Positions 1 to 64,000 of a stretch of 64,000 nt of DNA are shown here, piece after piece. Within the stretch, counting starts at the first letter, position 1. Every line of letters starts with the position of its first letter. The notes beneath the pieces were generated by a model. It did not search any database. It worked only from the letters and a program-made list of their open reading frames with translations, and was not told the origin of the DNA. Both the position numbers and the translations under genes were made by a program. Source of the DNA: Chloroflexia bacterium SDU3-3 (GTDB taxonomy: Bacteria > Chloroflexota > Chloroflexia > Chloroflexales > Roseiflexaceae); the NCBI GenBank assembly GCA_009268125.1, contig WBOU01000004.1, positions 212,494 to 276,493 of the forward strand, given 5' to 3'.

Positions 1-462
1 TTGGTCGATCGGGCTTTTCTGGGTGTCGTCGGCGTGGCTGGATGCGAGCGAGAGCGAGTAGTCAGCGGCGATCAGGGCCTGGTCGACACTGGGCATGTCG
101 TTGGTGCGTAGCGCGCCCTCGGCATCGGCCAGCTGGCCGACGGCCTTGAGGGCGTAGACGGTGGTCCACAGTCGCCCATCGGCGGCGCGCAGGTCGGCTA
201 TTTCCTGGCGGGCTACCCCCGCCGCAAGCGGCGGCGAGGTGGGGGCGGGCGTGCTGGTGGGGGCGGGGGTGGCGCTGGGCGCGGCGGCAGCGCCGGGCGC
301 GGGCAGCGACGCCGGGGCGGGGCGCAGCCAAGCAGATAGCGCAAGCGATACGGCCACCGCCACGCACGCCGTCAGCAGGTGCGGTGCAAGCAGGCGCAGC
401 CAGCGCAGTCGCTGCGCGCGCACCGATAGGCTGGGGGAAGATTCACGCTCGGGCTGTGTCAC
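1..462 (-). CDS. Membrane-anchored hypothetical protein (C-terminus outside window)
   Basis: An open frame runs without a stop from a GTG at 462 down to the window edge, so only the first 154 residues are visible. The N-terminus is cytoplasmic and Arg-rich (about 1-23), followed by one hydrophobic segment (about 24-44), an Ala/Pro/Thr-rich linker (about 46-78) typical of an extracytoplasmic stalk, and the start of a helical domain with the motif EIADLRAADGRLWTTVYALK. It lies 57 bp downstream of the ANTAR response regulator on the same strand and is probably co-transcribed. I do not recognise a family. The composition of the linker fits a surface-exposed, membrane-tethered protein. Confidence 0.6.
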   Translation of the reverse strand, partial: MTQPERESSPSLSVRAQRLRWLRLLAPHLLTACVAVAVSLALSAWLRPAPASLPAPGAAAAPSATPAPTSTPAPTSPPLAAGVARQEIADLRAADGRLWTTVYALKAVGQLADAEGALRTNDMPSVDQALIAADYSLSLASSHADDTQKSPIDQ

Positions 463-519
463 GGTAGAAAAAAGTATGGCGCAGGGCCGGGTGGCACCTG
501 CGCCATGCTAGCTCGAAGG

Positions 520-1107
520 CTACTTCTCGATCTGCGCCGTCAGGAGGATGGCCTGCGCGATCTCCTTCATCGACTTGCGGGTGTTCATGGAAAGCTGCTG
601 GATCTTGCGGAAGGCCTCCTGCTCTTTCAGGCCCTGCGTATCCATCAGCACGCCCTTGGCGCGCTCCACCAGCTTGCGGGTCTCCAGCGTTTCCTGCAGG
701 TCGTCGATCTTCTTGTCCATCTCGGCGAACTCGGCGTAGCGGGCCAGCGCGATCTCGATGGCGGGCAGCAGCTCGGCGTCGCGGAACGGCTTGACGATGT
801 AGTTCACCACACCGGCCTCGCGCGCCCGATCCACCAGCTCGCGATCCGAGTAGGCGGTCAGCAGCAGCACCGGCGCGATCTTCTCCTCGGTCAGCACCTT
901 GGCGGCCTGGATGCCATCGAGCTTGGGCATCTTGATGTCCATCACCACCAGGTCGGGGCGCAGCTCGCGCGAAAGGTTGATGACACTGACGCCATCGCCA
1001 GCCTCGCCTACCACGAGGTAGCCCAGGCCGACCAGCGTCTCCTTGAGATTCATTCGGATGATAGACTCATCGTCAGCAATGACGAGCCGGAGTTGTGGCT
1101 GAGCCAT
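520..1107 (-). CDS. Response regulator with ANTAR RNA-binding domain
   Basis: The 195-residue protein has an N-terminal receiver domain (about 5-120) with the acidic pair D12/D13, phospho-acceptor D57 in the context VVMDIKMP, T84 and the invariant K106 in VKPF. The C-terminal ANTAR domain (about 125-190, ETRKLVERAKGVLM then EAFRKIQQLSMNTRKSMKEIA) is of the AmiR/NasR class, which in known members binds two-hairpin RNA antiterminators. It is therefore expected to act on nascent transcripts rather than on promoters. No cognate histidine kinase lies in the window. The gene has a clear sigma70-type promoter upstream and is followed by the truncated membrane protein gene. Overall architecture resembles PdtaR-type regulators. 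Confidence 0.93.
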   Translation of the reverse strand: MAQPQLRLVIADDESIIRMNLKETLVGLGYLVVGEAGDGVSVINLSRELRPDLVVMDIKMPKLDGIQAAKVLTEEKIAPVLLLTAYSDRELVDRAREAGVVNYIVKPFRDAELLPAIEIALARYAEFAEMDKKIDDLQETLETRKLVERAKGVLMDTQGLKEQEAFRKIQQLSMNTRKSMKEIAQAILLTAQIEK

Positions 1108-1236
1108 CGGAGATCTCCTTCTGTTTGCGCCGTCGCGCGCATCATCTGCATCGTGAACGATGGCGATGTGAAAACGCGCACGGTCGCCGATCTGGGGCGT
1201 CGGTGCACGTCAGGAATCGTTAAATCTAGTGTCGCA

Positions 1237-1266
1237 AGTATAGCATACTGTTTAGCTGCTGGTCAA
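1237..1266 (-). promoter_or_regulatory. Sigma70-type promoter of the ANTAR regulator gene
   Basis: On the minus strand TTGACC (1266-1261) is followed after 18 bp by TATACT (1242-1237), with TGC directly before the -10, giving an extended -10. The leader to the start codon at 1107 is about 125 nt. Confidence 0.7.
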
Positions 1267-1342
1267 GATTGCAGGCGATGGGCAACGCTTTAGAAAGCCT
1301 TGGCCGATGGCTTTGCAATGGCATCCACCTCGTAGGCGAACC

Positions 1343-1371
1343 TTGATCTATACGAACAAGTGTGCTATAAT
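1343..1371 (+). promoter_or_regulatory. Sigma70-type promoter of the HhH gene
   Basis: TTGATC (1343-1348), a 17-bp spacer and TATAAT (1366-1371), with an extended -10 TGC. It is divergent from the ANTAR regulator promoter about 80 bp away and points at the start codon at 1452. Confidence 0.75.
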
Positions 1372-1451
1372 ACCAGCACACAACTTCATAGCGCGGTTTT
1401 ACCAACCAGAGCAACGAAACTTTAAACACGAGTAGTACACGAGGTAGAGCT

Positions 1452-1934
1452 ATGACCAACCGCGAGATGGCCACCATCCTTTTCCGGATCGCCGCGATGC
1501 TTGCCGCCCAGCCGGGTGCCAACCCCTACCGCATCCGCGCCTACCGCAACGCCGCCTACGGCCTGCTACGCATGCGCGAGCCAGTGGCTCAGCGCATCGC
1601 CAAGGGCGAGCTGATCGGGCTGCCCAACCTGGGCAAGAGCCTCACGGCCAAAATCACCGAGCTTGCCACCACCGGCCACATGGCCTTCTACGACCAGCTG
1701 CGCGCCGAGCAGCCCAAGGACAGCCGCACGCTGCTGCTTGAGGCCGGGCTTGGCCCCGCTATGGCCCAGCGCATCCAGCAGTACCTGGGCAGCACCGACG
1801 CGGCCAGCCTGCGCCGCGCCGCCCTGGCGGGGTCGCTCCTGCATGTGCTGGGCGTGGGCCCCAAGCGCAACGCGGCCATCCTGCGCGTGCTGAGGCCACA
1901 GGCCCCGGCCTACCAGGAGCCGCTCTTCACCTGA
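1452..1934 (+). CDS. Stand-alone helix-hairpin-helix protein, PolX N-terminal-like
   Basis: The 160-residue protein begins TNREMATILFRIAAMLAAQ, matching the 8-kDa N-terminal helical domain of family X DNA polymerases. It continues with two HhH-type stretches: LIGLPNLGKSLTAKITEL (about 54-71) and LHVLGVGPKRNAAILRVL (about 130-147). No polymerase palm, nucleotidyltransferase or PHP domain follows; the frame ends at 1934. HhH motifs bind the DNA backbone non-specifically, so a DNA-binding or repair accessory role is likely. It lies about 100 bp upstream of the XPB-like helicase gene, which supports a repair context. The start is set by the ATG after the strong promoter at 1343-1371. Confidence 0.75.
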   Translation: MTNREMATILFRIAAMLAAQPGANPYRIRAYRNAAYGLLRMREPVAQRIAKGELIGLPNLGKSLTAKITELATTGHMAFYDQLRAEQPKDSRTLLLEAGLGPAMAQRIQQYLGSTDAASLRRAALAGSLLHVLGVGPKRNAAILRVLRPQAPAYQEPLFT

Positions 1935-2036
1935 CCGATACGGATCACGACCATAGGCGTTGGGCATGCGCAAGGCGGCAGAATGTTGCCATCTTGTCAT
2001 CTCGCGCTCTTGTAGCACGAATGCGACGGTGAGAAG

Positions 2037-3374
2037 ATGCAGCAGAGAAACTTTGAACAGCTGTTTGCTGAGCTTGAAGAGGCCGAAGATGGACTACTTG
2101 ATGCGACGTTGGACGACGGATCGACGGCAGCCGACACGACGCAGGCAGCAGCAGACGACAGCGAGCTATCTGGTGGGTTTCGAGCGAAGCTGGCGCTTAC
2201 GCCGCGTGCCTATCAGGAAGAGGCTCTGGCTGCATGGCTAGGGCGAAATGGGCAGGGCGTGGTGGTGCTGCCCACCGGCGCGGGCAAGACCGTGCTGGCC
2301 CTGATGGCGATCGAGAAGCTGAAGCTCCAGACCCTGATCGTGGTGCCCACCATCGAGCTGCTCTACCAGTGGCGCGACGCCGTGATCGAGCGGCTGGGCG
2401 TCGCGCCCGCCAAGGTGGGCGTGGTGGGCGATGGCCGCAAGGAGCTGCGCCCGATCACGATCATCACCTACGCCTCGGCGGCCATGCCCGATGCCCCGAT
2501 CGCGGGCACTGGCCTGCTGATCTGCGACGAGGCCCACCACCTCCCCTCACCATCCTATAGCACCATCCCCAAGCGCTGCGGCGCGCCCTACCGCCTAGGC
2601 GTCACCGCCACGCCCGACCGCAGCGACGGCGCGGAGGGCGCGCTCGACCGCCTGCTGGGGCCGGCGGTCTACTCGCGCACCCCCCAGGAGCTTTCCGAGC
2701 AGGGCCACCTCGCCAAGTTCAAAGAGAAGCGCATCTACGTCGACATGCAGCCCGAGGAGGCGCTGCGTTACGGCGTGCTGATGACCGAGTGGAAGTGGTT
2801 CGTGGCCCAGAACCGCGCCATGCTCTCGCGCGGCGGCGACTTCTTCGGCGAGCTGATCCGCCGCTCGGGGAGCGACCCCGCCGCCCGCGCGGCCCTGCGC
2901 GCCCACCACCAGGCCCGCATGATCGCCCTGAACGCCGAGGCCAAGCTGGGCGTGCTGGCCGACCTGCTGGCCAAGCACCAGAACGACAAGGTGCTGGTCT
3001 TCTCCGAGTACAACCTGCTGGTCGACACCGTCAGCCGCGAGCTGGCGCTGCCCTCGATCACCTACCGCACTGCGGCGGATGAGCGCAAGCGCGCGCTCCA
3101 AGCCTTCCGCAGCGGTGCCTACTCCAAGCTGGTGGCGGGCCGCGTGCTGAACGAGGGTGTGGATGTGCCCGACGCCAACGTGGCGATCGTGCTGAGCGGC
3201 AACAGCACCGCCCGCGAGCACATCCAGCGGCTCGGGCGCGTCATCCGCCCCAAGCAGAGCGAGGCCGTGCTGTACGAGCTGGTGACCCGCAACACCAGCG
3301 AGGTGGGCGCGTCGCGCAAGCGGCGGCAGGGCAGCGCCCCCAAGGGCAAGCGCACTATCCAGGGCGGCGCGTAG
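2037..3374 (+). CDS. XPB/Rad25-like superfamily 2 DNA helicase
   Basis: The 445-residue protein has a complete SF2 core: a Q-like motif RAYQEEAL (57-64), Walker A TGAGKT (80-85), DEAH (164-167), motif III TATP (190-193) and motif VI QRLGRVIRP (397-405). The helicase half 2 begins near 300, after a helical insertion. This arrangement and length match archaeal/bacterial XPB-like translocases, ATP-driven 3'-5' enzymes that open DNA in nucleotide excision repair. The first 48 residues are acidic and low-complexity. The Lys/Arg-rich tail (about 424-445) may contact DNA. The gene immediately precedes a DUF790 (Bax1-like) gene with a 23-bp gap, the same pairing known for archaeal XPB-Bax1, so the two products probably form a complex. 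Confidence 0.9.
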   Translation: MQQRNFEQLFAELEEAEDGLLDATLDDGSTAADTTQAAADDSELSGGFRAKLALTPRAYQEEALAAWLGRNGQGVVVLPTGAGKTVLALMAIEKLKLQTLIVVPTIELLYQWRDAVIERLGVAPAKVGVVGDGRKELRPITIITYASAAMPDAPIAGTGLLICDEAHHLPSPSYSTIPKRCGAPYRLGVTATPDRSDGAEGALDRLLGPAVYSRTPQELSEQGHLAKFKEKRIYVDMQPEEALRYGVLMTEWKWFVAQNRAMLSRGGDFFGELIRRSGSDPAARAALRAHHQARMIALNAEAKLGVLADLLAKHQNDKVLVFSEYNLLVDTVSRELALPSITYRTAADERKRALQAFRSGAYSKLVAGRVLNEGVDVPDANVAIVLSGNSTAREHIQRLGRVIRPKQSEAVLYELVTRNTSEVGASRKRRQGSAPKGKRTIQGGA

Positions 3375-3397
3375 CGCCCTGCTCCTAGGTGAAACCA

Positions 3398-4969
3398 ATG
3401 GCATTTACCACATCCGAGTTCAAGAAGACCACGCGCCGCAGCGATGGCGCGCGCCAGATCTACCCCTACCAGATCCGCGACGAGCGCTACACCGCCGCGA
3501 TCAGCTACGCCATCGCCTACTACGAGCGCATGGTCGGCAAGCGCCGCGCCACCTTCGAGGCCGACACCCTGCTGGAGTTCTTCGGCGACGCCAAGCTGGC
3601 GCGCGGCCTGGTGGCCTGCCTGGGGCGCAGCTACGTGTGGCGCGAGCGCTCGTTCGCCGATGCCTTCGGGCCGGAGGCCGCGCAGCTGCTGTGGGCCATC
3701 GGCCTGCGCACCCCCGCCGACCTGCGCGCCAGGCTCTACGGCCTGGCCAACGGGCGCTACCACGGCTTCCTGCTGCCCGCGCAGCGCCCCGAGGCGCTCG
3801 ATCTGCTGTGCGCCCAGTTCGCCGCCGAGGTAGCCGAGGCCCGGGGCGCGGCGCTGGGCTTCACCGCCGCGCAGCTTGAGCTGGGCCTGACCCTCGACAG
3901 CGAGGGCGAGCGCGTGCTGGTGCGGCAGGGCCCCGCGCCCACCGCCGACGAGATCGTGGCCCGCTACAACTACCACTCGCTGGAGACCGCGCTCTGCCAC
4001 ACCGAGCAGCTGCGCCTGCGCCTGCGCGGCCCGATCTGGAACATCGTGCGCAGCGCCCACAACCTGGCGCGGCGCTACCGCGTGCGCTACACCGTCGGCG
4101 CGGTGCGCACGCTGTTCGACGAGAGCGTGGAGCTGGTGCTGCACGGCCAGCGCGACGCCATGGGCAGCTGGCTGCGCACCGGGCGGCGCGTGGTGCGCGT
4201 GCTGCTGCGGCTGCTGGCCGCCCACCCCGACAGCCTCGCCGACGGCGAGGCCGCCATCCACATGGGCGGGCAGTCGCTACTGCTGAAGATCGATCGGCGC
4301 GTGCTGGATGTGCTGGGGGTGGCCGCGCGGCTGGAGCCGGACGCCAGCGAGCCGTGGGAGGAGGATGCGATCGAGCTGTTCCGCAAGGCCTGGGGCCGGG
4401 CCTATGTGCGCGGGCGCACCGACGGCTGGCGGCTGCGGCGCGACCCGGAGCCGCTGATCGGCGCGGGCGGCGTGGTGGTGCCCGACTTCGCTCTGGTGCG
4501 CGGCGGCGAGCGGCTGGCGCTGTGCCTCACCGCCGGGCGCGCCGCCACCGAGGCGCTGGCCCGCGACCTGGGCCAGCTGGGCAGCCGCGCCCAGGCCCTG
4601 GCCGTGGTGCCCGGCAGCGCCGCCGAGCGCCTGCGCAGCAGCCCCGCGCCCCTGGCCACCTACGAGCAGCAGCCCGCCGAGGCCATCCCCTCGCTGGTGG
4701 CCACGCTAGCCCGCCGCTACCCCCGCGACCGCGCCGCCGAGCTGACGCCCTGGCAGCGCCTAGAGCGCCAGGTGGCCGCCGAGGGCTTCGTGGGGCTGGA
4801 AGAGGTGGCCGCACTGCTGGGCAGCCCCGCCGCCGATGCGCTAGAGTCGGTGCGGCGCTGGGGTGGGGCGGGCCTGCATGTGCTGCCCGGCCTGGGCGTG
4901 TGCGCCCCCGAGGACTTGGGCGAGATACGCCAGCTGATCGACGCGGGCGAGCTGCGGCAGGCGGCGTAA
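3398..4969 (+). CDS. DUF790 protein, Bax1-like partner of the XPB helicase
   Basis: The 523-residue protein shows the DUF790 pattern: an N-terminal YPYQIRDERYTAAISYAIAYYE helix region, a central helical region with an ARRYRVRY motif, and a C-terminal region with VVVPDFAL around P362-D363-F364, corresponding to the PD-(D/E)xK-like nuclease fold of Bax1. In archaea Bax1 binds XPB and cuts DNA at bubbles. Here the strand after PDF reads LALCLTAG, with C376 where I would expect the second acidic residue, so nuclease activity may be weak or lost; this is judged from memory of the family. ATG 3398 is preferred over GTG 3389 because TAGGTGA sits at proper Shine-Dalgarno distance. The last ~80 residues look winged-helix-like. 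Confidence 0.8.
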   Translation: MAFTTSEFKKTTRRSDGARQIYPYQIRDERYTAAISYAIAYYERMVGKRRATFEADTLLEFFGDAKLARGLVACLGRSYVWRERSFADAFGPEAAQLLWAIGLRTPADLRARLYGLANGRYHGFLLPAQRPEALDLLCAQFAAEVAEARGAALGFTAAQLELGLTLDSEGERVLVRQGPAPTADEIVARYNYHSLETALCHTEQLRLRLRGPIWNIVRSAHNLARRYRVRYTVGAVRTLFDESVELVLHGQRDAMGSWLRTGRRVVRVLLRLLAAHPDSLADGEAAIHMGGQSLLLKIDRRVLDVLGVAARLEPDASEPWEEDAIELFRKAWGRAYVRGRTDGWRLRRDPEPLIGAGGVVVPDFALVRGGERLALCLTAGRAATEALARDLGQLGSRAQALAVVPGSAAERLRSSPAPLATYEQQPAEAIPSLVATLARRYPRDRAAELTPWQRLERQVAAEGFVGLEEVAALLGSPAADALESVRRWGGAGLHVLPGLGVCAPEDLGEIRQLIDAGELRQAA

Positions 4970-4993
4970 TCACCGTTCAGCTACTGAACAAAG

Positions 4994-5018
4994 ACGGGGG
5001 CCTGTGGCCCCCGTTTGG
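4994..5018 (+). terminator. Intrinsic terminator after the helicase/DUF790 operon
   Basis: A perfect 9-bp stem, ACGGGGGCC (4994-5002) and GGCCCCCGT (5006-5014), with a 3-nt loop and a short T run. The following stretch to 5256 (238 bp) shows no gene or repeat that I can identify. Confidence 0.7.
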
Positions 5019-5256
5019 CTTGGCAGCGCTAACATGATCTGTTGCCGCCGCCCGATCCCCATCGCCTACCCAGCCCACTCATTCGCGCATAGCAACATGC
5101 GGCCCCATGCTCTGTGATGCTGTGAAGGTTGCTCGCATATCCTTTGCAGAACACACAAGCGCGTGAAATGCAACGTATAGGCTCTGCCGACAGCAGCTGA
5201 AGCCGAGCAAGCGGTGCGCTCCTGGGCCTTCGTGCCTACAAACAAGCCCCAGTAAT

Positions 5257-6186
5257 CTAGCGAATAAGCACGCTGCTCAGCCAGGTCTCGATCTCGAAGG
5301 CCCAGCGCGCCAGCGGCGTGCCAGCGGCCCACTGGCTGATCACGCTCATCTGGCCAGTGGCCAGCAGCGCGCCCATGAAGATCAGCAGCAGCCCGCTGGC
5401 CATGCTGGTGGTGTGCAGCATGATCGTGGTGCCGCCGACGGGGATCTCGAACGCGCGCCCACGGATGAAGGTCCAGAAGCGCGAGCCGCGCCCCAGCTTG
5501 CTGAAGAACGTGGCGATGATGATCAGGGGCATGCCCAGGCCCATGGCGTAGATGAACGACAGCACCGCGCCCTGCAGCACGCCAATGCCCTGCGATGCCA
5601 TGAGGGTGTACAGCGCACCCAGGATGGGGCCGACGCAGGCCGACCAGCCCAGCGCGAAGGTGGCCCCGTAGAGGTACGACCCGGCGGCGCTGGCCGAGGG
5701 CCGGTCTAGCAGCTTCACACCAGTGAAGCCCTTGCCAAAGAAGCTCATCACCCCCAGGATCACCACGATCACGCCGCCGATCAGGGTCAGCTTATCCACA
5801 CGGTAGATCAGAAACTGGCTGATCGCCGAGGTGATGGTACCCAGGACCACCATGGTAGTGGCCAGGCCCAGGAAGAACGAGACGGTCATCAGCACGATCC
5901 GCTCGCGGCGGGCCTGGAAGGTGAAGGCGAAGTAGGCCGGCAAGATGGGCAGTGTGCAGGGCGAGAGGAAGCTGAACACCCCGGCCAAGAAGGCCGCAGG
6001 CGCGAAGAGCAGCACGCTGCCGCCGCCCCCGGCGACGCTGCTGTCGCTGCCCAGGCTGAGGATGAGCAGCCCCACCAGCCCTAGTGCGAGCAGCGCGCCA
6101 ATGCCGATGGCGCGGGCGCTCGGGCGTCGCGCAGGGGCCGGGGCCTCGGCAGTGGGCAGGGCGGAAGGCGGAAGTTCTGCGGACAT
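5257..6186 (-). CDS. ccdA: CcdA-like thiol:disulfide membrane transporter
   Basis: The 309-residue protein has about seven membrane segments: one N-terminal after a cytoplasmic Pro/Ala-rich leader (about 26-46), then six forming the CcdA/DsbD core. The redox pair is visible: C77 in FLSPCTLPILPAY and C184 in GWSACVGPILG, each with the family's Pro-rich context. CcdA carries electrons from cytoplasmic thioredoxin to extracytoplasmic thiols, for cytochrome c maturation or thiol homeostasis. No cytochrome c biogenesis or extracytoplasmic thioredoxin gene is adjacent, so its partner is elsewhere. The start at 6186 is fixed by GGAGGAG a few bases upstream. A longer reading would run back into repeat DNA. 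Confidence 0.9.
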   Translation of the reverse strand: MSAELPPSALPTAEAPAPARRPSARAIGIGALLALGLVGLLILSLGSDSSVAGGGGSVLLFAPAAFLAGVFSFLSPCTLPILPAYFAFTFQARRERIVLMTVSFFLGLATTMVVLGTITSAISQFLIYRVDKLTLIGGVIVVILGVMSFFGKGFTGVKLLDRPSASAAGSYLYGATFALGWSACVGPILGALYTLMASQGIGVLQGAVLSFIYAMGLGMPLIIIATFFSKLGRGSRFWTFIRGRAFEIPVGGTTIMLHTTSMASGLLLIFMGALLATGQMSVISQWAAGTPLARWAFEIETWLSSVLIR

Positions 6187-6275
6187 AGTCTGGCTCCTCC
6201 ATGTGGTATACGGCGGTATTATACCCCCGAACAGTTGTGAGCAAAAGCACAATACGCGGGAGATGAGGTTTCTTA

Positions 6276-6565
6276 ACCACGAAGACGCGAAGGTGTGGAA
6301 CGGGAACCGTCTACCACCAAGACACCAAGGTGTGGAACGGGAACCGTTTACCACGAAGATGCGAGGGCACGAAGGACGGCAAGGGGAACCGTCTACCACC
6401 AAGACGCGCAGGCGCGAAGGGATGAAAAGCTATGTATTTGCCTCTTGTCGCATCGCCTATGCGTTTTCCAACCCCAACCCATCGAGCTTACGCGAGCCAT
6501 GCTGAAGCCGGAGGAGGTGTTTCTTTTGTTTCTTGGAGCCTTGGAGTCTTGGTGGTAACCATGTT
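6276..6565. repeat. Family-1 dispersed repeats (ACCAC[C/G]AAG type)
   Basis: Four forward units (6279-6420) are separated by near-identical GGGAACCGT spacers, followed by one reverse unit CTTGGAGTCTTGGTGGTA at about 6535-6557. Units have 9-bp internal periodicity. They fill the region between ccdA and the potA promoter, with no gene seen. Confidence 0.8.
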
Positions 6566-6649
6566 TTGCTGAACGTACAGGCCCTAGCTCCGCCGATGCT
6601 CATCATTTGCCAAGCAAGCGCCGGGGTAGACCGCGCCAAAAAATGAATA

Positions 6650-6658
6650 TGGTATAAT
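6650..6658 (+). promoter_or_regulatory. Extended -10 promoter, probable start of pot operon mRNA
   Basis: TGGTATAAT at 6650-6658 with only a weak -35 (TAGACC, 6627-6632). It would give a leader of about 275 nt before potA. The leader shows no riboswitch class that I recognise. Confidence 0.5.
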
Positions 6659-6939
6659 CGGGGCCTAATTTGATACGGCAAATAATCAGCGCAAGAATCC
6701 ACTGCCCTGTTTGCACTGTGGTCATTCTTGCGGGTGCTGTTCTCTCTGATATGTGGGGTATCCTCCCGCCGCACGCGGGGCGATAGCTTTAACATCACGC
6801 AACACCGACGAATTGATCGTTCACAAACCGCAGGTGGACGCCGGCGGACGAAGTAGCTGCAAGCGATGCACGCTTTGTTCCCTGCTCCGCCTGCGGTTCT
6901 TGTGTGTTCGCTGCTGCCTGGCAGCATGAGGAGGGCGCG

Positions 6940-8037
6940 TTGAAAGAAGGGACCGCAGTCGAACTGCGCGATGTTGTCAAGCGTTTTGGCGATGTCGTGG
7001 CAGTCGACCACGTGAGCGCGCAGATCCGCGACGGCGAGTTTTTCTCCATGCTCGGGCCGTCGGGCTGCGGCAAGACTACCACGCTGCGCATGATCGCCGG
7101 GTTCGACTACCCGAGCGCTGGCGAGATCGTGCTGCACGGCGTCTCGATCGGGGCCACCCCGCCACACCGGCGGAACGTGAACACGGTGTTCCAGTCCTAC
7201 GCGCTGTTCCCGCATATGACGGTGGCGCAGAACGTGGCGTTCGGGCTGGAGATGAAGAAGGTGGCGCGCGCCGAGATCGGCAGCCGCGTGACGGCGGCGC
7301 TGGAGATGGTGCGACTCACCGGCTTCGACGAGCGCTACCCCCGCCAGCTCTCGGGCGGGCAGCAGCAGCGCGTGGCGCTCGCCCGCGCCCTGATCAACCA
7401 GCCCGAGGTGCTGCTGCTGGATGAGCCGCTGGGCGCGCTCGACGAGCAGCTGCGCAAGGAGCTGCAGTTCGAGCTGCGCGGCCTGCAGGAGCGCCTGGGT
7501 ATCACCTTCATCTTTGTGACCCACGACCAGGAGGAGGCGCTGACCATGTCCGACCGGATCGCGGTGATGGACCAGGGCCGCATGCTCCAGGTCGGCACGC
7601 CCACCGAGATCTACGAGCGCCCCAACTGCCGCTTCGTGGCCGACTTCATCGGCGAGTCGAACTTTGTGGATGGCGAGGTGATCGAGCAGGTGGGCCAGGC
7701 CGCCGCCGTGCGCGCCGCCAACGGCCTGGTGATGCGCGGCTACGCCGACTTCGCCGCCAGCCAGGGCCAGCGCGTCACCGTCTCGGTGCGCCCCGAGAAG
7801 GCCTACCTGACCACCGAGCAGCCCAGCCGCGATGTGAACGTGTTCCCCGTGGAGGTGCAGCGCGTGGCCTACATCGGCAGCGACACCCGGATCGTGGTGC
7901 GCCTGGGCGACGAGCAGCGCTTCGACGTGTGGGAGGCCAACGACCGCTCGACCCTGGACCGCAGCGCCTACTGGCAGCCCGGCGAGAAGGGCTGGCTGTG
8001 GTGGCCCGAGGATAACGCGCTGGTGCTGGCCAAGTAG
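6940..8037 (+). CDS. potA: Polyamine-type ABC transporter ATPase
   Basis: The ATPase energises spermidine/putrescine-type uptake. It carries Walker A GPSGCGKTT, signature LSGGQQQRVALARAL, Walker B VLLLDEPLGALD, switch His in FVTHDQEEA, and a C-terminal TOBE-like regulatory domain (about 265-365) typical of PotA. The start chosen is TTG 6940, because GAGGAGGG at 6928-6935 is an ideal ribosome-binding site; a GTG at 6904 would add 12 residues. First gene of potA-potB-potC, followed by potD. Substrate is assigned by family and gene order only; other small cationic or compatible solutes cannot be excluded. Confidence 0.92.
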   Translation: MKEGTAVELRDVVKRFGDVVAVDHVSAQIRDGEFFSMLGPSGCGKTTTLRMIAGFDYPSAGEIVLHGVSIGATPPHRRNVNTVFQSYALFPHMTVAQNVAFGLEMKKVARAEIGSRVTAALEMVRLTGFDERYPRQLSGGQQQRVALARALINQPEVLLLDEPLGALDEQLRKELQFELRGLQERLGITFIFVTHDQEEALTMSDRIAVMDQGRMLQVGTPTEIYERPNCRFVADFIGESNFVDGEVIEQVGQAAAVRAANGLVMRGYADFAASQGQRVTVSVRPEKAYLTTEQPSRDVNVFPVEVQRVAYIGSDTRIVVRLGDEQRFDVWEANDRSTLDRSAYWQPGEKGWLWWPEDNALVLAK

Positions 8038-8067
8038 CCGTCTGTCTGTGTGTAGGAGCAATATGCT

Positions 8068-8973
8068 GTGGCAAGAGAGTCTGTTTCCTCATCCGAGCAG
8101 CGCGGGGCCGAGACCATGGCCGCGCTGCGGCGCAACGAGCGCGCCCGCCTAACCGGCCTGCTCAGCCCTGGCCTGGCATGGGTGCTGCTGTTCTTCGCGC
8201 TGCCCCTGCTGATCATTGTGCTGTACAGCTTCCTCGCCCCTGGCCGCTTCGGCGGCGTGGAGTGGGCGACCACCACCAAGAACTACCTCACGCTGTTCAC
8301 CAGCTCGGTCTACCTCAACGCCTACTGGCGCTCCATCGTGATCAGCGTGCTCACCACCCTGATCACCGTGCTGCTGGCCTACCCCATGGCGCTCTTCATC
8401 GTCCAGCGCTCGCGCCGCTGGCGCACCATCCTGCTGTTCCTGGTGCTGCTGCCGTTCTGGACCAACTTCCTGGTGCGCACCTACGCATGGATGATCATCC
8501 TGAACGAGAACGGCGTGCTGAACATGGCGCTGCGCTCTATCGGGCTGCCCCCGCAGAAGATCCTCTACACCGAGTGGGCCACGCTGTTCGGCCTGGTGTA
8601 CGGCGAGCTGCCCTTCATGGTGCTGCCGATCTACACCTCGCTCGACCGCTTCGACTTCCGCCTGCTGGAGGCCTCCGCCGACCTGGGGGCCGACCGCTGG
8701 CGCTCGTTCCTGCGCGTGATGCTGCCGCTGACTATGCCGGGCGTGGTGGCCGGGTCGGTGCTGGTGTTCATCCCCACCATCGGCCAGTTCGTCGTCTCCG
8801 AGCTGCTGGGCGGGGCCAAGGTCGACTACATCGGCAACCTGCTGCAGCGCCTGTTCCTGCGATCCAACCCGCCGAACTGGCCGCTCGGCTCGGCCATGGC
8901 GGTGGTGGTGATGCTGATCCTGACCATGATCATTGTGCTGTACTTCCGGGGCACGACGGAGGATGACCGATGA
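8068..8973 (+). CDS. potB: Polyamine-type ABC transporter permease
   Basis: This 301-residue integral membrane protein has six predicted membrane segments and the binding-protein-dependent permease (EAA) loop LLEASADLGADRWRSFLRVMLPLTMPG, which docks onto the ATPase. GTG 8068 is chosen because TAGGAGC lies 8 bp upstream. Its stop overlaps the start of potC by 4 bp (ATGA), indicating translational coupling. The N-terminal 30 residues are hydrophilic and cytoplasmic. It pairs with PotC to form the channel. Confidence 0.92.
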   Translation: MARESVSSSEQRGAETMAALRRNERARLTGLLSPGLAWVLLFFALPLLIIVLYSFLAPGRFGGVEWATTTKNYLTLFTSSVYLNAYWRSIVISVLTTLITVLLAYPMALFIVQRSRRWRTILLFLVLLPFWTNFLVRTYAWMIILNENGVLNMALRSIGLPPQKILYTEWATLFGLVYGELPFMVLPIYTSLDRFDFRLLEASADLGADRWRSFLRVMLPLTMPGVVAGSVLVFIPTIGQFVVSELLGGAKVDYIGNLLQRLFLRSNPPNWPLGSAMAVVVMLILTMIIVLYFRGTTEDDR

Positions 8974-9842
8974 GCGACCCTGAGACGACGCCGGACGTGC
9001 GGCCCGTGTACAAGGCCCCCGGCCTAGAGGAGCGCGGCATCTCGTGGCGCACCTGGCTGCTGGGGGCCGAGGCCGCGCTGATGTACGTGTACCTGTTCGC
9101 GCCGATCGTGGTGCTGGTGATCTTCTCGTTCACCTCCGACCCGTTCGGCATCCGCTGGACAGGCTTCACGCTCAACTGGTACGCGAAGCTGCTGTCCAAC
9201 ACCCGCCTGATCGACGCGACCATCCACACCCTCACGGTGGCCACGCTCTCCACGCTGGTGGCCACCGTGCTGGGCACCATGCTGGCCCTGGCCATGGAGC
9301 GCTACCGCTTCCGGGGGCGCAGCGCCACCGACACACTGCTCTACCTGCCGATCGTCATCCCCGAGATCGTGCTGGCGGTGGCGCTGCTGTCGTTCTTCGC
9401 CTTCGCCTTCAACCTGGCCGAGTCGCTGTTCGGCATCCACATGCAGCAGGGCATGGCCACGGTGGTGATCGCGCACGTGACGTTCAGCGTGGCCTTCGTG
9501 GTGGTGACGGTGCGCACCAGCCTGCGCGGCTTCGACCAGCGCCTGGAGGAGGCCGCCATGGACCTGGGCGCGAGCCGCTTCCAGACCTTCCGCCGCGTGA
9601 CCTTCCCGCTCATCCTGCCGGGGATCATCGGCGGCGCGCTGCTTGCATTTACACTCTCGCTCGACGACTTTATCATCAGCCTGTTTGTGGCTGGCCCCGG
9701 CACGCTGCTGCTGCCTGTCGAGGTCTACAACCGCGTGAAGCGCTCGGTCACGCCCGAGATCAATGCGATCTCCACGCTGATGCTGCTGTTCTCCATGGCG
9801 CTGGTGGGCCTCTCGCAGCTGGTGCAGCGCCAGAAGCGCTAG
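8970..9842 (+). CDS. potC: Polyamine-type ABC transporter permease
   Basis: The 290-residue second permease has six membrane segments and an EAA loop (RLEEAAMDLGASRFQTFRRV) followed by FPLILPGIIGGALLAF, as in PotC. The start overlaps the potB stop. The N-terminus has about 25 extra hydrophilic residues compared with short PotC proteins. It is followed by 271 bp containing one family-1 repeat unit (9936-9962) before potD, so potD may be partly uncoupled from the upstream genes. Confidence 0.92.
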   Translation: MSDPETTPDVRPVYKAPGLEERGISWRTWLLGAEAALMYVYLFAPIVVLVIFSFTSDPFGIRWTGFTLNWYAKLLSNTRLIDATIHTLTVATLSTLVATVLGTMLALAMERYRFRGRSATDTLLYLPIVIPEIVLAVALLSFFAFAFNLAESLFGIHMQQGMATVVIAHVTFSVAFVVVTVRTSLRGFDQRLEEAAMDLGASRFQTFRRVTFPLILPGIIGGALLAFTLSLDDFIISLFVAGPGTLLLPVEVYNRVKRSVTPEINAISTLMLLFSMALVGLSQLVQRQKR

Positions 9843-10113
9843 GTTTCCCCGCTCAGGGGCTATGCGTTCTGCAACACCAAGCGAGCGAGATCGGGTGCGC
9901 AATGCTGAGATGATGACGATTTGCTCTCTTTTGCCCCTTGGTGTCTTGGAGTCTTGGTGGTAAAACGCGCTGCCGAACGTGTCGGCCCTGGCTTCCCACC
10001 TGCGCACGAGGCGGCTGGCCCGCCGCTGCGGTATGCTGAACATGGTCTCTCGCGCCACACGGCGCTTCTCAGATTGCGTGTGCCCGCGCTGGGCATGAAC
10101 GGAGGAACCGAAT

Positions 10114-11229
10114 TTGAAGCGAGGCATTGTTTCCATGGGGCTGCTGCTGGCAGCCACGGTGGCCCTGGCCGCGTGCGGCGGGGCGAGCGGCGGCGCGGCC
10201 ACATCCGCCACCAGCGGGGCGGCGGCCACGGGCGGCGGCACGCTCTACGTCTACACCTGGTCGGACTACACCGACCCGGCGGTGGTGCAGCAGTTCGAGC
10301 AGGAGTACGGCGTCAAGGTGGTGCTGGACACCTTCGACACCAACGAGGACATGATCGCCAAGGTGCGCGTCGGCAACTCCGGCTACGATGTGGTGGTGCC
10401 CTCGGACTACGCCGTGGACATCATGGTGAAGGAGAACCTGCTGGCCCCGCTCGACAAGAGCAAGCTGCCGAACCTCAAGAACATTCTGCCCGAGAACATG
10501 GGCCAGTACTTCGACCCCGAGAACGGCTACTCGGTGCCCTACCTCTACGGCGTCACCGGCATCGCCTACAGCAAGAAGGCCTACCCCACCCCGCCCGATA
10601 GCTGGGCCGACCTGTTCGACACGGCCAAGCTAGAGGCGGTGAAGGGCAAGGTGAGCATGCTCGACGACGAGCGCGAGACGCCCGGCGCGGCCCTGCGCTA
10701 CCTGGGCAAGTCGGTGAACGAGACCGACGCGGCGGCGCTCCAGCAGGTGCAGGAGCTGCTGATCAAGCAGAAGCCCTACCTGGCCACCTACAACTCCAAC
10801 GACGTGAACCGCAAGCTGGTGAGCGGCGAGTACGTGATCGCCCACGCCTACAACGGCATGGCCATCCAGGCCATCCTGGGCCTCGGCGACGAGTTCCCCG
10901 GCAGCGACGACATCGGCTGGGTGCTGCCCAAGGAGGGCGGCATCGTGTGGCAGGACAACCTGGCGATCGTGAAGGACTCGCGCAACGTGGAGCTGGCCCA
11001 CAAGTTCATCGACTTCACCATGCGCCCGGATGTGGCGGCCAAGAACGCCGCGTACGTGAACTACCTGACGCCCAACGCCGAGGCCGTCAAGCAGCTGCCG
11101 CAGAAGGTGCAAGACCTCTACGCCCAGGGCTTCGCGCCAAACGACGAGATGTACAAGCGCCTAGAGCGCACCAAGGTGACGGGCAGCGACGCGTTCAGCA
11201 CGCTGTGGTCGGCGGTGAAGGGCCAGTAG
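10114..11229 (+). CDS. potD: Polyamine-type ABC transporter substrate-binding lipoprotein
   Basis: This 371-residue protein starts with a lipoprotein signal peptide (KRGIVSMGLLLAATVALAAC, lipidated Cys at 21) and a Gly/Ala/Thr linker, then a periplasmic-binding fold beginning GGTLYVYTWSDYTDPAVVQQFE, diagnostic of the PotD/PotF group. Asp and aromatic residues suited to diamine binding are present (YTWSDY, VVVPSDYAVD, NYLTPNAEA). TTG 10114 is the start: GGAGG lies about 8 bp upstream, and the signal peptide begins right there. It captures substrate outside the membrane for PotBC. Confidence 0.92.
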   Translation: MKRGIVSMGLLLAATVALAACGGASGGAATSATSGAAATGGGTLYVYTWSDYTDPAVVQQFEQEYGVKVVLDTFDTNEDMIAKVRVGNSGYDVVVPSDYAVDIMVKENLLAPLDKSKLPNLKNILPENMGQYFDPENGYSVPYLYGVTGIAYSKKAYPTPPDSWADLFDTAKLEAVKGKVSMLDDERETPGAALRYLGKSVNETDAAALQQVQELLIKQKPYLATYNSNDVNRKLVSGEYVIAHAYNGMAIQAILGLGDEFPGSDDIGWVLPKEGGIVWQDNLAIVKDSRNVELAHKFIDFTMRPDVAAKNAAYVNYLTPNAEAVKQLPQKVQDLYAQGFAPNDEMYKRLERTKVTGSDAFSTLWSAVKGQ

Positions 11230-11243
11230 CCCTGCCCATTGCG

Positions 11244-11283
11244 GCGCGGGGCTGCCTGCGGGCGGCCCCGCGCTTTGCTTTTT
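11244..11283 (+). terminator. Intrinsic terminator of the pot operon
   Basis: A 9-bp perfect stem, GCGCGGGGC (11244-11252) and GCCCCGCGC (11265-11273), followed by TTTGCTTTTT. Confidence 0.8.
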
Positions 11284-11420
11284 GGGGAAGTGCGCCCGCC
11301 TCGTGCGGCGCGGCCTCGTCGCGCTGGTCGTGATCATGGCCAGCGTGCCGCCGCCCGCGCCTTCGCCGGATGGGCGGGGGCGAGGCCCCCGCTACCCGCG
11401 ATAATTGGAGAGGATCTGCC

Positions 11421-11855
11421 ATGAGCTTTTTTGTTGAGTGGGTGATCGCCGACCCTGCCGATGCTGCCGCTATCGCCGAATCGCTGGATGAGGAGCAGTA
11501 TCCGCCTGAGGGCTGGCCATGGCTCTCGCTGCAAAATATCGGCGAGATCGATCTGATGCTGCTCGAAGCGCAGCTTCGCGGTCTGCCGATGGATGCGGTC
11601 GGCGACGGGGCGGAGCTGCTCTTGCAAGGCTCGGAAGAAGGCCCGTTTGTCTGGGCGGTCAGCCCCGAGCTGGTGGCGATCCTCGCCTCGCTCGCGCCGA
11701 GCGAGCACGAGAGCGTCGCCGCGCTCTGGCAGCAGAACGAGGAGCTGGAGCCGTGGCCTGTGCCCGATCTGGCAATTGTGCTTGGCGAGATGTGCGATTT
11801 TGCGCGGCAGTCCCAGAGTCTTGGCAGGCCAGTGCTGGCGGTCGGCGCATTCTAG
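11421..11855 (+). CDS. Conserved-looking hypothetical protein
   Basis: An acidic 144-residue soluble protein, mostly helical by composition, starting SFFVEWVIADPADAAAIAES. There is no signal peptide or membrane segment, and only one Cys. GGAGAGGA at 11407-11414 places the ATG at 11421. GC content is visibly lower than in neighbours. I do not recognise the family. The blend of an N-terminal strand followed by short acidic helices resembles DUF-type immunity or regulatory proteins, but that is only an impression. The gene stands alone between the pot terminator and a repeat block. Confidence 0.6.
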   Translation: MSFFVEWVIADPADAAAIAESLDEEQYPPEGWPWLSLQNIGEIDLMLLEAQLRGLPMDAVGDGAELLLQGSEEGPFVWAVSPELVAILASLAPSEHESVAALWQQNEELEPWPVPDLAIVLGEMCDFARQSQSLGRPVLAVGAF

Positions 11856-11916
11856 CGCAGCAGCGCTCTTTTCCTTTTCCTCCCTTCGCGCCATCGCGGC
11901 ACTCGTTCTCTTTTGT

Positions 11917-12045
11917 CCCCTTGGTGGCTTGGCGTCTTGGTGGTGAAAACCTTCGTTCCTTCGCGCCTTTGTGGTATTTGTTCCCTTCGCGTCTTCATGG
12001 TATTCGTTTTCTTTTCTTGGTGTCTTGGCGTCTTGGTGGTAAATC
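11917..12045. repeat. Four family-1 units in reverse orientation
   Basis: Alternating CTTGG- and CTTCG-type units (about 11917-11945, 11955-11980, 11984-12003, 12018-12045) run up to the ribosome-binding site of the following gene. Confidence 0.8.
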
Positions 12046-12063
12046 TCTCTAGGAGAAAACGCT

Positions 12064-12714
12064 ATGCCCAATCTCACCTTCCTGCACACCTCGCCCGTGC
12101 ACATCGAGACCTTCGGGCGGCTGGCCGCCGAGCTGGCCCCGCACATCCCCGTGGCCCATGTGGTCGACGAGGCCCTGCTGGATGCGGCGCGCGCCCACGG
12201 CCTGACCCCGGAGGTGCGCGGCCAGATCGCGCGGCGCGTGGCCCAGGCCGCCGCCCAGGGGGCCGCGCTGGTGCTCTGCACCTGCTCCACCATCGGCGGC
12301 GCGGCGGAGGAGGCGGGCGCGCTGCGGGTGGACCGCGCCATGGCCGAGGCGGCGGTGGCGGCTGGCCCGCGCATCGTGGTGCTGGCCGCGCTGGCCAGCA
12401 CGCTAGCCCCCACCCGCGAACTGATCGCCAGCGTGGCCCAGGCCAGCGCCGCCCAGGTTGCCATCGCCGAGCTGCTGTGCGAGGGCGCGTGGGCGCACTT
12501 CGAGCGCGGCGATATGGCGGCGTACCACCGCGCCATCGCCGCACAGCTGGCCCAGGCCGCGCCCCAGGCCGATGTGCTGGTGCTGGCCCAGGCCTCCATG
12601 GCGGGCGCGGCGGCGCTCTGCCAGGGCATCGCCGTGCCCATCCTCAGCAGCCCCCGGCTGGGCGTGCAGGCCGCCGCGCTGGCCTATGAGCGCGCGGTCG
12701 GCGCTGGCGGCTGA
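12064..12714 (+). CDS. Asp/Glu/hydantoin racemase-family protein
   Basis: The 216-residue protein has the two-lobed racemase fold signature: N-terminal strand TFLHTSPVHIETF, then ALVLCTCSTIGGAAEEA with the first catalytic Cys position (C76 within CTCST). At the second site, where racemases normally have a Cys, the sequence is VLVLAQASMAGAAALC, so the usual second thiol is missing. Two-base racemisation is therefore unlikely, and a decarboxylase-like or other role is possible. TAGGAGAA is well placed before ATG 12064. No operon partner is visible. Confidence 0.8.
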   Translation: MPNLTFLHTSPVHIETFGRLAAELAPHIPVAHVVDEALLDAARAHGLTPEVRGQIARRVAQAAAQGAALVLCTCSTIGGAAEEAGALRVDRAMAEAAVAAGPRIVVLAALASTLAPTRELIASVAQASAAQVAIAELLCEGAWAHFERGDMAAYHRAIAAQLAQAAPQADVLVLAQASMAGAAALCQGIAVPILSSPRLGVQAAALAYERAVGAGG

Positions 12715-12835
12715 AGGGCATCGCCCCATGGTGTCCCTCTTCACGGCCTTTTTGGCAACCATGCGCGGTCGGCTGCCGATGATCACCATTGTCGGCATCG
12801 CCCTCGTTCCGATGACCACGCTGCCCCGCCAAGCC

Positions 12836-13007
12836 GTAGGGGCGGGTCTGGTGCCCGCCCCACCGCAGCCCGCCGCAGGCATCGAACACCAACCGATGAT
12901 AACGGCGCGTGGCGATGCTGATCCGCTTCGCGTGCATCGGCGTCATCGAACGCCCCTGGGATGCATACGATGGGCGCTGCGCGGGCGGGCACCAAACCCG
13001 CCCCTAC
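12836..13007. repeat. Family-2 paired inverted element, copy 1
   Basis: GTAGGGGCGGGTCTGGTGCC begins at 12836 and the inverted partner GGGCGGGCACCAAACCCGCC ends with CCCTAC at about 13005. Each end is itself a GGGCGGG/CCCGCCC hairpin. The ~120-bp core and flanking CATCGC-rich DNA resemble the other three copies. The region 12715-13303 holds no gene. Confidence 0.75.
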
Positions 13008-13040
13008 GTCAATGATCGCATCGCCCGCACGAGCGGCACC

Positions 13041-13068
13041 TTCGCCGCATGGGCCAGGTGGGTAGGGC
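13041..13068 (+). repeat. Isolated family-3 end fragment
   Basis: GGCACCTTCGCCGCATGGGC plus a short GT-rich tail matches the right end of the ~180-bp family-3 elements, without the rest of the element. Confidence 0.65.
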
Positions 13069-13096
13069 TGGCCCCGCGCCGTTTTAAAGCCGTTTG

Positions 13097-13212
13097 TTCC
13101 CTTGGAGCCTTGGAGTCTTGGTGGTAAACGGGTCTCTCGTCCCCTTCATGCCTTCGCGTCTTCGTGGTGAATCGGTCTTCGCATTCCCTTAGTGTGTTGG
13201 TGGTGAATTTTC
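13097..13212. repeat. Three family-1 units in reverse orientation
   Basis: Units at about 13097-13128, 13143-13170 and a degenerate one at 13188-13212 precede the small gene at 13304. Confidence 0.75.
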
Positions 13213-13303
13213 TCGTTCCTACTTGTCAGATGCAGCCGTTGTGGGCGATAATGGCGGAGCGTATTTCTTGGGTGTCGCCCCGACGCCCCGCGCAACGAAA
13301 GGC

Positions 13304-13537
13304 ATGAGGATGGAAGAGCTTGTGAGCCGCATCAGCGCGCAGACCGGCCTGCCGCCGGAGATGGCGCGCCAGGCCGCGCAGGTGGTGATCGATTTCATCA
13401 AAGAGCGTGCGCCGGAGCCGATCAAGGGCCAGATCGACCCGATCATCAGCAACCCGCAGTTTGGCGCGATGGCGGGCCAGGCGCTGGATGCGCTCGGCGG
13501 CCTTTTCGGCAAGAAGGACGACGACGAGAAGAAGTAG
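13304..13537 (+). CDS. Small DUF2267-like helical protein
   Basis: The 77-residue protein reads MRMEELVSRISAQTGLPPEMARQAAQVVIDFIKERAPEPIKG then a hydrophobic helix ALDALGGLFGK and a charged KKDDDEKK tail. The helix pattern (two helices, a VV-FIKER segment and a PEPI turn) resembles a short DUF2267-like or YidB-like module; function unknown. Start is ATG 13304 (an alternative is the in-frame ATG 13310). It is followed by a strong terminator, so it is probably a single-gene unit. Confidence 0.65.
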   Translation: MRMEELVSRISAQTGLPPEMARQAAQVVIDFIKERAPEPIKGQIDPIISNPQFGAMAGQALDALGGLFGKKDDDEKK

Positions 13538-13600
13538 CTCGCCTGCTGCTGGCCCTGTGGGACTTGTGTGTCTTGCAGGGCTTTTGTTTGCCTTTTGAAA

Positions 13601-13636
13601 GAAGGCTTGCCCGCTGGTGCGGCGAGCCTTCTTTTC
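13601..13636 (+). terminator. Intrinsic terminator after the small helical protein gene
   Basis: Stem GAAGGCTTGCC (13601-13611) pairs with GGCGAGCCTTC (13621-13631) with one G-T pair, followed by TTTT. From here to 13931 (about 300 bp) I see no gene or known repeat. Confidence 0.75.
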
Positions 13637-13931
13637 GCGGGTAGCTTGCGCTAGGCAGAGGGGCGCTGGAGGACTTCGGCGGCGTGCTGTGCTCGCTGCG
13701 CGAGCTGCTTAGGTGTTGAAAAGCCCATCTGTTCGCGGAAGCACGCCGCGCAAGCGCTGAATCCACATGCACCATGGGCAAATCACGCCGCCAAGCGCCT
13801 GATGCATACGGCGCTGCTGTGGAAGCTGCTTGCATAAGAGCTGAAGCGCTCTGCAATCACGGCGCAGCACGACTCACCGTAGCCGAATCTGGTTGCGCAA
13901 GCGATCAATACGGCGATGTGCGGGCAAAAAG

Positions 13932-13967
13932 AGCGGAGGCGAGGCCGAAAACAGCCTCGCCTCCGCT
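13932..13967 (-). terminator. Intrinsic terminator of the large membrane protein gene
   Basis: A perfect 14-bp stem (AGCGGAGGCGAGGC at 13932-13945 and its complement at 13954-13967). On the minus strand it is followed by a CTCTTTTTG tract. The plus strand also has TTTT, so it may work both ways. Confidence 0.8.
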
Positions 13968-13989
13968 TTTCTACCGTGCCGCTGTGCTG

Positions 13990-16497
13990 CTAGGGGATGC
14001 GCACCTGCCCCAGGGTGGCGCTGCCCTCGGTCAGCGGCAGCGCGGCCTGCGCGCCCTCGTCGAAGGCGGCGACGGCCAGGGTGTAGGCCCCGGCGGGCAG
14101 GTCGGCGGGCAGCGCCAGGCTGCGCGTCTCGGCCACGATCTCCCCGGCCCGCCAGCGCCACACCGGGTAGAAGCCGCCCTGCGGCGCACCCGCGCTGGAT
14201 GCCACCGTGGCCCCGCTGGCATCTAGCAGCCGCAGCTCCAGCGCCACCGGACGCCGGATGGGCGTCTGGGCGTGCCAGCGCAGCCGCACGGACAGCGCGC
14301 CCTCGGCCACGCCCGCGCTCTGCCAGCCATCCAGGGCCAGCACCGCGCCGAATTGGGCGTGGGCCGCCGCCACCGGCGCGCTGTCCTCGCGCCGCAGGTA
14401 GACCAGCTCGCCGCTGTGGGGCGAGAGGTTCAGCAGCTGGCCCTCCTGGGTGCGGTCGAAGCTGGCCAGGGTGCGCTCATCCACCGACACCCCGTCGAAC
14501 GAGAGCCGCAGGCGCAGCTCCATGTGGCCCTCGGGCGCGGCGGCGGGCGGCGCGAAGGAGGGGAAGCTGTCGTCGTTGATGTAGCCCGAGCCGCCCAGCG
14601 TCGCGGGGTCGATCTCCACGCCCAGGTACTGATCCTTGTTCACGTCCTCGCGCGGGGCCAGCGGGTAGCGCGCCACCAGATCATCCCCGCGCAGCAGGCG
14701 TAGCTCGGCCAGCGGCAGCGTGCCCGAGATCGGGTGCACCAGCTCCAGCGCCGCCTTCAGCCTGCCATCCTCCAGCCGCGAGCTGTAGCGCACCACCAGC
14801 GGGTTGGCGCTCTCTCTGTCTAGGCTGGCGCGGCGCAGCACCGCCACATGGCCGAACTGGGCCAGCACCTCGGTGCCGGGCGGCGGCGCGCTCAGGCTGG
14901 TGGAGACCGCCACCTTGGGCTGGTGGCGGTCCATGGCCCAGCCCTCGGTGGTGGGCGGCGCGGCGGCCAGCGCGGCCATGGCGGCCTCGGCCTGGTCGCG
15001 CCGCTGGCCCAGCAGCGCCACCTGGAGCCAGTAGGCCATCGGCCCGGCGGGCGCGCCCACCAGCACGGCCTTCTCGGCGGCCTTGGGGTCGCTGGCGCGC
15101 AGCCAGCGGGCGGCCCGCACCAGGTCGGGCGTGGGGATGTGCTCGGCGGCTAGGGGCAGCGCGCCGGGGGCGCTGGCGAGCACCAGCAGCGCGGCCCCCA
15201 GCGGCGCGGCCCAGCGCATTGGCGCGCGCAGCCCGGCCAACCGGGTGAGTGCGGCCCCCACCAGCGCTGCCCCCAGCGGCACGGCCACGAACAGCATCTT
15301 GGTGCTGTGGTAGGGCGCGGCCAGGCCCAGCCGTGCGGCCAGGCCCAGCCCCGCTAGCTCCAGCAGGGCCAGCGCCAGCAGCAAGGCCAGCGTAGGCACG
15401 CGGCCCAGCGCGGCGGCCCAGCGCGGCAGCCCAGCGCCGCCCGCCGATGTGATCGCCAGCACCAGCGCGGCGGGCGCGGCCAGCAGCAGCGGCGCGAGGC
15501 CATGGAGCGTGGGGTCGGCCACCACGCCTTGGTGCTCCAGCACCAGCTGGCCAGTGCGCATGCGGGCGGGCAGATCGACAAGCACCAGGGCCAGCGTGGG
15601 CGCGAGCGCCAGGGCCAGCGCGGCGGCGCGGCCCCGCCACGGGCCAGCGCGCCAGGGGGCCAGCGCGGCCAGGGCCAGCGCGGCGGCGGGCACCGGCAGC
15701 CACAGCGGGTAGGCCGCCTCCAGCGCGGCCAGGGCTAGCCCGGCCTGCGCAGCATCCCAGGGCGTCAGGGGCTGGGCGCGGGTGGCCCAGGCGCACACCA
15801 GCAGCACCAGCAGCAGGCCCAGCATCTGGGCGTAGTAGCTGTGGTCGATGTAGGCATCCAGGAAGAACATGCGGTGGGCCAGCAGCAGCAGCGGCGCGGC
15901 CAGCCCCAGCAGCGCGCGCCAGCCCGTGGCGCCGCCAGCCTGCGCGGCCAGCAGCGCGACCAGCGCCGCGCACAGCCCGCCCAGCAGCGCCGCCGCCGGG
16001 AAGGTCGCCTCTAGCGCGGGGGTGCGGGCCAGCGCGGCCAGCGCATTGGTGAAGAAGGCGAAGCCGGGCGGGTAGGCGATCATCTCGCCCATCAGGCCGC
16101 GCGTCTGCGAGTCCAGCGGCGGCAGGCGCTGCTCGCGGGCCACCCAATCCACCAGCTGAAACTGGTGCACGGCATCCACCGAGCGACCCAGCGGCAGCAG
16201 CGCGGGCCAGGCCAGCCACAGCGAGACGCCGCCCACCAGCGCCAGGGCCAGCGCCGCCGTGGCCAGCTCGCCCGGCGCGGCCCGCCAGCGCCCGCGCGCC
16301 AGATCGCGCAGGCTGGGCAGCAGCCCCAGCGCGGCGGCGGCCAGCAGCAGCGCGGGGGCGATCGGCAGGCCCGCGCGGCCCGCCAGCAGCGCGGCCACCA
16401 CCAGGGCCGCAATGGCCCCGCCGATACCGCGCAGCGCCAGCCACGCCAGGGTGGGGCGCTCGTCGGGCGGGGTTGGGGGAAGTGTAGATGTTGACAT
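13990..16497 (-). CDS. Large polytopic membrane protein, glycosyltransferase-like (GT-C style)
   Basis: This 835-residue protein has about a dozen hydrophobic segments over the first ~470 residues, then a soluble C-terminal half. After the first membrane helices the loop SVDAVHQFQLVDWVAREQRLPP with Asp/His/Gln and the YPPGFAFFTNALAAL helix are reminiscent of GT-C family polyprenyl-phosphate sugar transferases, but I cannot assign a subfamily. The C-terminal part (about 590-835) is beta-rich with two related modules (IDPATLGG..., LDGWQSAGVAEGALSVRLRW), as in extracellular jelly-roll domains. The ATG at 16497 is chosen because residues upstream of it look like leader DNA. Composition is extremely Ala/Leu-rich. 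Single-gene unit with its own terminator. Confidence 0.7.
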   Translation of the reverse strand: MSTSTLPPTPPDERPTLAWLALRGIGGAIAALVVAALLAGRAGLPIAPALLLAAAALGLLPSLRDLARGRWRAAPGELATAALALALVGGVSLWLAWPALLPLGRSVDAVHQFQLVDWVAREQRLPPLDSQTRGLMGEMIAYPPGFAFFTNALAALARTPALEATFPAAALLGGLCAALVALLAAQAGGATGWRALLGLAAPLLLLAHRMFFLDAYIDHSYYAQMLGLLLVLLVCAWATRAQPLTPWDAAQAGLALAALEAAYPLWLPVPAAALALAALAPWRAGPWRGRAAALALALAPTLALVLVDLPARMRTGQLVLEHQGVVADPTLHGLAPLLLAAPAALVLAITSAGGAGLPRWAAALGRVPTLALLLALALLELAGLGLAARLGLAAPYHSTKMLFVAVPLGAALVGAALTRLAGLRAPMRWAAPLGAALLVLASAPGALPLAAEHIPTPDLVRAARWLRASDPKAAEKAVLVGAPAGPMAYWLQVALLGQRRDQAEAAMAALAAAPPTTEGWAMDRHQPKVAVSTSLSAPPPGTEVLAQFGHVAVLRRASLDRESANPLVVRYSSRLEDGRLKAALELVHPISGTLPLAELRLLRGDDLVARYPLAPREDVNKDQYLGVEIDPATLGGSGYINDDSFPSFAPPAAAPEGHMELRLRLSFDGVSVDERTLASFDRTQEGQLLNLSPHSGELVYLRREDSAPVAAAHAQFGAVLALDGWQSAGVAEGALSVRLRWHAQTPIRRPVALELRLLDASGATVASSAGAPQGGFYPVWRWRAGEIVAETRSLALPADLPAGAYTLAVAAFDEGAQAALPLTEGSATLGQVRIP

Positions 16498-16562
16498 AGA
16501 TCTATCGTGTGCAGAAACAGGCAGGTGCCACAAAAGCGCCATTGTAGCACGGCACGCTGGGG

Positions 16563-16790
16563 AGATTCACCACCAAGACACCAAGACACCAAGAAGATTC
16601 ACCACCAAGGCACCAAGACACCAAGAAGATTCACCACCAAGGCACCAAGACACCAAGAAGATTCACCACCAAGGCACCAAGACACTAAGATCTCTTATAG
16701 TAAAAACGGTTTTTCTTCCCCTTGGCGTCTTGGAGTCTTGGTGGTAAAACGGATCTTTTTGTCCTTCGCGTCTTGGTGGTAAAAACGGTT
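16563..16790. repeat. 32-bp tandem array of family-1 units, then reverse units
   Basis: GATTCACCACCAAGGCACCA begins a 32-bp unit (adding agacaccaagaa) repeated about four times from 16563 to 16690. It is followed by two units in the opposite orientation (16720-16747 and 16764-16783). The whole interval 16498-16870 between divergent genes is filled by it; no gene seen. Confidence 0.85.
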
Positions 16791-16870
16791 CCCCGCCTTG
16801 TGAATGAGGCGCAGAATCGCAAACGGCAGTAGACTTACGCTTTGAAAGCTATTAGGTTGAACTGGAGAAA

Positions 16871-18274
16871 ATGGTCATGGCTCTGGCGACAAAGCAATCG
16901 GATTGTGCGACACAGGCCCCGCCCACGCGGCGCGCGCGGGTGTTTCGGCTGGCGCTGCCAGCGGTGGGCGAGCAGGTGCTCAACACCTTTGTGGGCCTGG
17001 CCGACACCTTCCTCATAGGCCACCTCAGCTGGCAGGCGGCCCAGCAGCTGGGCTACACCAGCACCGACGCGCTGAACGGCGTGGGCCTGGCCAACCAGGT
17101 CGTGGGCCTGATCACCGTGCTGTTCAGCGCGGTGGGCGTGGGGGCCACGGCGGTGATCGCCCGCTCGCGCGGCTCGAAGGACATGGCCTCGGCCAACCTG
17201 GCCCTACGCCAGTCGCTGCTGATCGGCCTGGGCATGGGCCTGCTCTCTACCCTGCTCATGCTGCTGCTGGCCCCGGCCACCATGGACATGCTCGGCGCGG
17301 CCCCCGAGGTCAGGCCGCTGGGCGTCGAGTTCCTGCAGATCGCCGCGCTCTCGTTCGCGCCTGCGGCGGTGCTGTTCTTGGCCACCTCGGCGCTGCGCGG
17401 CGCGGGCGACACCAAGACCCCGCTGTGGATCATGCTGGTGGTCAACGCCATCAACATCCTCGGCTCGTGGCTGCTGATCAACGGCAACCTCGGCGCGCCC
17501 GCGCTGGGCGTGCGCGGCACCGCCATCGGCGCATCCGCCGCCCGCACCGTCGGCGCGCTCATACTGCTGGCCATCCTGCTGCGCAGCGGGCGCGGCGGCA
17601 TGCGGCTCAGCTTCGACCTGCGCCCGCACGTGGAGATGATCAAGCGCATCCTGCGCATCGGCGCGCCCAGCGGGCTGGAGCAGCTGGTGTTCCAGGGCGC
17701 GATCCTGATCTTCGTGCGCTTCGTCACCGGCCTGGGCACGGTGGCCTACGCCGCCCACAACGTGGTGCTCAACATCGAGTCGCTCTCGTTCCTGCCCGGC
17801 TTTGGCTACGCCATCGCCGCCTCGGCGCTGGTGGGCTACAACCTGGGCGCTGGCAGCCCCGCCGACGCCGAGGCCGATGTCTACGAGGCCCAGATCCAGG
17901 GCACCCTGATGATGAGCGCACTAGGCGTGGTGATGATGCTCTTCCCCCACCAGCTGATCAGCCTGTTCACCCCCGACCCCGCCGTGGCCGACGCGGGCGC
18001 GAACGCCATGCGGCTGGCGGGCCTGTTCCAGCCGCTGCTGGCCGTCAACTTCATTATGTCGGGCGGCCTGCGCGGCGCGGGCGACACCCGCTGGCCCCTG
18101 ATCACCAAGCTGATCAGCACCTGGGGCGTGCGCCTGCCGCTGATCATGCTGATGCTGCACCTGGGCTGGGGCCTGACTGGCGTGTGGATCGGCATGACCT
18201 TCGACTTTGGCGTGCAGGCAACCTTGGCGTGGTGGCAGTTCCAGCGCGGCAAGTGGAAGCATCAGAGGGTGTAG
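16871..18274 (+). CDS. MATE-family multidrug/Na+ (H+) antiporter
   Basis: The 467-residue protein has 12 predicted membrane segments in two related halves. The repeated motif ALRGAGDTKTPLWIMLVVNAINI (first half) and GLRGAGDTRWPLITKLIST (second half) is a MATE hallmark. It exports cationic organic compounds using ion gradients. The second ATG (16877) sits at better distance from GGAG (16864-16867), so the true N-terminus may be two residues shorter. The next gene begins 2 bp after its stop, so the two are co-translated. Confidence 0.9.
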   Translation: MVMALATKQSDCATQAPPTRRARVFRLALPAVGEQVLNTFVGLADTFLIGHLSWQAAQQLGYTSTDALNGVGLANQVVGLITVLFSAVGVGATAVIARSRGSKDMASANLALRQSLLIGLGMGLLSTLLMLLLAPATMDMLGAAPEVRPLGVEFLQIAALSFAPAAVLFLATSALRGAGDTKTPLWIMLVVNAINILGSWLLINGNLGAPALGVRGTAIGASAARTVGALILLAILLRSGRGGMRLSFDLRPHVEMIKRILRIGAPSGLEQLVFQGAILIFVRFVTGLGTVAYAAHNVVLNIESLSFLPGFGYAIAASALVGYNLGAGSPADAEADVYEAQIQGTLMMSALGVVMMLFPHQLISLFTPDPAVADAGANAMRLAGLFQPLLAVNFIMSGGLRGAGDTRWPLITKLISTWGVRLPLIMLMLHLGWGLTGVWIGMTFDFGVQATLAWWQFQRGKWKHQRV

Positions 18275-18276
18275 CC

Positions 18277-19089
18277 ATGGTCGATCTTGCCCCCAGCAAC
18301 CCCTTTGGCCTAGCCCTGCCCTCGCCCGTGATGGTGGCGGCGGGCTGCCTGGGCTACGGCGTCGAGTACCGCCAGGGCATCGAGTGGCGCGGCCTGGGCG
18401 CGCTGGTCACCCGCACCACCACCCTGCGCCCGCTGCGCGTGGCCCGCCCGCCCCGCCTGATCGAGACCGCATCCGGCCTGCTGGGCGTGGGGCCGTGGCC
18501 CAACCCCGGCATCGAGCACGTGCTCGACCGCCACGCGCCGGTGTGGGCGGGCATGCCCATGCCGGTCATCCTCAGCATTGCGGGCAGCGCCCACGAGTGC
18601 GGCCAGATCGCGGGCATGATCGAGGGGGTGGAGGGCGTGGCCGGGCTAGAGCTGGCCGTGCCCGAGGAGCCGGGGCGGGCCGCCGCGCTGGTGGCGGCGG
18701 TGCGGCGCAGCTGCATGCTGCCGCTGCTGGCCAAGCTGCCGCTGCTCGCGCCCGCGCCGCTGCTGGCCCTGGCCCAGGCTGTGGCCCAGGCCGGTGCCGA
18801 TACGCTCACCCTGTTTGCGCCGCCCGCCGCCGCCTACCCCGACCCGGCCACTGGCGAGCTGCTGGCTGGCTGGCTGGCTGGCCCCGCCGTGCGCCCGCTG
18901 GTGCTCCAGCGCCTGGCCGAGGTGCTGCCCCAGCTCACCCTGCCGGTGGCGGCCTGCGGCGGCGTGACCAGCGCGGCGGATGCCCGCCTGCTCCTAGCGG
19001 CGGGCGCGGCGGCGGTGCAGCTCGGCTCGGCGCTGCTGGCCGACCCCCACGCCGCAGGCGCGGTCGCCGCCGCTATGGCGCAGCCGTGA
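18277..19089 (+). CDS. Dihydroorotate dehydrogenase-like flavoprotein, degenerate active site
   Basis: The 270-residue protein follows the class 1B PyrD TIM barrel: LALPSPVMVAAGCLGYG, then LVTRTTTLRPL, then RLIETASGLLGVGPWPNPG (compare the family's PR-x-ET-x-SG--N--G-QNPG), and ends ACGGVTSAADARLLLAAGAAAVQLGSALL (phosphate-binding GG-x-(S/T) loop). However, the catalytic N-x-S-C-P-N segment is replaced by LELAVPEEPG, and the later N-(T/S) site by LFAPPAAA. FMN binding may persist while dihydroorotate oxidation is unlikely. About 30 residues shorter than usual. It is coupled to the MATE gene and overlaps the convergent gene by 17 bp. Not safe to call pyrD. Confidence 0.75.
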   Translation: MVDLAPSNPFGLALPSPVMVAAGCLGYGVEYRQGIEWRGLGALVTRTTTLRPLRVARPPRLIETASGLLGVGPWPNPGIEHVLDRHAPVWAGMPMPVILSIAGSAHECGQIAGMIEGVEGVAGLELAVPEEPGRAAALVAAVRRSCMLPLLAKLPLLAPAPLLALAQAVAQAGADTLTLFAPPAAAYPDPATGELLAGWLAGPAVRPLVLQRLAEVLPQLTLPVAACGGVTSAADARLLLAAGAAAVQLGSALLADPHAAGAVAAAMAQP

Positions 19090-19672
19090 GCGCGCCGCTC
19101 TGCGCGTCGTGCAGCCAGCCCACCATGTGCAGGCACTCGGCGGCCAGATCGTGGGCCAGCGCCGGGTCGGCGGCCAGGAACGGCAGGATGTAGCGGCTGT
19201 CGACCGCCTCCACCTCGGCGGTGGCGATAAAGCTGGGCGGCGGGCACAGCCGCGCCACGCCGCTGGTGTAGCGCGTGTGCCAGCTGGCCGCAGGCGGCTC
19301 GCCCGCGAACCCCGTGAGCGACACCAGCACGCTGGCCGTGGCCTCGGCGGTGGTGCCGCCGCAGCGGCGGTGCAGCAGCCGCTCAAGCTCGCCGCTGGGC
19401 TGCGCGGCCCCGCTGGATTCGCACAGCAGCGGCGGCCCCTCGCCAGCGGGCAGCGGCGCGGGCGCGGGGAACAGCGGCCTGCCGTGCCGCAGCGATACCC
19501 GCCCGGTCACCGACAGGTAGGCGTAGACCCCGATGAGCAGCCCGCTCACCAGAGTCACAGGCGTGAGCCGTGGGCCGATCAGCCGCCCCAGCGGGGTGGT
19601 CGGCCCCATCAGGGCGTGGGCGCGGTGCAGCAGCAGGCTGCTTGGTGGCAGTCGGTCATCGGCGTGGTGCAT
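19073..19672 (-). CDS. Hypothetical membrane-anchored protein
   Basis: Reading from ATG 19672, the 199-residue protein has a cytoplasmic N-terminus, one membrane segment (about 40-57, VTLVSGLLIGVYAYLSV), then a soluble domain with paired Cys (RLLHRRCGGT, LLCESS) and a helical end LAADPALAHDLAAECLHMVGWLHD. An upstream ATG at 19717 would add 15 residues; no clear ribosome-binding site decides. The last 17 bp overlap the end of the DHOD-like gene tail to tail. No family recognised. Confidence 0.55.
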   Translation of the reverse strand: MHHADDRLPPSSLLLHRAHALMGPTTPLGRLIGPRLTPVTLVSGLLIGVYAYLSVTGRVSLRHGRPLFPAPAPLPAGEGPPLLCESSGAAQPSGELERLLHRRCGGTTAEATASVLVSLTGFAGEPPAASWHTRYTSGVARLCPPPSFIATAEVEAVDSRYILPFLAADPALAHDLAAECLHMVGWLHDAQSGALTAAP

Positions 19673-20050
19673 GGCATTTTCGCGGGTGGTCGTTTGATCT
19701 ACGTATGATGATAGCATATCCCCGTCACGGCGTTCGGTCGGGCGGGGGAAAAGCGGCACGGCGGCCAGCGGCAGGCCTTCCCGCGCTGGGCTGGATCATG
19801 GCCAGCGGCGGCTATGCGGCACCCCGCGCGGGATGGGCGAGGCCGCTTTTTTTTGCGTCGCGCTGCGGCAGCGGCCTAGCGGCCATAGGCAAGCGCCAAG
19901 GGCATCTGCGCAGCTGCCTGCTATCCTACGACAGGCGGTCGTTTTCTTGAGGGGATGGCCGCACTGCTGCCCGTCATTGCCCGCCTGTTCACATTCGTCC
20001 GCCGTCGCCTACCGCAGCCGTTGCGCATGCTAGGGCAGTTCCTCGGCATT

Positions 20051-20240
20051 GCCCCCGAGCGATTGCCCACAGCTCCCGAGCGATTGCCCACAGCCCCCGA
20101 GCAGTTGCCCATAGCTCCCGAGCAGTTGCCCATAGCTCCTGAGCGATTGCCCATAGCTCCCGAGCGGTTGCCCATAGCTCCCAAGTGATTGCCCACAGCT
20201 CCCGAGCGGTTGCCCACAGCTCCCGAGCGGTTGCCCACGC
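20051..20240 (+). repeat. 21-bp tandem array, 9 copies (composite element A, part 1)
   Basis: Nine units of CTCCCGAGCGATTGCCCACA+G with C/T and A/G variants at fixed positions. The 5' flank GCTAGGGCAGT and 3' flank are shared with the 11-copy array at 35435-35664. The region 19673-20675 contains no recognised gene. In one frame the array reads as a seven-residue peptide repeat, but there are no signs of a gene. Confidence 0.9.
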
Positions 20241-20285
20241 TCGTTTTTTGGGGTGCGCTACACGTTTGTGGGTGCTGTCGGCGCG

Positions 20286-20463
20286 GTGGGTGGATGCCCT
20301 GCGCGGGCGGCGCACAGGGGCCAGCCCCTGTGAACCCCGCCAGGGGGCATCGCCCCCTTGGAACCCCCAATGTTCAGCGTTCCGATGCTGCCAGTTGGTG
20401 GCTGATGTTCGTGCACAGGGCCAGCAAAACACCATAGGCACCTTCGCCGCATGGGCCGGGTGG
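20286..20463 (+). repeat. Family-3 element, copy A
   Basis: The ~178-bp element contains the hairpin ACAGGGGCCAGCCCCTGT and a second hairpin AGGGGGCATCGCCCCCTT. It ends in CACCTTCGCCGCATGGGCCG. It lies directly after the 21-bp array, linked by a ~45-bp spacer also conserved at the 35.4-kb copy. Followed by three family-1 reverse units (20490-20575). Confidence 0.85.
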
Positions 20464-20675
20464 ATAAGGGGGCGTTTCTCCCTCTCGTGCTCTCGGGCCT
20501 TTGTGGTATTTGTCCCCTTGGAGCCTTGGGGTCTTGGTGGTGAAAAATCCTCGCGCCTTCGCGCCTTCGTGGTATTCGTCCCCTGCCAGAATCGCATGCT
20601 TTCTGCTACACTGTGCCTGACTGCCGCCCCGACCGATGTGGGGCGTGTGCCGAAGGAGAGGAGAGGGAGAGGATC

Positions 20676-21518
20676 ATGCAACAGACCGCAGGCGCACCCG
20701 CCTATGTGATCGATGTCAATACCGAGAACTTCCAGCGCGACGTGGTGGAGCGCTCGCGGCAGCAGCCGGTGGTGGTGGATCTGTGGGCACCCTGGTGCCA
20801 GCCCTGCCGCACGCTCGGCCCGATTCTTGAGCGGCTGGCCGCCGAGGCGCGCGGCGCGTGGCTGCTGGCCAAGGTGAACGTCGACCAGAACCCGCAGATC
20901 TCGCAGATGTTTGGGGTGCAGGGCATCCCCGCCGTCAAGGCGGTGTGGCAGGAGCGGCTGGTGGATGAGTTTACCGGCGCGCTGCCCGAGTCGCAGGTGC
21001 GGGCCTGGCTCAAGCGCTTCCTGCCCGCCGCTACCGCCGCACCTGCCGCGCCCGCCGAAGATCTGGCCGCGCTGGAGGCCAGCGACCCGCGCGAGGCGGC
21101 GGCGCGCTACCGCGTGCTGCTGGCCGAGCAGCCCACCGACGAGCTGCGCCTAGCGCTGGGCCGCCTGCTGCTGCTCCAGGGCAGCGACGAGGCCCTGGCC
21201 CTGCTGGGCGAGATCGCGCCGGGCAGCCCCGCCCACAGCCGCGCCCAGGGCATGCTCTCCTTCCCCGAGTTCTTCCTGGCCGCCACCGACGCCGCAGCCG
21301 AAGGCCCCAGCGGCGCGGCCTACGCCCAGGCCGCCGCCGACGCGCGGGCGGGCCGCCACGCCGAGGCCGCCCAGGCCCTGCTGGGCATCGTGGCCCGCGA
21401 CCGTGGGTTCCGCGCCGACGCGGGGCGCAAGGCGCTGCTGGCCCTGCTGGCAACCCTGGGCGATGAGAACCCGCTGGCGAGCGAGTACCGCCGCAAGCTC
21501 AGCGCGTTGCTGTTCTAG
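20676..21518 (+). CDS. Thioredoxin-domain/TPR protein, CnoX (YbbN)-like
   Basis: The 280-residue protein has an N-terminal thioredoxin fold (about 8-115) with WAPWCQPC (C41 and C44) and the cis-Pro segment GVQGIPAVKAV, then a helical C-terminal half (about 130-280) with TPR-like helices as in E. coli YbbN/CnoX, a redox-linked chaperone that hands clients to GroEL. E. coli CnoX lacks the full CxxC, whereas here both cysteines are present, so disulfide reduction is possible. GGAGAGG is well placed before ATG 20676. Single gene, overlapping the convergent glycosyltransferase gene by 20 bp. Confidence 0.85.
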   Translation: MQQTAGAPAYVIDVNTENFQRDVVERSRQQPVVVDLWAPWCQPCRTLGPILERLAAEARGAWLLAKVNVDQNPQISQMFGVQGIPAVKAVWQERLVDEFTGALPESQVRAWLKRFLPAATAAPAAPAEDLAALEASDPREAAARYRVLLAEQPTDELRLALGRLLLLQGSDEALALLGEIAPGSPAHSRAQGMLSFPEFFLAATDAAAEGPSGAAYAQAAADARAGRHAEAAQALLGIVARDRGFRADAGRKALLALLATLGDENPLASEYRRKLSALLF

Positions 21519-22599
21519 CCAGCGCCTCGCGGTAGACCCGCTCCACCTCCGCCGCCATGCGCTCGCGACTGAACAGCGCATGGGCGCGGGCCTGGGCGGC
21601 GGCGGCGTAGCGCTGGCGCAGCGCAGCGTCGCCCAGCAGCGTGCGGATGGCCTGGCCCATGGCGGCGGGGTCGCCGGGCGGCACCACCAGCCCGGTCTCG
21701 CCGTGCAGGTTCACGAAGCTGGTGCCCGTGCCCAGCTCGGTGCTGACGCTGGGCACCCCGCTGGCCAGCGCCTCGATCAGGGCCAGCCCCAGCGCCTCGG
21801 AGCGCAGGTGGGCGGGCAGCACGAACACATCGGCGCTGCGGTAGAGCGTGGGCAGGTCGGCGTCGGCCACGTCGCCCGCGAAGCGCACGCGCTGGGCGAT
21901 GCCCAGCGCCTGGGCCTGGGCCTCCAGCCGCGCCTGCTCCGGCCCGCTGCCCGCGATCGTCAGGCGGGCATCCACATCGCGCATCGCATCCAGCAGGATA
22001 TGCAGGCCCTTGTAGTAGCGCAGCCGCCCCACAAACAGCACGTGGTCGGCCTTCCCCTGGCGGGGCGCGGCGGGCTGGAAGCGGCCCACGTCGATGCCCA
22101 GCGGCACCACCTGGCACTTGGCGGCGTGGCGGCGCAGCACCGGCGACGAGGCGATGTAGGCCGGGCTGGTGGCCATGATCGTGCGGGCGCGGCGCAGCGT
22201 CAGCCCCATGAGCGGGCGGTAGATCCGCAGGAGATTCTGCTGACGTACGATGTCGCTGTGGTAGGTGATCACCAGCGGCGCGCCGCCGGGCACGGCCAGC
22301 GCGGCTAGGTCGCCGGGCGGGTAGGGGAAGTGCAGGTGCACCACGTCGGGGCGCAGCCCGCGCGCGAAGCCCAGCATGGCTAGGCTGAGCGGGGTGGACG
22401 CCGCGTGCAGCAGCCGCGCCGCCTTGATCACGGTCAGCTGGGGATGGGGCCGCTCGATCTGGCTCTGGCCATCCAGGCTGGTCACCAGCACCGTCACGCG
22501 GTGGCCGCGCCCCACCAGCAGCTCGCCCAGGTCGCGCACGTGGTTCTCGATCCCGCCGACCACCGGCGCGTAGTCCTTATAGATGTGTACGATATGCAT
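21499..22599 (-). CDS. GT4-family glycosyltransferase
   Basis: The protein (366 residues from ATG 22599; an in-frame ATG at 22608 adds three) shows both GT-B halves: N-terminal MHIVHIYKDYAPVVGGIENHV with the Gly-rich acceptor loop, and C-terminal VLFVGRLRYYKGLHILLDAM plus the E-x7-E region SEALGLALIEALASGVPSV that binds the nucleotide-sugar. Retaining GT4 enzymes of this shape usually add mannose or glucose to lipid or polysaccharide. Substrate unknown. It stands alone; its 3' end overlaps the thioredoxin/TPR gene. Confidence 0.9.
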   Translation of the reverse strand: MHIVHIYKDYAPVVGGIENHVRDLGELLVGRGHRVTVLVTSLDGQSQIERPHPQLTVIKAARLLHAASTPLSLAMLGFARGLRPDVVHLHFPYPPGDLAALAVPGGAPLVITYHSDIVRQQNLLRIYRPLMGLTLRRARTIMATSPAYIASSPVLRRHAAKCQVVPLGIDVGRFQPAAPRQGKADHVLFVGRLRYYKGLHILLDAMRDVDARLTIAGSGPEQARLEAQAQALGIAQRVRFAGDVADADLPTLYRSADVFVLPAHLRSEALGLALIEALASGVPSVSTELGTGTSFVNLHGETGLVVPPGDPAAMGQAIRTLLGDAALRQRYAAAAQARAHALFSRERMAAEVERVYREALARTATR

Positions 22600-22718
22600 G
22601 CGCCCCATGGTACTCGAAAATCCTTCGACCGCTGCGGATTCTCCTGCGCTGGCGCGGCCCGCTGCGCCAGCCGTACCGCCCGCGCCCCACGGCGCAGGCA
22701 GAGGGTAGAGCGCGACCT

Positions 22719-23594
22719 ATGGCTTTTGAAACCCAGCCCGAAGACGAGCACGATACGCCGCAGCCCGACCCGCGCAACCGCCTGAACGACCTGACCGGGC
22801 GCGAGTGGACCTACGCGCTGCGCTCGGTGCTGGCCACCCGCTACCCCACCAGCGGCGCGGCCAGCTACGCCCACGCGCTGCGCCGCGCCCACCCCTCGCC
22901 CAAGCCGCCCCAGCTGATGGCCGAGCTGATCCGCTTCTTCACCAAGCGCGGCGGGCGCGTGCTCGACCCGTTCGCGGGCGTGGGCGGCACGCTGCTGGCC
23001 TGCGCCATGGAGGGGCGGCGCGGCGTGGGCGTGGAGCTCTCGCCCGAGTACGCCGCGATCTACGCCCAGGTTTCCGCCGAGCTGGGCCTAGCGCCGCAGC
23101 AGATGGTGGTGGGCGACGCGCGGCGGCTGGCCGAGTACGAGGCGGTGCGTGCCGAGCCATTCGACCTCATCCTCACCGACCCGCCCTACGCGCAGATGAT
23201 GGCCAAGCCCAAGACCGGCCAGCGCAAGAAGCGCGGCCAGGGCGAGGCCACGCCCTTCACGCTCGACCCCGCCGACCTGGGCAACCTGGCCTACGCCGAG
23301 TTCCTGGCCGAGCTGCGCGGCATTCTGGCGGGCGCGCTGCCGCTGCTGCGGCCCCACGGCTACCTGGTGCTGTTCACCAAGGATCTGCAGCCCACCCGCG
23401 AGCGCCACCACATGCTGCACGCCGATATCGTGGAAGCGCTCTACGATCTGCCCGGCCTGACCTATCGCGGCTACCGCATCTGGCACGACATGAGCCAGAA
23501 CCTCTACCCGTTCGGCTACCCCTTCGCCTTCGTGGCCAACCAGGTCCACCAGTTCATCCTGATCTTTCGCCGCGAGCCTGAGGGTGCGGCTTAG
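22719..23594 (+). CDS. Orphan DNA (N4-cytosine or N6-adenine) methyltransferase-like protein
   Basis: The 291-residue protein has SAM motif I VLDPFAGVGGTLLA (82-95), acidic motif II GVGVELSPEY, motif III GDARRL and catalytic motif IV LILTDPPYAQMM (DPPY 154-157), in that order. The segment HPSPKPPQLMAELIRFF (58-74) before motif I is the motif X region. No restriction endonuclease or specificity subunit is near, so it would be an orphan enzyme. A role on RNA is not excluded, since DPPY also occurs in some RNA m6A/m2G enzymes. A KRGQGEATPF insert after DPPY may form the target loop. Divergent from the GT4 gene. Confidence 0.8.
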   Translation: MAFETQPEDEHDTPQPDPRNRLNDLTGREWTYALRSVLATRYPTSGAASYAHALRRAHPSPKPPQLMAELIRFFTKRGGRVLDPFAGVGGTLLACAMEGRRGVGVELSPEYAAIYAQVSAELGLAPQQMVVGDARRLAEYEAVRAEPFDLILTDPPYAQMMAKPKTGQRKKRGQGEATPFTLDPADLGNLAYAEFLAELRGILAGALPLLRPHGYLVLFTKDLQPTRERHHMLHADIVEALYDLPGLTYRGYRIWHDMSQNLYPFGYPFAFVANQVHQFILIFRREPEGAA

Positions 23595-23606
23595 CAGAAT
23601 CGCAGC

Positions 23607-23637
23607 GGCCCGCCCCCACGAGCAGGGCGGGCCGCGC
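23607..23637 (+). terminator. GC-rich hairpin after the methyltransferase gene
   Basis: CGGCCCGCCC and GGGCGGGCCG flank a ~10-nt loop between two convergent genes. There is no long T run, so it is a weaker candidate, possibly bidirectional. Confidence 0.5.
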
Positions 23638-23648
23638 TGCCGCAGGCG

Positions 23649-24251
23649 CTACGCGCCCACGTACTGACGCACAAGCTCGATCAGCCTGGCCAGCTCGGCG
23701 GGCATGCGCTCGTCGCCCTCCACCGCGCTGTAGCTGTACTCCTGGCCCTGCACCACTACGCTCACAGTGTAGCTGAAGCGGTCGCAGCATGGGTTTTTGG
23801 GCTGGTAGCTGCCCGGCGCGAGCGCGGTGATGCCGGTGTCGGCCAGCTGCTGGATGAATCGGCTGGCCGCCGCCGCATCGGCCTGGACGATCTGCATGGT
23901 CTGGCCGTCGCCGCCGCCCTTCACCACCGAGCCATCGGCGCGGATGCTGTAGCTTTCATCCACCCCGGCGAAGCCCCCGCTGCGGTGCAGCCGCACGATC
24001 ACCTCGTCGGCGGCGGGCGCATCGGCCTGGGCGGTGGGCGCGGCGCTTGGGATGGCGGTGGGCGATGCCGCCGCTGCGGTGGGGCTTGGTGCCGGGCTGG
24101 GCGCGGGTGCTGCGGTGGGCGCGGGCGCGGCGGTGATCTGGGCGGGCGGCGCTGTCTGGGCGGGCTGGGTGGGCGCTGGGGCGGCGCTCGGGGCCGCGCC
24201 GCAGGCGGCCAGGGCTAGGGCCACGCCCAGCAGGGCGCAGAGCTGTCGCAT
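23649..24251 (-). CDS. Putative lipoprotein of unknown function
   Basis: The 200-residue protein begins with a lipoprotein signal (RQLCALLGVALALAAC, Cys about 17), then an 65-residue Ala/Pro/Thr linker, then a globular domain: EVIVRLHRSGGFAGVDESYSI, a Gly-rich turn, and QPKNPCCDRFSYTVSVVVQGQEYSY with an adjacent Cys pair. This domain resembles the protealysin-inhibitor/emfourin-like fold pattern (LxRSGGFAG--), a family known to inhibit metalloproteases; I offer this as an inference. GAGAGGAG precedes ATG 24251. Downstream of the LLM oxidoreductase gene, behind a strong terminator. Confidence 0.75.
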   Translation of the reverse strand: MRQLCALLGVALALAACGAAPSAAPAPTQPAQTAPPAQITAAPAPTAAPAPSPAPSPTAAAASPTAIPSAAPTAQADAPAADEVIVRLHRSGGFAGVDESYSIRADGSVVKGGGDGQTMQIVQADAAAASRFIQQLADTGITALAPGSYQPKNPCCDRFSYTVSVVVQGQEYSYSAVEGDERMPAELARLIELVRQYVGA

Positions 24252-24320
24252 ATCGGGGTCTCCTCTCGCTGGTGCTGCATGTACGACGCCCGCCCGCGCC
24301 CTGGGGTTCCGCAGGCGCAC

Positions 24321-24375
24321 GGCGTGAAGAAGCCCTCTCCCCGTACAGTGTGCAGAGAGAGGGCTTCTTCACGCC
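24321..24375 (-). terminator. Strong hairpin terminator of the LLM oxidoreductase gene
   Basis: A perfect 19-bp inverted repeat, GGCGTGAAGAAGCCCTCTC (24321-24339) with its complement at 24357-24375. It begins 13 bp after the stop of the LLM gene. The stem itself provides CTTCTTC in place of a pure T run. Confidence 0.75.
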
Positions 24376-24388
24376 ATGCGAGCCGCGC

Positions 24389-25363
24389 CTACTGGAAGGT
24401 GGGGGCGATCTCCTGGGCGAAGCGCACCATGCCCGTGCGGTCGTAGGCCACGCGCGGGAAGTAGGTGATGACGTAGTTCGCGCCAGCATCCACCACGGCC
24501 TGCACGCGCGCGGCCACCTGCTCGGCGTTGCCCACCACCGCCTGCTTCTCTAGCTCCTCCTGCGACCAGCCGTAGAGCTTGCGGTACGGCTCGGTGGCCT
24601 TCTCGCGGTCGGCCCCGTCCTCCAGCAGCAGGATGTTCATGCTGGTGCTCTTGATGATCTCGTCGTAGTTGCGGCCCACATCGGCGCAGTGCTGCTGGAG
24701 GATGGCCAGCTTCTGGCGGATGGTCTCGGGGTCGCCGCCGCCCACGTTGCAGGCGTTGGCATAGCGCGCCACCAGCTTCAGCGTCACCTTCTCGCCGCCG
24801 CCGCCCAGCCACAGCGAGGGGTGGGGCTTGCGCACGCCCTTCGGCTCGTTGATCGGCCCGTTGATGTGGTAGTACTCGCCATCGAATTTCGGCGTGTCCT
24901 CGGTCCACATCTTCACGATCAGCTTCACGGCCTCGCGGAAGCCGCGCATGCGCTCGCGGGTCTCGGGGAAGCCGTAGCCGTAGGCCCGCCACTCGTGCTC
25001 GTACCAGCCCGCGCCCAGGCCACAGTAGAGCCGCCCGTGGCTCAGCACGTCGATGGTGGAAGCCATCTTGGCCAGCACCGCCGGGTTGCGGTAGCCGTTG
25101 CAGGTCACCATCTGGCCGATGTTCACGCGCTTGGTGTCGCGGGCCAGCGCGGCGGTGGAGGCCCAGCACTCGAACACGGCCTCTTGGGTGGGCTGGGGCA
25201 CGGTGTGGAAGTGGTCGTAGAGCCAGATCGAGTCGAACGCGGGAAGCTCGTCGGCAGCCTTTGCCACTGCGGTCATCGCCTCGTACTTCTCGATCGGGTC
25301 GGCGATCTCCACCAGGTCCATCCGCCACCCTTGGGGGACGAACACGCCAAATTGCACAGCCAT
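24389..25363 (-). CDS. LLM-class F420-dependent oxidoreductase
   Basis: The 324-residue luciferase-like TIM barrel starts VQFGVFVPQGWRMDLVEI and continues FDSIWLYDHFHTVPQPTQEAVFECW, the pattern of the Rv1855c-like (TIGR03560) LLM subgroup. Further family blocks are NIGQMVTCNGYRNPAVLAKMASTIDVLSHGR and GLGAGWYEHEWRAYGYGFP, and the phosphate-binding GGGGEKVTLKLVARYANACN. It should transfer hydride between F420H2 (or FMNH2) and an unknown organic substrate. F420 use is inferred from the family; no F420 biosynthesis gene is in the window. Confidence 0.88.
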   Translation of the reverse strand: MAVQFGVFVPQGWRMDLVEIADPIEKYEAMTAVAKAADELPAFDSIWLYDHFHTVPQPTQEAVFECWASTAALARDTKRVNIGQMVTCNGYRNPAVLAKMASTIDVLSHGRLYCGLGAGWYEHEWRAYGYGFPETRERMRGFREAVKLIVKMWTEDTPKFDGEYYHINGPINEPKGVRKPHPSLWLGGGGEKVTLKLVARYANACNVGGGDPETIRQKLAILQQHCADVGRNYDEIIKSTSMNILLLEDGADREKATEPYRKLYGWSQEELEKQAVVGNAEQVAARVQAVVDAGANYVITYFPRVAYDRTGMVRFAQEIAPTFQ

Positions 25364-25445
25364 GGTTCTGTTCCTTTGTGTGCGAAAGTATTGGGGATGA
25401 TGGTAGTCCAGCGGTGCGGCGCTGTCAATTGGGAAGCAGCGATTT

Positions 25446-25560
25446 GTTTACCACCAAGACTCCAAGACCCCAAGAAAAAAGGGGCGAATCCTCACGAAGG
25501 CTCGAAGATTCAATCAAGGATGAAGAATCTCCGAGCCTTCGCGTCTTCGTTGTAAAGAAT
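25446..25560. repeat. Family-1 units
   Basis: A forward unit (ACCACCAAGACTCCAAGACC), a degenerate CACGAAGGCTCGAAG unit, and a reverse GCCTTCGCGTCTTCGTTGTA unit. They account for most of the 264 bp between the two neighbouring minus-strand genes. Confidence 0.75.
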
Positions 25561-25627
25561 CTTCGCTGAATCAAGATACGCATAGGCCCAGGGCTGCCGC
25601 CTAGATGCTGCACGGCAAGAAGGGTGC

Positions 25628-27037
25628 CTAGAGGCCCAGATCGCCGATGGCGCGGGCGGCGCTGCGCAGCAGCGGCTCATCGGCCTCGCTGCCGCCGATG
25701 GCGGCGATGGCCTGCGCGGTGGCGGCCACGGCGGGCGATGTGGGGGTGGCGGGCGCGGTGGCGGGCTGGGCTGCGGCGGGCGCTGGAGGGCTGGCGGGCT
25801 GCTCCGGCTCGGGCTGCCACAGCGGCGGGCGCTGGGCGGGCTGGTCGGGCCAGCCGTAGCGCTGGGCCAGGAAGCGCATGTAGCCCTGGGCGGCCTGCTC
25901 CAGGGTGTGCTGGCGGGCCACGAAGGCGCGGGCGTTCGCCCCCAGCTGCGCCGCCACGTCGGGGCGCGCAAGCAGCAGGTAGCAGTAGGCCAGCAGCAGC
26001 TCGCCCTCGCTGGCGTCGGGGTCGACCTGGGCGGCCACGTCGCGCGGCAGCTCGGTGAACGAGCCGGACGCCGTAACCAGCGTGGGGCGGCCAGCGCCCA
26101 GCAGCCGCAGCAGGCTGGCCGATGTCTCGCCCGCCGTGGGGTGGCGCAGGTTCAGGCAGATGTCCGCCGCCGCCACATAGGCCTCGAAGTCGGCCCGCTC
26201 GACATAGCCCGTCACCGTCACCGCGTCCTCCAGCCGGTGGCGCTCGATGATCGACCGCAGCGGGTAGTTGGCCGACACGCTGCCCACCAGAATGTAGCGC
26301 AGGCCCGGGTAGCGCTCGCGCAGCTCGCGCATGGCCCGCAGCACCGGCTCGATGCGCTTGTAGGGGTTGATGTGGCCGAACGAGGCCAGGATGGGCGCGC
26401 CGGCGGGGATGCCCAGGCGGGCGCGGGCGGCGGCGCGGCCCAGCGGCGCGGGCAGCGGCACACCCATGGGCACCAGCGCGCTGGGCAGGCCGGGGCGCAC
26501 CTGGGCGGCGCGGTCGATCACGTGCTGGCTGTGGGCGATCAGGCCCTCGGCGGCCTCTAGCACCGGCTCGCAGAAGGGGTAGTCGAAGGCGGCATCGGTC
26601 AGCCGCCCGCGCATCATCAGCTGGGCCACGCGCTGGCCATCCGGCCCGTAGCGGCGGGCGGCCTCGGCCTCATAGGCGGCCACGTCGCGGCGCACCACGG
26701 CGGCGTAGTTCAGCATGAAGTGGTTGAGCACGAACTCGTGCAGCACCACCACGCCCGGCACGCGCCGCATGGCCGCCCAGATCGGCGCGTGCACCGGGCT
26801 GTTGCCCATGTGGTAGATCACCGCGTCGTAGGGGCGCTGGCGCTGGTCGCGCTCCAGCTGGGGCAGCGGGCGCAGCGGCAGCTGGGCCAGCATGGCGCGG
26901 TTGGTCGGGCGCAGCTTCTCGTCGGCGTAGAGGGTGATCTCGCAGTGCTGGCCCAGGTAGGGCAGCAGCTCCTCGCTATAGTCCGAGATGCCCGATGGCG
27001 CGGGGTTGAGCGGGCTGATGTAGGCGATGCGCTTCAT
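25628..27037 (-). CDS. GT4-family glycosyltransferase with disordered tail
   Basis: The 469-residue GT-B enzyme has N-terminal AYISPLNPAPSGISDYSEELLPYL (acceptor loop), the middle GLIAHSQHVIDR, and C-terminal ILASFGHINPYKRIEPVLRAM followed by the donor-site segment AGETSASLLRLLGAGRPTLVT. From about residue 400 a Pro/Ala/Thr-rich linker leads to a final short helix (IAAIGGSEADEPLLRSAARAIGDL), unusual for the family. Located 14 bp downstream of the Nudix gene and probably in its operon. Sugar donor unknown. Confidence 0.88.
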   Translation of the reverse strand: MKRIAYISPLNPAPSGISDYSEELLPYLGQHCEITLYADEKLRPTNRAMLAQLPLRPLPQLERDQRQRPYDAVIYHMGNSPVHAPIWAAMRRVPGVVVLHEFVLNHFMLNYAAVVRRDVAAYEAEAARRYGPDGQRVAQLMMRGRLTDAAFDYPFCEPVLEAAEGLIAHSQHVIDRAAQVRPGLPSALVPMGVPLPAPLGRAAARARLGIPAGAPILASFGHINPYKRIEPVLRAMRELRERYPGLRYILVGSVSANYPLRSIIERHRLEDAVTVTGYVERADFEAYVAAADICLNLRHPTAGETSASLLRLLGAGRPTLVTASGSFTELPRDVAAQVDPDASEGELLLAYCYLLLARPDVAAQLGANARAFVARQHTLEQAAQGYMRFLAQRYGWPDQPAQRPPLWQPEPEQPASPPAPAAAQPATAPATPTSPAVAATAQAIAAIGGSEADEPLLRSAARAIGDLGL

Positions 27038-27051
27038 GCGGGCTGGGTCTT

Positions 27052-27522
27052 TCAGTCGAAGTAGGCGGAGCCACGGTCGGCCAGCGCGTCCTGGATGATC
27101 CGCACATAGCGCGGCATCAGCGCGGGCAGCGCGTCGGGGGCGAAGTAGCGCAGGTCGAGGAACTCGCTCTTGTCGGCGCGCAGCTCGCCGCCCACCACCT
27201 GGCAGGCGAAGAACATGCTGATGATCTGGGCCTGGTCGCCGTTCGCATACGTCCAGGCGAAGTCATCGCCGGCGTAGATGCCGATCAGGCGCTGCACGGT
27301 GATGGTGAGCCCGGTCTCCTCGCGCACCTCGCGGATGATGGTGGCGGATGGCGTCTCGTCGAGCTGGACCACGCCAGAGGGCGGCGCCCACAGGTGGAGG
27401 TCGGCGCGGCGGCCCAGCAGGATGTGGCCCTGCTCGTCGCGGATGAATGCGCCTGCGGCCAGCTGAAGAAGCCGCTGGTGGCCCACATAGCTGCGCAGCC
27501 AGCGCTGGTAGTTCACCGTCAT
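27052..27522 (-). CDS. Nudix hydrolase
   Basis: The 156-residue protein has a complete Nudix box from G50 to L72 (G-x5-E-x7-RE-V-x-EE-x-GL), with R64, E65, E68 and E69 for Mg2+ binding. The N-terminal helix NYQRWLRSYVGHQRLLQLAAGAFIRDE and the later YAGDDFAWTYANGDQAQIISMFF suggest an (deoxy)ADP-ribose/NDP-sugar or mutT-like substrate, not resolved. Start from AGGAGG before ATG 27522. First gene of a two-gene unit with the GT4 gene, consistent with sugar-nucleotide metabolism. Confidence 0.88.
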   Translation of the reverse strand: MTVNYQRWLRSYVGHQRLLQLAAGAFIRDEQGHILLGRRADLHLWAPPSGVVQLDETPSATIIREVREETGLTITVQRLIGIYAGDDFAWTYANGDQAQIISMFFACQVVGGELRADKSEFLDLRYFAPDALPALMPRYVRIIQDALADRGSAYFD

Positions 27523-27556
27523 CGTTGCCTCCTGTGGCTTGTGCTCTCGTCGCCGC

Positions 27557-27565
27557 ATTATACCA
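27557..27565 (-). promoter_or_regulatory. Extended -10 of the Nudix gene
   Basis: On the minus strand TGGTATAAT lies 35 bp before ATG 27522; no strong -35. A divergent TGCTACAAT at 27591-27599 faces the phosphoesterase gene. Confidence 0.55.
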
Positions 27566-27590
27566 TTATCCGCTTTTGCGCTAGTTTTTG

Positions 27591-27599
27591 TGCTACAAT
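27591..27599 (+). promoter_or_regulatory. Extended -10 of the phosphoesterase gene
   Basis: TGCTACAAT at 27591-27599, about 110 bp before GTG 27710. Confidence 0.5.
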
Positions 27600-27709
27600 C
27601 GGCCTGAGCCAAAGCATGCTCTGCGCCGCCCCTGGCGCGTTCCAAGCAGCCGATCGATCATACCTCTCCCCGCGCCGACGCCGACGCGGCGACCATAGGA
27701 GCTACCCCC

Positions 27710-28564
27710 GTGCGACACGTTCTGATGCATGTTTCCGACCTGCACGCCGGACGCCCGTTCAACAATGATGTGGCGGCGCAGCTTGCCAAGGAGGCACATG
27801 CGCTCAAGCCCGACCTGCTGGTGGTCTCGGGCGATATGGTGCAGCGCGCCGACTTCGTGGTGCAGTGGCAGGTGATCACATCCTACCTGCGCCACCTGCC
27901 CGAGCCGAAGCTGATCATCCCCGGCAACCACGATGTCCCGCTGTTCAATGTGTTCAACCGCCTGTTCCGGCCCTACGCGCGCTACCAGAAGTACATCTCG
28001 CCCAACCTGAACCCGGTGTTCGAGCTGCCCGGCCTGGCGGTGGTGGGCGGCTGCTCGGCCCACGGCCTCACCATCGATGGCGGCAAGGTGAGCAAGGCCC
28101 AGCTCGCGCAGCTGGAGCAGATCTTCTCGCGCTACCCCAGCGGCGTGTGCAAGGTGGCCGTGCTGCACCACCACGTGGTCGCGCCGCCCGGCAGCGAGGG
28201 CCGCCGCATGATCAGCAACGCCGAGGAGGTGGCCCAGATGCTGGACCGCTGCGGCGTGGAGCTGATGCTGTGCGGGCACATCCATGTCTCCTACGTGGGC
28301 AGCACGCTGGATGTGCGGCCCGACCTCGAGCGCGGCACGATCATCTGCCAGAGCGGCACCTCCACCTCGCGCCGCGGCAAGGGCCGCGAGGCCGGGCGCA
28401 ACTCGTACAACGTGATCGAGATCGACGATACGGTCATCCGCATCGCCCAGCACCTCTACTCGGATGAGGCCGGGCGCTTCGTGCCGGTGGCCGACCACGT
28501 GTTCCCCCGACGCACCGCCGGGATCTACATGCTGCCGCGCGATGAGCGCGTGGTGCAGGAGTAG
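27710..28564 (+). CDS. Calcineurin-like metallophosphoesterase
   Basis: The 284-residue protein has all metal-binding motifs of the superfamily: D10-L-H12, GDMV with D42, GNHD (72-75), the His triplet HHH (153-155) and GHIH (189-192). This is the cyclic-nucleotide phosphodiesterase/CpdA-like arrangement, but substrate cannot be read from the sequence. No signal peptide, so cytoplasmic. GTG 27710 is preceded by AGGAGC. A terminator follows 19 bp after the stop. Confidence 0.9.
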   Translation: MRHVLMHVSDLHAGRPFNNDVAAQLAKEAHALKPDLLVVSGDMVQRADFVVQWQVITSYLRHLPEPKLIIPGNHDVPLFNVFNRLFRPYARYQKYISPNLNPVFELPGLAVVGGCSAHGLTIDGGKVSKAQLAQLEQIFSRYPSGVCKVAVLHHHVVAPPGSEGRRMISNAEEVAQMLDRCGVELMLCGHIHVSYVGSTLDVRPDLERGTIICQSGTSTSRRGKGREAGRNSYNVIEIDDTVIRIAQHLYSDEAGRFVPVADHVFPRRTAGIYMLPRDERVVQE

Positions 28565-28582
28565 CGCGGCACGCTGGCCGAG

Positions 28583-28605
28583 GCGGGGGTGCCGCCCCCG
28601 CTTTT
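28583..28605 (+). terminator. Intrinsic terminator of the phosphoesterase gene
   Basis: GCGGGGG (28583-28589) and CCCCCGC (28595-28601) with a short loop and a TTTT tail. Confidence 0.75.
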
Positions 28606-28612
28606 CTGCGCC

Positions 28613-28643
28613 TTGCGGCCAGCGCGGCGAACGCTGCTATAAT
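28613..28643 (+). promoter_or_regulatory. Promoter of the ECF sigma gene
   Basis: TTGCGG (28613-28618), a 19-bp spacer and TATAAT (28638-28643) with the extended TGC. It resembles a housekeeping promoter rather than an ECF (GGAAC-type) one. Confidence 0.6.
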
Positions 28644-28675
28644 AGCTAGGGCAGCTGGATAACGAGCAGATATCT

Positions 28676-29284
28676 ATGTCAGATGAAGAGCGCCGCGCCA
28701 TCGCGGAAGCGCAGCGAGGCGACGTCCACAGCTTCAATACCCTGGTGCGCCTGTACGAGGGCCGCGTCTACACGCTGTGCTACCGCATGCTAGGCGATAG
28801 CGAGAGCGCCGCCGACGCCGCGCAGGACTCGTTTCTCTCGGCGTACCGTAACATCCGCAGCTTTCGCGGCGGCTCGTTCCGCTCGTGGCTGCTGCGCATC
28901 GCCACCAACACATGCTACGACGCCCTGCGCGCCCGCAAGCGCCGCCCCAGCGTCTCGCTGGAGAGCGCCACCGCCGAGGATGAGGACCGCCCCCCCCTGC
29001 AGATCGCCGATGGCTCCGAGCCGCTGGAGGATCTGGCCCTGCGCCGCGAGCTCTCCGACGCCATCCAGCGCAGCCTGGGCGACCTGCCCGAGGATCAGCG
29101 GGCTGTGCTCATCCTGAGCGATATCGAGGGCATGGCCTACGACGAGATCGCCGAGATCACCGGCGCGAACCTGGGCACGGTGAAATCGCGCCTGAGCCGT
29201 GGGCGGGCCAAGCTGCGCGATCTGCTGCGGGCCGGGGAACTTTTGCCCCTGCGCTACCGTCATGGTGGTGAGGAGAAAAGTTAG
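28676..29284 (+). CDS. ECF-type RNA polymerase sigma factor
   Basis: The 202-residue protein has region 2 (about 17-90: HSFNTLVRLYEGRVYTLCYRMLGDSESAADAAQDSFLSAYR then WLLRIATNTCYDALRARKR, -10 recognition) and region 4 (about 125-185: LPEDQRAVLILSDIEGMAYDEIAEITGANLGTVKSRLSRGRAKLRDLL, -35 recognition HTH). An acidic linker separates them. The next gene encodes a membrane protein with anti-sigma character, 122 bp downstream. Targets unknown; no matching autoregulatory promoter seen. Confidence 0.93.
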   Translation: MSDEERRAIAEAQRGDVHSFNTLVRLYEGRVYTLCYRMLGDSESAADAAQDSFLSAYRNIRSFRGGSFRSWLLRIATNTCYDALRARKRRPSVSLESATAEDEDRPPLQIADGSEPLEDLALRRELSDAIQRSLGDLPEDQRAVLILSDIEGMAYDEIAEITGANLGTVKSRLSRGRAKLRDLLRAGELLPLRYRHGGEEKS

Positions 29285-29406
29285 AAAATCGTTGACGCGC
29301 ACGATACGGCGCGAGTACAATCACACCACATCTGGCGGGGCGTACCCCAACCTGTTGCGGTAGGAAGGCGCGCGGGGCACTCCCCAGGGCGCAGCAGAGC
29401 GGAACC

Positions 29407-30234
29407 ATGGCAGAGCATTCACCCATCTCTCAAGCCGATCTCGACCTGATCTCGGCATATATTGACGGCCAGCTGGATGGCGCGGCGCTGGCCGCATTCA
29501 CCCAGCGGCTGGATCGCGACCCGGCCCTGCGCACCGCCCTGTGGGAGACCCAGGGCGCGCTGGCGCTGCTGCGCGACCTGGGGCCGCTGGTGCCGCCGCG
29601 CTCGTTCACGCTGGACGAGCGGGCCGTGGCCCCTGCGCCGCGCGCCCTCTGGCAGCTTCCGGCCCTGTGGATGCGGCTTGGGTCGGCGGCGGCGGCGCTG
29701 CTGCTGGCGATCACCTTCGCCACCTCGGGCGACGAGATGATGTCAGTGCCGATGAGTGCGGCGGGCGCGCCCCAGGCCGCCCCCATGGTCGCCGAGGCCC
29801 CCATGGCCGCCAACGGCGTGGCCGAGGATGCTGCCCCCACCGAGCCTGCCCTGGCTGGCGCCGCCCAGCCCGAGGCCGCGCTGCTGGCCCCCACCGAGGC
29901 CGCCGCAGCGGCTGCAGACGCCAGCCTGGCGAATGACCCCTCGGCAGAGGCCACGCCCGACCTCGGCACCTCGCTAATGCAGGTCGAGGCCGCCACCCCC
30001 GACCCCTCGGCGGCGGCCAAGCTCCAGTCCGAAGGGCCAGCCGTGTCGGCCAGCCGCGCGCAGATCCAGTCGCAGGGCTCAAGCTCGCCCGATACGACCC
30101 AGCTGGAGCAGACCACGCTGCCAGCCGCTGCCGACCCTATCCCCTTCTGGGAGCGCACCACCACCCGCGTGGCGCTGCTGCTGCTGGCCCTCGGCCTGCT
30201 GGTCGGCTCCTTCTTCACCCGCCGCCCGGCCTAG
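29407..30234 (+). CDS. Anti-sigma-factor-like membrane protein
   Basis: The 275-residue protein starts with a helical domain LDLISAYIDGQLDGAALAAFTQRLDRDPALRTALWE (about 14-48), the pattern of anti-sigma N-terminal domains, but lacks the HxxxCxxC zinc motif of ZAS proteins. It has a membrane segment at about 90-103, a long Ala/Pro/Glu-rich extracytoplasmic region (about 110-250) and a second membrane helix near the C-terminus (about 255-270). Directly downstream of the ECF sigma gene, so the partner assignment rests on position plus this domain pattern. No protease site can be inferred. Confidence 0.75.
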   Translation: MAEHSPISQADLDLISAYIDGQLDGAALAAFTQRLDRDPALRTALWETQGALALLRDLGPLVPPRSFTLDERAVAPAPRALWQLPALWMRLGSAAAALLLAITFATSGDEMMSVPMSAAGAPQAAPMVAEAPMAANGVAEDAAPTEPALAGAAQPEAALLAPTEAAAAAADASLANDPSAEATPDLGTSLMQVEAATPDPSAAAKLQSEGPAVSASRAQIQSQGSSSPDTTQLEQTTLPAAADPIPFWERTTTRVALLLLALGLLVGSFFTRRPA

Positions 30235-30376
30235 GCGCTGCTTCACCTATGCCCCTCCGCATCCAGAATTTCTTCTCTCGCCTGCTCTTTTGCGTGGTCT
30301 AGCCTCGCAAAAGAGCAAACGAGGAAGAGATCTCCCCCGAACCTGCCATCTTCGCGGTGAATCCGTTCTTTTGCGC

Positions 30377-30405
30377 CCTTCGCGCCTTCGTGTCTTCGTG
30401 GTATT
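30377..30405 (-). repeat. Family-1 unit
   Basis: CCTTCGCGCCTTCGTGTCTT followed by CGTGGTATTCG, close upstream of the ruvB promoter. Confidence 0.7.
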
Positions 30406-30429
30406 CGTTCTTTTGCGCCCATGGCTGTA

Positions 30430-30438
30430 TGCTATAAT
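30430..30438 (+). promoter_or_regulatory. Extended -10 promoter of ruvB
   Basis: TGCTATAAT at 30430-30438, 34 bp before ATG 30472, with no good -35 at normal spacing. Confidence 0.6.
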
Positions 30439-30471
30439 GACCACGAAACATTCGTGCTGAAGGACGCCCGC

Positions 30472-31515
30472 ATGACCGAGGAACGACTGGTAAGCCCCAG
30501 ATCTGGCGACGACGATCAGCAGATCGAGAAGAGCCTGCGCCCTAAGCGCCTCGCCGAGTTCATCGGCCAGGAGAAGGTGGTCGAGCACCTGCGCATCACC
30601 ATCGCCGCCGCCCAGGGCCGCGGCGAGCCGCTGGACCACACCCTGTTCTATGGGCCGCCCGGCCTAGGCAAGACCAGCCTGGCCGGCGTGCTGGCCAACG
30701 AGATGGGCGTCAGCCTCAAGCTCACATCTGGCCCCGCCATCGAGCGTGCGGGCGATCTGGCGGCGCTGCTCACCAACCTCCAGAAGGGCGACATCCTCTT
30801 CATCGACGAGATCCACCGGCTCAACCGCGCCGTGGAGGAGGTGCTCTACCCCGCGATGGAGGACTTCGCGCTCGACCTGATGGTGGGCAAAGGCCCCAGC
30901 GCCCGCAGCATGCGGCTCAAGCTGCCGCCCTTCACCGTGATCGGCGCGACCACCAGGGTGGCCCTGCTCACCGCGCCGCTGCGCGACCGCTTCGGCTCGC
31001 TGCACCGCATGGATTTCTACACCCACCAGGCGCTCTACGAGATCGTGATGCGCTCGGCGGGCATCCTGGGCGTCGAGGCGGTGCAAGATGGCGCATTCGA
31101 GATCGCCCGCCGCGCCCGAGGCACCCCGCGCATCGTCAACCGCCTGCTGCGCCGCGTGCGCGACTACGCCCAGGTGCTGGCGGGCGGTGTGATCACGTTG
31201 GAGGTGGCGCAGGCCTCGCTTTCCCAGCTGGAGGTGGATGAGCTGGGGCTGGATGAGAACGACCGCCGCCTGCTGCGGGCGATCATCGAGCTGTTCGGCG
31301 GCGGGCCGGTCGGCCTCTCCACCCTGGCCGCCTCGCTGGCCGAGGAGGTGGACGCGATCGAGGATGTCTACGAGCCGTTCCTGCTGCAGCTCGGCTTCCT
31401 GCAGCGCACCCCGCGCGGGCGCATCGCCACCCGCCGCGCCTACGAGCACATCGGCGCGCCCTACCCCGAGAGCGCCAGCCCCACCCCAGGCCCCGATCAG
31501 TCGCGGCTGTGGTAG
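30472..31515 (+). CDS. ruvB: Holliday junction branch migration DNA helicase RuvB
   Basis: The 347-residue AAA+ protein drives branch migration of Holliday junctions with RuvA. Seen are [20 protein letters not shown], Walker A GPPGLGKT (61-68), Walker B with DEIH (112-115), sensor 1 [22 protein letters not shown] with the arginine finger, sensor 2 [16 protein letters not shown], and the C-terminal winged helix ending [28 protein letters not shown], all canonical. Start is the ATG at 30472; residues upstream lie over the promoter. No ruvA or ruvC adjacent. Confidence 0.97.
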
Positions 31516-31530
31516 CACGCGGGGAGCCGA

Positions 31531-31590
31531 TTTACCACGAAGACGCGAAGGCACGAAGGTTTTTTACCACCAAGACTCCAAGGTACCAAG
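31531..31590 (+). repeat. Two family-1 units downstream of ruvB
   Basis: ACCACGAAGACGCGAAGGCA (cgaag type) followed by ACCACCAAGACTCCAAGGTA (ccaag type), beginning 16 bp after the ruvB stop. Confidence 0.8.
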
Positions 31591-31708
31591 TTTCGGAAGA
31601 GGCGGGCGTAGCCGCTAATTGTGGGCCGCTGGCCACTAGCCGCGCCAACCCTACCAGCCCAGCCCATACGGCAAAGGTACTGCTCAGGCGCGCGATGCGA
31701 TCATCGCC

Positions 31709-31880
31709 GTAGGGGCGGGCCTCGTGCCCGCCCGCGCTGTGTTTCATCGCGCACATCGAAAGGGGCGATGACACCGATGCGGGCGGCGCAGAGCGCATTG
31801 TCATACGCTGCGTTTCATCGGGTGGGGTATTCGATGGAGACAGCGCAAGGTAATGGGGCGGGCACCAGACCCGCCCCTAC
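31709..31880. repeat. Family-2 paired inverted element, copy 2
   Basis: Left end GTAGGGGCGGGCCTCGTGCC (31709) and inverted right end GGGCGGGCACCAGACCCGCC, closing CCCTAC (about 31880). The core has the same CATCGC/GCGGGCGGCG-rich character as other copies, and flanks resemble copies 1 and 4. Two family-1 reverse units (32020-32085) follow; 31516-32093 has no gene. Confidence 0.8.
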
Positions 31881-32093
31881 GTCGTGGTGGGGCATGGCGG
31901 TCATCGGGTCGGAGGCGATGTCGGCAATGCGGTCATCGCCATCAGAGCCCAACGATCGGGCCATGGTGCGACATCAACCGGGAAGGTCTGCCAAAAGCAA
32001 CACAGCGTAAGGTGTTCTCCCCTTCGCGCCCTCGTGTCCTCGTGGTATTTGTGCTCGTTTGTCTTCTTGGAGTCTTGGTGGTAAACACCCCCG

Positions 32094-33131
32094 CTACCCC
32101 CGCGCCGCAATCGCCTCCGCCGCCTGCCAGCCGCTCTCGATCACCAGATGGATGCGGCCCTTCTCGTGCAGGTAGTCGCCCGCGAAGTGCAGACCCAGCG
32201 GCTCGCCCCAGCGCAGCAGCGCGGCGCGGTCGGCGGGCGCGTTGGGCAGGGCCACCGGCCAGTCGCGCCGGTCGGCCCACAGCGGCTCGCCCAGCCCCTC
32301 GGCCAGCAGCTCCTCGACCATGGCCGCCACCAGCGGCACCATGTCGGCGTCGCTGGCCGCCGCGTGCTGGGCGCTGAAGCTCGGCGACATCTGCGCCATG
32401 ATCAGGCTGTGGCCGGGCGGGCAGCGCCCCGGCGCCTTGGCGTGCTCCAGCGCCAGCCAGGCGATCGAGTGCCGCCGATCGGTGTTGATCAGGCCGTAGA
32501 AGGGCCGCGCCAGCTCCGCCGCGTAGGCCAGCGCCAGCGAGGTGCACGGGCGGTAGCTGGCTGCCGCCAGCGCTGCCCCCAGCGCGGCCTGGGCCTCGGG
32601 CGCGATCTGGCTGGCCCGCAGCAGCTCGGCGGCGCGCGGCGCTGGCGCGGTCAGCACCACCGCCTCGGCCTCGCCCAGCAGCTGCCCGCGCGCATCGAGC
32701 AGCGCGTGTCCGCCCCCCATCGGGCGCAGTGCCGCCACCCGCACGCCGTAGCGCACATCCGCGCCCTCGGCCAGCAGCGCGGCCAGCTGGGCGTTGCCCT
32801 GCTCGTAGGCGAAGGCCGGCTCGGCGTTCAGCGCCGCATCGCCCTCGGCCAGCCTGCCCGCCGCGTCGAACACCCAGGTGGGCAGCTCCACCCGCCGCAG
32901 CCCCGCCGAGGGCAGCTCGCGCTCCAGCAGCCGCAGTACCGCATCCGACGGCCCCTTGATCACCTGCGCGCCGTGGTCGAAGATAAACCCCTGGCGCTGC
33001 CCCGACGAGAGCCGCCCGCCGATACGGGCCGCCTGCTCGTAGATCGTCACCTGGGCCTCGGGCCGCAGGCGGCGCAGCCTCCACGCGGCGGCCAGTCCCG
33101 CCACGCCTGATCCGATGATCGCAACACGCAT
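32094..33131 (-). CDS. FAD-dependent amine-oxidase/phytoene-desaturase-like oxidoreductase
   Basis: The 345-residue protein opens with the dinucleotide-binding motif AIIGSGVAGLAAAWRLRRL and its acidic partner VTIYEQAARIGGRLSS (GG-doublet), then FIFDHGAQVIKG, the layout of renalase/NAD(P)-binding FAD oxidases rather than long carotenoid desaturases. The C-terminal FAD motif GLHFAGDYLHEKGRIHLVIESGWQAAEAIA is intact. Last gene of a tight minus-strand operon (3-bp gap after the GNAT gene). Substrate unknown. Confidence 0.88.
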   Translation of the reverse strand: MRVAIIGSGVAGLAAAWRLRRLRPEAQVTIYEQAARIGGRLSSGQRQGFIFDHGAQVIKGPSDAVLRLLERELPSAGLRRVELPTWVFDAAGRLAEGDAALNAEPAFAYEQGNAQLAALLAEGADVRYGVRVAALRPMGGGHALLDARGQLLGEAEAVVLTAPAPRAAELLRASQIAPEAQAALGAALAAASYRPCTSLALAYAAELARPFYGLINTDRRHSIAWLALEHAKAPGRCPPGHSLIMAQMSPSFSAQHAAASDADMVPLVAAMVEELLAEGLGEPLWADRRDWPVALPNAPADRAALLRWGEPLGLHFAGDYLHEKGRIHLVIESGWQAAEAIAARG

Positions 33132-33134
33132 ATG

Positions 33135-33596
33135 CTATAGCTCCTGCCGGAACATCACCATGTCGCGCATGGGGATGCCGTTCTCCACGCGCGGCGGGTT
33201 GTAGTAGCGGAAGTAGTCGCGGCGGATGTGGTCCATGCGGAACCCGATCCGCTGGTAGAAGGCCAGGTTGCCGATGCTGGAGTTGGGCGTGCCCACCAGG
33301 ATGGCCGTCTTTCCGCGCCTGCGGGCCTCGCCCGCCACCCAGGCCACCATAGCCCGCCCGATGCCCTGGCCCTGGCGCTCGGGGGCCACGCCCAGCTCCT
33401 CGATCTCGCACGGGTCGCTGCGCCACTGCACCGAGACCGCGCCCACCAGCGCGCCCGCGTCCTCGGCGGCGTACACCGCGTCGCTCAGGTGGGCCAGCCC
33501 CCAGCGCAGCGCCCACTCGGAAGGCTCGGCCAGCATCAGCAGCGGGATGGCCCGCTCCACCGCCGCGCCCTCAAGCTGGTAGATCTGCAGATCCAT
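33135..33596 (-). CDS. GNAT-family N-acetyltransferase
   Basis: The 153-residue protein has the acetyl-CoA loop ELGVAPERQGQGIGRAMVAW (Q/R-x-x-G-x-G/A) and the C-terminal FYQRIGFRMDHIRRDYFRYYN motif B segment. Small cytoplasmic acetyltransferase of unknown acceptor. Middle gene of the M16-GNAT-FAD operon, with 3 bp separating it from each neighbour, implying coordinated expression. Confidence 0.9.
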   Translation of the reverse strand: MDLQIYQLEGAAVERAIPLLMLAEPSEWALRWGLAHLSDAVYAAEDAGALVGAVSVQWRSDPCEIEELGVAPERQGQGIGRAMVAWVAGEARRRGKTAILVGTPNSSIGNLAFYQRIGFRMDHIRRDYFRYYNPPRVENGIPMRDMVMFRQEL

Positions 33597-33599
33597 GGA

Positions 33600-34871
33600 T
33601 CACCCCAGATCCAGCAGCGCCGCCAGCGGCTCCTGCTCCTCGTCGTAGGGGCCGATCACGGCCAGGTGCAGCGCGGCGCTATCCAGCACCCGCCGCCCCA
33701 CCCGCCGCACGTCCTCCAGCGTCACCGCCTCCACCTCGGCCACCACCTGCTCCACCGGGATCACCCGCCCGTAGCGCTGCTGGTGCGAGCCGTTGCGCGA
33801 CGCCACCGACCAAGTGTCCTCCAGCGACAGCAGGATGCCGCCCTTCACCTGCTCCTTCACGCGGCGCAGCTCGGCCTCGGTCACGCCCTGCTGTTTCACC
33901 GCCCGCAGCTCGCGCATGATCGTGGCCAGGCACTCGCCCAGCTTGTCGGGGTCCACGCTGCCATAGATCACCCACTTGCCCGCGTCGTGGTGCTCGCGGC
34001 TGTACGATCCGATGCTGTAGGCCAGACCCAGCTCCTCGCGGATCTCCTGGAACAGGCGCGACGACATGCCGTTGCCCACGATCGTGTCGAAGGCCAGCAG
34101 CGCGCGGCGGTCGGGGTCATCCAGGGCTACGCCGGGCATGGCCAGCGCGAAGTTGCCCTGCTCGCTGTCGTCGGGCTGCATCAGCAGCGCCGGGCCGGGG
34201 CGCGCGGGCGTGCTGGCCACGAAGGCGGGCGCGACCCCCTCGGGCAGCGCGGCGAAGGCCGCCTCCACCGCATCGCGGGCCTGCTCGGCGCGGATGTTGC
34301 CCGCGATCGAGATGATGGTGTTCGCGCGGTTGTAGGTCTCGCGCCACCACGCCACGATAGCATCGCGCGTGATCGCGTGCAGCGACTCCTCGTCGCCTGC
34401 GATATCGCGCCCCAGCGGCTGGTCGCCCCACATGGCCAGATCCAGCAGCACGTGCACCAGATCGGCTGGCGAGTCCTCAGTCTCGGCCAGCTCCTCCAGG
34501 ATGACGCGGCGCTCCTTCTCGATATCCACCGCGTCGAAGCGCGGGCGGATGATCATGTCCGACAGCACATCGAGCGCCACCTGGAAGTGGATGTCGGCCA
34601 CCTTGGCGTAGTACACCGTCGACTCGAAGCCGGTGTAGGCGTCGATCACGCCGCCCACGCCCTCGATCGCATCCGAGATCAGCTTGGGCGTGGGGTAGCC
34701 CTGGCTGCCCTTGAACAGCAGGTGCTCGATAAAGTGCGAGATGCCGCACGTGGGCCGCCGCTCGTGCCCCGAGCCGACGCCCACAAAGCAGCCGACCGAG
34801 ACCGAGTGGGTGTGGGGCAGCTCCTCGACCAGCAGCTGCAGCCCGCCCGAAAGCGTAAATGTATGGTGCAT
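33600..34871 (-). CDS. M16-family zinc metallopeptidase (processing-peptidase-like)
   Basis: The 423-residue protein has the inverted zinc motif HxxEH as H46-F-I-E49-H50 in CGISHFIEHLLFKG, with the distal Glu in EKERRVILEEL. The second half contains the inactive M16 repeat (GLAYSIGSYSREH..., RVKEQVKGGILLSLEDT). Length fits M16B enzymes (mitochondrial processing peptidase beta/YmxG-like), cleaving peptides in a closed chamber. AAGGAG precedes ATG 34871; no signal peptide. First gene of a three-gene operon. Confidence 0.93.
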   Translation of the reverse strand: MHHTFTLSGGLQLLVEELPHTHSVSVGCFVGVGSGHERRPTCGISHFIEHLLFKGSQGYPTPKLISDAIEGVGGVIDAYTGFESTVYYAKVADIHFQVALDVLSDMIIRPRFDAVDIEKERRVILEELAETEDSPADLVHVLLDLAMWGDQPLGRDIAGDEESLHAITRDAIVAWWRETYNRANTIISIAGNIRAEQARDAVEAAFAALPEGVAPAFVASTPARPGPALLMQPDDSEQGNFALAMPGVALDDPDRRALLAFDTIVGNGMSSRLFQEIREELGLAYSIGSYSREHHDAGKWVIYGSVDPDKLGECLATIMRELRAVKQQGVTEAELRRVKEQVKGGILLSLEDTWSVASRNGSHQQRYGRVIPVEQVVAEVEAVTLEDVRRVGRRVLDSAALHLAVIGPYDEEQEPLAALLDLG

Positions 34872-34960
34872 AGTCTCCTTCAGACCTGGAGAGATGTTCG
34901 CAGGTTTTCTGTGTCCGTTCATTATACGCGCTCTTGGCCTGCTCTGGCCGCAAAGATCCT

Positions 34961-34990
34961 TTACCACCAAGACACCAAGGCACCAAGGGT
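34961..34990 (+). repeat. Family-1 unit
   Basis: ACCACCAAGACACCAAGGCA then ccaaggg; a three-turn unit with clear 9-bp period. Confidence 0.8.
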
Positions 34991-35023
34991 ATGAAGGGGA
35001 CGAATATCGCGATGGAAACGCCG

Positions 35024-35145
35024 ACGTAGGGGTGGGTCTCGTGCTCGCCCGCGCTGCGTTGCACATCGCAACGCGCCGTGGGCATCGGATGGGATTGCGA
35101 TGCGGGCGGCGCATGGCGATGGGGCGGACACAAGATCCGCCCCTA
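35024..35145. repeat. Family-2 paired inverted element, copy 3
   Basis: Left end GTAGGGGTGGGTCTCGTGCT (35024) and right end GGGCGGACACAAGATCCGCC plus CCTAC (about 35143), with a short 70-bp core. A family-3 element starts about 65 bp further on. Confidence 0.75.
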
Positions 35146-35210
35146 CATCCGGTGCGGATCATTGCGGGCATCGCCCCTGACCCGACGCCCGCAATGGCTA
35201 CGATGCTTCA

Positions 35211-35392
35211 ACCCACCCGGCCCATGCGGCGAAGGTGCCGGTTATGTTTTGATGGCCATATGCACGAATGTCAGCTGCCAGGGAACAGCACGGGAACGCC
35301 AAAATTGGGGGTTTCGAAGGGGGCCACGCCCCCTCGCGGGGTTCCTAGGGGCAGGCCCCTAGGCGCTGCCCGCGCAGGGCATCCACCCACCT
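35211..35392 (-). repeat. Family-3 element, copy B
   Basis: The ~180-bp element reads in reverse, ending CCCGGCCCATGCGGCGAAGG at its left edge (35217). Hairpins CTAGGGGCCTGCCCCTAG-type and GGGGGC/GCCCCC are present. In the element's own direction it follows the 21-bp array, as in copy A. Confidence 0.85.
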
Positions 35393-35434
35393 CGCCGATA
35401 GCATCTACACTTTTAGCGCGCCCAAGAAACCAGC

Positions 35435-35664
35435 GTGGGCAACCGCTCGGGAGCTGTGGGCAACCGCTCGGGAGCTGTGGGCAACCGCTCGGGAGGCGTG
35501 GGCAACCGCTCGGGAGCTGTGGGCAACTACTCGGGAGCTGTGGGTAACTACTCGGGAGCTGTGGGTAACTACTCGGGAGGCGTGGGCAACCACTCGGGAG
35601 CTGTGGGCAACTGCTCGGGAGCTGTGGGCAACTACTCGGGAGCTGTGGGCAACTACTCGGGAGC
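35435..35664 (-). repeat. 21-bp tandem array, 11 copies (composite element B, part 1)
   Basis: Eleven units of GTGGGCAACCGCTCGGGAGC+T with changes confined to a few positions (AACCGC/AACTAC, GGGC/GGGT, AGCT/AGGC). It is the reverse complement of the 20.05-kb unit, in two-copies-more form. Region 34872-35913 has no recognised gene. Confidence 0.9.
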
Positions 35665-35867
35665 AACGCCGGACCACTGCCCTAGCACACATAGCGTATC
35701 CCTCTTCCCGCATCTCATGCCCTGAAGGCCGCAGCCCATGCCCCCAAGCGCGGCCTGTAGCCGCCAGCAGGCCCGATTCTTTCGCGCAGCGATGGATCGG
35801 CCCAGCGGCTGCGTGCTGGGCCGGTGCGCGATGATGTACGGCTCGTCGAGCGCGGCGGCGCAAAAAA

Positions 35868-35889
35868 GCCCAGCGGCGAAGCGCTGGGC
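35868..35889 (-). terminator. Intrinsic terminator of the epimerase gene
   Basis: GCCCAGCG (35868-35875) and CGCTGGGC (35882-35889), followed on the minus strand by TTTTTTG. Confidence 0.8.
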
Positions 35890-35913
35890 CAGGGCGGGGA
35901 GATGGGCTGTGGG

Positions 35914-36837
35914 TCAGCCCAGCAGATCGGCCAGGGCGGCGGCGGCGATCGGGAAGCGGAAGGCGTAGCCGCTGCCCATCGCCTTGCGCGGCACCACATA
36001 CTGCCCGGTCGTCACCGTATCGGCCACCTCGCCCACCGCCAGGCGCACCGCGAAATCGGGCACCGGCAGCCACGAGGGCCTGCCTACCGTCTCGCCCAGC
36101 GCCTTGGCGAACTCGAAGTTCATCTGGGGGTAGGGCGCGACCGCGTTCAGCGGGCCGGAGAGTTCGGGCGTGTCGATGGCGTGCAGGATGATGCCCACCT
36201 CGTCATCGCGGTGCACCCACGACATCCACTGCGAGCCGGGCAGCAGCGGCCCGCCCACGCCCATGCGGAAGGGCAGCAGCAGCATCTTCAGCGCGCCCTC
36301 GTGCGGGTCGAGCACCACGCCCGAGCGCAGCAGCACCACCCGCGCGCCGTGCTGCTCGGCCTGGCGGGCCTCGGCCTCCCAGCTGATGCAGACCCCGGCC
36401 AAGAAGTCGTCGCCTAGGGGCGACCCCTCATCCACCAGCTCGCTGCCGCGCGGCCCGTAGATGCCCACCGCCGAGGCGTTGACCAGCACGCTGGGCGGCC
36501 TGCTGGCCCGCCCGATCGCGGCCACCACGCTGCGAGTGCCCTGCACGCGGCTCTCGCGGATCTCGCGCTTGAACGCGCTGGACCAGCGCCGTGCGAACAG
36601 CGACGTGGCCCCCAGGTTCACCACCGCATCCGCGCCATCGACCGCCTCGTCGAGCGAGGCGTCGTCGCCGGGCCGCCAGGGCAGGTAGGCCGCCGCGCCC
36701 GGCACCAGGGTGCGCGCCTCGTCGGGGCGGCGCGAGAGCACCACCGCCGCATCGCCGCGCGCCACCAGCGCCCGCACCAGCGACTTGCCAATCAGGCCGG
36801 TCGCGCCGGTCACCACCACCCGCTTTGGTGTGTTCAT
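35914..36837 (-). CDS. TIGR01777-family NAD-dependent epimerase/dehydratase-like protein
   Basis: The 307-residue SDR has the Rossmann motif GATGLIG (11-17), then DAVVNLGATSLFARRWSSAFKREIRESRVQGTRSVV and SAVGIYGPRGSELVDEGSPLGDDFLAGVC, all hallmarks of the YfcH/SulA-like TIGR01777 group, and the C-terminal domain (QWMSWVHRDDEVGIILHAIDTPELSGPLNAVAP). The family's enzyme activity is poorly defined; some members affect cell division. Own terminator follows. Read from ATG 36837. Confidence 0.92.
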   Translation of the reverse strand: MNTPKRVVVTGATGLIGKSLVRALVARGDAAVVLSRRPDEARTLVPGAAAYLPWRPGDDASLDEAVDGADAVVNLGATSLFARRWSSAFKREIRESRVQGTRSVVAAIGRASRPPSVLVNASAVGIYGPRGSELVDEGSPLGDDFLAGVCISWEAEARQAEQHGARVVLLRSGVVLDPHEGALKMLLLPFRMGVGGPLLPGSQWMSWVHRDDEVGIILHAIDTPELSGPLNAVAPYPQMNFEFAKALGETVGRPSWLPVPDFAVRLAVGEVADTVTTGQYVVPRKAMGSGYAFRFPIAAAALADLLG

Positions 36838-36866
36838 CGCTCCGCCCTCCCCTCCTACATCCTCAT

Positions 36867-38024
36867 CTATGCCCCTGGAAGCGTCAGCGGCGTGCCGTGG
36901 GCCGCCGCCTCATATACGGCCAGCGTGCGCTCGGCGGTTTCGCGCCACGAGAAGCGCCTGGCGCGGGCCAGGCCGCGCTCGCTCAGCTCCTGGCGCAGCT
37001 CCTCGTCGTTCAGCAGGCGCAGGATGGCCTCGCCCAGCTCATCGGCGCTGTAGGGGTCCACCGTCAGCCCGGCGTCGCCCACCACCTCGGGCAGGCTGCT
37101 GCGGTTGGATGTGACGGTGGCCGTGCCGCAGGCCATGGCCTCCAGCAGCGGCATGCCGAAGCCCTCGTAGATCGAGGGGAACACGAACACGGTGGCGGCG
37201 GCGAACCAAAGCGGCAGGTCGTCGCCGGGCACATAGCCCGCGAAGCGGATCTTGTCGCCCAGGCCCAGCGCCTCGGCCTTGGCGAAGATCTCGTCATAGA
37301 GCCAGCCCTTGCCGCCGCCGATGATCAGCGGCGCGTCGGTGGCGTGGGCGATCTTGGCGTAGGCGTCCAGCAGGGTCGGGATGTTCTTGCGCGGCTCCAG
37401 GGTGCCCAGGAACAGCACGAAGCGCTCGGGCAGCCCGGCGCGACGGCGGAACGCGGCCAGCTCCTCGGGCGCAGGCGGGCGGAAGCGCGGCTCGGCTGCG
37501 TCATACGTCACCACGATCCGCTCGGGCGGGATGCCCAGGTAGCGGATGATCTCGCTCTTGGTGGCCTCGGAGACCGCCAGAATGTAGGCCGAGCGCTTGG
37601 CCGCCACCTTGGTGGCCCATGTCAGGTAGGCCCGGTTCACGCGTCGGAAGGTCTTGGGGAAGCTCCAGAATGCCAGGTCGTGAATGGTGACCACGCTGGG
37701 CACCGGGCAGAACAGCGGCGTCACATTCAGCACGCCGTGGAACAGGTCGGCCCCGGTCAGGCGCAGCAGCGGCGGGGCCAGCAGCTGCTCCCAGGGGATG
37801 CGCACGCGCGGGTTGATGGTGGGCAGCAGGCTGCTGCGCACGCGGAAGTTGGGCGGCAGCGGCAGGTCGCGGCCCGTCAGCCCGCGCGTGGTGTAGACCG
37901 AGTAGCGGTTGGCGTGGTCGATCTGGCCCAGGTGGGTGAGCAGCGCCTCGGTGTAGTTGGAGACGCCGGCGCGGCGGAAGCTGCGCGTGTGGGCCAGCAG
38001 GTGGGCGTTGATGGCTATATGCAT
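36867..38024 (-). CDS. GT4-family glycosyltransferase (mannosyltransferase-like)
   Basis: The 385-residue GT-B enzyme begins MHIAINAHLLAHTRSFRRAGVSNYTEALL and has SVVTIHDLAFWSFPKTF, FVLFLGTLEPRKNIPTLLDAYAKI and the E-x7-E donor segment YEGFGMPLLEAMACGTATVTSN. The HDLAF and LEPRKN signatures are typical of the WbaZ/mannosyltransferase-like GT4 subgroup. Twenty-nine bp upstream of the epimerase gene on the same strand, so the two may share a transcript. Acceptor unknown. Confidence 0.9.
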   Translation of the reverse strand: MHIAINAHLLAHTRSFRRAGVSNYTEALLTHLGQIDHANRYSVYTTRGLTGRDLPLPPNFRVRSSLLPTINPRVRIPWEQLLAPPLLRLTGADLFHGVLNVTPLFCPVPSVVTIHDLAFWSFPKTFRRVNRAYLTWATKVAAKRSAYILAVSEATKSEIIRYLGIPPERIVVTYDAAEPRFRPPAPEELAAFRRRAGLPERFVLFLGTLEPRKNIPTLLDAYAKIAHATDAPLIIGGGKGWLYDEIFAKAEALGLGDKIRFAGYVPGDDLPLWFAAATVFVFPSIYEGFGMPLLEAMACGTATVTSNRSSLPEVVGDAGLTVDPYSADELGEAILRLLNDEELRQELSERGLARARRFSWRETAERTLAVYEAAAHGTPLTLPGA

Positions 38025-38171
38025 AGGGTAGACATACGGCGGGGGAGATACGCTCGCCGCGATCTCCCCCTATCATGCGGCCTTCGTGGGCCACGGTCGT
38101 GTCCAGATCCGATTAGCCCGAAAGTAGGGGGCAGATCATTGACGGCGTGAAAAGAACACCGCTATAATGCC

Positions 38172-38924
38172 CTAGTGCTGCGAAAGCTCGGGGTAGGTGG
38201 CGTGCGAGATCCAGCCCCACTGGCTTGTCGGCCAGTACGACACCCATGCCTGCCCGATCACATGGTCGAGCGGCAGCTCGGCCCACTCGCGCGAGTCGCT
38301 TGAGTTCATGCGGTTGTCGCCCATCACCCAGATGGCGTCGGCAGGCACGGTGATCTCTTTGTCGTTGGCGCACACGTCGCTGGGGCGGCAGTCGGTGATA
38401 TCGGTGAGGTACGGCTCGCTGATCATCGTGCCGTTCACGTAGACCTGCCCCCCCTTCACCTGGATTCTATCGCCTGGCAGGCCGATCACCCGCTTGATAT
38501 AATCTTTGCGATAGTCGAGCGGGTACTCGAACACCACAATATCGCCGCGCTGTGGCATGTGGATGGGGTAGACGACCTTCTGGGGAAGGTTGGCGTTGCC
38601 CGGCAGCAGCCGCAGCGGCGCGTTGATATCAAAATGGAAGTAGATGATCTTGTTCACCAAGATGAACTGCCCGGTGTGGAGCGTCGGCTCCATGCTCTGG
38701 CCCTCGATCTTGAAGTTCTGGACCACGCCACGGACAATAAAGAAGACCAGCAGAACGAAGATCGCGGTCTCGAGCAGCTCGCGCACCACGCCGCGCACGC
38801 GCGGGCGGGCGGCAGGCTCGGGCCGCTGGGCTGGGGGCGGATCTTGGTTCCACGTTGGGGCCGCATCATCAAGGCTGTCGGCGCTATTGAGGCCGAGACG
38901 CTGGCGGAGAGGCGTTTCATCCAT
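38172..38924 (-). CDS. lepB: Signal peptidase I
   Basis: The 250-residue protein has a cytoplasmic N-terminal region of about 45 residues, one membrane segment (about 53-70), the catalytic Ser in GQSMEPTL (S77), the general-base Lys in DYIKRVIGLPGDRI (K144) and box E near GDNRMNSSDSREWAELP. This is the single-anchor type common outside proteobacteria. It removes signal peptides from exported proteins. Promoter clearly visible upstream. Confidence 0.95.
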   Translation of the reverse strand: MDETPLRQRLGLNSADSLDDAAPTWNQDPPPAQRPEPAARPRVRGVVRELLETAIFVLLVFFIVRGVVQNFKIEGQSMEPTLHTGQFILVNKIIYFHFDINAPLRLLPGNANLPQKVVYPIHMPQRGDIVVFEYPLDYRKDYIKRVIGLPGDRIQVKGGQVYVNGTMISEPYLTDITDCRPSDVCANDKEITVPADAIWVMGDNRMNSSDSREWAELPLDHVIGQAWVSYWPTSQWGWISHATYPELSQH

Positions 38925-38970
38925 TCTGTTCTTCTCGCAGTTAACGATGAAGGTGGTTCATCACCGCGTC

Positions 38971-39000
38971 ATTATACTCTATCGAATTGCATTTAACCAA
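38971..39000 (-). promoter_or_regulatory. lepB promoter, overlapping the divergent gene's leader
   Basis: On the minus strand TTGGTT (39000-38995), 18-bp spacer and TATAAT (38976-38971). A weaker plus-strand TATACT (38973-38978) overlaps it and could serve the 39012 gene. Confidence 0.65.
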
Positions 39001-39011
39001 CAGGAGCGTCT

Positions 39012-40004
39012 ATGCGTCGTTCAGAGCTGGCCACCCCCATGCCGGATGGGCGGTGGCAGTGTAGTACTTGCCAGTGGCGCTGCGCCCTCGCCGAGGGCGA
39101 GCGCGGACGCTGCCTGCTGCGCGTCGGGGTGGCCGACGGCATCGAGGTGGAAAACGACGGCATGATCAGCGCCGCCGTGGTCGGACCGGTCGAAGACTAC
39201 CGCCTGTGGCACATGCTGCCGGGGGCGCAGGTGTTCGCCCTGGGCGGCTGGGGCTACGCCTTCCCCAACGATCAGCAGCGTGCGCCCTACGCCAGCATCC
39301 CCGACGACCCGGCCAAGCAGCGCCGCCTGCCGCCCGAGAAGGCCGCCCAGTTTGCGCTCGATCGGCTGTGCCGCGGCGTGGTGTGGGCCTTCAACGACCC
39401 CGTGATCTCGCACGAGTTCGTGATGGAGGTGCTGCAGATCAGCCGCGCATCCAGCCGCTTCACCGCGATCGTCACCAATGGCTACGAGACGCTGGAGGCC
39501 ATGGATCGGATCGGCCACTACCTGGATGCGGTGAGCCTGGACCTGCGGGCCTTCGACGACGCGGCCTACACGCGGCTGGCCGGCGTGGGCAGCTGGCGCG
39601 GCATCCTAGATGTGGTGGCCCACGCCAAGCGGCGCTGGGGCTGCCATGTGGAGGTGACAACCCGCATCCACCCCGGCGTGAACGACGCCCCCGAGCAGGT
39701 GGGCGCGATGGCCGCCTGGATCCGCGACACCCTGGGCGCGCACACCGCCTGGCACGTGCTGCCGGGCGACGCGGGCGCGGCGGCGGCCCAGTCGGCGGCG
39801 CGCACCAAGCGGATCGGCCACGACACCGGCCTGAAGTATATCTACGGGGCCGACCCCCAGCAGAACACGCTCTGCCCCTCGTGCGGCAACACGCTGATCG
39901 ACCGCACCAGCGGCCCCTCGCGCATCACCGGGCTGGGCGAGGGCGGCGGCTGCACCCGCTGCGGCCAGGCCGCCGAGATCCGCACCTCGATCTTCAAGCG
40001 CTAG
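39012..40004 (+). CDS. AmmeMemoRadiSam-type radical SAM-like protein lacking the CxxxCxxC cluster motif
   Basis: The 330-residue protein follows the AmmeMemoRadiSam/PflA-like TIM barrel: N-terminal Cys module C17-x2-C20-x3-C24-x9-C34, the barrel strands VVWAFNDPVISHEFVMEVL (EP-type SAM region), FTAIVTNGYETLEAM and LDAVSLDLRAFDDAAYTRLAG, then HVEVTTRIHPGVND, and a C-terminal zinc ribbon (C288, C291, C314, C317). At the place where G-C-N-x-x-C-x-x-C-Q should bind the 4Fe-4S cluster, it reads ALGGWGYAFPNDQQ (76-89) with no Cys. SAM-radical chemistry therefore looks impossible, yet fold and metal modules are kept. CAGGAG precedes ATG 39012; the next gene starts 8 bp after its stop. Confidence 0.8.
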   Translation: MRRSELATPMPDGRWQCSTCQWRCALAEGERGRCLLRVGVADGIEVENDGMISAAVVGPVEDYRLWHMLPGAQVFALGGWGYAFPNDQQRAPYASIPDDPAKQRRLPPEKAAQFALDRLCRGVVWAFNDPVISHEFVMEVLQISRASSRFTAIVTNGYETLEAMDRIGHYLDAVSLDLRAFDDAAYTRLAGVGSWRGILDVVAHAKRRWGCHVEVTTRIHPGVNDAPEQVGAMAAWIRDTLGAHTAWHVLPGDAGAAAAQSAARTKRIGHDTGLKYIYGADPQQNTLCPSCGNTLIDRTSGPSRITGLGEGGGCTRCGQAAEIRTSIFKR

Positions 40005-40012
40005 GAGCTGCC

Positions 40013-40312
40013 ATGATCACGGTCGCCAACCGTATCTTTGTCCACCCCGACCACGCCGAAGCCTTCGAGGAGCGCTTCCGCACCCGGGCGGGCATGGTCG
40101 ACACCATGCCGGGCTTCATCCAGAACCAGGTGCTGCGCCCGCTGGCCGAGGGCGACCCCTACGTGGTGCTGACCTACTGGCAGTCGCGGGCCGACTTCGA
40201 GGCCTGGACCAGCTCGGATGCCTTCCGCCAGGGCCACGCGCGCTCCGGCTCGCTGCCGCGCGAGGCCTTCACCGCGCCCAACAAGCTGGAGATCCACGAG
40301 GTCATTGAGTAG
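40013..40312 (+). CDS. Antibiotic-biosynthesis-monooxygenase fold protein, HmoB/IsdG-like
   Basis: This 99-residue protein matches the dimeric ABM/IsdG ferredoxin-like fold: ANRIFVHPDHAEAFEERFRTRAGMVDTMPGFIQNQVLRP, then PYVVLTYWQSRADFEAWTSSDAFRQGH. The N near the start, the W in TYWQS and the H at the end of the helix are the positions used for heme in IsdG/HmoB heme-degrading enzymes; that activity is inferred. TAGGAGC before ATG 40013 indicates expression with the radical-SAM-like gene. Confidence 0.85.
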   Translation: MITVANRIFVHPDHAEAFEERFRTRAGMVDTMPGFIQNQVLRPLAEGDPYVVLTYWQSRADFEAWTSSDAFRQGHARSGSLPREAFTAPNKLEIHEVIE

Positions 40313-40321
40313 CGCGGCCTA

Positions 40322-40330
40322 TGGTATACT
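40322..40330 (+). promoter_or_regulatory. Extended -10 promoter of the glycine-cleavage operon
   Basis: TGGTATACT at 40322-40330, about 34 bp upstream of the first aptamer. Confidence 0.6.
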
Positions 40331-40363
40331 AGCCCCACAACACGCGACAACTGCCGGATGACG

Positions 40364-40562
40364 AACGCGGGAGAGCACCTGCCCCAGCGGGGCGGGTCGC
40401 CGAAGGCGCAAGGGCGGGCGGCCAACCCCACCCCGAAACGCTCAGGCCCACGAACTGCGCTCCGACGGCTCTCTGGAGAGCTACGCCCCAGGCGTGGCAC
40501 CGATGGAGTAACCCTCGCGAGAGGGGCATCTCTCAGGTACGTGGACAGAGCAGCAGGCGCAA
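40364..40562 (+). ncRNA. Tandem glycine riboswitch
   Basis: Two glycine aptamers lie in series. First: GGGAGAG (about 40369), core CGCCGAAGGCGCAA (40398-40411), closing GAAACGCTCAGGC (to 40447). Second: GGAGAGC (40475), GCACCGATGGAGTAA (40497-40511), CTCTCAGGTA (40530-40539), GGACAG (40543). These are the conserved segments of the gcvT element. It precedes gcvT and should turn on glycine breakdown when glycine is high. Confidence 0.95.
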
Positions 40563-40585
40563 TGCCTGCTCCTGTCCCTTTTTTT
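40543..40585 (+). terminator. Riboswitch-controlled terminator before gcvT
   Basis: GGACAG-AGCAGGC (40543-40558) can pair with GCCTGCT-c-CTGTCC (40564-40577), then T7. It shares GGACAG with the second aptamer's closing helix, so glycine binding should block terminator formation. Confidence 0.8.
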
Positions 40586-40681
40586 ATGCCCTGAAATGGC
40601 GCGGCTGGCGCGGGCGCTGGCCATACGCAGGCGATCATGCGCTGGCCAGCCCGGCCTGGCAGCGCGAAAGGAGACCTGGCA

Positions 40682-41794
40682 ATGGGCGCGGAGACGCTGG
40701 CGCGGACGCCGCTCTACGGGCGGCACGTGGCGCTTGGGGCGCGCATGGTGCCCTTCGGCGGTTGGGAGATGCCCGTGCAGTACTCGGGCATCGTGGATGA
40801 GCACCACGCGGTGCGCAAGGCCGCCGGGCTGTTCGACATCAGCCACATGGGCGAGGTGTATGTGGGCGGCAGGGATGCGCTGGCCTTCCTGCAGCATATC
40901 TGCACGCAGGATGTGGCCACCATCGGCCCCGGCCAGGCCAACTACTCGCTGCTCTGCTACCCCAGCGGCGGGATCGTGGATGACATCTTCATCTACAACC
41001 TAGTGGATGAGTACCTAGTGGTGGTAAACGCATCCAACATCGCCAAGGATGTGGCCTGGATGCGCCAGAACGCCGAGGGCTTCGAGGTGACGATCGACGA
41101 CGCCTCGGCCCGCATGGCCATGCTGGCGCTGCAAGGCCCCCTGGCCGAGGCCATCCTCACCGAGGCCGCCGATGTGGATGTGGTGGCCCTGCCGTTCCAC
41201 GCCGTCACGCGCGGCGCGCTGTTCGAGAACATCCCCGCGCTGATCGCCCGAACCGGCTACACCGGCGAGGACGGCTTCGAGCTGTTCGTGGGCAATGGCT
41301 ACGCCGAGTCACTCTGGGATCAGCTGCTGCTGATCGGGGCCGAGCACGGGCTGAAGCCCTGCGGCCTAGGCGCGCGCGACAGCCTGCGTTTCGAGGCCTG
41401 CCTGGCGCTGTACGGCCACGAGATTGCGGATACAATAAACCCGTACGAGGCCAAGCTCGGCTGGGTGGTGAAGCTCGCCAAGGGCGACTTCGTCGGGGCC
41501 GAGGCGCTGCGCCAGATCAAGGCGCAAGGCGTGGCCCGCAAGCTTGTGGGCTTCGAGATGGTCGGGCGCGGCATCGCCCGTGGCGAGTACGAGATCCGCA
41601 GCGTGGATGGCGCGCCTGCGGGCCTCGTCACCACCGGCATGCCCGCCCCGACCCTGGGCAAAAACCTGGGCCTTGGGCTCGTGCCCGCCGCGCTGAGCGC
41701 CGAGGGCAGCGAGTTCGATGTGGTCGTGCGCGAGAAGCCCATCCGAGCCAGGGTGGTGAAGACACCATTCTACCGGCCTCAGTACAAGAAGTAG
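40682..41794 (+). CDS. gcvT: Glycine cleavage system T protein (aminomethyltransferase)
   Basis: The 370-residue protein transfers the methylene group from H-protein-bound aminomethyl to tetrahydrofolate, releasing ammonia. Seen: RTPLYGRHVALGARMVPFGGWEMPVQYSGIVDEHHAVRKAAGLFDISHMGE (folate site), LQGPLAEAIL, ARTGYTGEDGFELF and GLGARDSLRFEACLALYGHEI with the catalytic Asp region, plus VGFEMVGRGIARGEYEI. AAAGGAG precedes ATG 40682. First gene of gcvT-gcvH-gcvPA-gcvPB, behind the glycine riboswitch. Confidence 0.97.
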   Translation: MGAETLARTPLYGRHVALGARMVPFGGWEMPVQYSGIVDEHHAVRKAAGLFDISHMGEVYVGGRDALAFLQHICTQDVATIGPGQANYSLLCYPSGGIVDDIFIYNLVDEYLVVVNASNIAKDVAWMRQNAEGFEVTIDDASARMAMLALQGPLAEAILTEAADVDVVALPFHAVTRGALFENIPALIARTGYTGEDGFELFVGNGYAESLWDQLLLIGAEHGLKPCGLGARDSLRFEACLALYGHEIADTINPYEAKLGWVVKLAKGDFVGAEALRQIKAQGVARKLVGFEMVGRGIARGEYEIRSVDGAPAGLVTTGMPAPTLGKNLGLGLVPAALSAEGSEFDVVVREKPIRARVVKTPFYRPQYKK

Positions 41795-41824
41795 CACACC
41801 ACCACTCTCTTAAAGGAGGAACCC

Positions 41825-42217
41825 ATGTCCTTCAAGATCCCGGCAGACCTTCAGTACACCAAGTCGCACGAGTGGATCCGCATCGAGGGCGATGAGGCGC
41901 TGGTCGGCATCACCGACTACGCCCAGAACACGCTTGGCGATGTGGTCTTTGTCGATCTGAAAGAGGTCGGCACCACGCTGGCCGCCGAGGATACCTTTGG
42001 CGCGATCGAGTCGGTCAAGGCCGCATCCGACCTGTTCCTTCCCGTGGATGGCGAGATCATCGCCGTGAATAGCGAGGTGGTCGATGAGCCAGAGCTGATC
42101 AACAGCGACCCCTACAGCGATGGCTGGCTGGTGAAGATCCGCCTGAGCGCGGGCAGCGTCGGCGCGCTGATGAGCGCCGATGCCTACCAGAAGTACCTCG
42201 ACTCGCTCGACCACTAG
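41825..42217 (+). CDS. gcvH: Glycine cleavage system H protein
   Basis: The 130-residue lipoyl carrier shuttles the aminomethyl arm between P, T and L proteins. The lipoylated Lys is K65 in FGAIESVKAASDLFLP, within a canonical barrel-sandwich domain (YTKSHEWIRIEGDEALVGITDYAQNTLGD, then SDPYSDGWLVKI-type end). AAAGGAGGAA is an ideal ribosome-binding site. Second gene of the operon. No L protein (lpd) or lipoate ligase in the window. Confidence 0.97.
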   Translation: MSFKIPADLQYTKSHEWIRIEGDEALVGITDYAQNTLGDVVFVDLKEVGTTLAAEDTFGAIESVKAASDLFLPVDGEIIAVNSEVVDEPELINSDPYSDGWLVKIRLSAGSVGALMSADAYQKYLDSLDH

Positions 42218-42305
42218 GCGCACGCCCGTGAATGAACCCAGGGCCGGGTCGCTTCACCGCCCGGCCCGGGGGGCCAATAGCAGCACATCAGAATGGAGTT
42301 GGTTG

Positions 42306-43637
42306 GTGTCCCACTATATTTCCCTCACCGACGCAGATCGCGCCGCAATGCTCAAGGCCATCGGCGTCGAGCAGATTGACGACCTGTTTGCGGATGTCCC
42401 CGCCGAGGTACGATTCCCCGAGGTCCAGCTGCCCCAGCCCATGTCCGAGATGGCCATCCGCCGCGAGCTGGCCGCGCTCTCGGGCGCGAATGCCGACGCG
42501 GCCAAGCAGAGCATCTTCCTAGGCGCGGGCGCGTACAACCACTTTGTGCCCAGCGCGGTCGACCAGATCCTGCGCCGCGCCGAGTTCTACACCGCCTACA
42601 CGCCCTACCAGCCCGAGGTTAGCCAGGGCACGCTCCAGGCGATCTTCGAGTACCAGAGCATGATCTGCCGCCTGACCGGCATGGATGTGGCCAACGCCTC
42701 GCACTACGACGGCGGCACGGCCCTGGCCGAGGCCGCGATCATGGCCGTGGCCTCGCTGCGCGGTCGCCGCAAGGTGGTGGTGCCGCCCAGCGTGAACCCG
42801 CAGTACCGCGCGATCATCCGCACGCTGCTGCAGGGCACCGAGATCGAGATCGTGGGCGACGAGAACCCCGAGGCTACCCCAGCCCAGCTGGCCGCCCAGC
42901 TCGACAGCTCCACCGCCGCGCTGATCGTGCAGAGCCCCGACTTCTTCGGCGCGCTCCACGACCTGCGCCCGCTGGTCGAGCAGGCCCACGCCGCAGGCGC
43001 GCTGCTCATCCACCACTTCGACCCGATCGCCCTGGCGCTGTTCCAGACCCCCGGCGAGGCCCGCGCCGACATCGCCACCGCCGAGGGACAGCCCCTGGGC
43101 GGCGGCCTGGGCTTCGGCGGGCCATACCTGGGCATCTTCACCAGCTCCGAGAAGTACATGCGCAAGCTGCCGGGCCGCCTGACCGGCGCGACGCTGGATG
43201 TGGATGGCAAGCTGGCCTACGTGCTCACGCTGCGCGCCCGCGAGCAGGACATCCGCCGCGAGACAGCCACATCCAACATCTGCACCAACCAAGCCCTGAT
43301 GGCGCTGGCATCCACGGTGTATATGGCGCTGATGGGCCGCCAGGGCCTGCGCAAGGTGGCCGAGCTGTGCTACCACCGCGCCCACTACGCCGCCGCCCAG
43401 ATCGCCACGATCCCCGGCTTCAGCGTGCGCGGCGATGGCCCGTTCTTCAAGGAGTTCGTGGTGCAGTGCCCGCAGCCGGTGGCCCAGATCAACGCGCGCC
43501 TGCTGGAGCGCGGCATTGTGGGCGGCTACGACCTGGCGCAGGACTACCCGCACCTGGGCGACGCCATGCTGCTGTGCGTGACCGAGATGAACAGCCGCGA
43601 GGATATCGACGCGCTTCTGGATGCGCTGCGCGGCTAG
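42306..43637 (+). CDS. gcvPA: Glycine dehydrogenase (decarboxylating) subunit 1
   Basis: The 443-residue protein is the N-terminal half of the split P protein, forming the heterotetrameric decarboxylase with GcvPB. The family pattern is YISLTDADRAAMLKAIGVEQIDDLFADVP, FLGAGAYNHFVPSAVDQIL, TAYTPYQPEVSQGTLQAIFEYQ, SHYDGGTALAEA and TSNICTNQALMAL, followed by the domain ending near residue 443. GTG 42306 is chosen, with GGAG seven bases upstream; the preceding reading frame has no plausible start. Confidence 0.96.
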   Translation: MSHYISLTDADRAAMLKAIGVEQIDDLFADVPAEVRFPEVQLPQPMSEMAIRRELAALSGANADAAKQSIFLGAGAYNHFVPSAVDQILRRAEFYTAYTPYQPEVSQGTLQAIFEYQSMICRLTGMDVANASHYDGGTALAEAAIMAVASLRGRRKVVVPPSVNPQYRAIIRTLLQGTEIEIVGDENPEATPAQLAAQLDSSTAALIVQSPDFFGALHDLRPLVEQAHAAGALLIHHFDPIALALFQTPGEARADIATAEGQPLGGGLGFGGPYLGIFTSSEKYMRKLPGRLTGATLDVDGKLAYVLTLRAREQDIRRETATSNICTNQALMALASTVYMALMGRQGLRKVAELCYHRAHYAAAQIATIPGFSVRGDGPFFKEFVVQCPQPVAQINARLLERGIVGGYDLAQDYPHLGDAMLLCVTEMNSREDIDALLDALRG

Positions 43638-43709
43638 TCGGGCTTTCTGTGGCAAAACTGCCGAGCGGCACACCGCTCCTACTGAGCACTATCTGAGGGA
43701 AAACCAGGG

Positions 43710-45209
43710 ATGGACACCTACCAGCCACCTATTTTTGAGCTTTCGTCGCCGGGCAAGATCGGCGTGAACTTGCCCGAGGCCGATGTGCCCGTGGCCGCGC
43801 TGCCCGCCGAGCTGCTGCGCCAGGATGACCTGGCGGGCATGCCCGAGCTGACCGAGCCAGAGGTCATCCGCCACTACACGCGGATCAGCCAGCGCAACTT
43901 CTGCATCGACACCACGTTCTACCCGCTTGGCTCGTGCACCATGAAGTACAACCCCAAGCTGCACGAGGAGGCCGCGCGCCTTCCCGGCTTCGCCGCCGCC
44001 CACCCGCTGCAGGGCGAGCAGCTCTCGCAGGGGGCGCTGCGCCTGATGTACGAGCTGCAGCGCGATCTGGCCGAGCTGAGCGGCTTCGACGCCGTGTCGC
44101 TCCAGCCCGCCGCTGGTGCGCAGGGCGAGCTGACCGGCATCCTGGTGTTTCGCGCCTACCACCAGGATCGCGGCGACACCGCCCGCACCGAGATCTTGGT
44201 GCCCAACGCCGCCCACGGCACCAACCCGGCCACCGCCGCGATGGTGGGCTACAAGGTGGTGGAGGTGAAGAGCGACGAGCGCGGCAATGTCGATATCGCC
44301 GACCTAAAGGCCAAGCTCTCGCCCCGCACGGCGGGCATGATGCTGACCAACCCCAACACCGTCGGCCTGTTCGAGGAGAACATCCGCGAGATCTCGCAGC
44401 TGGTGCACGCGGCGGGCGGCCTGATGTACGGCGACGGCGCGAACTTCAACGCCATCCTGGGCATCGTGAAGCCCGGCGAGGTCGGCTTCGACTTCATGCA
44501 CTACAACCTGCACAAGACCTTCACCACGCCCCACGGCGGCGGCGGCCCCGGTGCGGGCGCGGTGGGCTGCTCGGCGGCGCTCGCGCCGTTCCTGCCCGGC
44601 CCGCGCGCGGCCAAGCGCGCCGATGGCCAGGGCTATGCCTGGGAGACGCCCGCCAAGAGCATCGGGCGTGTGAAGACGTTCTGGGGTAACTTCGGCATGC
44701 TGGTGCGGGCCTGGGTCTATATCCGCACGCTGGGCGCGCAGGGCCTGCGCGAGGTGAGCGAGGTGGCTGTGCTGAACGCCAACTATGTGCGCGTCAAGCT
44801 CCAGGGCACCTACCCCGCCGCCTACGACCGCATCTGCATGCACGAGGCCGTGCTCAAGGGCCAGATCGAGGGCGCTCCCGAGGCCCGCACGCTGGACATC
44901 GCCAAGCGCCTGATCGACTTCGGCTACCACCCGCCGACGGTCTACTTCCCGCTGATCGTGCCCGAGGCGCTGATGATCGAGCCGACCGAGACCGAGAGCA
45001 AGCAGACGCTGGACAGCTTCATCGAGGCCATGCTGGCGATCGCCGACGAGGCCCGCCGCGACATCGAGATCCTGCACCAGGCCCCCGTCACCACGCCGGT
45101 GCGGCGGCTGGATGAGGTGCGCGCCGCACGCCAGCCCATCCTCTCGTACAACGCCGAGAAGATCGCCAAGCTGCGCGCCGAGGGCGAGGCCAAGGCCAGC
45201 GCCAAGTAG
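43710..45209 (+). CDS. gcvPB: Glycine dehydrogenase (decarboxylating) subunit 2
   Basis: The 499-residue PLP-dependent half of the P protein decarboxylates glycine and loads the H protein. PLP Lys is K269 in FMHYNLHKTFTTPHGGGGPG; nearby are LGSCTMKYNPK, SLQPAAGAQGELTG and VPNAAHGTNPATAAM. The Gly-rich loop and C-terminal SYNAEKIAKLRA are typical. The 72-bp gap after gcvPA carries no terminator. Ends at a strong terminator. Confidence 0.97.
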   Translation: MDTYQPPIFELSSPGKIGVNLPEADVPVAALPAELLRQDDLAGMPELTEPEVIRHYTRISQRNFCIDTTFYPLGSCTMKYNPKLHEEAARLPGFAAAHPLQGEQLSQGALRLMYELQRDLAELSGFDAVSLQPAAGAQGELTGILVFRAYHQDRGDTARTEILVPNAAHGTNPATAAMVGYKVVEVKSDERGNVDIADLKAKLSPRTAGMMLTNPNTVGLFEENIREISQLVHAAGGLMYGDGANFNAILGIVKPGEVGFDFMHYNLHKTFTTPHGGGGPGAGAVGCSAALAPFLPGPRAAKRADGQGYAWETPAKSIGRVKTFWGNFGMLVRAWVYIRTLGAQGLREVSEVAVLNANYVRVKLQGTYPAAYDRICMHEAVLKGQIEGAPEARTLDIAKRLIDFGYHPPTVYFPLIVPEALMIEPTETESKQTLDSFIEAMLAIADEARRDIEILHQAPVTTPVRRLDEVRAARQPILSYNAEKIAKLRAEGEAKASAK

Positions 45210-45229
45210 GCTTTTTGGTGAATTGGGAG

Positions 45230-45263
45230 GGGCGCACGCGATCTGCTCGCGTGCGCCCTTTTT
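45230..45263 (+). terminator. Intrinsic terminator of the gcv operon
   Basis: A perfect 11-bp stem GGGCGCACGCG (45230-45240) and CGCGTGCGCCC (45248-45258) with T5; the convergent hydrolase gene ends at 45265. Confidence 0.85.
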
Positions 45264-45264
45264 G

Positions 45265-46113
45265 CTAGGCCGCTTCCGCCAGCCAGGGCGTGATCAGTGC
45301 GACGCATCCGGCCAGATCCTCGACGTGCGGCAGGTGGCCCGCGCCAGGGAAGACGGCCAGCCGCGCGTTCGGAGCGTGCTCGGCCAGCCAGCGGGCCTGC
45401 GCCGGCGGCACCACCGGGTCGGCCCCGCCGGTGATCACCAGCATGGGGATGTCGAGCGCGGGGACAAGCGGGCGGACATCGCATGTCTCCAGGAAGCGCA
45501 GCAGCGCGGCCAGGTTGCGCAGCGGCTGGTGGCGGTACCATGGGTAGCTCTCGCGGCAGAGCCGCCACGCGGTGGGGTTGCGCCACAGCGCCCACCAGCG
45601 CGGGGTATAGCTGGCCACGCCCGCCATCAGCGTGGCCGGGTGCAGCTGGGTGAAGCGCCACATCAGCCAGAACAACCAGTAGCCGCCGTGCCCCAGCAGC
45701 CACTGGGCCGCGCCCAGCAGCCCGGTGAGCGGCCCCCACACCACACTGTCGATTAGCACCAGGCGGGCGATCGGTAGCTGCCGCTGGGTGGCGGCCACGC
45801 CCAGCGCCACCAGCCCGCCGGTAGAGTGCCCCACCAGCGTGATCGGTGTGCCGTCGGCGATCTGGGCCACGGCCTGGCCCATCATGGCCAGCATGTCGGC
45901 CTGGGCGAGCGTGCGGTAGCCCTGCGGCGCGGTGGCCCTGCCGTGGCCGGGCAGGTCGAGCGTGACGCAGCGCCCGAGCTGGTCGAGCTGGTCGAGCATC
46001 GCGCCCCAGCCCAGCTGCGAGTCGGAGTAGCCGTGGATGAGGATGATCGTCTGCGCGCCCTGGCTGTGCTCGGCCCATGTGATGGTGTGGCCGGCGTAGG
46101 TGGTGCTTGGCAT
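45265..46113 (-). CDS. Alpha/beta-hydrolase-fold protein
   Basis: The 282-residue protein has oxyanion segment IILIHGYSDSQLGW (about 23-36), nucleophile elbow GHSTGG (S97), an acid in ITGGADPVVPPAQA and catalytic His in FPGAGHLPHVED. A ~50-residue cap domain (RQLP...WYRHQPLRNLAALLRF) covers the active site. Ester or epoxide substrate unknown. ATG 46113 is favoured by AGAAGG upstream. It converges on the gcv operon. Confidence 0.9.
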   Translation of the reverse strand: MPSTTYAGHTITWAEHSQGAQTIILIHGYSDSQLGWGAMLDQLDQLGRCVTLDLPGHGRATAPQGYRTLAQADMLAMMGQAVAQIADGTPITLVGHSTGGLVALGVAATQRQLPIARLVLIDSVVWGPLTGLLGAAQWLLGHGGYWLFWLMWRFTQLHPATLMAGVASYTPRWWALWRNPTAWRLCRESYPWYRHQPLRNLAALLRFLETCDVRPLVPALDIPMLVITGGADPVVPPAQARWLAEHAPNARLAVFPGAGHLPHVEDLAGCVALITPWLAEAA

Positions 46114-46392
46114 TCGGGCCTTCTCTTGCTCTCGGCGGCCTGTATATGAGGCCAGCCTCGCGTTTTCGTGGGCTATTATAGGCCAGGGCTGGCGCAGCTC
46201 CGCCATCCTTCCGCCCGATCAGTGCGATCCGCCATCGTTTTCAGCGCTGGGGCAAGATGTCATTCCCCTCAACAGGTATCGCTTTTTTGCGTAGGGCCGC
46301 TGGAAGCAGCACATGGCACCAACCTGCGTGCCGGGACATGACCGCTGGTTGTCACGGGGAGCAGGTCGGCATGCGCACAATGGAATCATGGC

Positions 46393-46556
46393 CGTAGTGG
46401 GCGGACCTGGTGTCCGCCCACGCCGCATTGCATCGCCCGCATCGAACGTCCCTGCGACGCAGGCTCACGGCGCGCATCGGAGCGCACCGTGAGCATCGGG
46501 TCGCGTGGCGATGAACGCGGCGCATCGCAATGGGGCGGACCTGGTGTCCGCCCCTA
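46393..46556. repeat. Family-2 paired inverted element, copy 4
   Basis: Left end CGTAGTGGGCGGACCTGGTG (46393) and right end GGGGCGGACCTGGTGTCCGC ending CCCCTAC (46556), a ~110-bp core, and right flank ATCATTGCGATCATCGGGTC shared with copies 1-3. Two family-1 units (46706-46770) follow. 46114-46875 has no gene. Confidence 0.75.
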
Positions 46557-46821
46557 CACCCGTGGTGAATCATTGCGATCATCGGGTCGGGTACGATGAC
46601 GACAATGCGGTGCATCGGCAAGCGATCGGGCATAGGGGCCAAAAAAGCCTTGAAACGTCGTACAACGTGACACCATGTGAGGGGCATTCCCCACAGGGCT
46701 TCTGCCCCTTGGGGTCTTGGCGTCTTGGTGGTAAACGGTTCTCCTCTCCCCTTCGCGTCTTCGTGGTATTCGCTTCCACCGCTGAATCAGCCCATCGTTC
46801 CTGTGCCGAAGCGATCTGCCG

Positions 46822-46830
46822 TGGTATAAT
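46822..46830 (+). promoter_or_regulatory. Extended -10 promoter of the two-gene glycosyltransferase operon
   Basis: TGGTATAAT at 46822-46830, 46 bp before ATG 46876. Confidence 0.6.
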
Positions 46831-46875
46831 CGCCAGCGCATCCCGAAGCGCCGCAAGCGCCAGACACACGAACCT

Positions 46876-48030
46876 ATGCACATCGTACTCAACGGCATGT
46901 TCTGGCCCGAGCCAAACACCGGCAGCGGCCAATATCTGCACGGCCTGCTCCAAACCCTGCCCCAGATGGCCCCGCAGCACCGCTACACCGTGGTGGTGCC
47001 GCGCTACCGCGCCTCGGGGCCGCTGCCCCAGGGCGGCGCGGTGGCGCTGGTCGAAGCCCCGACCCCGCTGGATGGCGTGGCTCGCCAGCTCGCTAAGCTG
47101 TGGTTCGAGCAGGTCGCCTTCCCCCGCACCGCCGCCCGGCTGCGCGCCGACGCCCTGTTTGTGCCCTACGCCGCCGCGCCGCTGCTGGCCCCCGCGCCGG
47201 TGGCCACCACCGTGCACGACATTATCTGGCAGCTGCTGCCCGAGTATCGCGGCAAGCGGCTGTTTCGGCTGTACGCCCGGCTGGTGGTGGCCGCCACGCG
47301 CCGCGCCGCGCGGATCTTCGCCGACTCCGAGCACACGCGGGGCGACATCATCGCCCACCTGGGCATCGCGCCGACGCGGGTGAGCACTGTGCTGCTGGCC
47401 GCCGGGCCGCAGTACCGCCCGCTGGATGTGGCCGAGGCGCGTGCCGAGGTGGCGCGTCGCTACGGGCTGGAGGGGCCGTTCGTGTACTACGTGGGCGGGC
47501 TGGACGCCCGCAAGAACGTGCCCACGCTGCTGCGGGCCTGGGCCGCGCTGGCCCGGCGCGGCGGGCTGGGCGGCGCGGCGCTGGCCGTGGCCGGGCGCGC
47601 GCTCTCGGGCGATAGGCTGCTGTTCCCCGACATCGACGGGCTGATCGCCGAGCTGGGCCTGGGCCAGAGCGTGCGGCGGCTGGATGTGCCCCGCGAGGAT
47701 GGCCCGCTGCTCTACAGCGCCGCCACCGCCTTCGCCTTCCCCTCGCGCTACGAGGGCTTCGGCCTGGGGCCGCTGGAGGCCATGGCCTGCGGCGCGCCGG
47801 TGGTGTGCTCCAGCGCCAGCAGCCTGCCCGAGGTGGCTGGCGACGCCGCGCTGCTGGTGGGGCCGGATGATGTGGAAGGATGGGCCGATGCGATCGGGCG
47901 GCTGCTGGCCGAGCCGGGCCTGCGCCAGCAGCTGCGCGAGCGTGGCTTCGCCCGCGCAGCCCAGTTCAGCTACCAGCGCGCCGCCCGCGAGATCGTGAGC
48001 CAGATCGAGACCCTGCGAGGAACCAACTGA
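46876..48030 (+). CDS. GT4-family glycosyltransferase
   Basis: The 384-residue GT-B enzyme has MHIVLNGMFWPEPNTGSGQYLHGLLQTL (acceptor loop with GSGQY), VATTVHDIIWQLLPEYRGKRL, FVYYVGGLDARKNVPTLLRAWAAL and donor-site YEGFGLGPLEAMACGAPVVCSSASSLPEVAGDAALLVGPDD. The HD and DARKN motifs suggest the same mannosyltransferase-like subgroup as the 37-kb gene. Its stop overlaps the start of the next GT gene (TGATG), so they act together. Confidence 0.9.
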   Translation: MHIVLNGMFWPEPNTGSGQYLHGLLQTLPQMAPQHRYTVVVPRYRASGPLPQGGAVALVEAPTPLDGVARQLAKLWFEQVAFPRTAARLRADALFVPYAAAPLLAPAPVATTVHDIIWQLLPEYRGKRLFRLYARLVVAATRRAARIFADSEHTRGDIIAHLGIAPTRVSTVLLAAGPQYRPLDVAEARAEVARRYGLEGPFVYYVGGLDARKNVPTLLRAWAALARRGGLGGAALAVAGRALSGDRLLFPDIDGLIAELGLGQSVRRLDVPREDGPLLYSAATAFAFPSRYEGFGLGPLEAMACGAPVVCSSASSLPEVAGDAALLVGPDDVEGWADAIGRLLAEPGLRQQLRERGFARAAQFSYQRAAREIVSQIETLRGTN

Positions 48031-49169
48031 TGAAAGTGCTGATGATCTCCCACTCGCTCGTGACGCGCTCGAACCACCGCCTGCCCGAGGAGCTGGCCCG
48101 CATCCCAGGGGTCGAGCTAGAGGTGTTCACGCCCGAGTGGTGGCCCGAGGAGAGCCGCAACGTGCGGCAGGAGAAGCTGACCGACCCCTACTACCGCGTG
48201 CGCCTGGGCCGCGCGTGGTTCCCGCGTGCGCCCCTGCCCAACGAATTTGTGTTCCGCAGCGGGCTGGCCAATGCCATCCGCCAGTTCCAGCCCGACCTGA
48301 TCGACGCCAGCGAGGAGCCGTTCAGCGCGGTGATGGGCCAGATCCTGCTGCTGCGCCGGGCGCTGGCCCCCCGGTCGCGGCTGGTCTTCTACTCGTTCCA
48401 GAACATCCTCAAGCGCTACCCGCCGCCCTTCAGCACAATCGAGCGCTGGGCCTTCCGCGAGGCCGCCGCCGCCTGCGTCTCGGTGCGCGAGATCGGCGAT
48501 GTGCTGCGACGCAAAGGCTACGCGGGCGAGGTGGCGATCAATCCGCCCGGGGTGGATGAGGCGCTGTTCCGCCCGCTGCCCGGCGTGCGCAGCGAGGTGC
48601 GCGCCGCGCTAGGCATCGCGCCCGAGGCGCAGGTGCTGGGCTACCTGGGCCGCCTCACCCCCGAGAAGGGCATCGAGGAGCTGGTGGGGTCGCTGGCCGA
48701 GCAGCCCGGCGTGCGCGCCCTGATCATCGGCGGCGGCGACCGCGTGCCGATCGAGACCCAGGCCCGCAAGCTGGGCGTGGCCGACCGGCTGGTGTTCACT
48801 GGCCCGGTGAACCGGCTGGACATGCCGCGCTACTTTGCGGCCATGGATGCGCTGACCGTGCCCTCGCGCACCACGCCGCGCTGGAAAGAGCAGTTTGGCC
48901 GGGTGGTGGCCGAGGCCATGCTGTGCGGCGTGCCGGTGCTGGGCAGCAACAGCGGCTCCATCCCCGAGGTTCTGGCGGGCAACGGCGTGATCTTCCCCGA
49001 GCGCAGCTCCAGCGCCCTGGCCGACGCGGCCTGGCTGGTGCTGGGCCAGCCGCAGTTCGCCCAGACCATGGCAGAGAAAGCCCGCGCCTACGCGCTGGAG
49101 CACTACACCTGGGGGCAGGTGGCCGCGCAGCGCCACGAGGTCTACCGCCGCGTGCTGGGCGAGGGCTAG
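48030..49169 (+). CDS. GT4-family glycosyltransferase
   Basis: The 379-residue GT-B enzyme starts MKVLMISHSLVTRSNHRLPEELARIPGVELEVFTPEWWPEE and continues VLGYLGRLTPEKGIEELVGSL and RVVAEAMLCGVPVLGSNSGSIPEVLAGNGVIFPE, containing the nucleotide-sugar-binding Glu pair. The N-terminal half lacks the G-G-Y/I acceptor loop of the neighbour and carries TPEWW instead, so acceptor specificity likely differs. Translationally coupled to the preceding gene. Confidence 0.9.
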   Translation: MKVLMISHSLVTRSNHRLPEELARIPGVELEVFTPEWWPEESRNVRQEKLTDPYYRVRLGRAWFPRAPLPNEFVFRSGLANAIRQFQPDLIDASEEPFSAVMGQILLLRRALAPRSRLVFYSFQNILKRYPPPFSTIERWAFREAAAACVSVREIGDVLRRKGYAGEVAINPPGVDEALFRPLPGVRSEVRAALGIAPEAQVLGYLGRLTPEKGIEELVGSLAEQPGVRALIIGGGDRVPIETQARKLGVADRLVFTGPVNRLDMPRYFAAMDALTVPSRTTPRWKEQFGRVVAEAMLCGVPVLGSNSGSIPEVLAGNGVIFPERSSSALADAAWLVLGQPQFAQTMAEKARAYALEHYTWGQVAAQRHEVYRRVLGEG

Positions 49170-49201
49170 CGCCCCTCACCAGACTCTCATCTGCGCGGCG
49201 A

Positions 49202-49230
49202 TTGACAGTTACGAAAGTTCTTGCTATCAT
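49202..49230 (+). promoter_or_regulatory. Sigma70 promoter of the terC unit
   Basis: Consensus TTGACA (49202-49207), 17-bp spacer and TATCAT (49225-49230) with TGC before the -10. The transcript would start just before the riboswitch. Confidence 0.85.
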
Positions 49231-49237
49231 AAATGGC

Positions 49238-49361
49238 GGAAGGGGAGTAGCAACCCGCACATGTGCGGGTCGGTCTGTCGTCAGTACAGCGCAGCGCGAT
49301 GAAACGTCGCCAAACGCTCGGCAGGCTGAATGTGCGTAGCACATCTCGCGAGACCTCCACG
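49238..49361 (+). ncRNA. yybP-ykoY (manganese) riboswitch
   Basis: The conserved blocks are all present in order: GGGGAGTAGC (49242-49251), a hairpin ACCCGCACATGTGCGGGT (49252-49269), the Mn-binding GTCGTCA (49277-49283), and GCGAGACCTCC (49348-49358) closing the P1 helix. This class senses Mn2+ and precedes TerC-family (Alx/YkoY) genes elsewhere, as here. Confidence 0.93.
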
Positions 49362-49411
49362 ACACTCGATGCCGTGGGGTACTCGCTTTTTTTATACCCA
49401 CGGCCAATCCA
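49351..49411 (+). terminator. Expression-platform terminator of the Mn riboswitch
   Basis: ACCTCCACG (about 49353-49361) can pair with CGTGGGGT (about 49373-49380), followed by T7 (49387-49393). The left arm contains the CCTCC that closes the aptamer, so Mn2+ binding should relieve termination. Antitermination is inferred from pairing only. Confidence 0.7.
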
Positions 49412-49424
49412 GGGAGGATTCTCA

Positions 49425-50417
49425 ATGATCTGGCTGTGGGTCGGCTTTAACCTCTTCGTCCTCGCCATGCTCGCGCTCGACCTGGGCGTGTTCCACCGAC
49501 ATTCGCACGCCGTATCTGTCCGCGAGGCTGCCACATGGAGCGTGGTCTGGATCTCGCTGGCCATGCTGTTCAACGTCGGCATCTACTTCTTCTGGGGTCA
49601 GCTCGTGCCCGGCAGCACCCTCTCGAATAGCGATGCGGCGCTGTCATTCCTCACCGGCTACCTGATCGAGAAGTCGCTGAGCGTGGACAACATCTTCGTG
49701 TTCGCGCTGATCTTCGGCTTCTTCGCAGTGCCCGCGCACTACCAGCACCGCGTGCTGTTCTGGGGCATCCTGGGCGCGCTGGTGATGCGCGGCGCGATGA
49801 TCGGCGTGGGCGCGGCGCTCATCCACGAGTTCCACTGGATCATCTGGATCTTCGGCGCGTTCCTGATCTTCACCGGCATCCGCATGGCTATGCACCAAGA
49901 TGCCGAGATCCACCCCGAGAACAACCCGCTGATCAAGCTGGTGCGCCGCATGATCCCCGTGACCGAAAACTACGAGGGCGACCGCTTCTTCATCCGCCGC
50001 GCGGGCAAACTGCTGGCCACGCCGCTGCTGCTGGTGCTGATCGTGGTGGAGACGACCGACCTGGTGTTTGCGGTGGACTCGATCCCGGCGATCTTCGCGG
50101 TGACAAGCGACCCCTTCCTGGTCTATACCTCAAACGTGTTCGCCATCCTGGGCCTGCGCTCGCTGTACTTCCTGCTGGCCGGGGTGATGGATAAGTTCCA
50201 CTACCTCAAGCTGGGCCTCTCGGTGGTGCTAGTGTTCGTGGGCGTCAAGATGCTGCTGCCCGACGTGAGCGAGCTGCTCACCGGCGTGTCGTACAAGATG
50301 CCCACGGCGCTCTCGCTGGGCGTGATCGGCCTAGTGCTCGGCGGCTCGGTGGTGGCGTCGCTGGTGCGCGCCCGCCGCGAGGAGTCTCGCGAGGCCGCTG
50401 GCAAGCTGGCGGCGTAG
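49425..50417 (+). CDS. TerC-family membrane protein (Mn2+ exporter-like)
   Basis: The 330-residue polytopic protein has about nine membrane segments. It carries the two acidic family motifs LIEKSLSVDNIFVFALIF and VVETTDLVFAVDSIPAIFAV, whose Asp/Glu residues line the transport path in Alx/MeeF-type proteins, known Mn2+ exporters. GGGAGGA precedes ATG 49425. Control by the Mn riboswitch strongly supports manganese export or detoxification here. Reading further upstream would run through the riboswitch and is excluded. Confidence 0.93.
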   Translation: MIWLWVGFNLFVLAMLALDLGVFHRHSHAVSVREAATWSVVWISLAMLFNVGIYFFWGQLVPGSTLSNSDAALSFLTGYLIEKSLSVDNIFVFALIFGFFAVPAHYQHRVLFWGILGALVMRGAMIGVGAALIHEFHWIIWIFGAFLIFTGIRMAMHQDAEIHPENNPLIKLVRRMIPVTENYEGDRFFIRRAGKLLATPLLLVLIVVETTDLVFAVDSIPAIFAVTSDPFLVYTSNVFAILGLRSLYFLLAGVMDKFHYLKLGLSVVLVFVGVKMLLPDVSELLTGVSYKMPTALSLGVIGLVLGGSVVASLVRARREESREAAGKLAA

Positions 50418-50424
50418 GGACCAT

Positions 50425-50450
50425 TTACCACGAAGGCGCGAAGGCTCCAA
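50425..50450 (+). repeat. Family-1 unit
   Basis: ACCACGAAGGCGCGAAGGCT (cgaag type) immediately after the terC stop. Confidence 0.75.
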
Positions 50451-50623
50451 GAGAAATATGCGCTCGCCGCCTGCTGGTTTTCCACCACATGGCCGCGAGC
50501 GCACCCTGAATAAGAATTTCCTTGTCGCCGCTGGCCATATCCGCCAGCGCGGGCGAGAAACTCTATCGATACAAAGGTCTAGGCATTCAGCTTCGTGCGA
50601 TCAACACTGGCTGGAGGGAAGCT

Positions 50624-51502
50624 ATGCATATCTGGAACACAGTGAAGACCACAGCCCTGCTGGCGGCGCTGACCGCGCTGTTTGTGGTGATCGGTGGGGC
50701 CGTGGGCGGGCAGACGGGCATGGTGATCGCGTTCGTGATCGCCGTGGCCATGAACATGGGCACCTGGTGGTTCTCCGACACCCTGGCGCTGCGTATGAGC
50801 GGCGCGCAGGAGGTGAGCGAGGCCGAGGCCCCCGACCTCCATCGCATGGTGTCCGAGCTGTCGGCGCGGGCGGGCATCCCCAAGCCGCGCGTCTACCTGA
50901 TCGACAGCCCCACACCCAACGCGTTCGCCACGGGCCGCAGCCCCAACAAGGGCGCGGTGGCCGTCACCACGGGCATCGCCCGCATCCTCAGCTACGACGA
51001 GCTGGCGGGCGTGGTGGCCCACGAGCTGGCCCACATCAAGCACCGCGACACGCTGATCTCCAGCGTGGCGGCCACGGTGGCCGGGGCGATCACCATGCTG
51101 GCCGAGATGGCGCAGTGGGCGCTGCTGTTCGGCGGGCTGGGCGGCTCGGATGAGGACGACGGCGGCGGCGTGGCCGGGATGGTGGGCGGCCTGCTGATGA
51201 TCTTCCTCGCGCCGATCGCGGCGATGATCATCCAGATGGCGATCTCGCGCGCCCGCGAGTACAGCGCCGACGCCGGTGGCGCGCAGATCCTGGGCGACCC
51301 GCTGCCGCTGGCGCGGGCGCTGGAGAAGCTGGAGCAGGCCGCGAACATCGTGCCGATGCAGGCCTCGCCTGCGACCTCGCACCTGTTCATCGTGAACCCG
51401 CTGCGCGGTGGCATCGGCAGCCTGTTCCGCACCCACCCGCACACCGCCGAGCGCGTGGCCCGCCTGCGGGCAATGGCGACCAGCGGGGCCGTGGCGGCGT
51501 AG
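50624..51502 (+). CDS. htpX: HtpX-like membrane zinc metalloprotease (M48)
   Basis: The 292-residue protein has two N-terminal membrane helices (about 8-25 and 30-48), the zinc motif H133-E-L-A-H137 in [14 protein letters not shown], two further hydrophobic segments (about 145-170, 190-215), and the third zinc Glu in [13 protein letters not shown]. This is the HtpX layout; it degrades misfolded membrane proteins. GGAGGGAA precedes ATG 50624. It follows terC by 206 bp with a family-1 unit between, and ends in a strong terminator beyond two more units. Confidence 0.93.
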
Positions 51503-51517
51503 GAAACGGGAGAACCG

Positions 51518-51575
51518 TTTACCACCAAGGCTCCAAGGCACCAAGGGGGCCGTTTACCACGAAGGCGCGAAGGGG
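51518..51575 (+). repeat. Two family-1 units between htpX and its terminator
   Basis: A ccaag-type unit (51518-51545) then a cgaag-type unit (51553-51575), both inside the predicted htpX mRNA 3' end. Confidence 0.8.
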
Positions 51576-51580
51576 AAGAG

Positions 51581-51618
51581 AGACAGGAGGGCACAATGCC
51601 CTCCTGTCTTTTTTGTTT
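51581..51618 (+). terminator. Intrinsic terminator of htpX
   Basis: AGACAGGAGGGC (51581-51592) and GCCCTCCTGTCT (51598-51609), 12 bp, loop ACAAT, then T6. One of the strongest terminators in the window. Confidence 0.92.
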
Positions 51619-51718
51619 GGGGAAAAGTGATTATGCGGCGTTTTGGTCTGATTGTTGGTCGTGGGAGATGGCCTTAGGGAAACAAAACATGGTAGCGCTG
51701 TTTTTCCCATGTTCCAAC

Positions 51719-51748
51719 ACCGTAGGGGCGGGTTGTATGCCCGCCCGC
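51719..51748 (+). repeat. Single family-2 hairpin
   Basis: GTAGGGGCGGGTTGTATGCC then CGCCCGC, without an inverted partner nearby. Two family-1 reverse units follow (51940-51990). 51503-51990 has no gene. Confidence 0.7.
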
Positions 51749-51990
51749 AGCACAAGCATTGCGTCTTTGTGCATCCTAATGCGCCGTGCCGAAGGCGCGT
51801 TGGCCGTTTTCCGCTTGCCCTGGGGCCTTCGCGCTTCCCTTGGGCCTTTCCACAACGAAGACCCCAGCCGCGCGATCCGCATCTTTTTCCCAAACACACC
51901 GCACACAACGAGCATAAGGCCCCAAAATCATCCAGAACCTTGGTGTCTTGGAGTCTTGGTGGTTTAACACCTTCGCGCCTCCGTGGTTCA

Positions 51991-53352
51991 TTAGAATGCG
52001 AACAGGAAGGCCAGATCGTTGACGTTGGTGTTGGTGGGGCCGGGGCGCAGCAGGTCGCCCAGGGGCGCGAAGAAGCGGTAGGCGTCGTTGCGGGCCAGGT
52101 GGTCGGCGGGGTCGAGGCCGAGGGCCTGGGCGCGGGCCAGGGTCTCGCCAGTGACGACCGCGCCCGCCGCGTCGGTCGGGCCGTCGCCGCCGTCGGTGGC
52201 CAGGGTGACGAGCGCCACGCCGGGCAGGCCTGCCATATCGGCCACGGCGGCTAGGGCCAGCTCCTGGTTGCGCCCGCCCAGGCCGTCGCCGCGCAGGGTG
52301 ACGGTGGTCTCGCCGCCCAGCACCACGCAGGCGGGCCGAGGCAGCGGGCTGCCGCTGGCGGCGATCTCGCGGGCCACGGCGGCCAGCAGCCGCCCAGCCT
52401 CGCGGGCCTCGCCCTGCAGGTAGGTGGTGAGCAGCAGGGTGCGCAGCCCGGCCCGCTGGGCCTGGGCCAGGGCGGCCTGCGCGGCCAGCGGGTTGCTGCC
52501 GATGATCAGGTTCTGCACCCGGGCCAGGGCGGGATCGCCGGGCTTGGGCGTCTCCTCGGCGTGGCCAGCGGCCCCGCGCCGCAGGTGCTCCAGCACGGGC
52601 GCGGGGGCTTGCCCCAGGAGTCCGTAGCGCTCCAGGGTGCCCAGCGCATCGGCGTAGGTGCTGGGGTCGGCCACGGTGGGGCCGGATGCGATCACGTCGA
52701 GCGGGCTGCCGACCACATCCGAGAGGATAAGTGCGGCCACGCGGGCCGGGGCGGCCATGCGGGCTAGCCCGCCGCCCTTCACATTGTCCAGGTGCTTGCG
52801 CAGGGTGTTGATCTCGCCGATGCTCGCGCCGCAGCCCAGCAGCAGCGCGGTGAGCTGCTGGATGTCGGCCAGCGACACGCCGGGCGCGGGCGCGGTGAGC
52901 AGGGCCGAGCCGCCGCCGGAGATCAGGGCCAGCACCAGATCGCGCTCGCCAGCGCCCGCCAGCAGCGCGGCGATCTGGCGCGAGGCGGTCACACCGCGCT
53001 CATCGGGCACGGGGTGGGCGGCATCCAGCAGGGTGATAGGCCCGGCACCATCGCCGGTGTGGCCGTCCTTCACCACCACCGCGCCGCCCGCCAGCAGGCC
53101 GCCCAGCGCCTGGGCGGCGGCGGCGGCCATGGGCGCGCCCGCCTTGCCCGCGCCCACCACCAGCACGCGGTCGATGCTGGCCCGCTGGTAGCGCACCCCG
53201 CCGATGGTGATGGCCTCGTCATCGACGTGCAGGGCGGCGCGCACAGCGGCGGCTGGCTCCACGGCATCCAGCGCTGCGGCCAGCACGCGGGCTATCGTCT
53301 CGCCGTGGGGGTGCGCCCGCAGCGTGTCGGTGAGCAGTCGGCTGTAGTCCAT
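51991..53352 (-). CDS. Glycerate 2-kinase (MOFRL type)
   Basis: The 453-residue protein matches the MOFRL glycerate kinase family: VDRVLVVGAGKAGAPMA-type N-terminal segment, VKDGHTGD, LDAAHPVPDERGVTASRQI, VLALISGGGSALLTAPAPGVSLADIQ, INTLRKHLDNVKGGGLAR, then the C-terminal MOFRL domain (VLGGETTVTLRGDGLGGRNQELAL, ATDGGDGPTDAAGAVV). It phosphorylates D-glycerate to 2-phosphoglycerate, linking glyoxylate/serine metabolism to glycolysis; fits functionally with the glycine-cleavage operon, though distant. ATG 53352. Confidence 0.93.
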   Translation of the reverse strand: MDYSRLLTDTLRAHPHGETIARVLAAALDAVEPAAAVRAALHVDDEAITIGGVRYQRASIDRVLVVGAGKAGAPMAAAAAQALGGLLAGGAVVVKDGHTGDGAGPITLLDAAHPVPDERGVTASRQIAALLAGAGERDLVLALISGGGSALLTAPAPGVSLADIQQLTALLLGCGASIGEINTLRKHLDNVKGGGLARMAAPARVAALILSDVVGSPLDVIASGPTVADPSTYADALGTLERYGLLGQAPAPVLEHLRRGAAGHAEETPKPGDPALARVQNLIIGSNPLAAQAALAQAQRAGLRTLLLTTYLQGEAREAGRLLAAVAREIAASGSPLPRPACVVLGGETTVTLRGDGLGGRNQELALAAVADMAGLPGVALVTLATDGGDGPTDAAGAVVTGETLARAQALGLDPADHLARNDAYRFFAPLGDLLRPGPTNTNVNDLAFLFAF

Positions 53353-53540
53353 GGCGTGTGTTCCTTTTCTCTCCGGCGGTGCTTTTCTGTTCGCTATTGT
53401 ATACGCTGATAGTTGGGAGTGTAGTTAAATATCTTGGAAACGTGCTTTTTGAGCTATACCACCGGTATGTCGACCGTAGGCAATGCTTGCAGCGTTGCTC
53501 GGTCGACATGGCTGCGGCCTCGATGGTGATGGTTGCTCGT

Positions 53541-53723
53541 GGTGGGTGGGTGGGTGCCCTACGCGGGCGGCGGCTAGGGGCCAGCCCCTAGCGACCCCGC
53601 GAGGGGGCATCGCCCCCTTCGAAGCCCCAATTTTTAGTGTTCCTATGCCGAATGCTGGCGGCTGGTGTTCGTGCATATGGCCATCAAACCTTCTGCGGCA
53701 CCTTCGCCGCATGGGCCGGGTGG
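53541..53723 (+). repeat. Family-3 element, copy C
   Basis: Hairpin CTAGGGGCCAGCCCCTAG and AGGGGGCATCGCCCCCTT, right end CACCTTCGCCGCATGGGCCG. Its left flank (53480-53540) resembles that of copy D rather than the 21-bp arrays of A and B. Confidence 0.85.
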
Positions 53724-53757
53724 AATGAGAGATGTACTATTCCCTGCCCTATTTGTG

Positions 53758-53947
53758 CCCTTCGTGCCTTCGCGTCTTCGTGGTGACAAGCGGCACCTTC
53801 GCCGTATGGGCCGGGTGAGATGAGCGGGCGGGCACGAGACCCGCCCTATTATTCCATGCTCCCTGATTTTTGACCCCTATTTGTCCCTTCGTGCCTTCGC
53901 GTCTTCGTGGTAAATGGTGTTCTTAGTGCCTTGGAGTCTTGGTGGTA
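53758..53947. repeat. Family-1, family-2 and family-3 fragments
   Basis: Family-1 reverse units at 53758-53783, 53882-53915 and 53925-53947, a family-3 end fragment (53788-53815) and a lone family-2 hairpin (53822-53850). 53353-53959 holds no gene. Confidence 0.75.
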
Positions 53948-53959
53948 AAACGTTCTGCC

Positions 53960-54943
<984 letters not shown>

Positions 54944-55256
54944 GGTGAATCTCCTTGCTGTGCGGGGTTCGGCGGCACCAGCGCCGCCGTATGGCCTCCC
55001 CATCGCACATATTGTACCCGCGTTCGAGCGGATAGACCACGCGGGGCGGCGCTCCTCACGAAGGAGCAAGGGGAGGAGGGGGTGCGCCGCTTGATCGCAC
55101 GCATCACGCTGCGGGCAATGATCGCAATGAGTCTTCTAGGGCTTTTCCGGGTTGATGAGGCGTGCTCGGGTGCGGCGACCCGAGCGTACGCAATGCTTTT
55201 AGTGTTGTCCGTTCGGCCCGACTGGTTGCGGCTTCGATGTTGATGGTTGCTTTTCG

Positions 55257-55439
55257 TTGGTTGGTGTGTGCCCTACGCGGGCGGCGACTAGGGGCCAGCC
55301 CCTAGTGACCCCGCGATGGGGCTGCGCCCCCTTCGAAGCCCCAATTTTGGGCGTTCCCGTGCTGTCATCTGGCTGCTGGTATTCGTGCATATGGCCATCA
55401 AAACACACGCGGCACCTTCGCCGCATGGGCCGGGCGGGT
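55257..55439 (+). repeat. Family-3 element, copy D
   Basis: Hairpin CTAGGGGCCAGCCCCTAG, second hairpin around GGGGCTGCGCCCC, right end CACCTTCGCCGCATGGGCCG. The left flank (about 55190-55256) shares its GATGGTTGC-rich sequence with copy C. Three family-1 reverse units follow (55478-55575). 54944-55650 has no gene. Confidence 0.85.
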
Positions 55440-55609
55440 AGAGTTGGCACGATCTCTATTTCTCAAGATTTTGCGTCCCCTTGGTGCCTTGGAGTCTTGG
55501 TGGTAATGAATCTTCGCGTCTTCGTGATATTCGTTCTTTTGCGTTCTCTTGGGGGTCTTGACGCCCTGGTGGTCTGGTTCTTCCGCCCGAGTGGTTTGGC
55601 CATCCGGCG

Positions 55610-55618
55610 TGGTACACT
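55610..55618 (+). promoter_or_regulatory. Extended -10 of rtcB
   Basis: TGGTACACT at 55610-55618, 33 bp before ATG 55651; no clear -35. Confidence 0.5.
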
Positions 55619-55650
55619 GGCAGGGAAATAACAGAGTAAGGAGGGATGCG

Positions 55651-56880
55651 ATGGCATTTACGATGGTGGGCGACATCCCGGTGTGGGGCGAGCACGACGA
55701 GGCGACGATCGCCCAGATCCAGCGCTGCGCCGCCGACGAGGAGGCCGCCGCCGCCGCGCTGATGGCCGACGGCCACAAGGGCTACTCCATGCCGATCGGC
55801 GGCGTGGTGGCCTACCGCGAGGCGGTCAGCCCCAGCGGCGTGGGCTACGACATCAGCTGCGGGCTGAAGGCGGCCCGCACCAACATCCGCGCCGAGGATG
55901 TGCGGCCCCAGATCGCGCAGGTGATGGACGAGGTGGCGCGCACCGTGGTGTTCGGCCTAGGCCAGACCAGCGGCCTGGCGCGCGACCACGAGCTGTTCGA
56001 CGACCCGGCCTGGCGCGACCTGCCCGAGCTGGGCAAGCTGAAGCCGATGGCCCGCGAGCAGCTGGGCACGGTGGGCAGCGGCAACCACTTTGTGGACATC
56101 CTGGAGGATGAGGAGGGGCTGATCTGGGTGGCGGCACACTTCGGCAGCCGTGGCCTGGGCCACCGCACCGCCAGCGGCTTCCTGAACCTGGCGGCGGGCC
56201 GCAGGTTCGACGACAAGGCCCCCGGCGAGAGCATGGATCAGCCCGCCACGCTGATCTCGCTGCGCGACGATCTGGGCCAGAGCTACTGGCAGGCCATGGA
56301 GCTGGCCGGGCGCTACGCCTACGCCGGGCGCGACTTCGTGGTGCAGCAGGTGCTGGACATCCTAGGGGCCGAGGCCAGCGAGAGCGTGCACAACCACCAC
56401 AACTACGCCTGGAAAGAGCGCCACGGCGGCGAGGAGCTGGTGGTGGTGCGCAAGGGCGCGACCCCGGCGTGGCCAGGGCAGCGCGGCATCATCGGCGGCT
56501 CGATGGGCGATATCAGCGTGATCGTGGAGGGCGTGGAGAGCGAGGAGGCGGCGCGGGCGCTGCGCAGCACGGTGCACGGCGCAGGCCGCGTGATGAGCCG
56601 CACCCAGGCGGCGGGCAAGCGCCGCTGGGCCAAGCGCGGCGGCAGACAGGTGCAGGAGCAGGTTAGCCCTGGGCTGATCAGCCGCGAGATGATGATGGAG
56701 TGGCTGGCCCGCGAGGGCGTGGAGCTGCGCGGCGCGGGCACCGACGAAAGCCCCCACGTCTACCGCCGCCTGCCCGAGGTGCTGGCGGCCCACGCGGGCA
56801 GCATTCGCATCCTGCACACCCTGCGCCCGCTGGGTGTGGCCATGGCGGGCGAGGCCGATTTCGACCCGTTTAAGGATTGA
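55651..56880 (+). CDS. rtcB: RNA-splicing ligase RtcB
   Basis: The 409-residue protein joins 2',3'-cyclic-phosphate and 5'-OH RNA ends using GTP and Mn2+. Seen: MADGHKGYSMPIGGVVAY, the metal site GVGYDISCG (D67, C70), VGSGNHFVDI (H146), ESVHNHHNYAW, and the GTP-acceptor His in STVHGAGRVMSR (H309). It is shorter than E. coli/Pyrococcus RtcB (about 410 versus 480) and lacks the usual C-terminal extension, like the compact RtcB2 forms. AAGGAGG precedes ATG 55651. No rtcA or rtcR adjacent. Confidence 0.95.
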   Translation: MAFTMVGDIPVWGEHDEATIAQIQRCAADEEAAAAALMADGHKGYSMPIGGVVAYREAVSPSGVGYDISCGLKAARTNIRAEDVRPQIAQVMDEVARTVVFGLGQTSGLARDHELFDDPAWRDLPELGKLKPMAREQLGTVGSGNHFVDILEDEEGLIWVAAHFGSRGLGHRTASGFLNLAAGRRFDDKAPGESMDQPATLISLRDDLGQSYWQAMELAGRYAYAGRDFVVQQVLDILGAEASESVHNHHNYAWKERHGGEELVVVRKGATPAWPGQRGIIGGSMGDISVIVEGVESEEAARALRSTVHGAGRVMSRTQAAGKRRWAKRGGRQVQEQVSPGLISREMMMEWLAREGVELRGAGTDESPHVYRRLPEVLAAHAGSIRILHTLRPLGVAMAGEADFDPFKD

Positions 56881-56897
56881 TTTTTATTCTGCTGCTT

Positions 56898-56935
56898 CCT
56901 CTACCTTGATCTGTGAGGGCCGCTCAAGGTAGAGG
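56898..56935 (+). terminator. Hairpin after rtcB
   Basis: A perfect 12-bp stem CCTCTACCTTGA (56898-56909) and TCAAGGTAGAGG (56924-56935), 18 bp after the stop. No T run follows, so termination is uncertain. Confidence 0.5.
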
Positions 56936-57063
56936 GCTATGTTGCGTAGTAGAAAAAATCACCCTGAACGAGGCCTATGGCTAAGAACTTGTTAACAAGA
57001 CTACGACTTCAGACGGATGCACGGTTCACTCGGATGGAGTATATACGTAGGTTTGGAATGAGC

Positions 57064-57165
57064 GTATACTGGTCTCAGTTCAATAGATATCGGTAGCAGC
57101 ACGCACATCGCTTGAGCGCTACCACATCCCCCTCTCTCAGCCACCTTCGGTGGCTTTTTTGTTTT
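57064..57165 (+). ncRNA. Candidate small RNA with intrinsic terminator
   Basis: A -10-like TATACT (about 57066-57071) is followed by a hairpin GGTAGC...GCTACC (57092-57125) and the terminator GCCACC-TTC-GGTGGC-T6 (57140-57160). The region lies 180 bp beyond rtcB and ends 80 bp before the next gene, so it is not an obvious 3' UTR. The intergenic DNA is AT-richer than average. No known RNA family recognised. Confidence 0.4.
57140..57165 (+). terminator. Intrinsic terminator in the rtcB-57241 gap
   Basis: GCCACC (57140-57145) and GGTGGC (57149-57154) followed by TTTTTTGTTTT. It separates rtcB from the downstream operon. Confidence 0.85.
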
Positions 57166-57240
57166 CTGCGCCATCCCCTGGCACGCTATGTGCTTTCTCC
57201 TCTGATCAGAACGGCAACGTAGTGACGAGAGGAGAATCCA

Positions 57241-57774
57241 ATGACGTACGATCCGAATCGACCGCTGAACCCCACCATCAACGCCACCGCCACCGAGCGC
57301 CAGATCGACACCGCCGCCGAGCACGCCGACAGCGCGATCGACAGCACCGCCGAGAAGGCCAAGCAGCTGGTGCACACCGCCAGCGACAAGGCCGCCGATG
57401 CGGCCCACATCGCCGCCGACAAAGCCAGCGAGCTGAAGGATAAGGCCGCCCACACCACCGCCGATCTGAAGGACAAGGCATCCAGCGCAGCCAGCCAGGC
57501 GGCGGCCAGCGCCGACGCGGCCACCACCACGGTGGGCGAGAAGATGCAGGATGCCGCCACTATGCTGCGCGAGAAGGCCCCCAGCACCGGCAGCGTCGGC
57601 CAGGCGGCCAGCGCCACCGCCGACACCCTGGAGCGCGCGGGCAGCTACCTGCAGGAGAAGGATCTGCCCAGCATGAAGGCCGACCTTGAGGCCATCATCC
57701 GCCAGCACCCCACCGAGTCGCTCCTGATCGCCTTCGGCGCAGGCTTCCTGCTGGCCCGCAGCTCAAGGAGATAG
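57241..57774 (+). CDS. YtxH/LEA-like repeat protein with C-terminal membrane anchor
   Basis: The 177-residue protein is built from 11-residue-like amphipathic repeats rich in Ala/Lys/Asp (AEHADSAIDSTAEKAKQLVHTASDKAADAAHIAADKASELKDKAAHT), like LEA/YtxH stress proteins, then ends with a short hydrophobic helix (PTESLLIAFGAGFLLARSSRR) as in DUF883/ElaB-type tail anchors. Probably a membrane-associated stress or desiccation protein. GAGGAGAA precedes ATG 57241. First of three overlapping or adjacent genes. Confidence 0.75.
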   Translation: MTYDPNRPLNPTINATATERQIDTAAEHADSAIDSTAEKAKQLVHTASDKAADAAHIAADKASELKDKAAHTTADLKDKASSAASQAAASADAATTTVGEKMQDAATMLREKAPSTGSVGQAASATADTLERAGSYLQEKDLPSMKADLEAIIRQHPTESLLIAFGAGFLLARSSRR

Positions 57775-57777
57775 GCC

Positions 57778-58182
57778 ATGACCGAGCGCGAACCGTCCGT
57801 CGGCACGCTGGTCTCCAGCATCGTCGGCGATGTGCAGGCCCTCGCGCGCCAGGAGATCACCCTAGCGCGCGAGGAGATCCGCGAGGAGCTGACCACCGCC
57901 AAGCAGGCGGGCATCAAGCTGGGCATCGCGGCTGCGGTGCTCGGCGTGGGCACGCTCTTCCTGCTGATCGCCCTGGCGTTTGGCCTGAACGCGCTGTTTA
58001 GCTGGCCCACGTGGGCAGGCTTCACCCTAGTGGGCGTGGTGGCCGCCGTGGTCGGCGGCATCATGCTCGCGGCTGGCCAGAAGCAGGCCAAGGAAGTGCA
58101 CCCTGTGCCGGAGAAGACGATAGAGACGCTGAAGGAGAATGCGGAATGGATAAAAGATCGGACGACATCCGACAGGATATAG
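57778..58182 (+). CDS. Phage-holin-superfamily-III-like membrane protein (DUF1469/YqjE)
   Basis: The 134-residue protein has the DUF1469 pattern: a cytoplasmic helix SLVSSIVGDVQALARQEITLAREEIREELTTAKQAG, then two membrane helices (about 50-72, 78-100) and a charged tail. Such proteins occur with YqjD/DUF3618 neighbours in many bacteria; function is not established. It begins 3 bp after the previous stop and overlaps the next gene by 37 bp, so all three are co-expressed. Confidence 0.88.
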   Translation: MTEREPSVGTLVSSIVGDVQALARQEITLAREEIREELTTAKQAGIKLGIAAAVLGVGTLFLLIALAFGLNALFSWPTWAGFTLVGVVAAVVGGIMLAAGQKQAKEVHPVPEKTIETLKENAEWIKDRTTSDRI

Positions 58183-58817
58183 AGCAGACCCGCGCCTCGC
58201 TCGATGAGAAGATCGACCTGCTGCAAAACAAGGCCAGCGAGGCGGTGGAGCAGACCCGCCAGATCTTCGATGTGAGCCACCAGGTCGCCGAGCGCCCATG
58301 GGTGGCGCTCGGGGCGGCAGCTATCGCCGGGTATGTGCTCGGCACCCTGGGCGAGGAGAAGCAGCACGCGACGGCAGCCTACACCGCAGCCGAGACACCG
58401 CACGCCTACAGCGCGCCGAAACCCTCGCCGGTGGATGCGATCAAGGACAAGGGCCGCGACGTGGCCGCGATGTTCGATGACGAGATCGAGATGCTGAAGC
58501 TGGCCGCGATGACCACGCTCACGGGCTTCCTGCGCGAGGCCGCGATCGAGGCGGTGCCCGCGCTGCGTGGCCAGATCGAGAAGCTGATGGGCCAGAGCGA
58601 CGAGAGGCGCAGCGCCGCCCCAGGCTACGCGCGCTCCACCTCGCCCGGCAGCTCGATGGCCAGCGACACCAGCGCCGCGCGGATCAACAACGACGCCATC
58701 CCATCCAACAATCTCTACGGCAGCCCGCCAACCCCGACCGAGAAGGCCGAGCACGAGGGCTACTACCGCACCTATCAGCCAGATGAGGACGAGCGCGCGG
58801 TCGGCCACACCCGCTAG
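58146..58817 (+). CDS. DUF3618 membrane-associated protein
   Basis: The 223-residue protein opens with the DUF3618 motif DIRQDIEQTRASLDEKIDLLQNKASEAVEQTR, then a membrane helix (about 48-68: RPWVALGAAAIAGYVLGTL), a helical stretch (DEIEMLKLAAMTTLTGFLREAAIEAVPALRGQIEKL) and a disordered Ser/Pro tail. AAGGAG lies 8 bp before ATG 58146, which falls inside the preceding gene. Third gene of the envelope/stress trio. Confidence 0.85.
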   Translation: MDKRSDDIRQDIEQTRASLDEKIDLLQNKASEAVEQTRQIFDVSHQVAERPWVALGAAAIAGYVLGTLGEEKQHATAAYTAAETPHAYSAPKPSPVDAIKDKGRDVAAMFDDEIEMLKLAAMTTLTGFLREAAIEAVPALRGQIEKLMGQSDERRSAAPGYARSTSPGSSMASDTSAARINNDAIPSNNLYGSPPTPTEKAEHEGYYRTYQPDEDERAVGHTR

Positions 58818-58827
58818 CCACAGCTTT

Positions 58828-58870
58828 CAGCGCAGCGCCCGAGCGACCCCTACGCTCGGGCGCTGCGCTG
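58828..58870. terminator. Bidirectional terminator between converging operons
   Basis: A perfect 18-bp stem (CAGCGCAGCGCCCGAGCG at 58828-58845 and its complement at 58853-58870) with a 7-nt loop, sitting between the DUF3618 stop and the dcd stop. No long T tract. Confidence 0.7.
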
Positions 58871-58871
58871 C

Positions 58872-59447
58872 CTACCCCTCGCTGCGCTGCTGGAACATGC
58901 GCGGCGGCACTACCCCCACTTGATCCATATACTTGCCGTGGCGGTCGTCGTAGGCCACCTCGCAGTCCTCATCGCTCTCGAAGAACAGCACCTGGGCGAT
59001 GCCCTCGTTCGCGTAGATGCGGGCGGGCAGCGGCGTGCTGTTGGTCAGCTCCAGCGTCACATAGCCGCGCCAGCCCGGCTCGAACGGCGTGGTGTTGACG
59101 ATGATGCCGCAGCGGGCGTAGGTCGATTTGCCCAGGCACACGGCCAGCACGTTGCGCGGGATGTGGAACAGCTCGACCGAGCGGGCCAGCGCAAACGAGT
59201 TTGGCGGAATGTCGATATAGTCCGCCTTTATGTCAACGAAAGAGCGCTCATCAAACTTCTTGGGGTCGACCAGCGAGTTAAAGACGTTGGTAAACACCTT
59301 AAACTCATCGGCCACGCGCATATCATACCCGTAGGACGAAAGCCCGTACGAGATGATCCCCTCGCGCACTTGGCGATCCACAAATGGCGCGATCATGCCC
59401 TGCTCAAGCGCCATCTTTCGGATCCAGCGATCCGCCTTAATGGACAC
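58872..59447 (-). CDS. dcd: dCTP deaminase
   Basis: The 191-residue trimeric enzyme deaminates dCTP to dUTP. Blocks seen: [24 protein letters not shown], the active-site KST (K107-S108-T109), [20 protein letters not shown] with catalytic E133, and EGIAQVLFF. The C-terminus [15 protein letters not shown] closes the site on nucleotide. It is close to E. coli Dcd in length. An extended -10-like GGGTATAAT (59488-59483) lies upstream. Monocistronic. Confidence 0.96.
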
Positions 59448-59482
59448 AGCTGTGCTCCTTCTAGCTTGGTTTAAGTGGGCGC

Positions 59483-59488
59483 ATTATA
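59483..59488 (-). promoter_or_regulatory. -10 element of dcd
   Basis: TATAAT on the minus strand, about 36 bp upstream of ATG 59447; -35 not convincing. Confidence 0.5.
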
Positions 59489-59559
59489 CCCGCAAACCAA
59501 CGACCGCCATACATACGGTCCAACAGAGGCTGTATGGGTTGTGTCTACTGCCCATGGAT

Positions 59560-59645
59560 GCCTTGGTGGCGAATCTTTTTCCTACGCGCTTTCCTAGTAT
59601 TCGTGTCCCTTTTGTCCCCTTGGTGCCTTGGTATCTTGGTGGTAA
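59560..59645 (-). repeat. Family-1 units
   Basis: A degenerate unit (59560-59590) and CCTTGGTGCCTTGGTATCTT ending GGTGGTAAAAA (to 59645). They precede the receiver gene. Confidence 0.7.
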
Positions 59646-59738
59646 AAATCTTCGCTATCGAGATTGCAGAATCCCGCGCTTCCCACTACAATAGCCCTCG
59701 CTTCATCAGCCCCACTAGCCCTGCAAGGAAGGCGCGCT

Positions 59739-60152
59739 ATGGCCAAAAAGCGCATCACGGTGGTCAACGACCACGCCGAGTTTCTCGCCCTGCTGTCCGA
59801 GTTTCTAGAGGAAGAGGGCTACGAGGTTATGACGCTCCCAAAGCATCAGGGCGCGTTCGAGCAGATCAAAAACAGCAAGCCCGACATCGTGGTCTGCGAC
59901 CTGATGTTTGACAATATCCCCGCCGGGTGGGCGCTGCTCGACATGCTCTACCTCGACCCCGCGACCCGCGATATTCCCATGATCCTGTGCACCGCTGCCA
60001 CCCAGGCGATGACCGAGATCATCCCCTCGCTCACAGCCAAGGGCATCGTGTGGCTTGAGAAGCCCTTCGAGCTTGAGAAGCTGCTGGCGATCTTGAGTAA
60101 GATCGAGACAAACCCAGCGGCGAAGATGCGCCGGATCAGCTCGGCGGAATAG
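59739..60152 (+). CDS. Single-domain response regulator (receiver protein)
   Basis: The 137-residue CheY-like protein has phospho-acceptor D54 in DIVVCDLMFD, the conserved Thr in LCTAATQ and Lys in EKPFE. The first acidic position is N10 rather than Asp/Glu (N10-D11), so Mg2+ binding may be altered. No output domain. AAGGAAGG precedes ATG 59739. No kinase in the neighbourhood. Confidence 0.88.
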   Translation: MAKKRITVVNDHAEFLALLSEFLEEEGYEVMTLPKHQGAFEQIKNSKPDIVVCDLMFDNIPAGWALLDMLYLDPATRDIPMILCTAATQAMTEIIPSLTAKGIVWLEKPFELEKLLAILSKIETNPAAKMRRISSAE

Positions 60153-60164
60153 TGCAAAAAAACA

Positions 60165-60200
60165 GGGCCGCGCGGCAGGAACTATCCCGCCGCGCGGCCC
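60165..60200 (-). terminator. Terminator of the trmB-like/metal ATPase operon
   Basis: GGGCCGCGCGGC (60165-60176) and its complement (60189-60200), 12 bp, then TTTTTT on the minus strand. Confidence 0.9.
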
Positions 60201-60212
60201 ACACCGCAGCCG

Positions 60213-62231
60213 CTAGGCCCAGCGGCGCAGCAGCCGCAGGCCGTTGGCGCACACCAGCAGCGTCGAGCCCTCGTGCCCGACCACGCCCAGCGGCAGCGGG
60301 ATGTCGCCGAGCAGCGCGAACACCACCAGCACGGCGATGACCGTGAAGGCAAAGCCCAGGTTCTGGCGCACCACCCGCTGCCCGCGCCGCGCCAGGGCCA
60401 GCGCGCCCGGCAGCTTCGACAGTTCGTCGCCCATCAGCAGCACGTCGGCGCTCTCCAGCGCCACATCGGTGCCAGCCGCGCCCATGGCCACGCCCAGCGA
60501 CGCCGTGGCTAGCGCGGGGGCGTCGTTTACCCCGTCGCCCACCATCGCCACCGGCCCATACTTGGCCTGCAGCTCCTTGATCGCATCCACCTTCTGGTTG
60601 GGCAGCAGCTCGGCGCGGATCTCATCCACCCCCAGCGCGCCGCCCAGAGTCTGTGCCACCGTGCGGTTGTCGCCAGTGAGCAGCGCCACATGGATGCCCG
60701 CCTCGCGCAGGCGGCGCACCGCATCGGCGGCCTCGGGGCGCACCGTGTCGGCGATCGCGATCAGGCCCCACACCGCCTCGCCATCGCCCACGGCCACCAC
60801 CGTGCGGCCCTGGCGCTCCTGGGCATCCACCTCCACCGCCACATCGGGCGTGAGCGTGAACAGCGAGGGCCGCCCGATCCGCATGCGGCGACCGCACACC
60901 TCGGCGCTCGCGCCCGTGCCGGTGGCCGCCTCGAAGGCGGTTGCCTCGGGCAGGGCCACCTCGCGCTCCTGCGCACCCTGCACGATGGCCTTGGCCAGCG
61001 GGTGCTCCGAGGGCTGCTCGATCGCTGCCGCCACCGCCAGCAGCCGGAACTGGTCAGGCGTCAGATCGCCCAGCTGGTCGTCGTGCGGGCGGGCGTGGCA
61101 CGCGAGGCACGGCAGGCTGGCGGGCAGCCGCCCCGGCCCGCCCACGGGGATGATCGCCACCACGCCGGGCCGCCCGGTGGTGAGCGTGCCGGTCTTGTCG
61201 AAGGCCACCACCTTCACCCGCGCCGCCGCCTCTAGGTGCCGCCCGCCCTTGAACAGCACACCGCCGCGCGCCGCGCTGGCCAGCGCCGAGAGCAGCGTGG
61301 CCGGCACCGAGATGACCAGCGCGCAGGGCGAGGCCACCACCATCAGCGTGAAGGCGCGGTACAGCGTGGTGGAGAGATCCCAGCCTAGAAACACCAGCGG
61401 GATGAGGATCGCCAGCAGCGTGATGCCGACCACCGCGTAGGCGTAGTACTGGCCGATCACGCGGTCGGTGAAGTCCTGGCTGGCAGCCTTCTGCTCGCGG
61501 GCCTCGCGCACCACCTGCACGATCCGCGCGAGCGTGGAGTCGCCCACCGGCGTAGTCACCCGCACATCCAGCGCGCCCTGGCCGTTGATCGTGCCCGCGA
61601 AGGTGCGGCTGCCCACGCGCTTCTCCACCGGCATGGACTCGCCCGTGATCGAGGCCTCATTCACCGCCGACTCGCCCTTCACCACCGTGCCGTCGGCGGG
61701 CACCTGCGCGCCGGGGCGAACCAGCACCACGTCGCCCACCACCAGCGCCTCGACTGGCACGCTGGCCAGGATGCCGTCGCGGTAGACCTCGGCCTCCTTG
61801 GGGGTCATGTCCAGCAGGGCGCGGATGGAGGCGTGGGTGCGCCCCATCGCGTAGGTCTCCAGCGTATTGGAGAGCGAGAACAGGAACATCAGCACTGCGC
61901 CCTCGCGCGGCTGGCCGATCCAGGCCGCGCCCACGGCGGCGATGATCATCAGGAAGTTGACGTCGAACTGGCGCTCCTTCAGCGTAGCCCAGGCCTCCTG
62001 GATGCTGTAGAAGCCGCCGCTGGCGTAGGCCACGGCGTACATCGCCCAGATCGCCGCCTGCGGGATGGCCGGGAACGACTCGCCGACCCACCCCGCCACC
62101 GTGGTGACAAGGCAGAGGATGGTGAGACGGATCATCCAGGGAAGCTGGGCGATCTCGGCCTCTTCTTCAGAGAGCTGCGTGCTGGGCACCACACGCCCCG
62201 GCGCGCCCTGCTGAATCACATGTGCGCTCAT
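60213..62231 (-). CDS. P1B-type heavy-metal-transporting ATPase (P1B-4-like) with CxxCH insert
   Basis: The 672-residue pump has TGES (196-199), transmembrane S-P-C (301-303), phosphorylation motif D345-KTGT, SEHPLAK (408-414), GDGVNDAPAL (566-575) and the C-terminal HEGST (653-657). SPC plus HEGxT is the P1B-4 signature (Co2+/Fe2+/Zn2+ efflux, as CoaT/CtpD). No N-terminal HMA domain. Unusually, after DKTGT a ~25-residue insertion carries PCLACHARPHDD (C375, C378, H379, H383), a likely extra metal site. ATG 62231 follows the TrmB-like gene by 2 bp. Confidence 0.93.
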   Translation of the reverse strand: MSAHVIQQGAPGRVVPSTQLSEEEAEIAQLPWMIRLTILCLVTTVAGWVGESFPAIPQAAIWAMYAVAYASGGFYSIQEAWATLKERQFDVNFLMIIAAVGAAWIGQPREGAVLMFLFSLSNTLETYAMGRTHASIRALLDMTPKEAEVYRDGILASVPVEALVVGDVVLVRPGAQVPADGTVVKGESAVNEASITGESMPVEKRVGSRTFAGTINGQGALDVRVTTPVGDSTLARIVQVVREAREQKAASQDFTDRVIGQYYAYAVVGITLLAILIPLVFLGWDLSTTLYRAFTLMVVASPCALVISVPATLLSALASAARGGVLFKGGRHLEAAARVKVVAFDKTGTLTTGRPGVVAIIPVGGPGRLPASLPCLACHARPHDDQLGDLTPDQFRLLAVAAAIEQPSEHPLAKAIVQGAQEREVALPEATAFEAATGTGASAEVCGRRMRIGRPSLFTLTPDVAVEVDAQERQGRTVVAVGDGEAVWGLIAIADTVRPEAADAVRRLREAGIHVALLTGDNRTVAQTLGGALGVDEIRAELLPNQKVDAIKELQAKYGPVAMVGDGVNDAPALATASLGVAMGAAGTDVALESADVLLMGDELSKLPGALALARRGQRVVRQNLGFAFTVIAVLVVFALLGDIPLPLGVVGHEGSTLLVCANGLRLLRRWA

Positions 62232-62233
62232 GG

Positions 62234-63016
62234 CTATTCTCCCTCCTGCTGAAGCACCTGCCGGTCGTCGGGGGCGAGCTTGACCAGCAGATCCTCGCCG
62301 AGGCGCGCGAAGATCCGCTGGGCGAACAGCTCCATCCAGATGAACTGGCGGGCGATCAGCACCATGTTGGTGTTGGTCGTCACGGTGGCGGTGGTGGTGG
62401 CGTGGCCGCTAGAGATCAGAAACTCGCGCTCATCCGCCACCACGATCATGGTCTCCTGCATCCGGTGCAGCTCGGTCTCGCGGCGGGGGTGGCGCACCAC
62501 CTGCCCGGCGGTGAACGGCGCGCCGCCGGTGAGGATCACGCCCAGTTGCACGCCGCGCTCGGCTGCGCCGCCCAGCAGGTCGCGCAGCTCCTCCACATCC
62601 GGGTCGGAAAGCACCAGCATCAGCTCAGTCTTGGCGCTGGCGATCAGCTCGGCGGCGTACTGCAGGGCCTCGCGCCGCCCGCCGAAGTTCCAGAGCCGCC
62701 CCTCATCCTGCTGGCGGTACAGCGGCTGCAGCCGCTCGCGCAGCGAGGCCACGCGGGACTGCATCTCCTGCTCGTAGCGGTCGAGCAGGGTGTCGGGCGG
62801 AACCGGGCGGTAGAGCGTGGCCTTCTCCTCTTGGGTCTTCAGGGCCGCGCCGCGCGCCTCAAGCCGCCCCAGCGCCTCGTAGACCATCGAGCGCGGCACG
62901 CCAGCGGCCTTGCTGATCTGGTAGCCAGTGGTGGGGTGCTCGCGCAGCAGCGCCAGGTATACTTTGGCCTCGTACTCGGTCATCCCAAGGGCGAGGAGCT
63001 GATCGGTAATGTCCAT
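62234..63016 (-). CDS. TrmB-family transcriptional regulator
   Basis: The 260-residue protein has an N-terminal winged HTH (about 8-70: LLALGMTEYEAKVYLALLREHPTTGYQISKAAGVPRSMVYEALGRLEARGAA), a coiled linker (about 75-100) and a C-terminal TrmB effector domain (WNFGGRREALQYAAELIASAKTELMLVLSDPDVEELRDLL...). TrmB proteins usually sense sugars; here the co-transcribed metal ATPase suggests a metal or metal-linked signal. Promoter at 63057-63085. ATG 63016. Confidence 0.9.
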   Translation of the reverse strand: MDITDQLLALGMTEYEAKVYLALLREHPTTGYQISKAAGVPRSMVYEALGRLEARGAALKTQEEKATLYRPVPPDTLLDRYEQEMQSRVASLRERLQPLYRQQDEGRLWNFGGRREALQYAAELIASAKTELMLVLSDPDVEELRDLLGGAAERGVQLGVILTGGAPFTAGQVVRHPRRETELHRMQETMIVVADEREFLISSGHATTTATVTTNTNMVLIARQFIWMELFAQRIFARLGEDLLVKLAPDDRQVLQQEGE

Positions 63017-63027
63017 GGTTTCTCTTT

Positions 63028-63085
63028 AGTAATCTTTTTCCGAACTACTACGAGAAAGTATAGCGCCGCCCCAGGCAGATGTCAA
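63028..63085 (-). promoter_or_regulatory. Promoter and candidate operator of the trmB-like/ATPase operon
   Basis: Minus-strand TTGACA (63085-63080), 17-bp spacer, TATACT (63062-63057). Between it and the start codon a TAGTA...TACTA inverted repeat spans about 63028-63050, a plausible TrmB-type operator. Assignment as an operator is an inference. Confidence 0.7.
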
Positions 63086-63254
63086 GTAAGAGTTTAGCTT
63101 ATTTGGCTTTCTGATCAGAAATATTAGACACAATGTAGGCATAATGTTAGCCTGTACTAATAAAGACAAATGAAATTGTTTTTATTCAAAACCATGCCTC
63201 TTGTGCAGAAACACTTTACACTTTCCCTCGCGCCCAACCCCGTGCAACACAAAG

Positions 63255-63281
63255 CCCCCAGGTGCCCAAGGCACCTGGGGG
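63255..63281 (-). terminator. Intrinsic terminator of kptA
   Basis: A perfect 12-bp stem CCCCCAGGTGCC (63255-63266) and its complement (63270-63281) with a 3-nt loop, then CTTT on the minus strand. Confidence 0.75.
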
Positions 63282-63302
63282 CGGGTAGACAGGAGCCGAG
63301 CG

Positions 63303-63857
63303 CTAGTCGGCTGGCTCGATATACTGCGGCGGCACGGCCCGCGCCAGGAACACGCCGCTGTCGGCCTGGTAGAAGGCCAGGCCATCGGCGTGGGCGGCGG
63401 CGGCGCGGATGCGCAGGATGGTCGGCTCGGGGTCGCGGCGGCGGCCCGTGAGCGCGGCCAGCGCCAGGTCGTCGGTCATATGCACATACTGGCGGTTCAT
63501 AGGCCGCAGGCCCTGGGCCGCGATCGCCGCCACAAAGCGGCGGGCGGTGCCGTGCAGCAGCAGCGCGGGCGGCTGCACCTGCGGGTAGCTCACCTCGGCA
63601 TCCAGCGAGTGGCCGTAGATCGCGCGGATGTCGCCATCCACGATCTCGTAGCGGCGCTTCTGCTGGGTGGCGATCACCTCCTCTAGGTCGGCCAGAGTCA
63701 GGCTGGCCCAGCCGCGCTGCCGCCGGAGCGCGGCCACTAGCTCGTCGGCGGGCACAAAGCCCTCGGCGTCCAGCCGTAGGCCAAAATCGCCCGCGCGATG
63801 GCGCAGGACCAGCGCTAGCATCTTTGAGAGGCGCGTGCGCTGCGTCTCATCCATCAT
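63303..63857 (-). CDS. kptA: RNA 2'-phosphotransferase (Tpt1/KptA)
   Basis: The 184-residue protein removes 2'-phosphates from RNA by transfer to NAD+. Seen: SKMLALVLRHRAGDFGLRLDAEGFV (R19-H20), DIRAIYGHSL (R78, H83), LLHGTARRF, and RQYVHMTDD, the Tpt1 active-site set (R-H-R-R). Two ATGs (63857, 63854) are adjacent; the first sits 4 bp from GAGG. It follows an unidentified gene by 7 bp, and shares the window with rtcB, another RNA-end repair enzyme. Confidence 0.93.
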   Translation of the reverse strand: MMDETQRTRLSKMLALVLRHRAGDFGLRLDAEGFVPADELVAALRRQRGWASLTLADLEEVIATQQKRRYEIVDGDIRAIYGHSLDAEVSYPQVQPPALLLHGTARRFVAAIAAQGLRPMNRQYVHMTDDLALAALTGRRRDPEPTILRIRAAAAHADGLAFYQADSGVFLARAVPPQYIEPAD

Positions 63858-63864
63858 ATTCCTC

Positions 63865-64000
63865 TCAGTCCAGCCGCGCCACCACCTTGACGCCGTTCGA
63901 GGCCATGTGGTGCAGGAACAGCACATGGTGGAGGTCGGCATCGTGGGCGTAGATGCCCAGCTCGCTGGCGGTCGCCACCGGCGTATCAAACGTATCCACA
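63865..64000 (-). CDS. C-terminus of an unidentified gene upstream of kptA
   Basis: About 45 codons are visible, ending VDTFDTPVATASELGIYAHDADLHHVLFLHHMASNGVKVVARLD-stop (TGA 63867-63865). No family recognised. The 7-bp gap to kptA indicates one transcript. The start lies outside the window. Confidence 0.65.
   Translation of the reverse strand, partial: VDTFDTPVATASELGIYAHDADLHHVLFLHHMASNGVKVVARLD

Follow-up and report, generated by a model that had tools for sequence, protein, structure and literature searches.

A Chloroflexia clade of AmmeMemoRadiSam relatives without cluster cysteines, probably with a non-radical role

We identified, in a window of 64,000 nucleotides from Chloroflexia bacterium SDU3-3 (the whole stretch of DNA that was analysed), a gene for a relative of the AmmeMemoRadiSam radical-SAM enzyme that has lost the cysteines of the cluster motif. 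On balance, we regard its product as a non-radical descendant of this enzyme that probably acts as an adaptor or ligand binder and may carry structural metal in its cysteine modules. The origin from an AmmeMemoRadiSam radical-SAM enzyme is well supported by the sequence comparisons. As the present role of the protein, we infer an adaptor or ligand-binding function to be the most likely one. The features of the locus are listed in Table 1.

Table 1. Features of the locus in window coordinates.
Feature	Position	Strand	Basis
Cys-less AmmeMemoRadiSam radical-SAM relative, 330 aa	39012..40004	+	ORF, TIGR04337, PF04055, 67 genomes with Cys-less orthologue
N-terminal Cys4 module (C17, C20, C24, C34)	39060..39113	+	invariant in Cys-less and Cys-bearing relatives
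Remodelled cluster loop, residues 76-93, ALGGWGYAFPNDQQRAPY	39237..39290	+	alignment; Y82, N86, Q89 at Cys columns
C-terminal zinc-ribbon-like module (C288, C291, C314, C317)	39873..39962	+	invariant in Cys-less clade
ABM/IsdG-HmoB-fold protein, 99 aa, outside the system	40013..40312	+	PF03992, curated models, synteny
lepB (signal peptidase I), divergent, context only	38172..38924	-	ORF, synteny
Tandem glycine riboswitch before gcvT-gcvH-gcvPA-gcvPB, context only	40358..40550	+	RF00504, 47.8 and 43.1 bits

The reading frame of the gene is intact. The best curated match of its product is TIGR04337 (AmmeMemoRadiSam radical-SAM enzyme), which covers residues 10–320 with an E-value of 7e-47 and a score of 160 bits (159 bits in the genome search), below the curated cut-off of 220. 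The match to PF04055 exceeds the gathering score (34.6 vs 29.5 bits); it comprises profile positions 24–158 only and starts past the cluster motif. All eight cysteines of the two terminal modules are present. The C-terminal CxxC...CxxC module is invariant in Cys-bearing sequences too, except for one row at two ribbon positions. The closest solved relative of the protein profile is pyruvate formate-lyase activating enzyme (E 5e-11). A structure predicted from a two-sequence alignment had a pLDDT of 47, too low a confidence to reveal a ligand pocket.

In the alignment with Cys-bearing relatives, the window loop ALGGWGYAFPNDQQ corresponds to GTWGCNFHCQHCQNW; Y82, N86 and Q89 occupy the three cysteine columns and the CX3CX2C motif is absent. 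The sequence-only reading had described an AmmeMemoRadiSam-type protein with intact cysteine modules and without CxxxCxxC. Our analysis bears this out, and the lack of the cluster cysteines is confirmed as real. The residues of the surrounding active site were mapped by alignment only, in a comparison with the columns that are invariant or common among Cys-bearing members. Together with the loop, the Cys-less clade has lost D58, K62, K63 and P64 (the EKKP motif). Q90-N91-W92, N128 of NEP, N156 of TNG, R251, F252 and P254 are also replaced, as is K179 of DLK, mostly by arginine. A few of these signature residues persist in single members; the window protein, for instance, has N128 and N156. Residues that are kept include C17, C20, C24, C34, H67, P130, E135, E214, N224 and the four ribbon cysteines, and H248 is mostly kept. 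New in the Cys-less clade alone, and invariant or nearly so, are A55, R104, R121, Y170 and an S.FK C-terminal tail.

In the radical-SAM superfamily, three cluster cysteines hold the [4Fe-4S] cluster that is needed for the 5'-deoxyadenosyl radical. Because these cysteines are gone and the signature of the SAM site is changed, the usual 5'-deoxyadenosyl radical would not be expected here. With the ligand residues absent, [4Fe-4S] binding at this site and reductive SAM cleavage seem unlikely for the Cys-less protein. An Fe-S cluster might be bound at the N-terminal Cys4 module, in which case the protein may have some redox function.

We searched 158 Chloroflexia genomes (families f1–f14) and a phylum sample of 400 Chloroflexota genomes; genes in relatives were called by simple ORF choice, and the genome search covered Chloroflexota. 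Matches were found in 70 of the 158 Chloroflexia genomes. In 67 of these 70 the orthologue is the Cys-less form, and the remaining three (G038, G055 and G069) yielded Cys-bearing relatives alone. Inspection of the loop in each of the 67 showed no CX3CX2C motif; one locus, L068, has a single cysteine of the three. Since the loss of the motif is common to all 67 genomes, it goes beyond chance, and the sporadic mutation that the sequence-only reading had named as a possible refutation does not apply. Cys-bearing relatives, by comparison, have all three cysteines in 59 of 59 cases examined. The same reading had held that CxxxCxxC in close relatives would speak against it. Inside Chloroflexia the orthologues are without the motif, whereas it does occur in the outgroup from other Chloroflexota classes: the strongest relatives outside Chloroflexia are Cys-bearing, with three cysteines in 40 of 40 loci fetched. 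A separate Cys-bearing AmrS, often with Memo, coexists with the Cys-less gene in several genomes, so the Cys-less protein is not simply its replacement. One contig scan gave one relative (L039, from a Chloroflexales bacterium), the viral contigs searched contained no relatives, and plasmid matches had identities of 25–31%.

In a tree of 113 proteins, a branch with 100/100 support sets the 57 Cys-less rows apart. Their distribution on the tree needs one change only, and 200 of 200 bootstrap trees checked concur. A tree calculated without the loop columns showed the same split between Cys-less and Cys-bearing proteins, so that repeated, independent losses of the cysteines are an unneeded assumption. 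The tree was rooted at its midpoint. Despite this rooting, the natural interpretation is that the cysteines were lost once, as the radical-SAM superfamily as a whole is Cys-bearing. For five close pairs in which the estimator was workable over the whole gene, we obtained dN values of 0.025–0.11 and dS values of 0.64–1.40, i.e. dN/dS of about 0.03–0.08. The loss of the signature, the invariance of the eight other cysteines, the gain of new invariant residues and the low dN/dS together support repurposing of the clade rather than decay. The preference for adaptation over decay, voiced earlier from the single sequence, is supported also by the one Cys-less clade that spans the class. The loop of L068 (genome G087; L068:4971-5984) retains one of the three cysteines (GGWGNNLACRHR vs GTWGCNFHCQHC in the outgroup). 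This locus, which has Memo directly downstream of the gene, is a possible intermediate in the loss.

The gene neighborhoods point to AMMECR1/Memo and, in deep lineages, to a kinase-PP2C-vWA set. AMMECR1 lies directly downstream of the Cys-less gene in all nine genomes of family f3. The AMMECR1 and Memo proteins beside Cys-less genes are closest to each other or to the partners of the Cys-bearing sister group and therefore look inherited. Most members of the nearest Cys-bearing group have AMMECR1 and a gene of Memo or LigB type directly downstream, in many cases as a fusion. One such fusion, of a LigB-type dioxygenase domain to AMMECR1 (L153:3656-4972, minus strand), was seen directly downstream of a Cys-bearing AmrS gene, and Memo-AMMECR1 fusions occur at other Cys-bearing loci. 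A search of the window genome yielded no Memo, AMMECR1 or canonical AmrS, and the Cys-less protein is an orphan there. In all seven deepest loci (L066, L067, L068, L069, L070, L071 and L072, from families f5, f6 and f8), the Cys-less gene is followed by a Ser/Thr kinase with a C-terminal beta-propeller and a PP2C phosphatase, joined in six of the seven by a vWA protein. A kinase-PP2C pair is also present in the window genome (C6:288013-291137), unlinked to the Cys-less gene. Co-occurrence with the kinase is weak on its own, because the kinase is also found in genomes of f10, f11, f13 and f14 without the Cys-less gene. A paper on conflict systems (PMC7159879) reports kinase-PP2C-vWA gene groups in actinobacteria and names, in other vWA-linked systems, radical-SAM domains akin to the Memo-AMMECR1 type. 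Both linkages of the Cys-less gene, to AMMECR1 and to the kinase set, occur in some lineages only and could be a remnant of an older gene order.

The other neighbors serve as context. The lepB side (window 38172-39011) is conserved over most of the class, and the genes downstream of the Cys-less gene have changed. Families f1, f4, f6 and f8 keep the divergent lepB, as do nearly all of f2, part of f3 and one f5 locus. It is not kept at six f3 loci, four f5 loci and one f2 locus; we rejected a functional link to lepB on these grounds, an inherited position being the simpler reading. Downstream, the Cys-less gene is followed by lplA and the gcv genes in f3, by lplA in f4, and by either or both in part of f1. 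In f2 neither is found downstream, yet the Cys-less gene persists. For this reason we rejected a functional connection with lipoate ligase or glycine cleavage, and the arrangement probably reflects gene order. Elsewhere in the window, a tandem array of 11 copies of a 21-bp unit (35435-35664, 92% matches) lies between the ORFs 33600-35171 and 35914-36837.

Immediately downstream of the Cys-less gene in the window, 8 bp past its stop, starts the ABM gene. The sequence-only reading had assigned an IsdG/HmoB-like fold to its product, correctly: PF03992 is matched with E 1.4e-24, and the closest solved chain is TT1380 (1iuj, E 5e-37), followed by YhgC/HmoB. Despite the shared fold with the IsdG/HmoB/HmuQ heme monooxygenases, the protein scores under the curated cut-off of every heme-oxygenase equivalog (64 vs 130 bits for the HmuQ model, 55 vs 119 for PRK13315). 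Its gene, with the Cys-less gene on one side and the glycine-cleavage operon on the other, has the position of AMMECR1-lplA in f3. The expectation that orthologues would have the same downstream gene failed, as the two genes adjoin in the window genome only. The ABM gene is not beside the closest orthologue of the Cys-less gene (L010, 70% identity) within the 413 bp of downstream sequence there. Orthologues of the ABM protein with 67–68% identity are located away from the Cys-less gene in five of 26 family genomes, for example on a different contig in G057 and about 1.8 Mb apart on the same contig in G065. Most of the family genomes searched, several of them with the Cys-less gene, gave no ABM match. 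The ABM gene is a chance neighbor of the Cys-less gene. Since it is unlinked in relatives, the heme reading is unsupported; on synteny we rejected the coupling to heme or tetrapyrroles that had been proposed through this gene, and the genetic partners are instead AMMECR1/Memo and, in deep lineages, the kinase-PP2C-vWA set.

Based on these results we propose the following course of events. The ancestor of much of Chloroflexia would have carried a copy of the gene upstream of Memo and AMMECR1, in an operon that we infer from the present neighbors. As the alignment and the tree show, this copy lost the three [4Fe-4S] cysteines together with much of the active-site signature around them. The barrel sequence, the N-terminal Cys4 module and the zinc ribbon were retained and new conserved residues gained. 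The emptied barrel may then bind a ligand or a partner protein via residues such as H67, R104, R121, Y170, E214, N224 and H248, while the two cysteine modules would hold structural metal. The Cys-less gene was probably inherited together with AMMECR1/Memo, and two lineages still have them side by side. In the deepest lineages it lies next to a kinase-PP2C-vWA signaling set. The wider proposal is that a single conversion in an ancestor of these lineages turned a radical-SAM enzyme of the Memo/AMMECR1 system into a non-radical partner of AMMECR1/Memo or of the Ser/Thr kinase-PP2C-vWA set, with a new conserved site for catalysis or binding. The protein would then be a clade-wide neofunctionalised radical-SAM pseudoenzyme. 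We put this forward tentatively.

Ranked second to the adaptor or ligand role is a new non-radical enzyme, in which the barrel would use its newly invariant residues to catalyze another reaction, perhaps one of the Memo/AMMECR1 pathway. The new invariant polar residues R104, R121 and Y170 would fit such an enzyme, as would the retained H67, H212, E214, N224 and E135 and the strong purifying selection. However, no known catalytic motif was found in the Cys-less protein, and most genomes have no pathway gene adjoining the Cys-less gene. We therefore regard this explanation as rather unlikely. Far less probable is an enzyme that still uses radicals, with the N-terminal Cys4 module providing the SAM-binding cluster. 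Unusual cluster motifs are indeed a feature of other radical-SAM-type enzymes (Dph2, PhnJ and ThiC), and the four N-terminal cysteines are invariant in every member. Cys-bearing relatives, however, have the same four cysteines in addition to the catalytic motif. A cluster with four ligands would have no iron free for SAM, and the signature residues of QNW, NEP, TNG and DLK have changed together with the loop.

A partnership with the ABM protein in heme or tetrapyrrole metabolism is even less probable. The spacing in the window and the HmoB/HmuQ-like character of the ABM gene are what suggest it, and the synteny given above contradicts it. We give least credence to a decaying, pseudogene-like remnant. 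Partner genes are absent in most lineages, the gene is missing from some near-complete relatives (e.g. G051 and the g9 genomes), and one copy has an internal stop (G017, locus L055). The frame is nevertheless intact in the other genomes wherever a contig end does not cut the gene. Together with the selection on the gene, the conservation of the cysteines and of the new residues rules out decay for the clade. Of the ideas in the sequence-only reading, we favor the non-radical scaffold.

Compared with AmrS (TIGR04337), the Cys-less protein shares homology over the full length, the N-terminal Cys4 module, the zinc-ribbon end and, in some lineages, AMMECR1 or Memo as neighbors. It differs by the missing CX3CX2C motif, the largely replaced signature, the score under the cut-off and, in the window genome, the lack of Memo/AMMECR1 partners. 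By profile score, the nearest Cys-bearing sequences are a 'CQW' AmrS group from other Chloroflexota classes (L153-L173, L175), which mostly have a CQW motif and a loop that starts with G.WG. Unlike the Cys-less clade, all of them have the GCNFxCxxCQNW, K-K-P, NEP, TNG and DLK motifs. Pseudo radical-SAM relatives are already catalogued, as the name of TIGR04347 (pseudo_SAM_Halo) shows. It is another subfamily, and its matches in the window genome do not include the window gene. A literature search, which covered few subscription papers, found no paper on the Cys-less Chloroflexia clade.

Memo and AMMECR1 are also present in humans. To our knowledge, the function of the AmmeMemoRadiSam module is unexplained. 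The Cys-less clade is a further, well-resolved case of a radical-SAM protein turned non-radical, with L068 as a possible intermediate. Its members represent a natural separation-of-function experiment, in which the radical chemistry has been removed and the protein kept, in one family together with AMMECR1. In f3, where the neighbor is Cys-less, the role of AMMECR1 should thus not require a radical from the protein of the adjoining gene.
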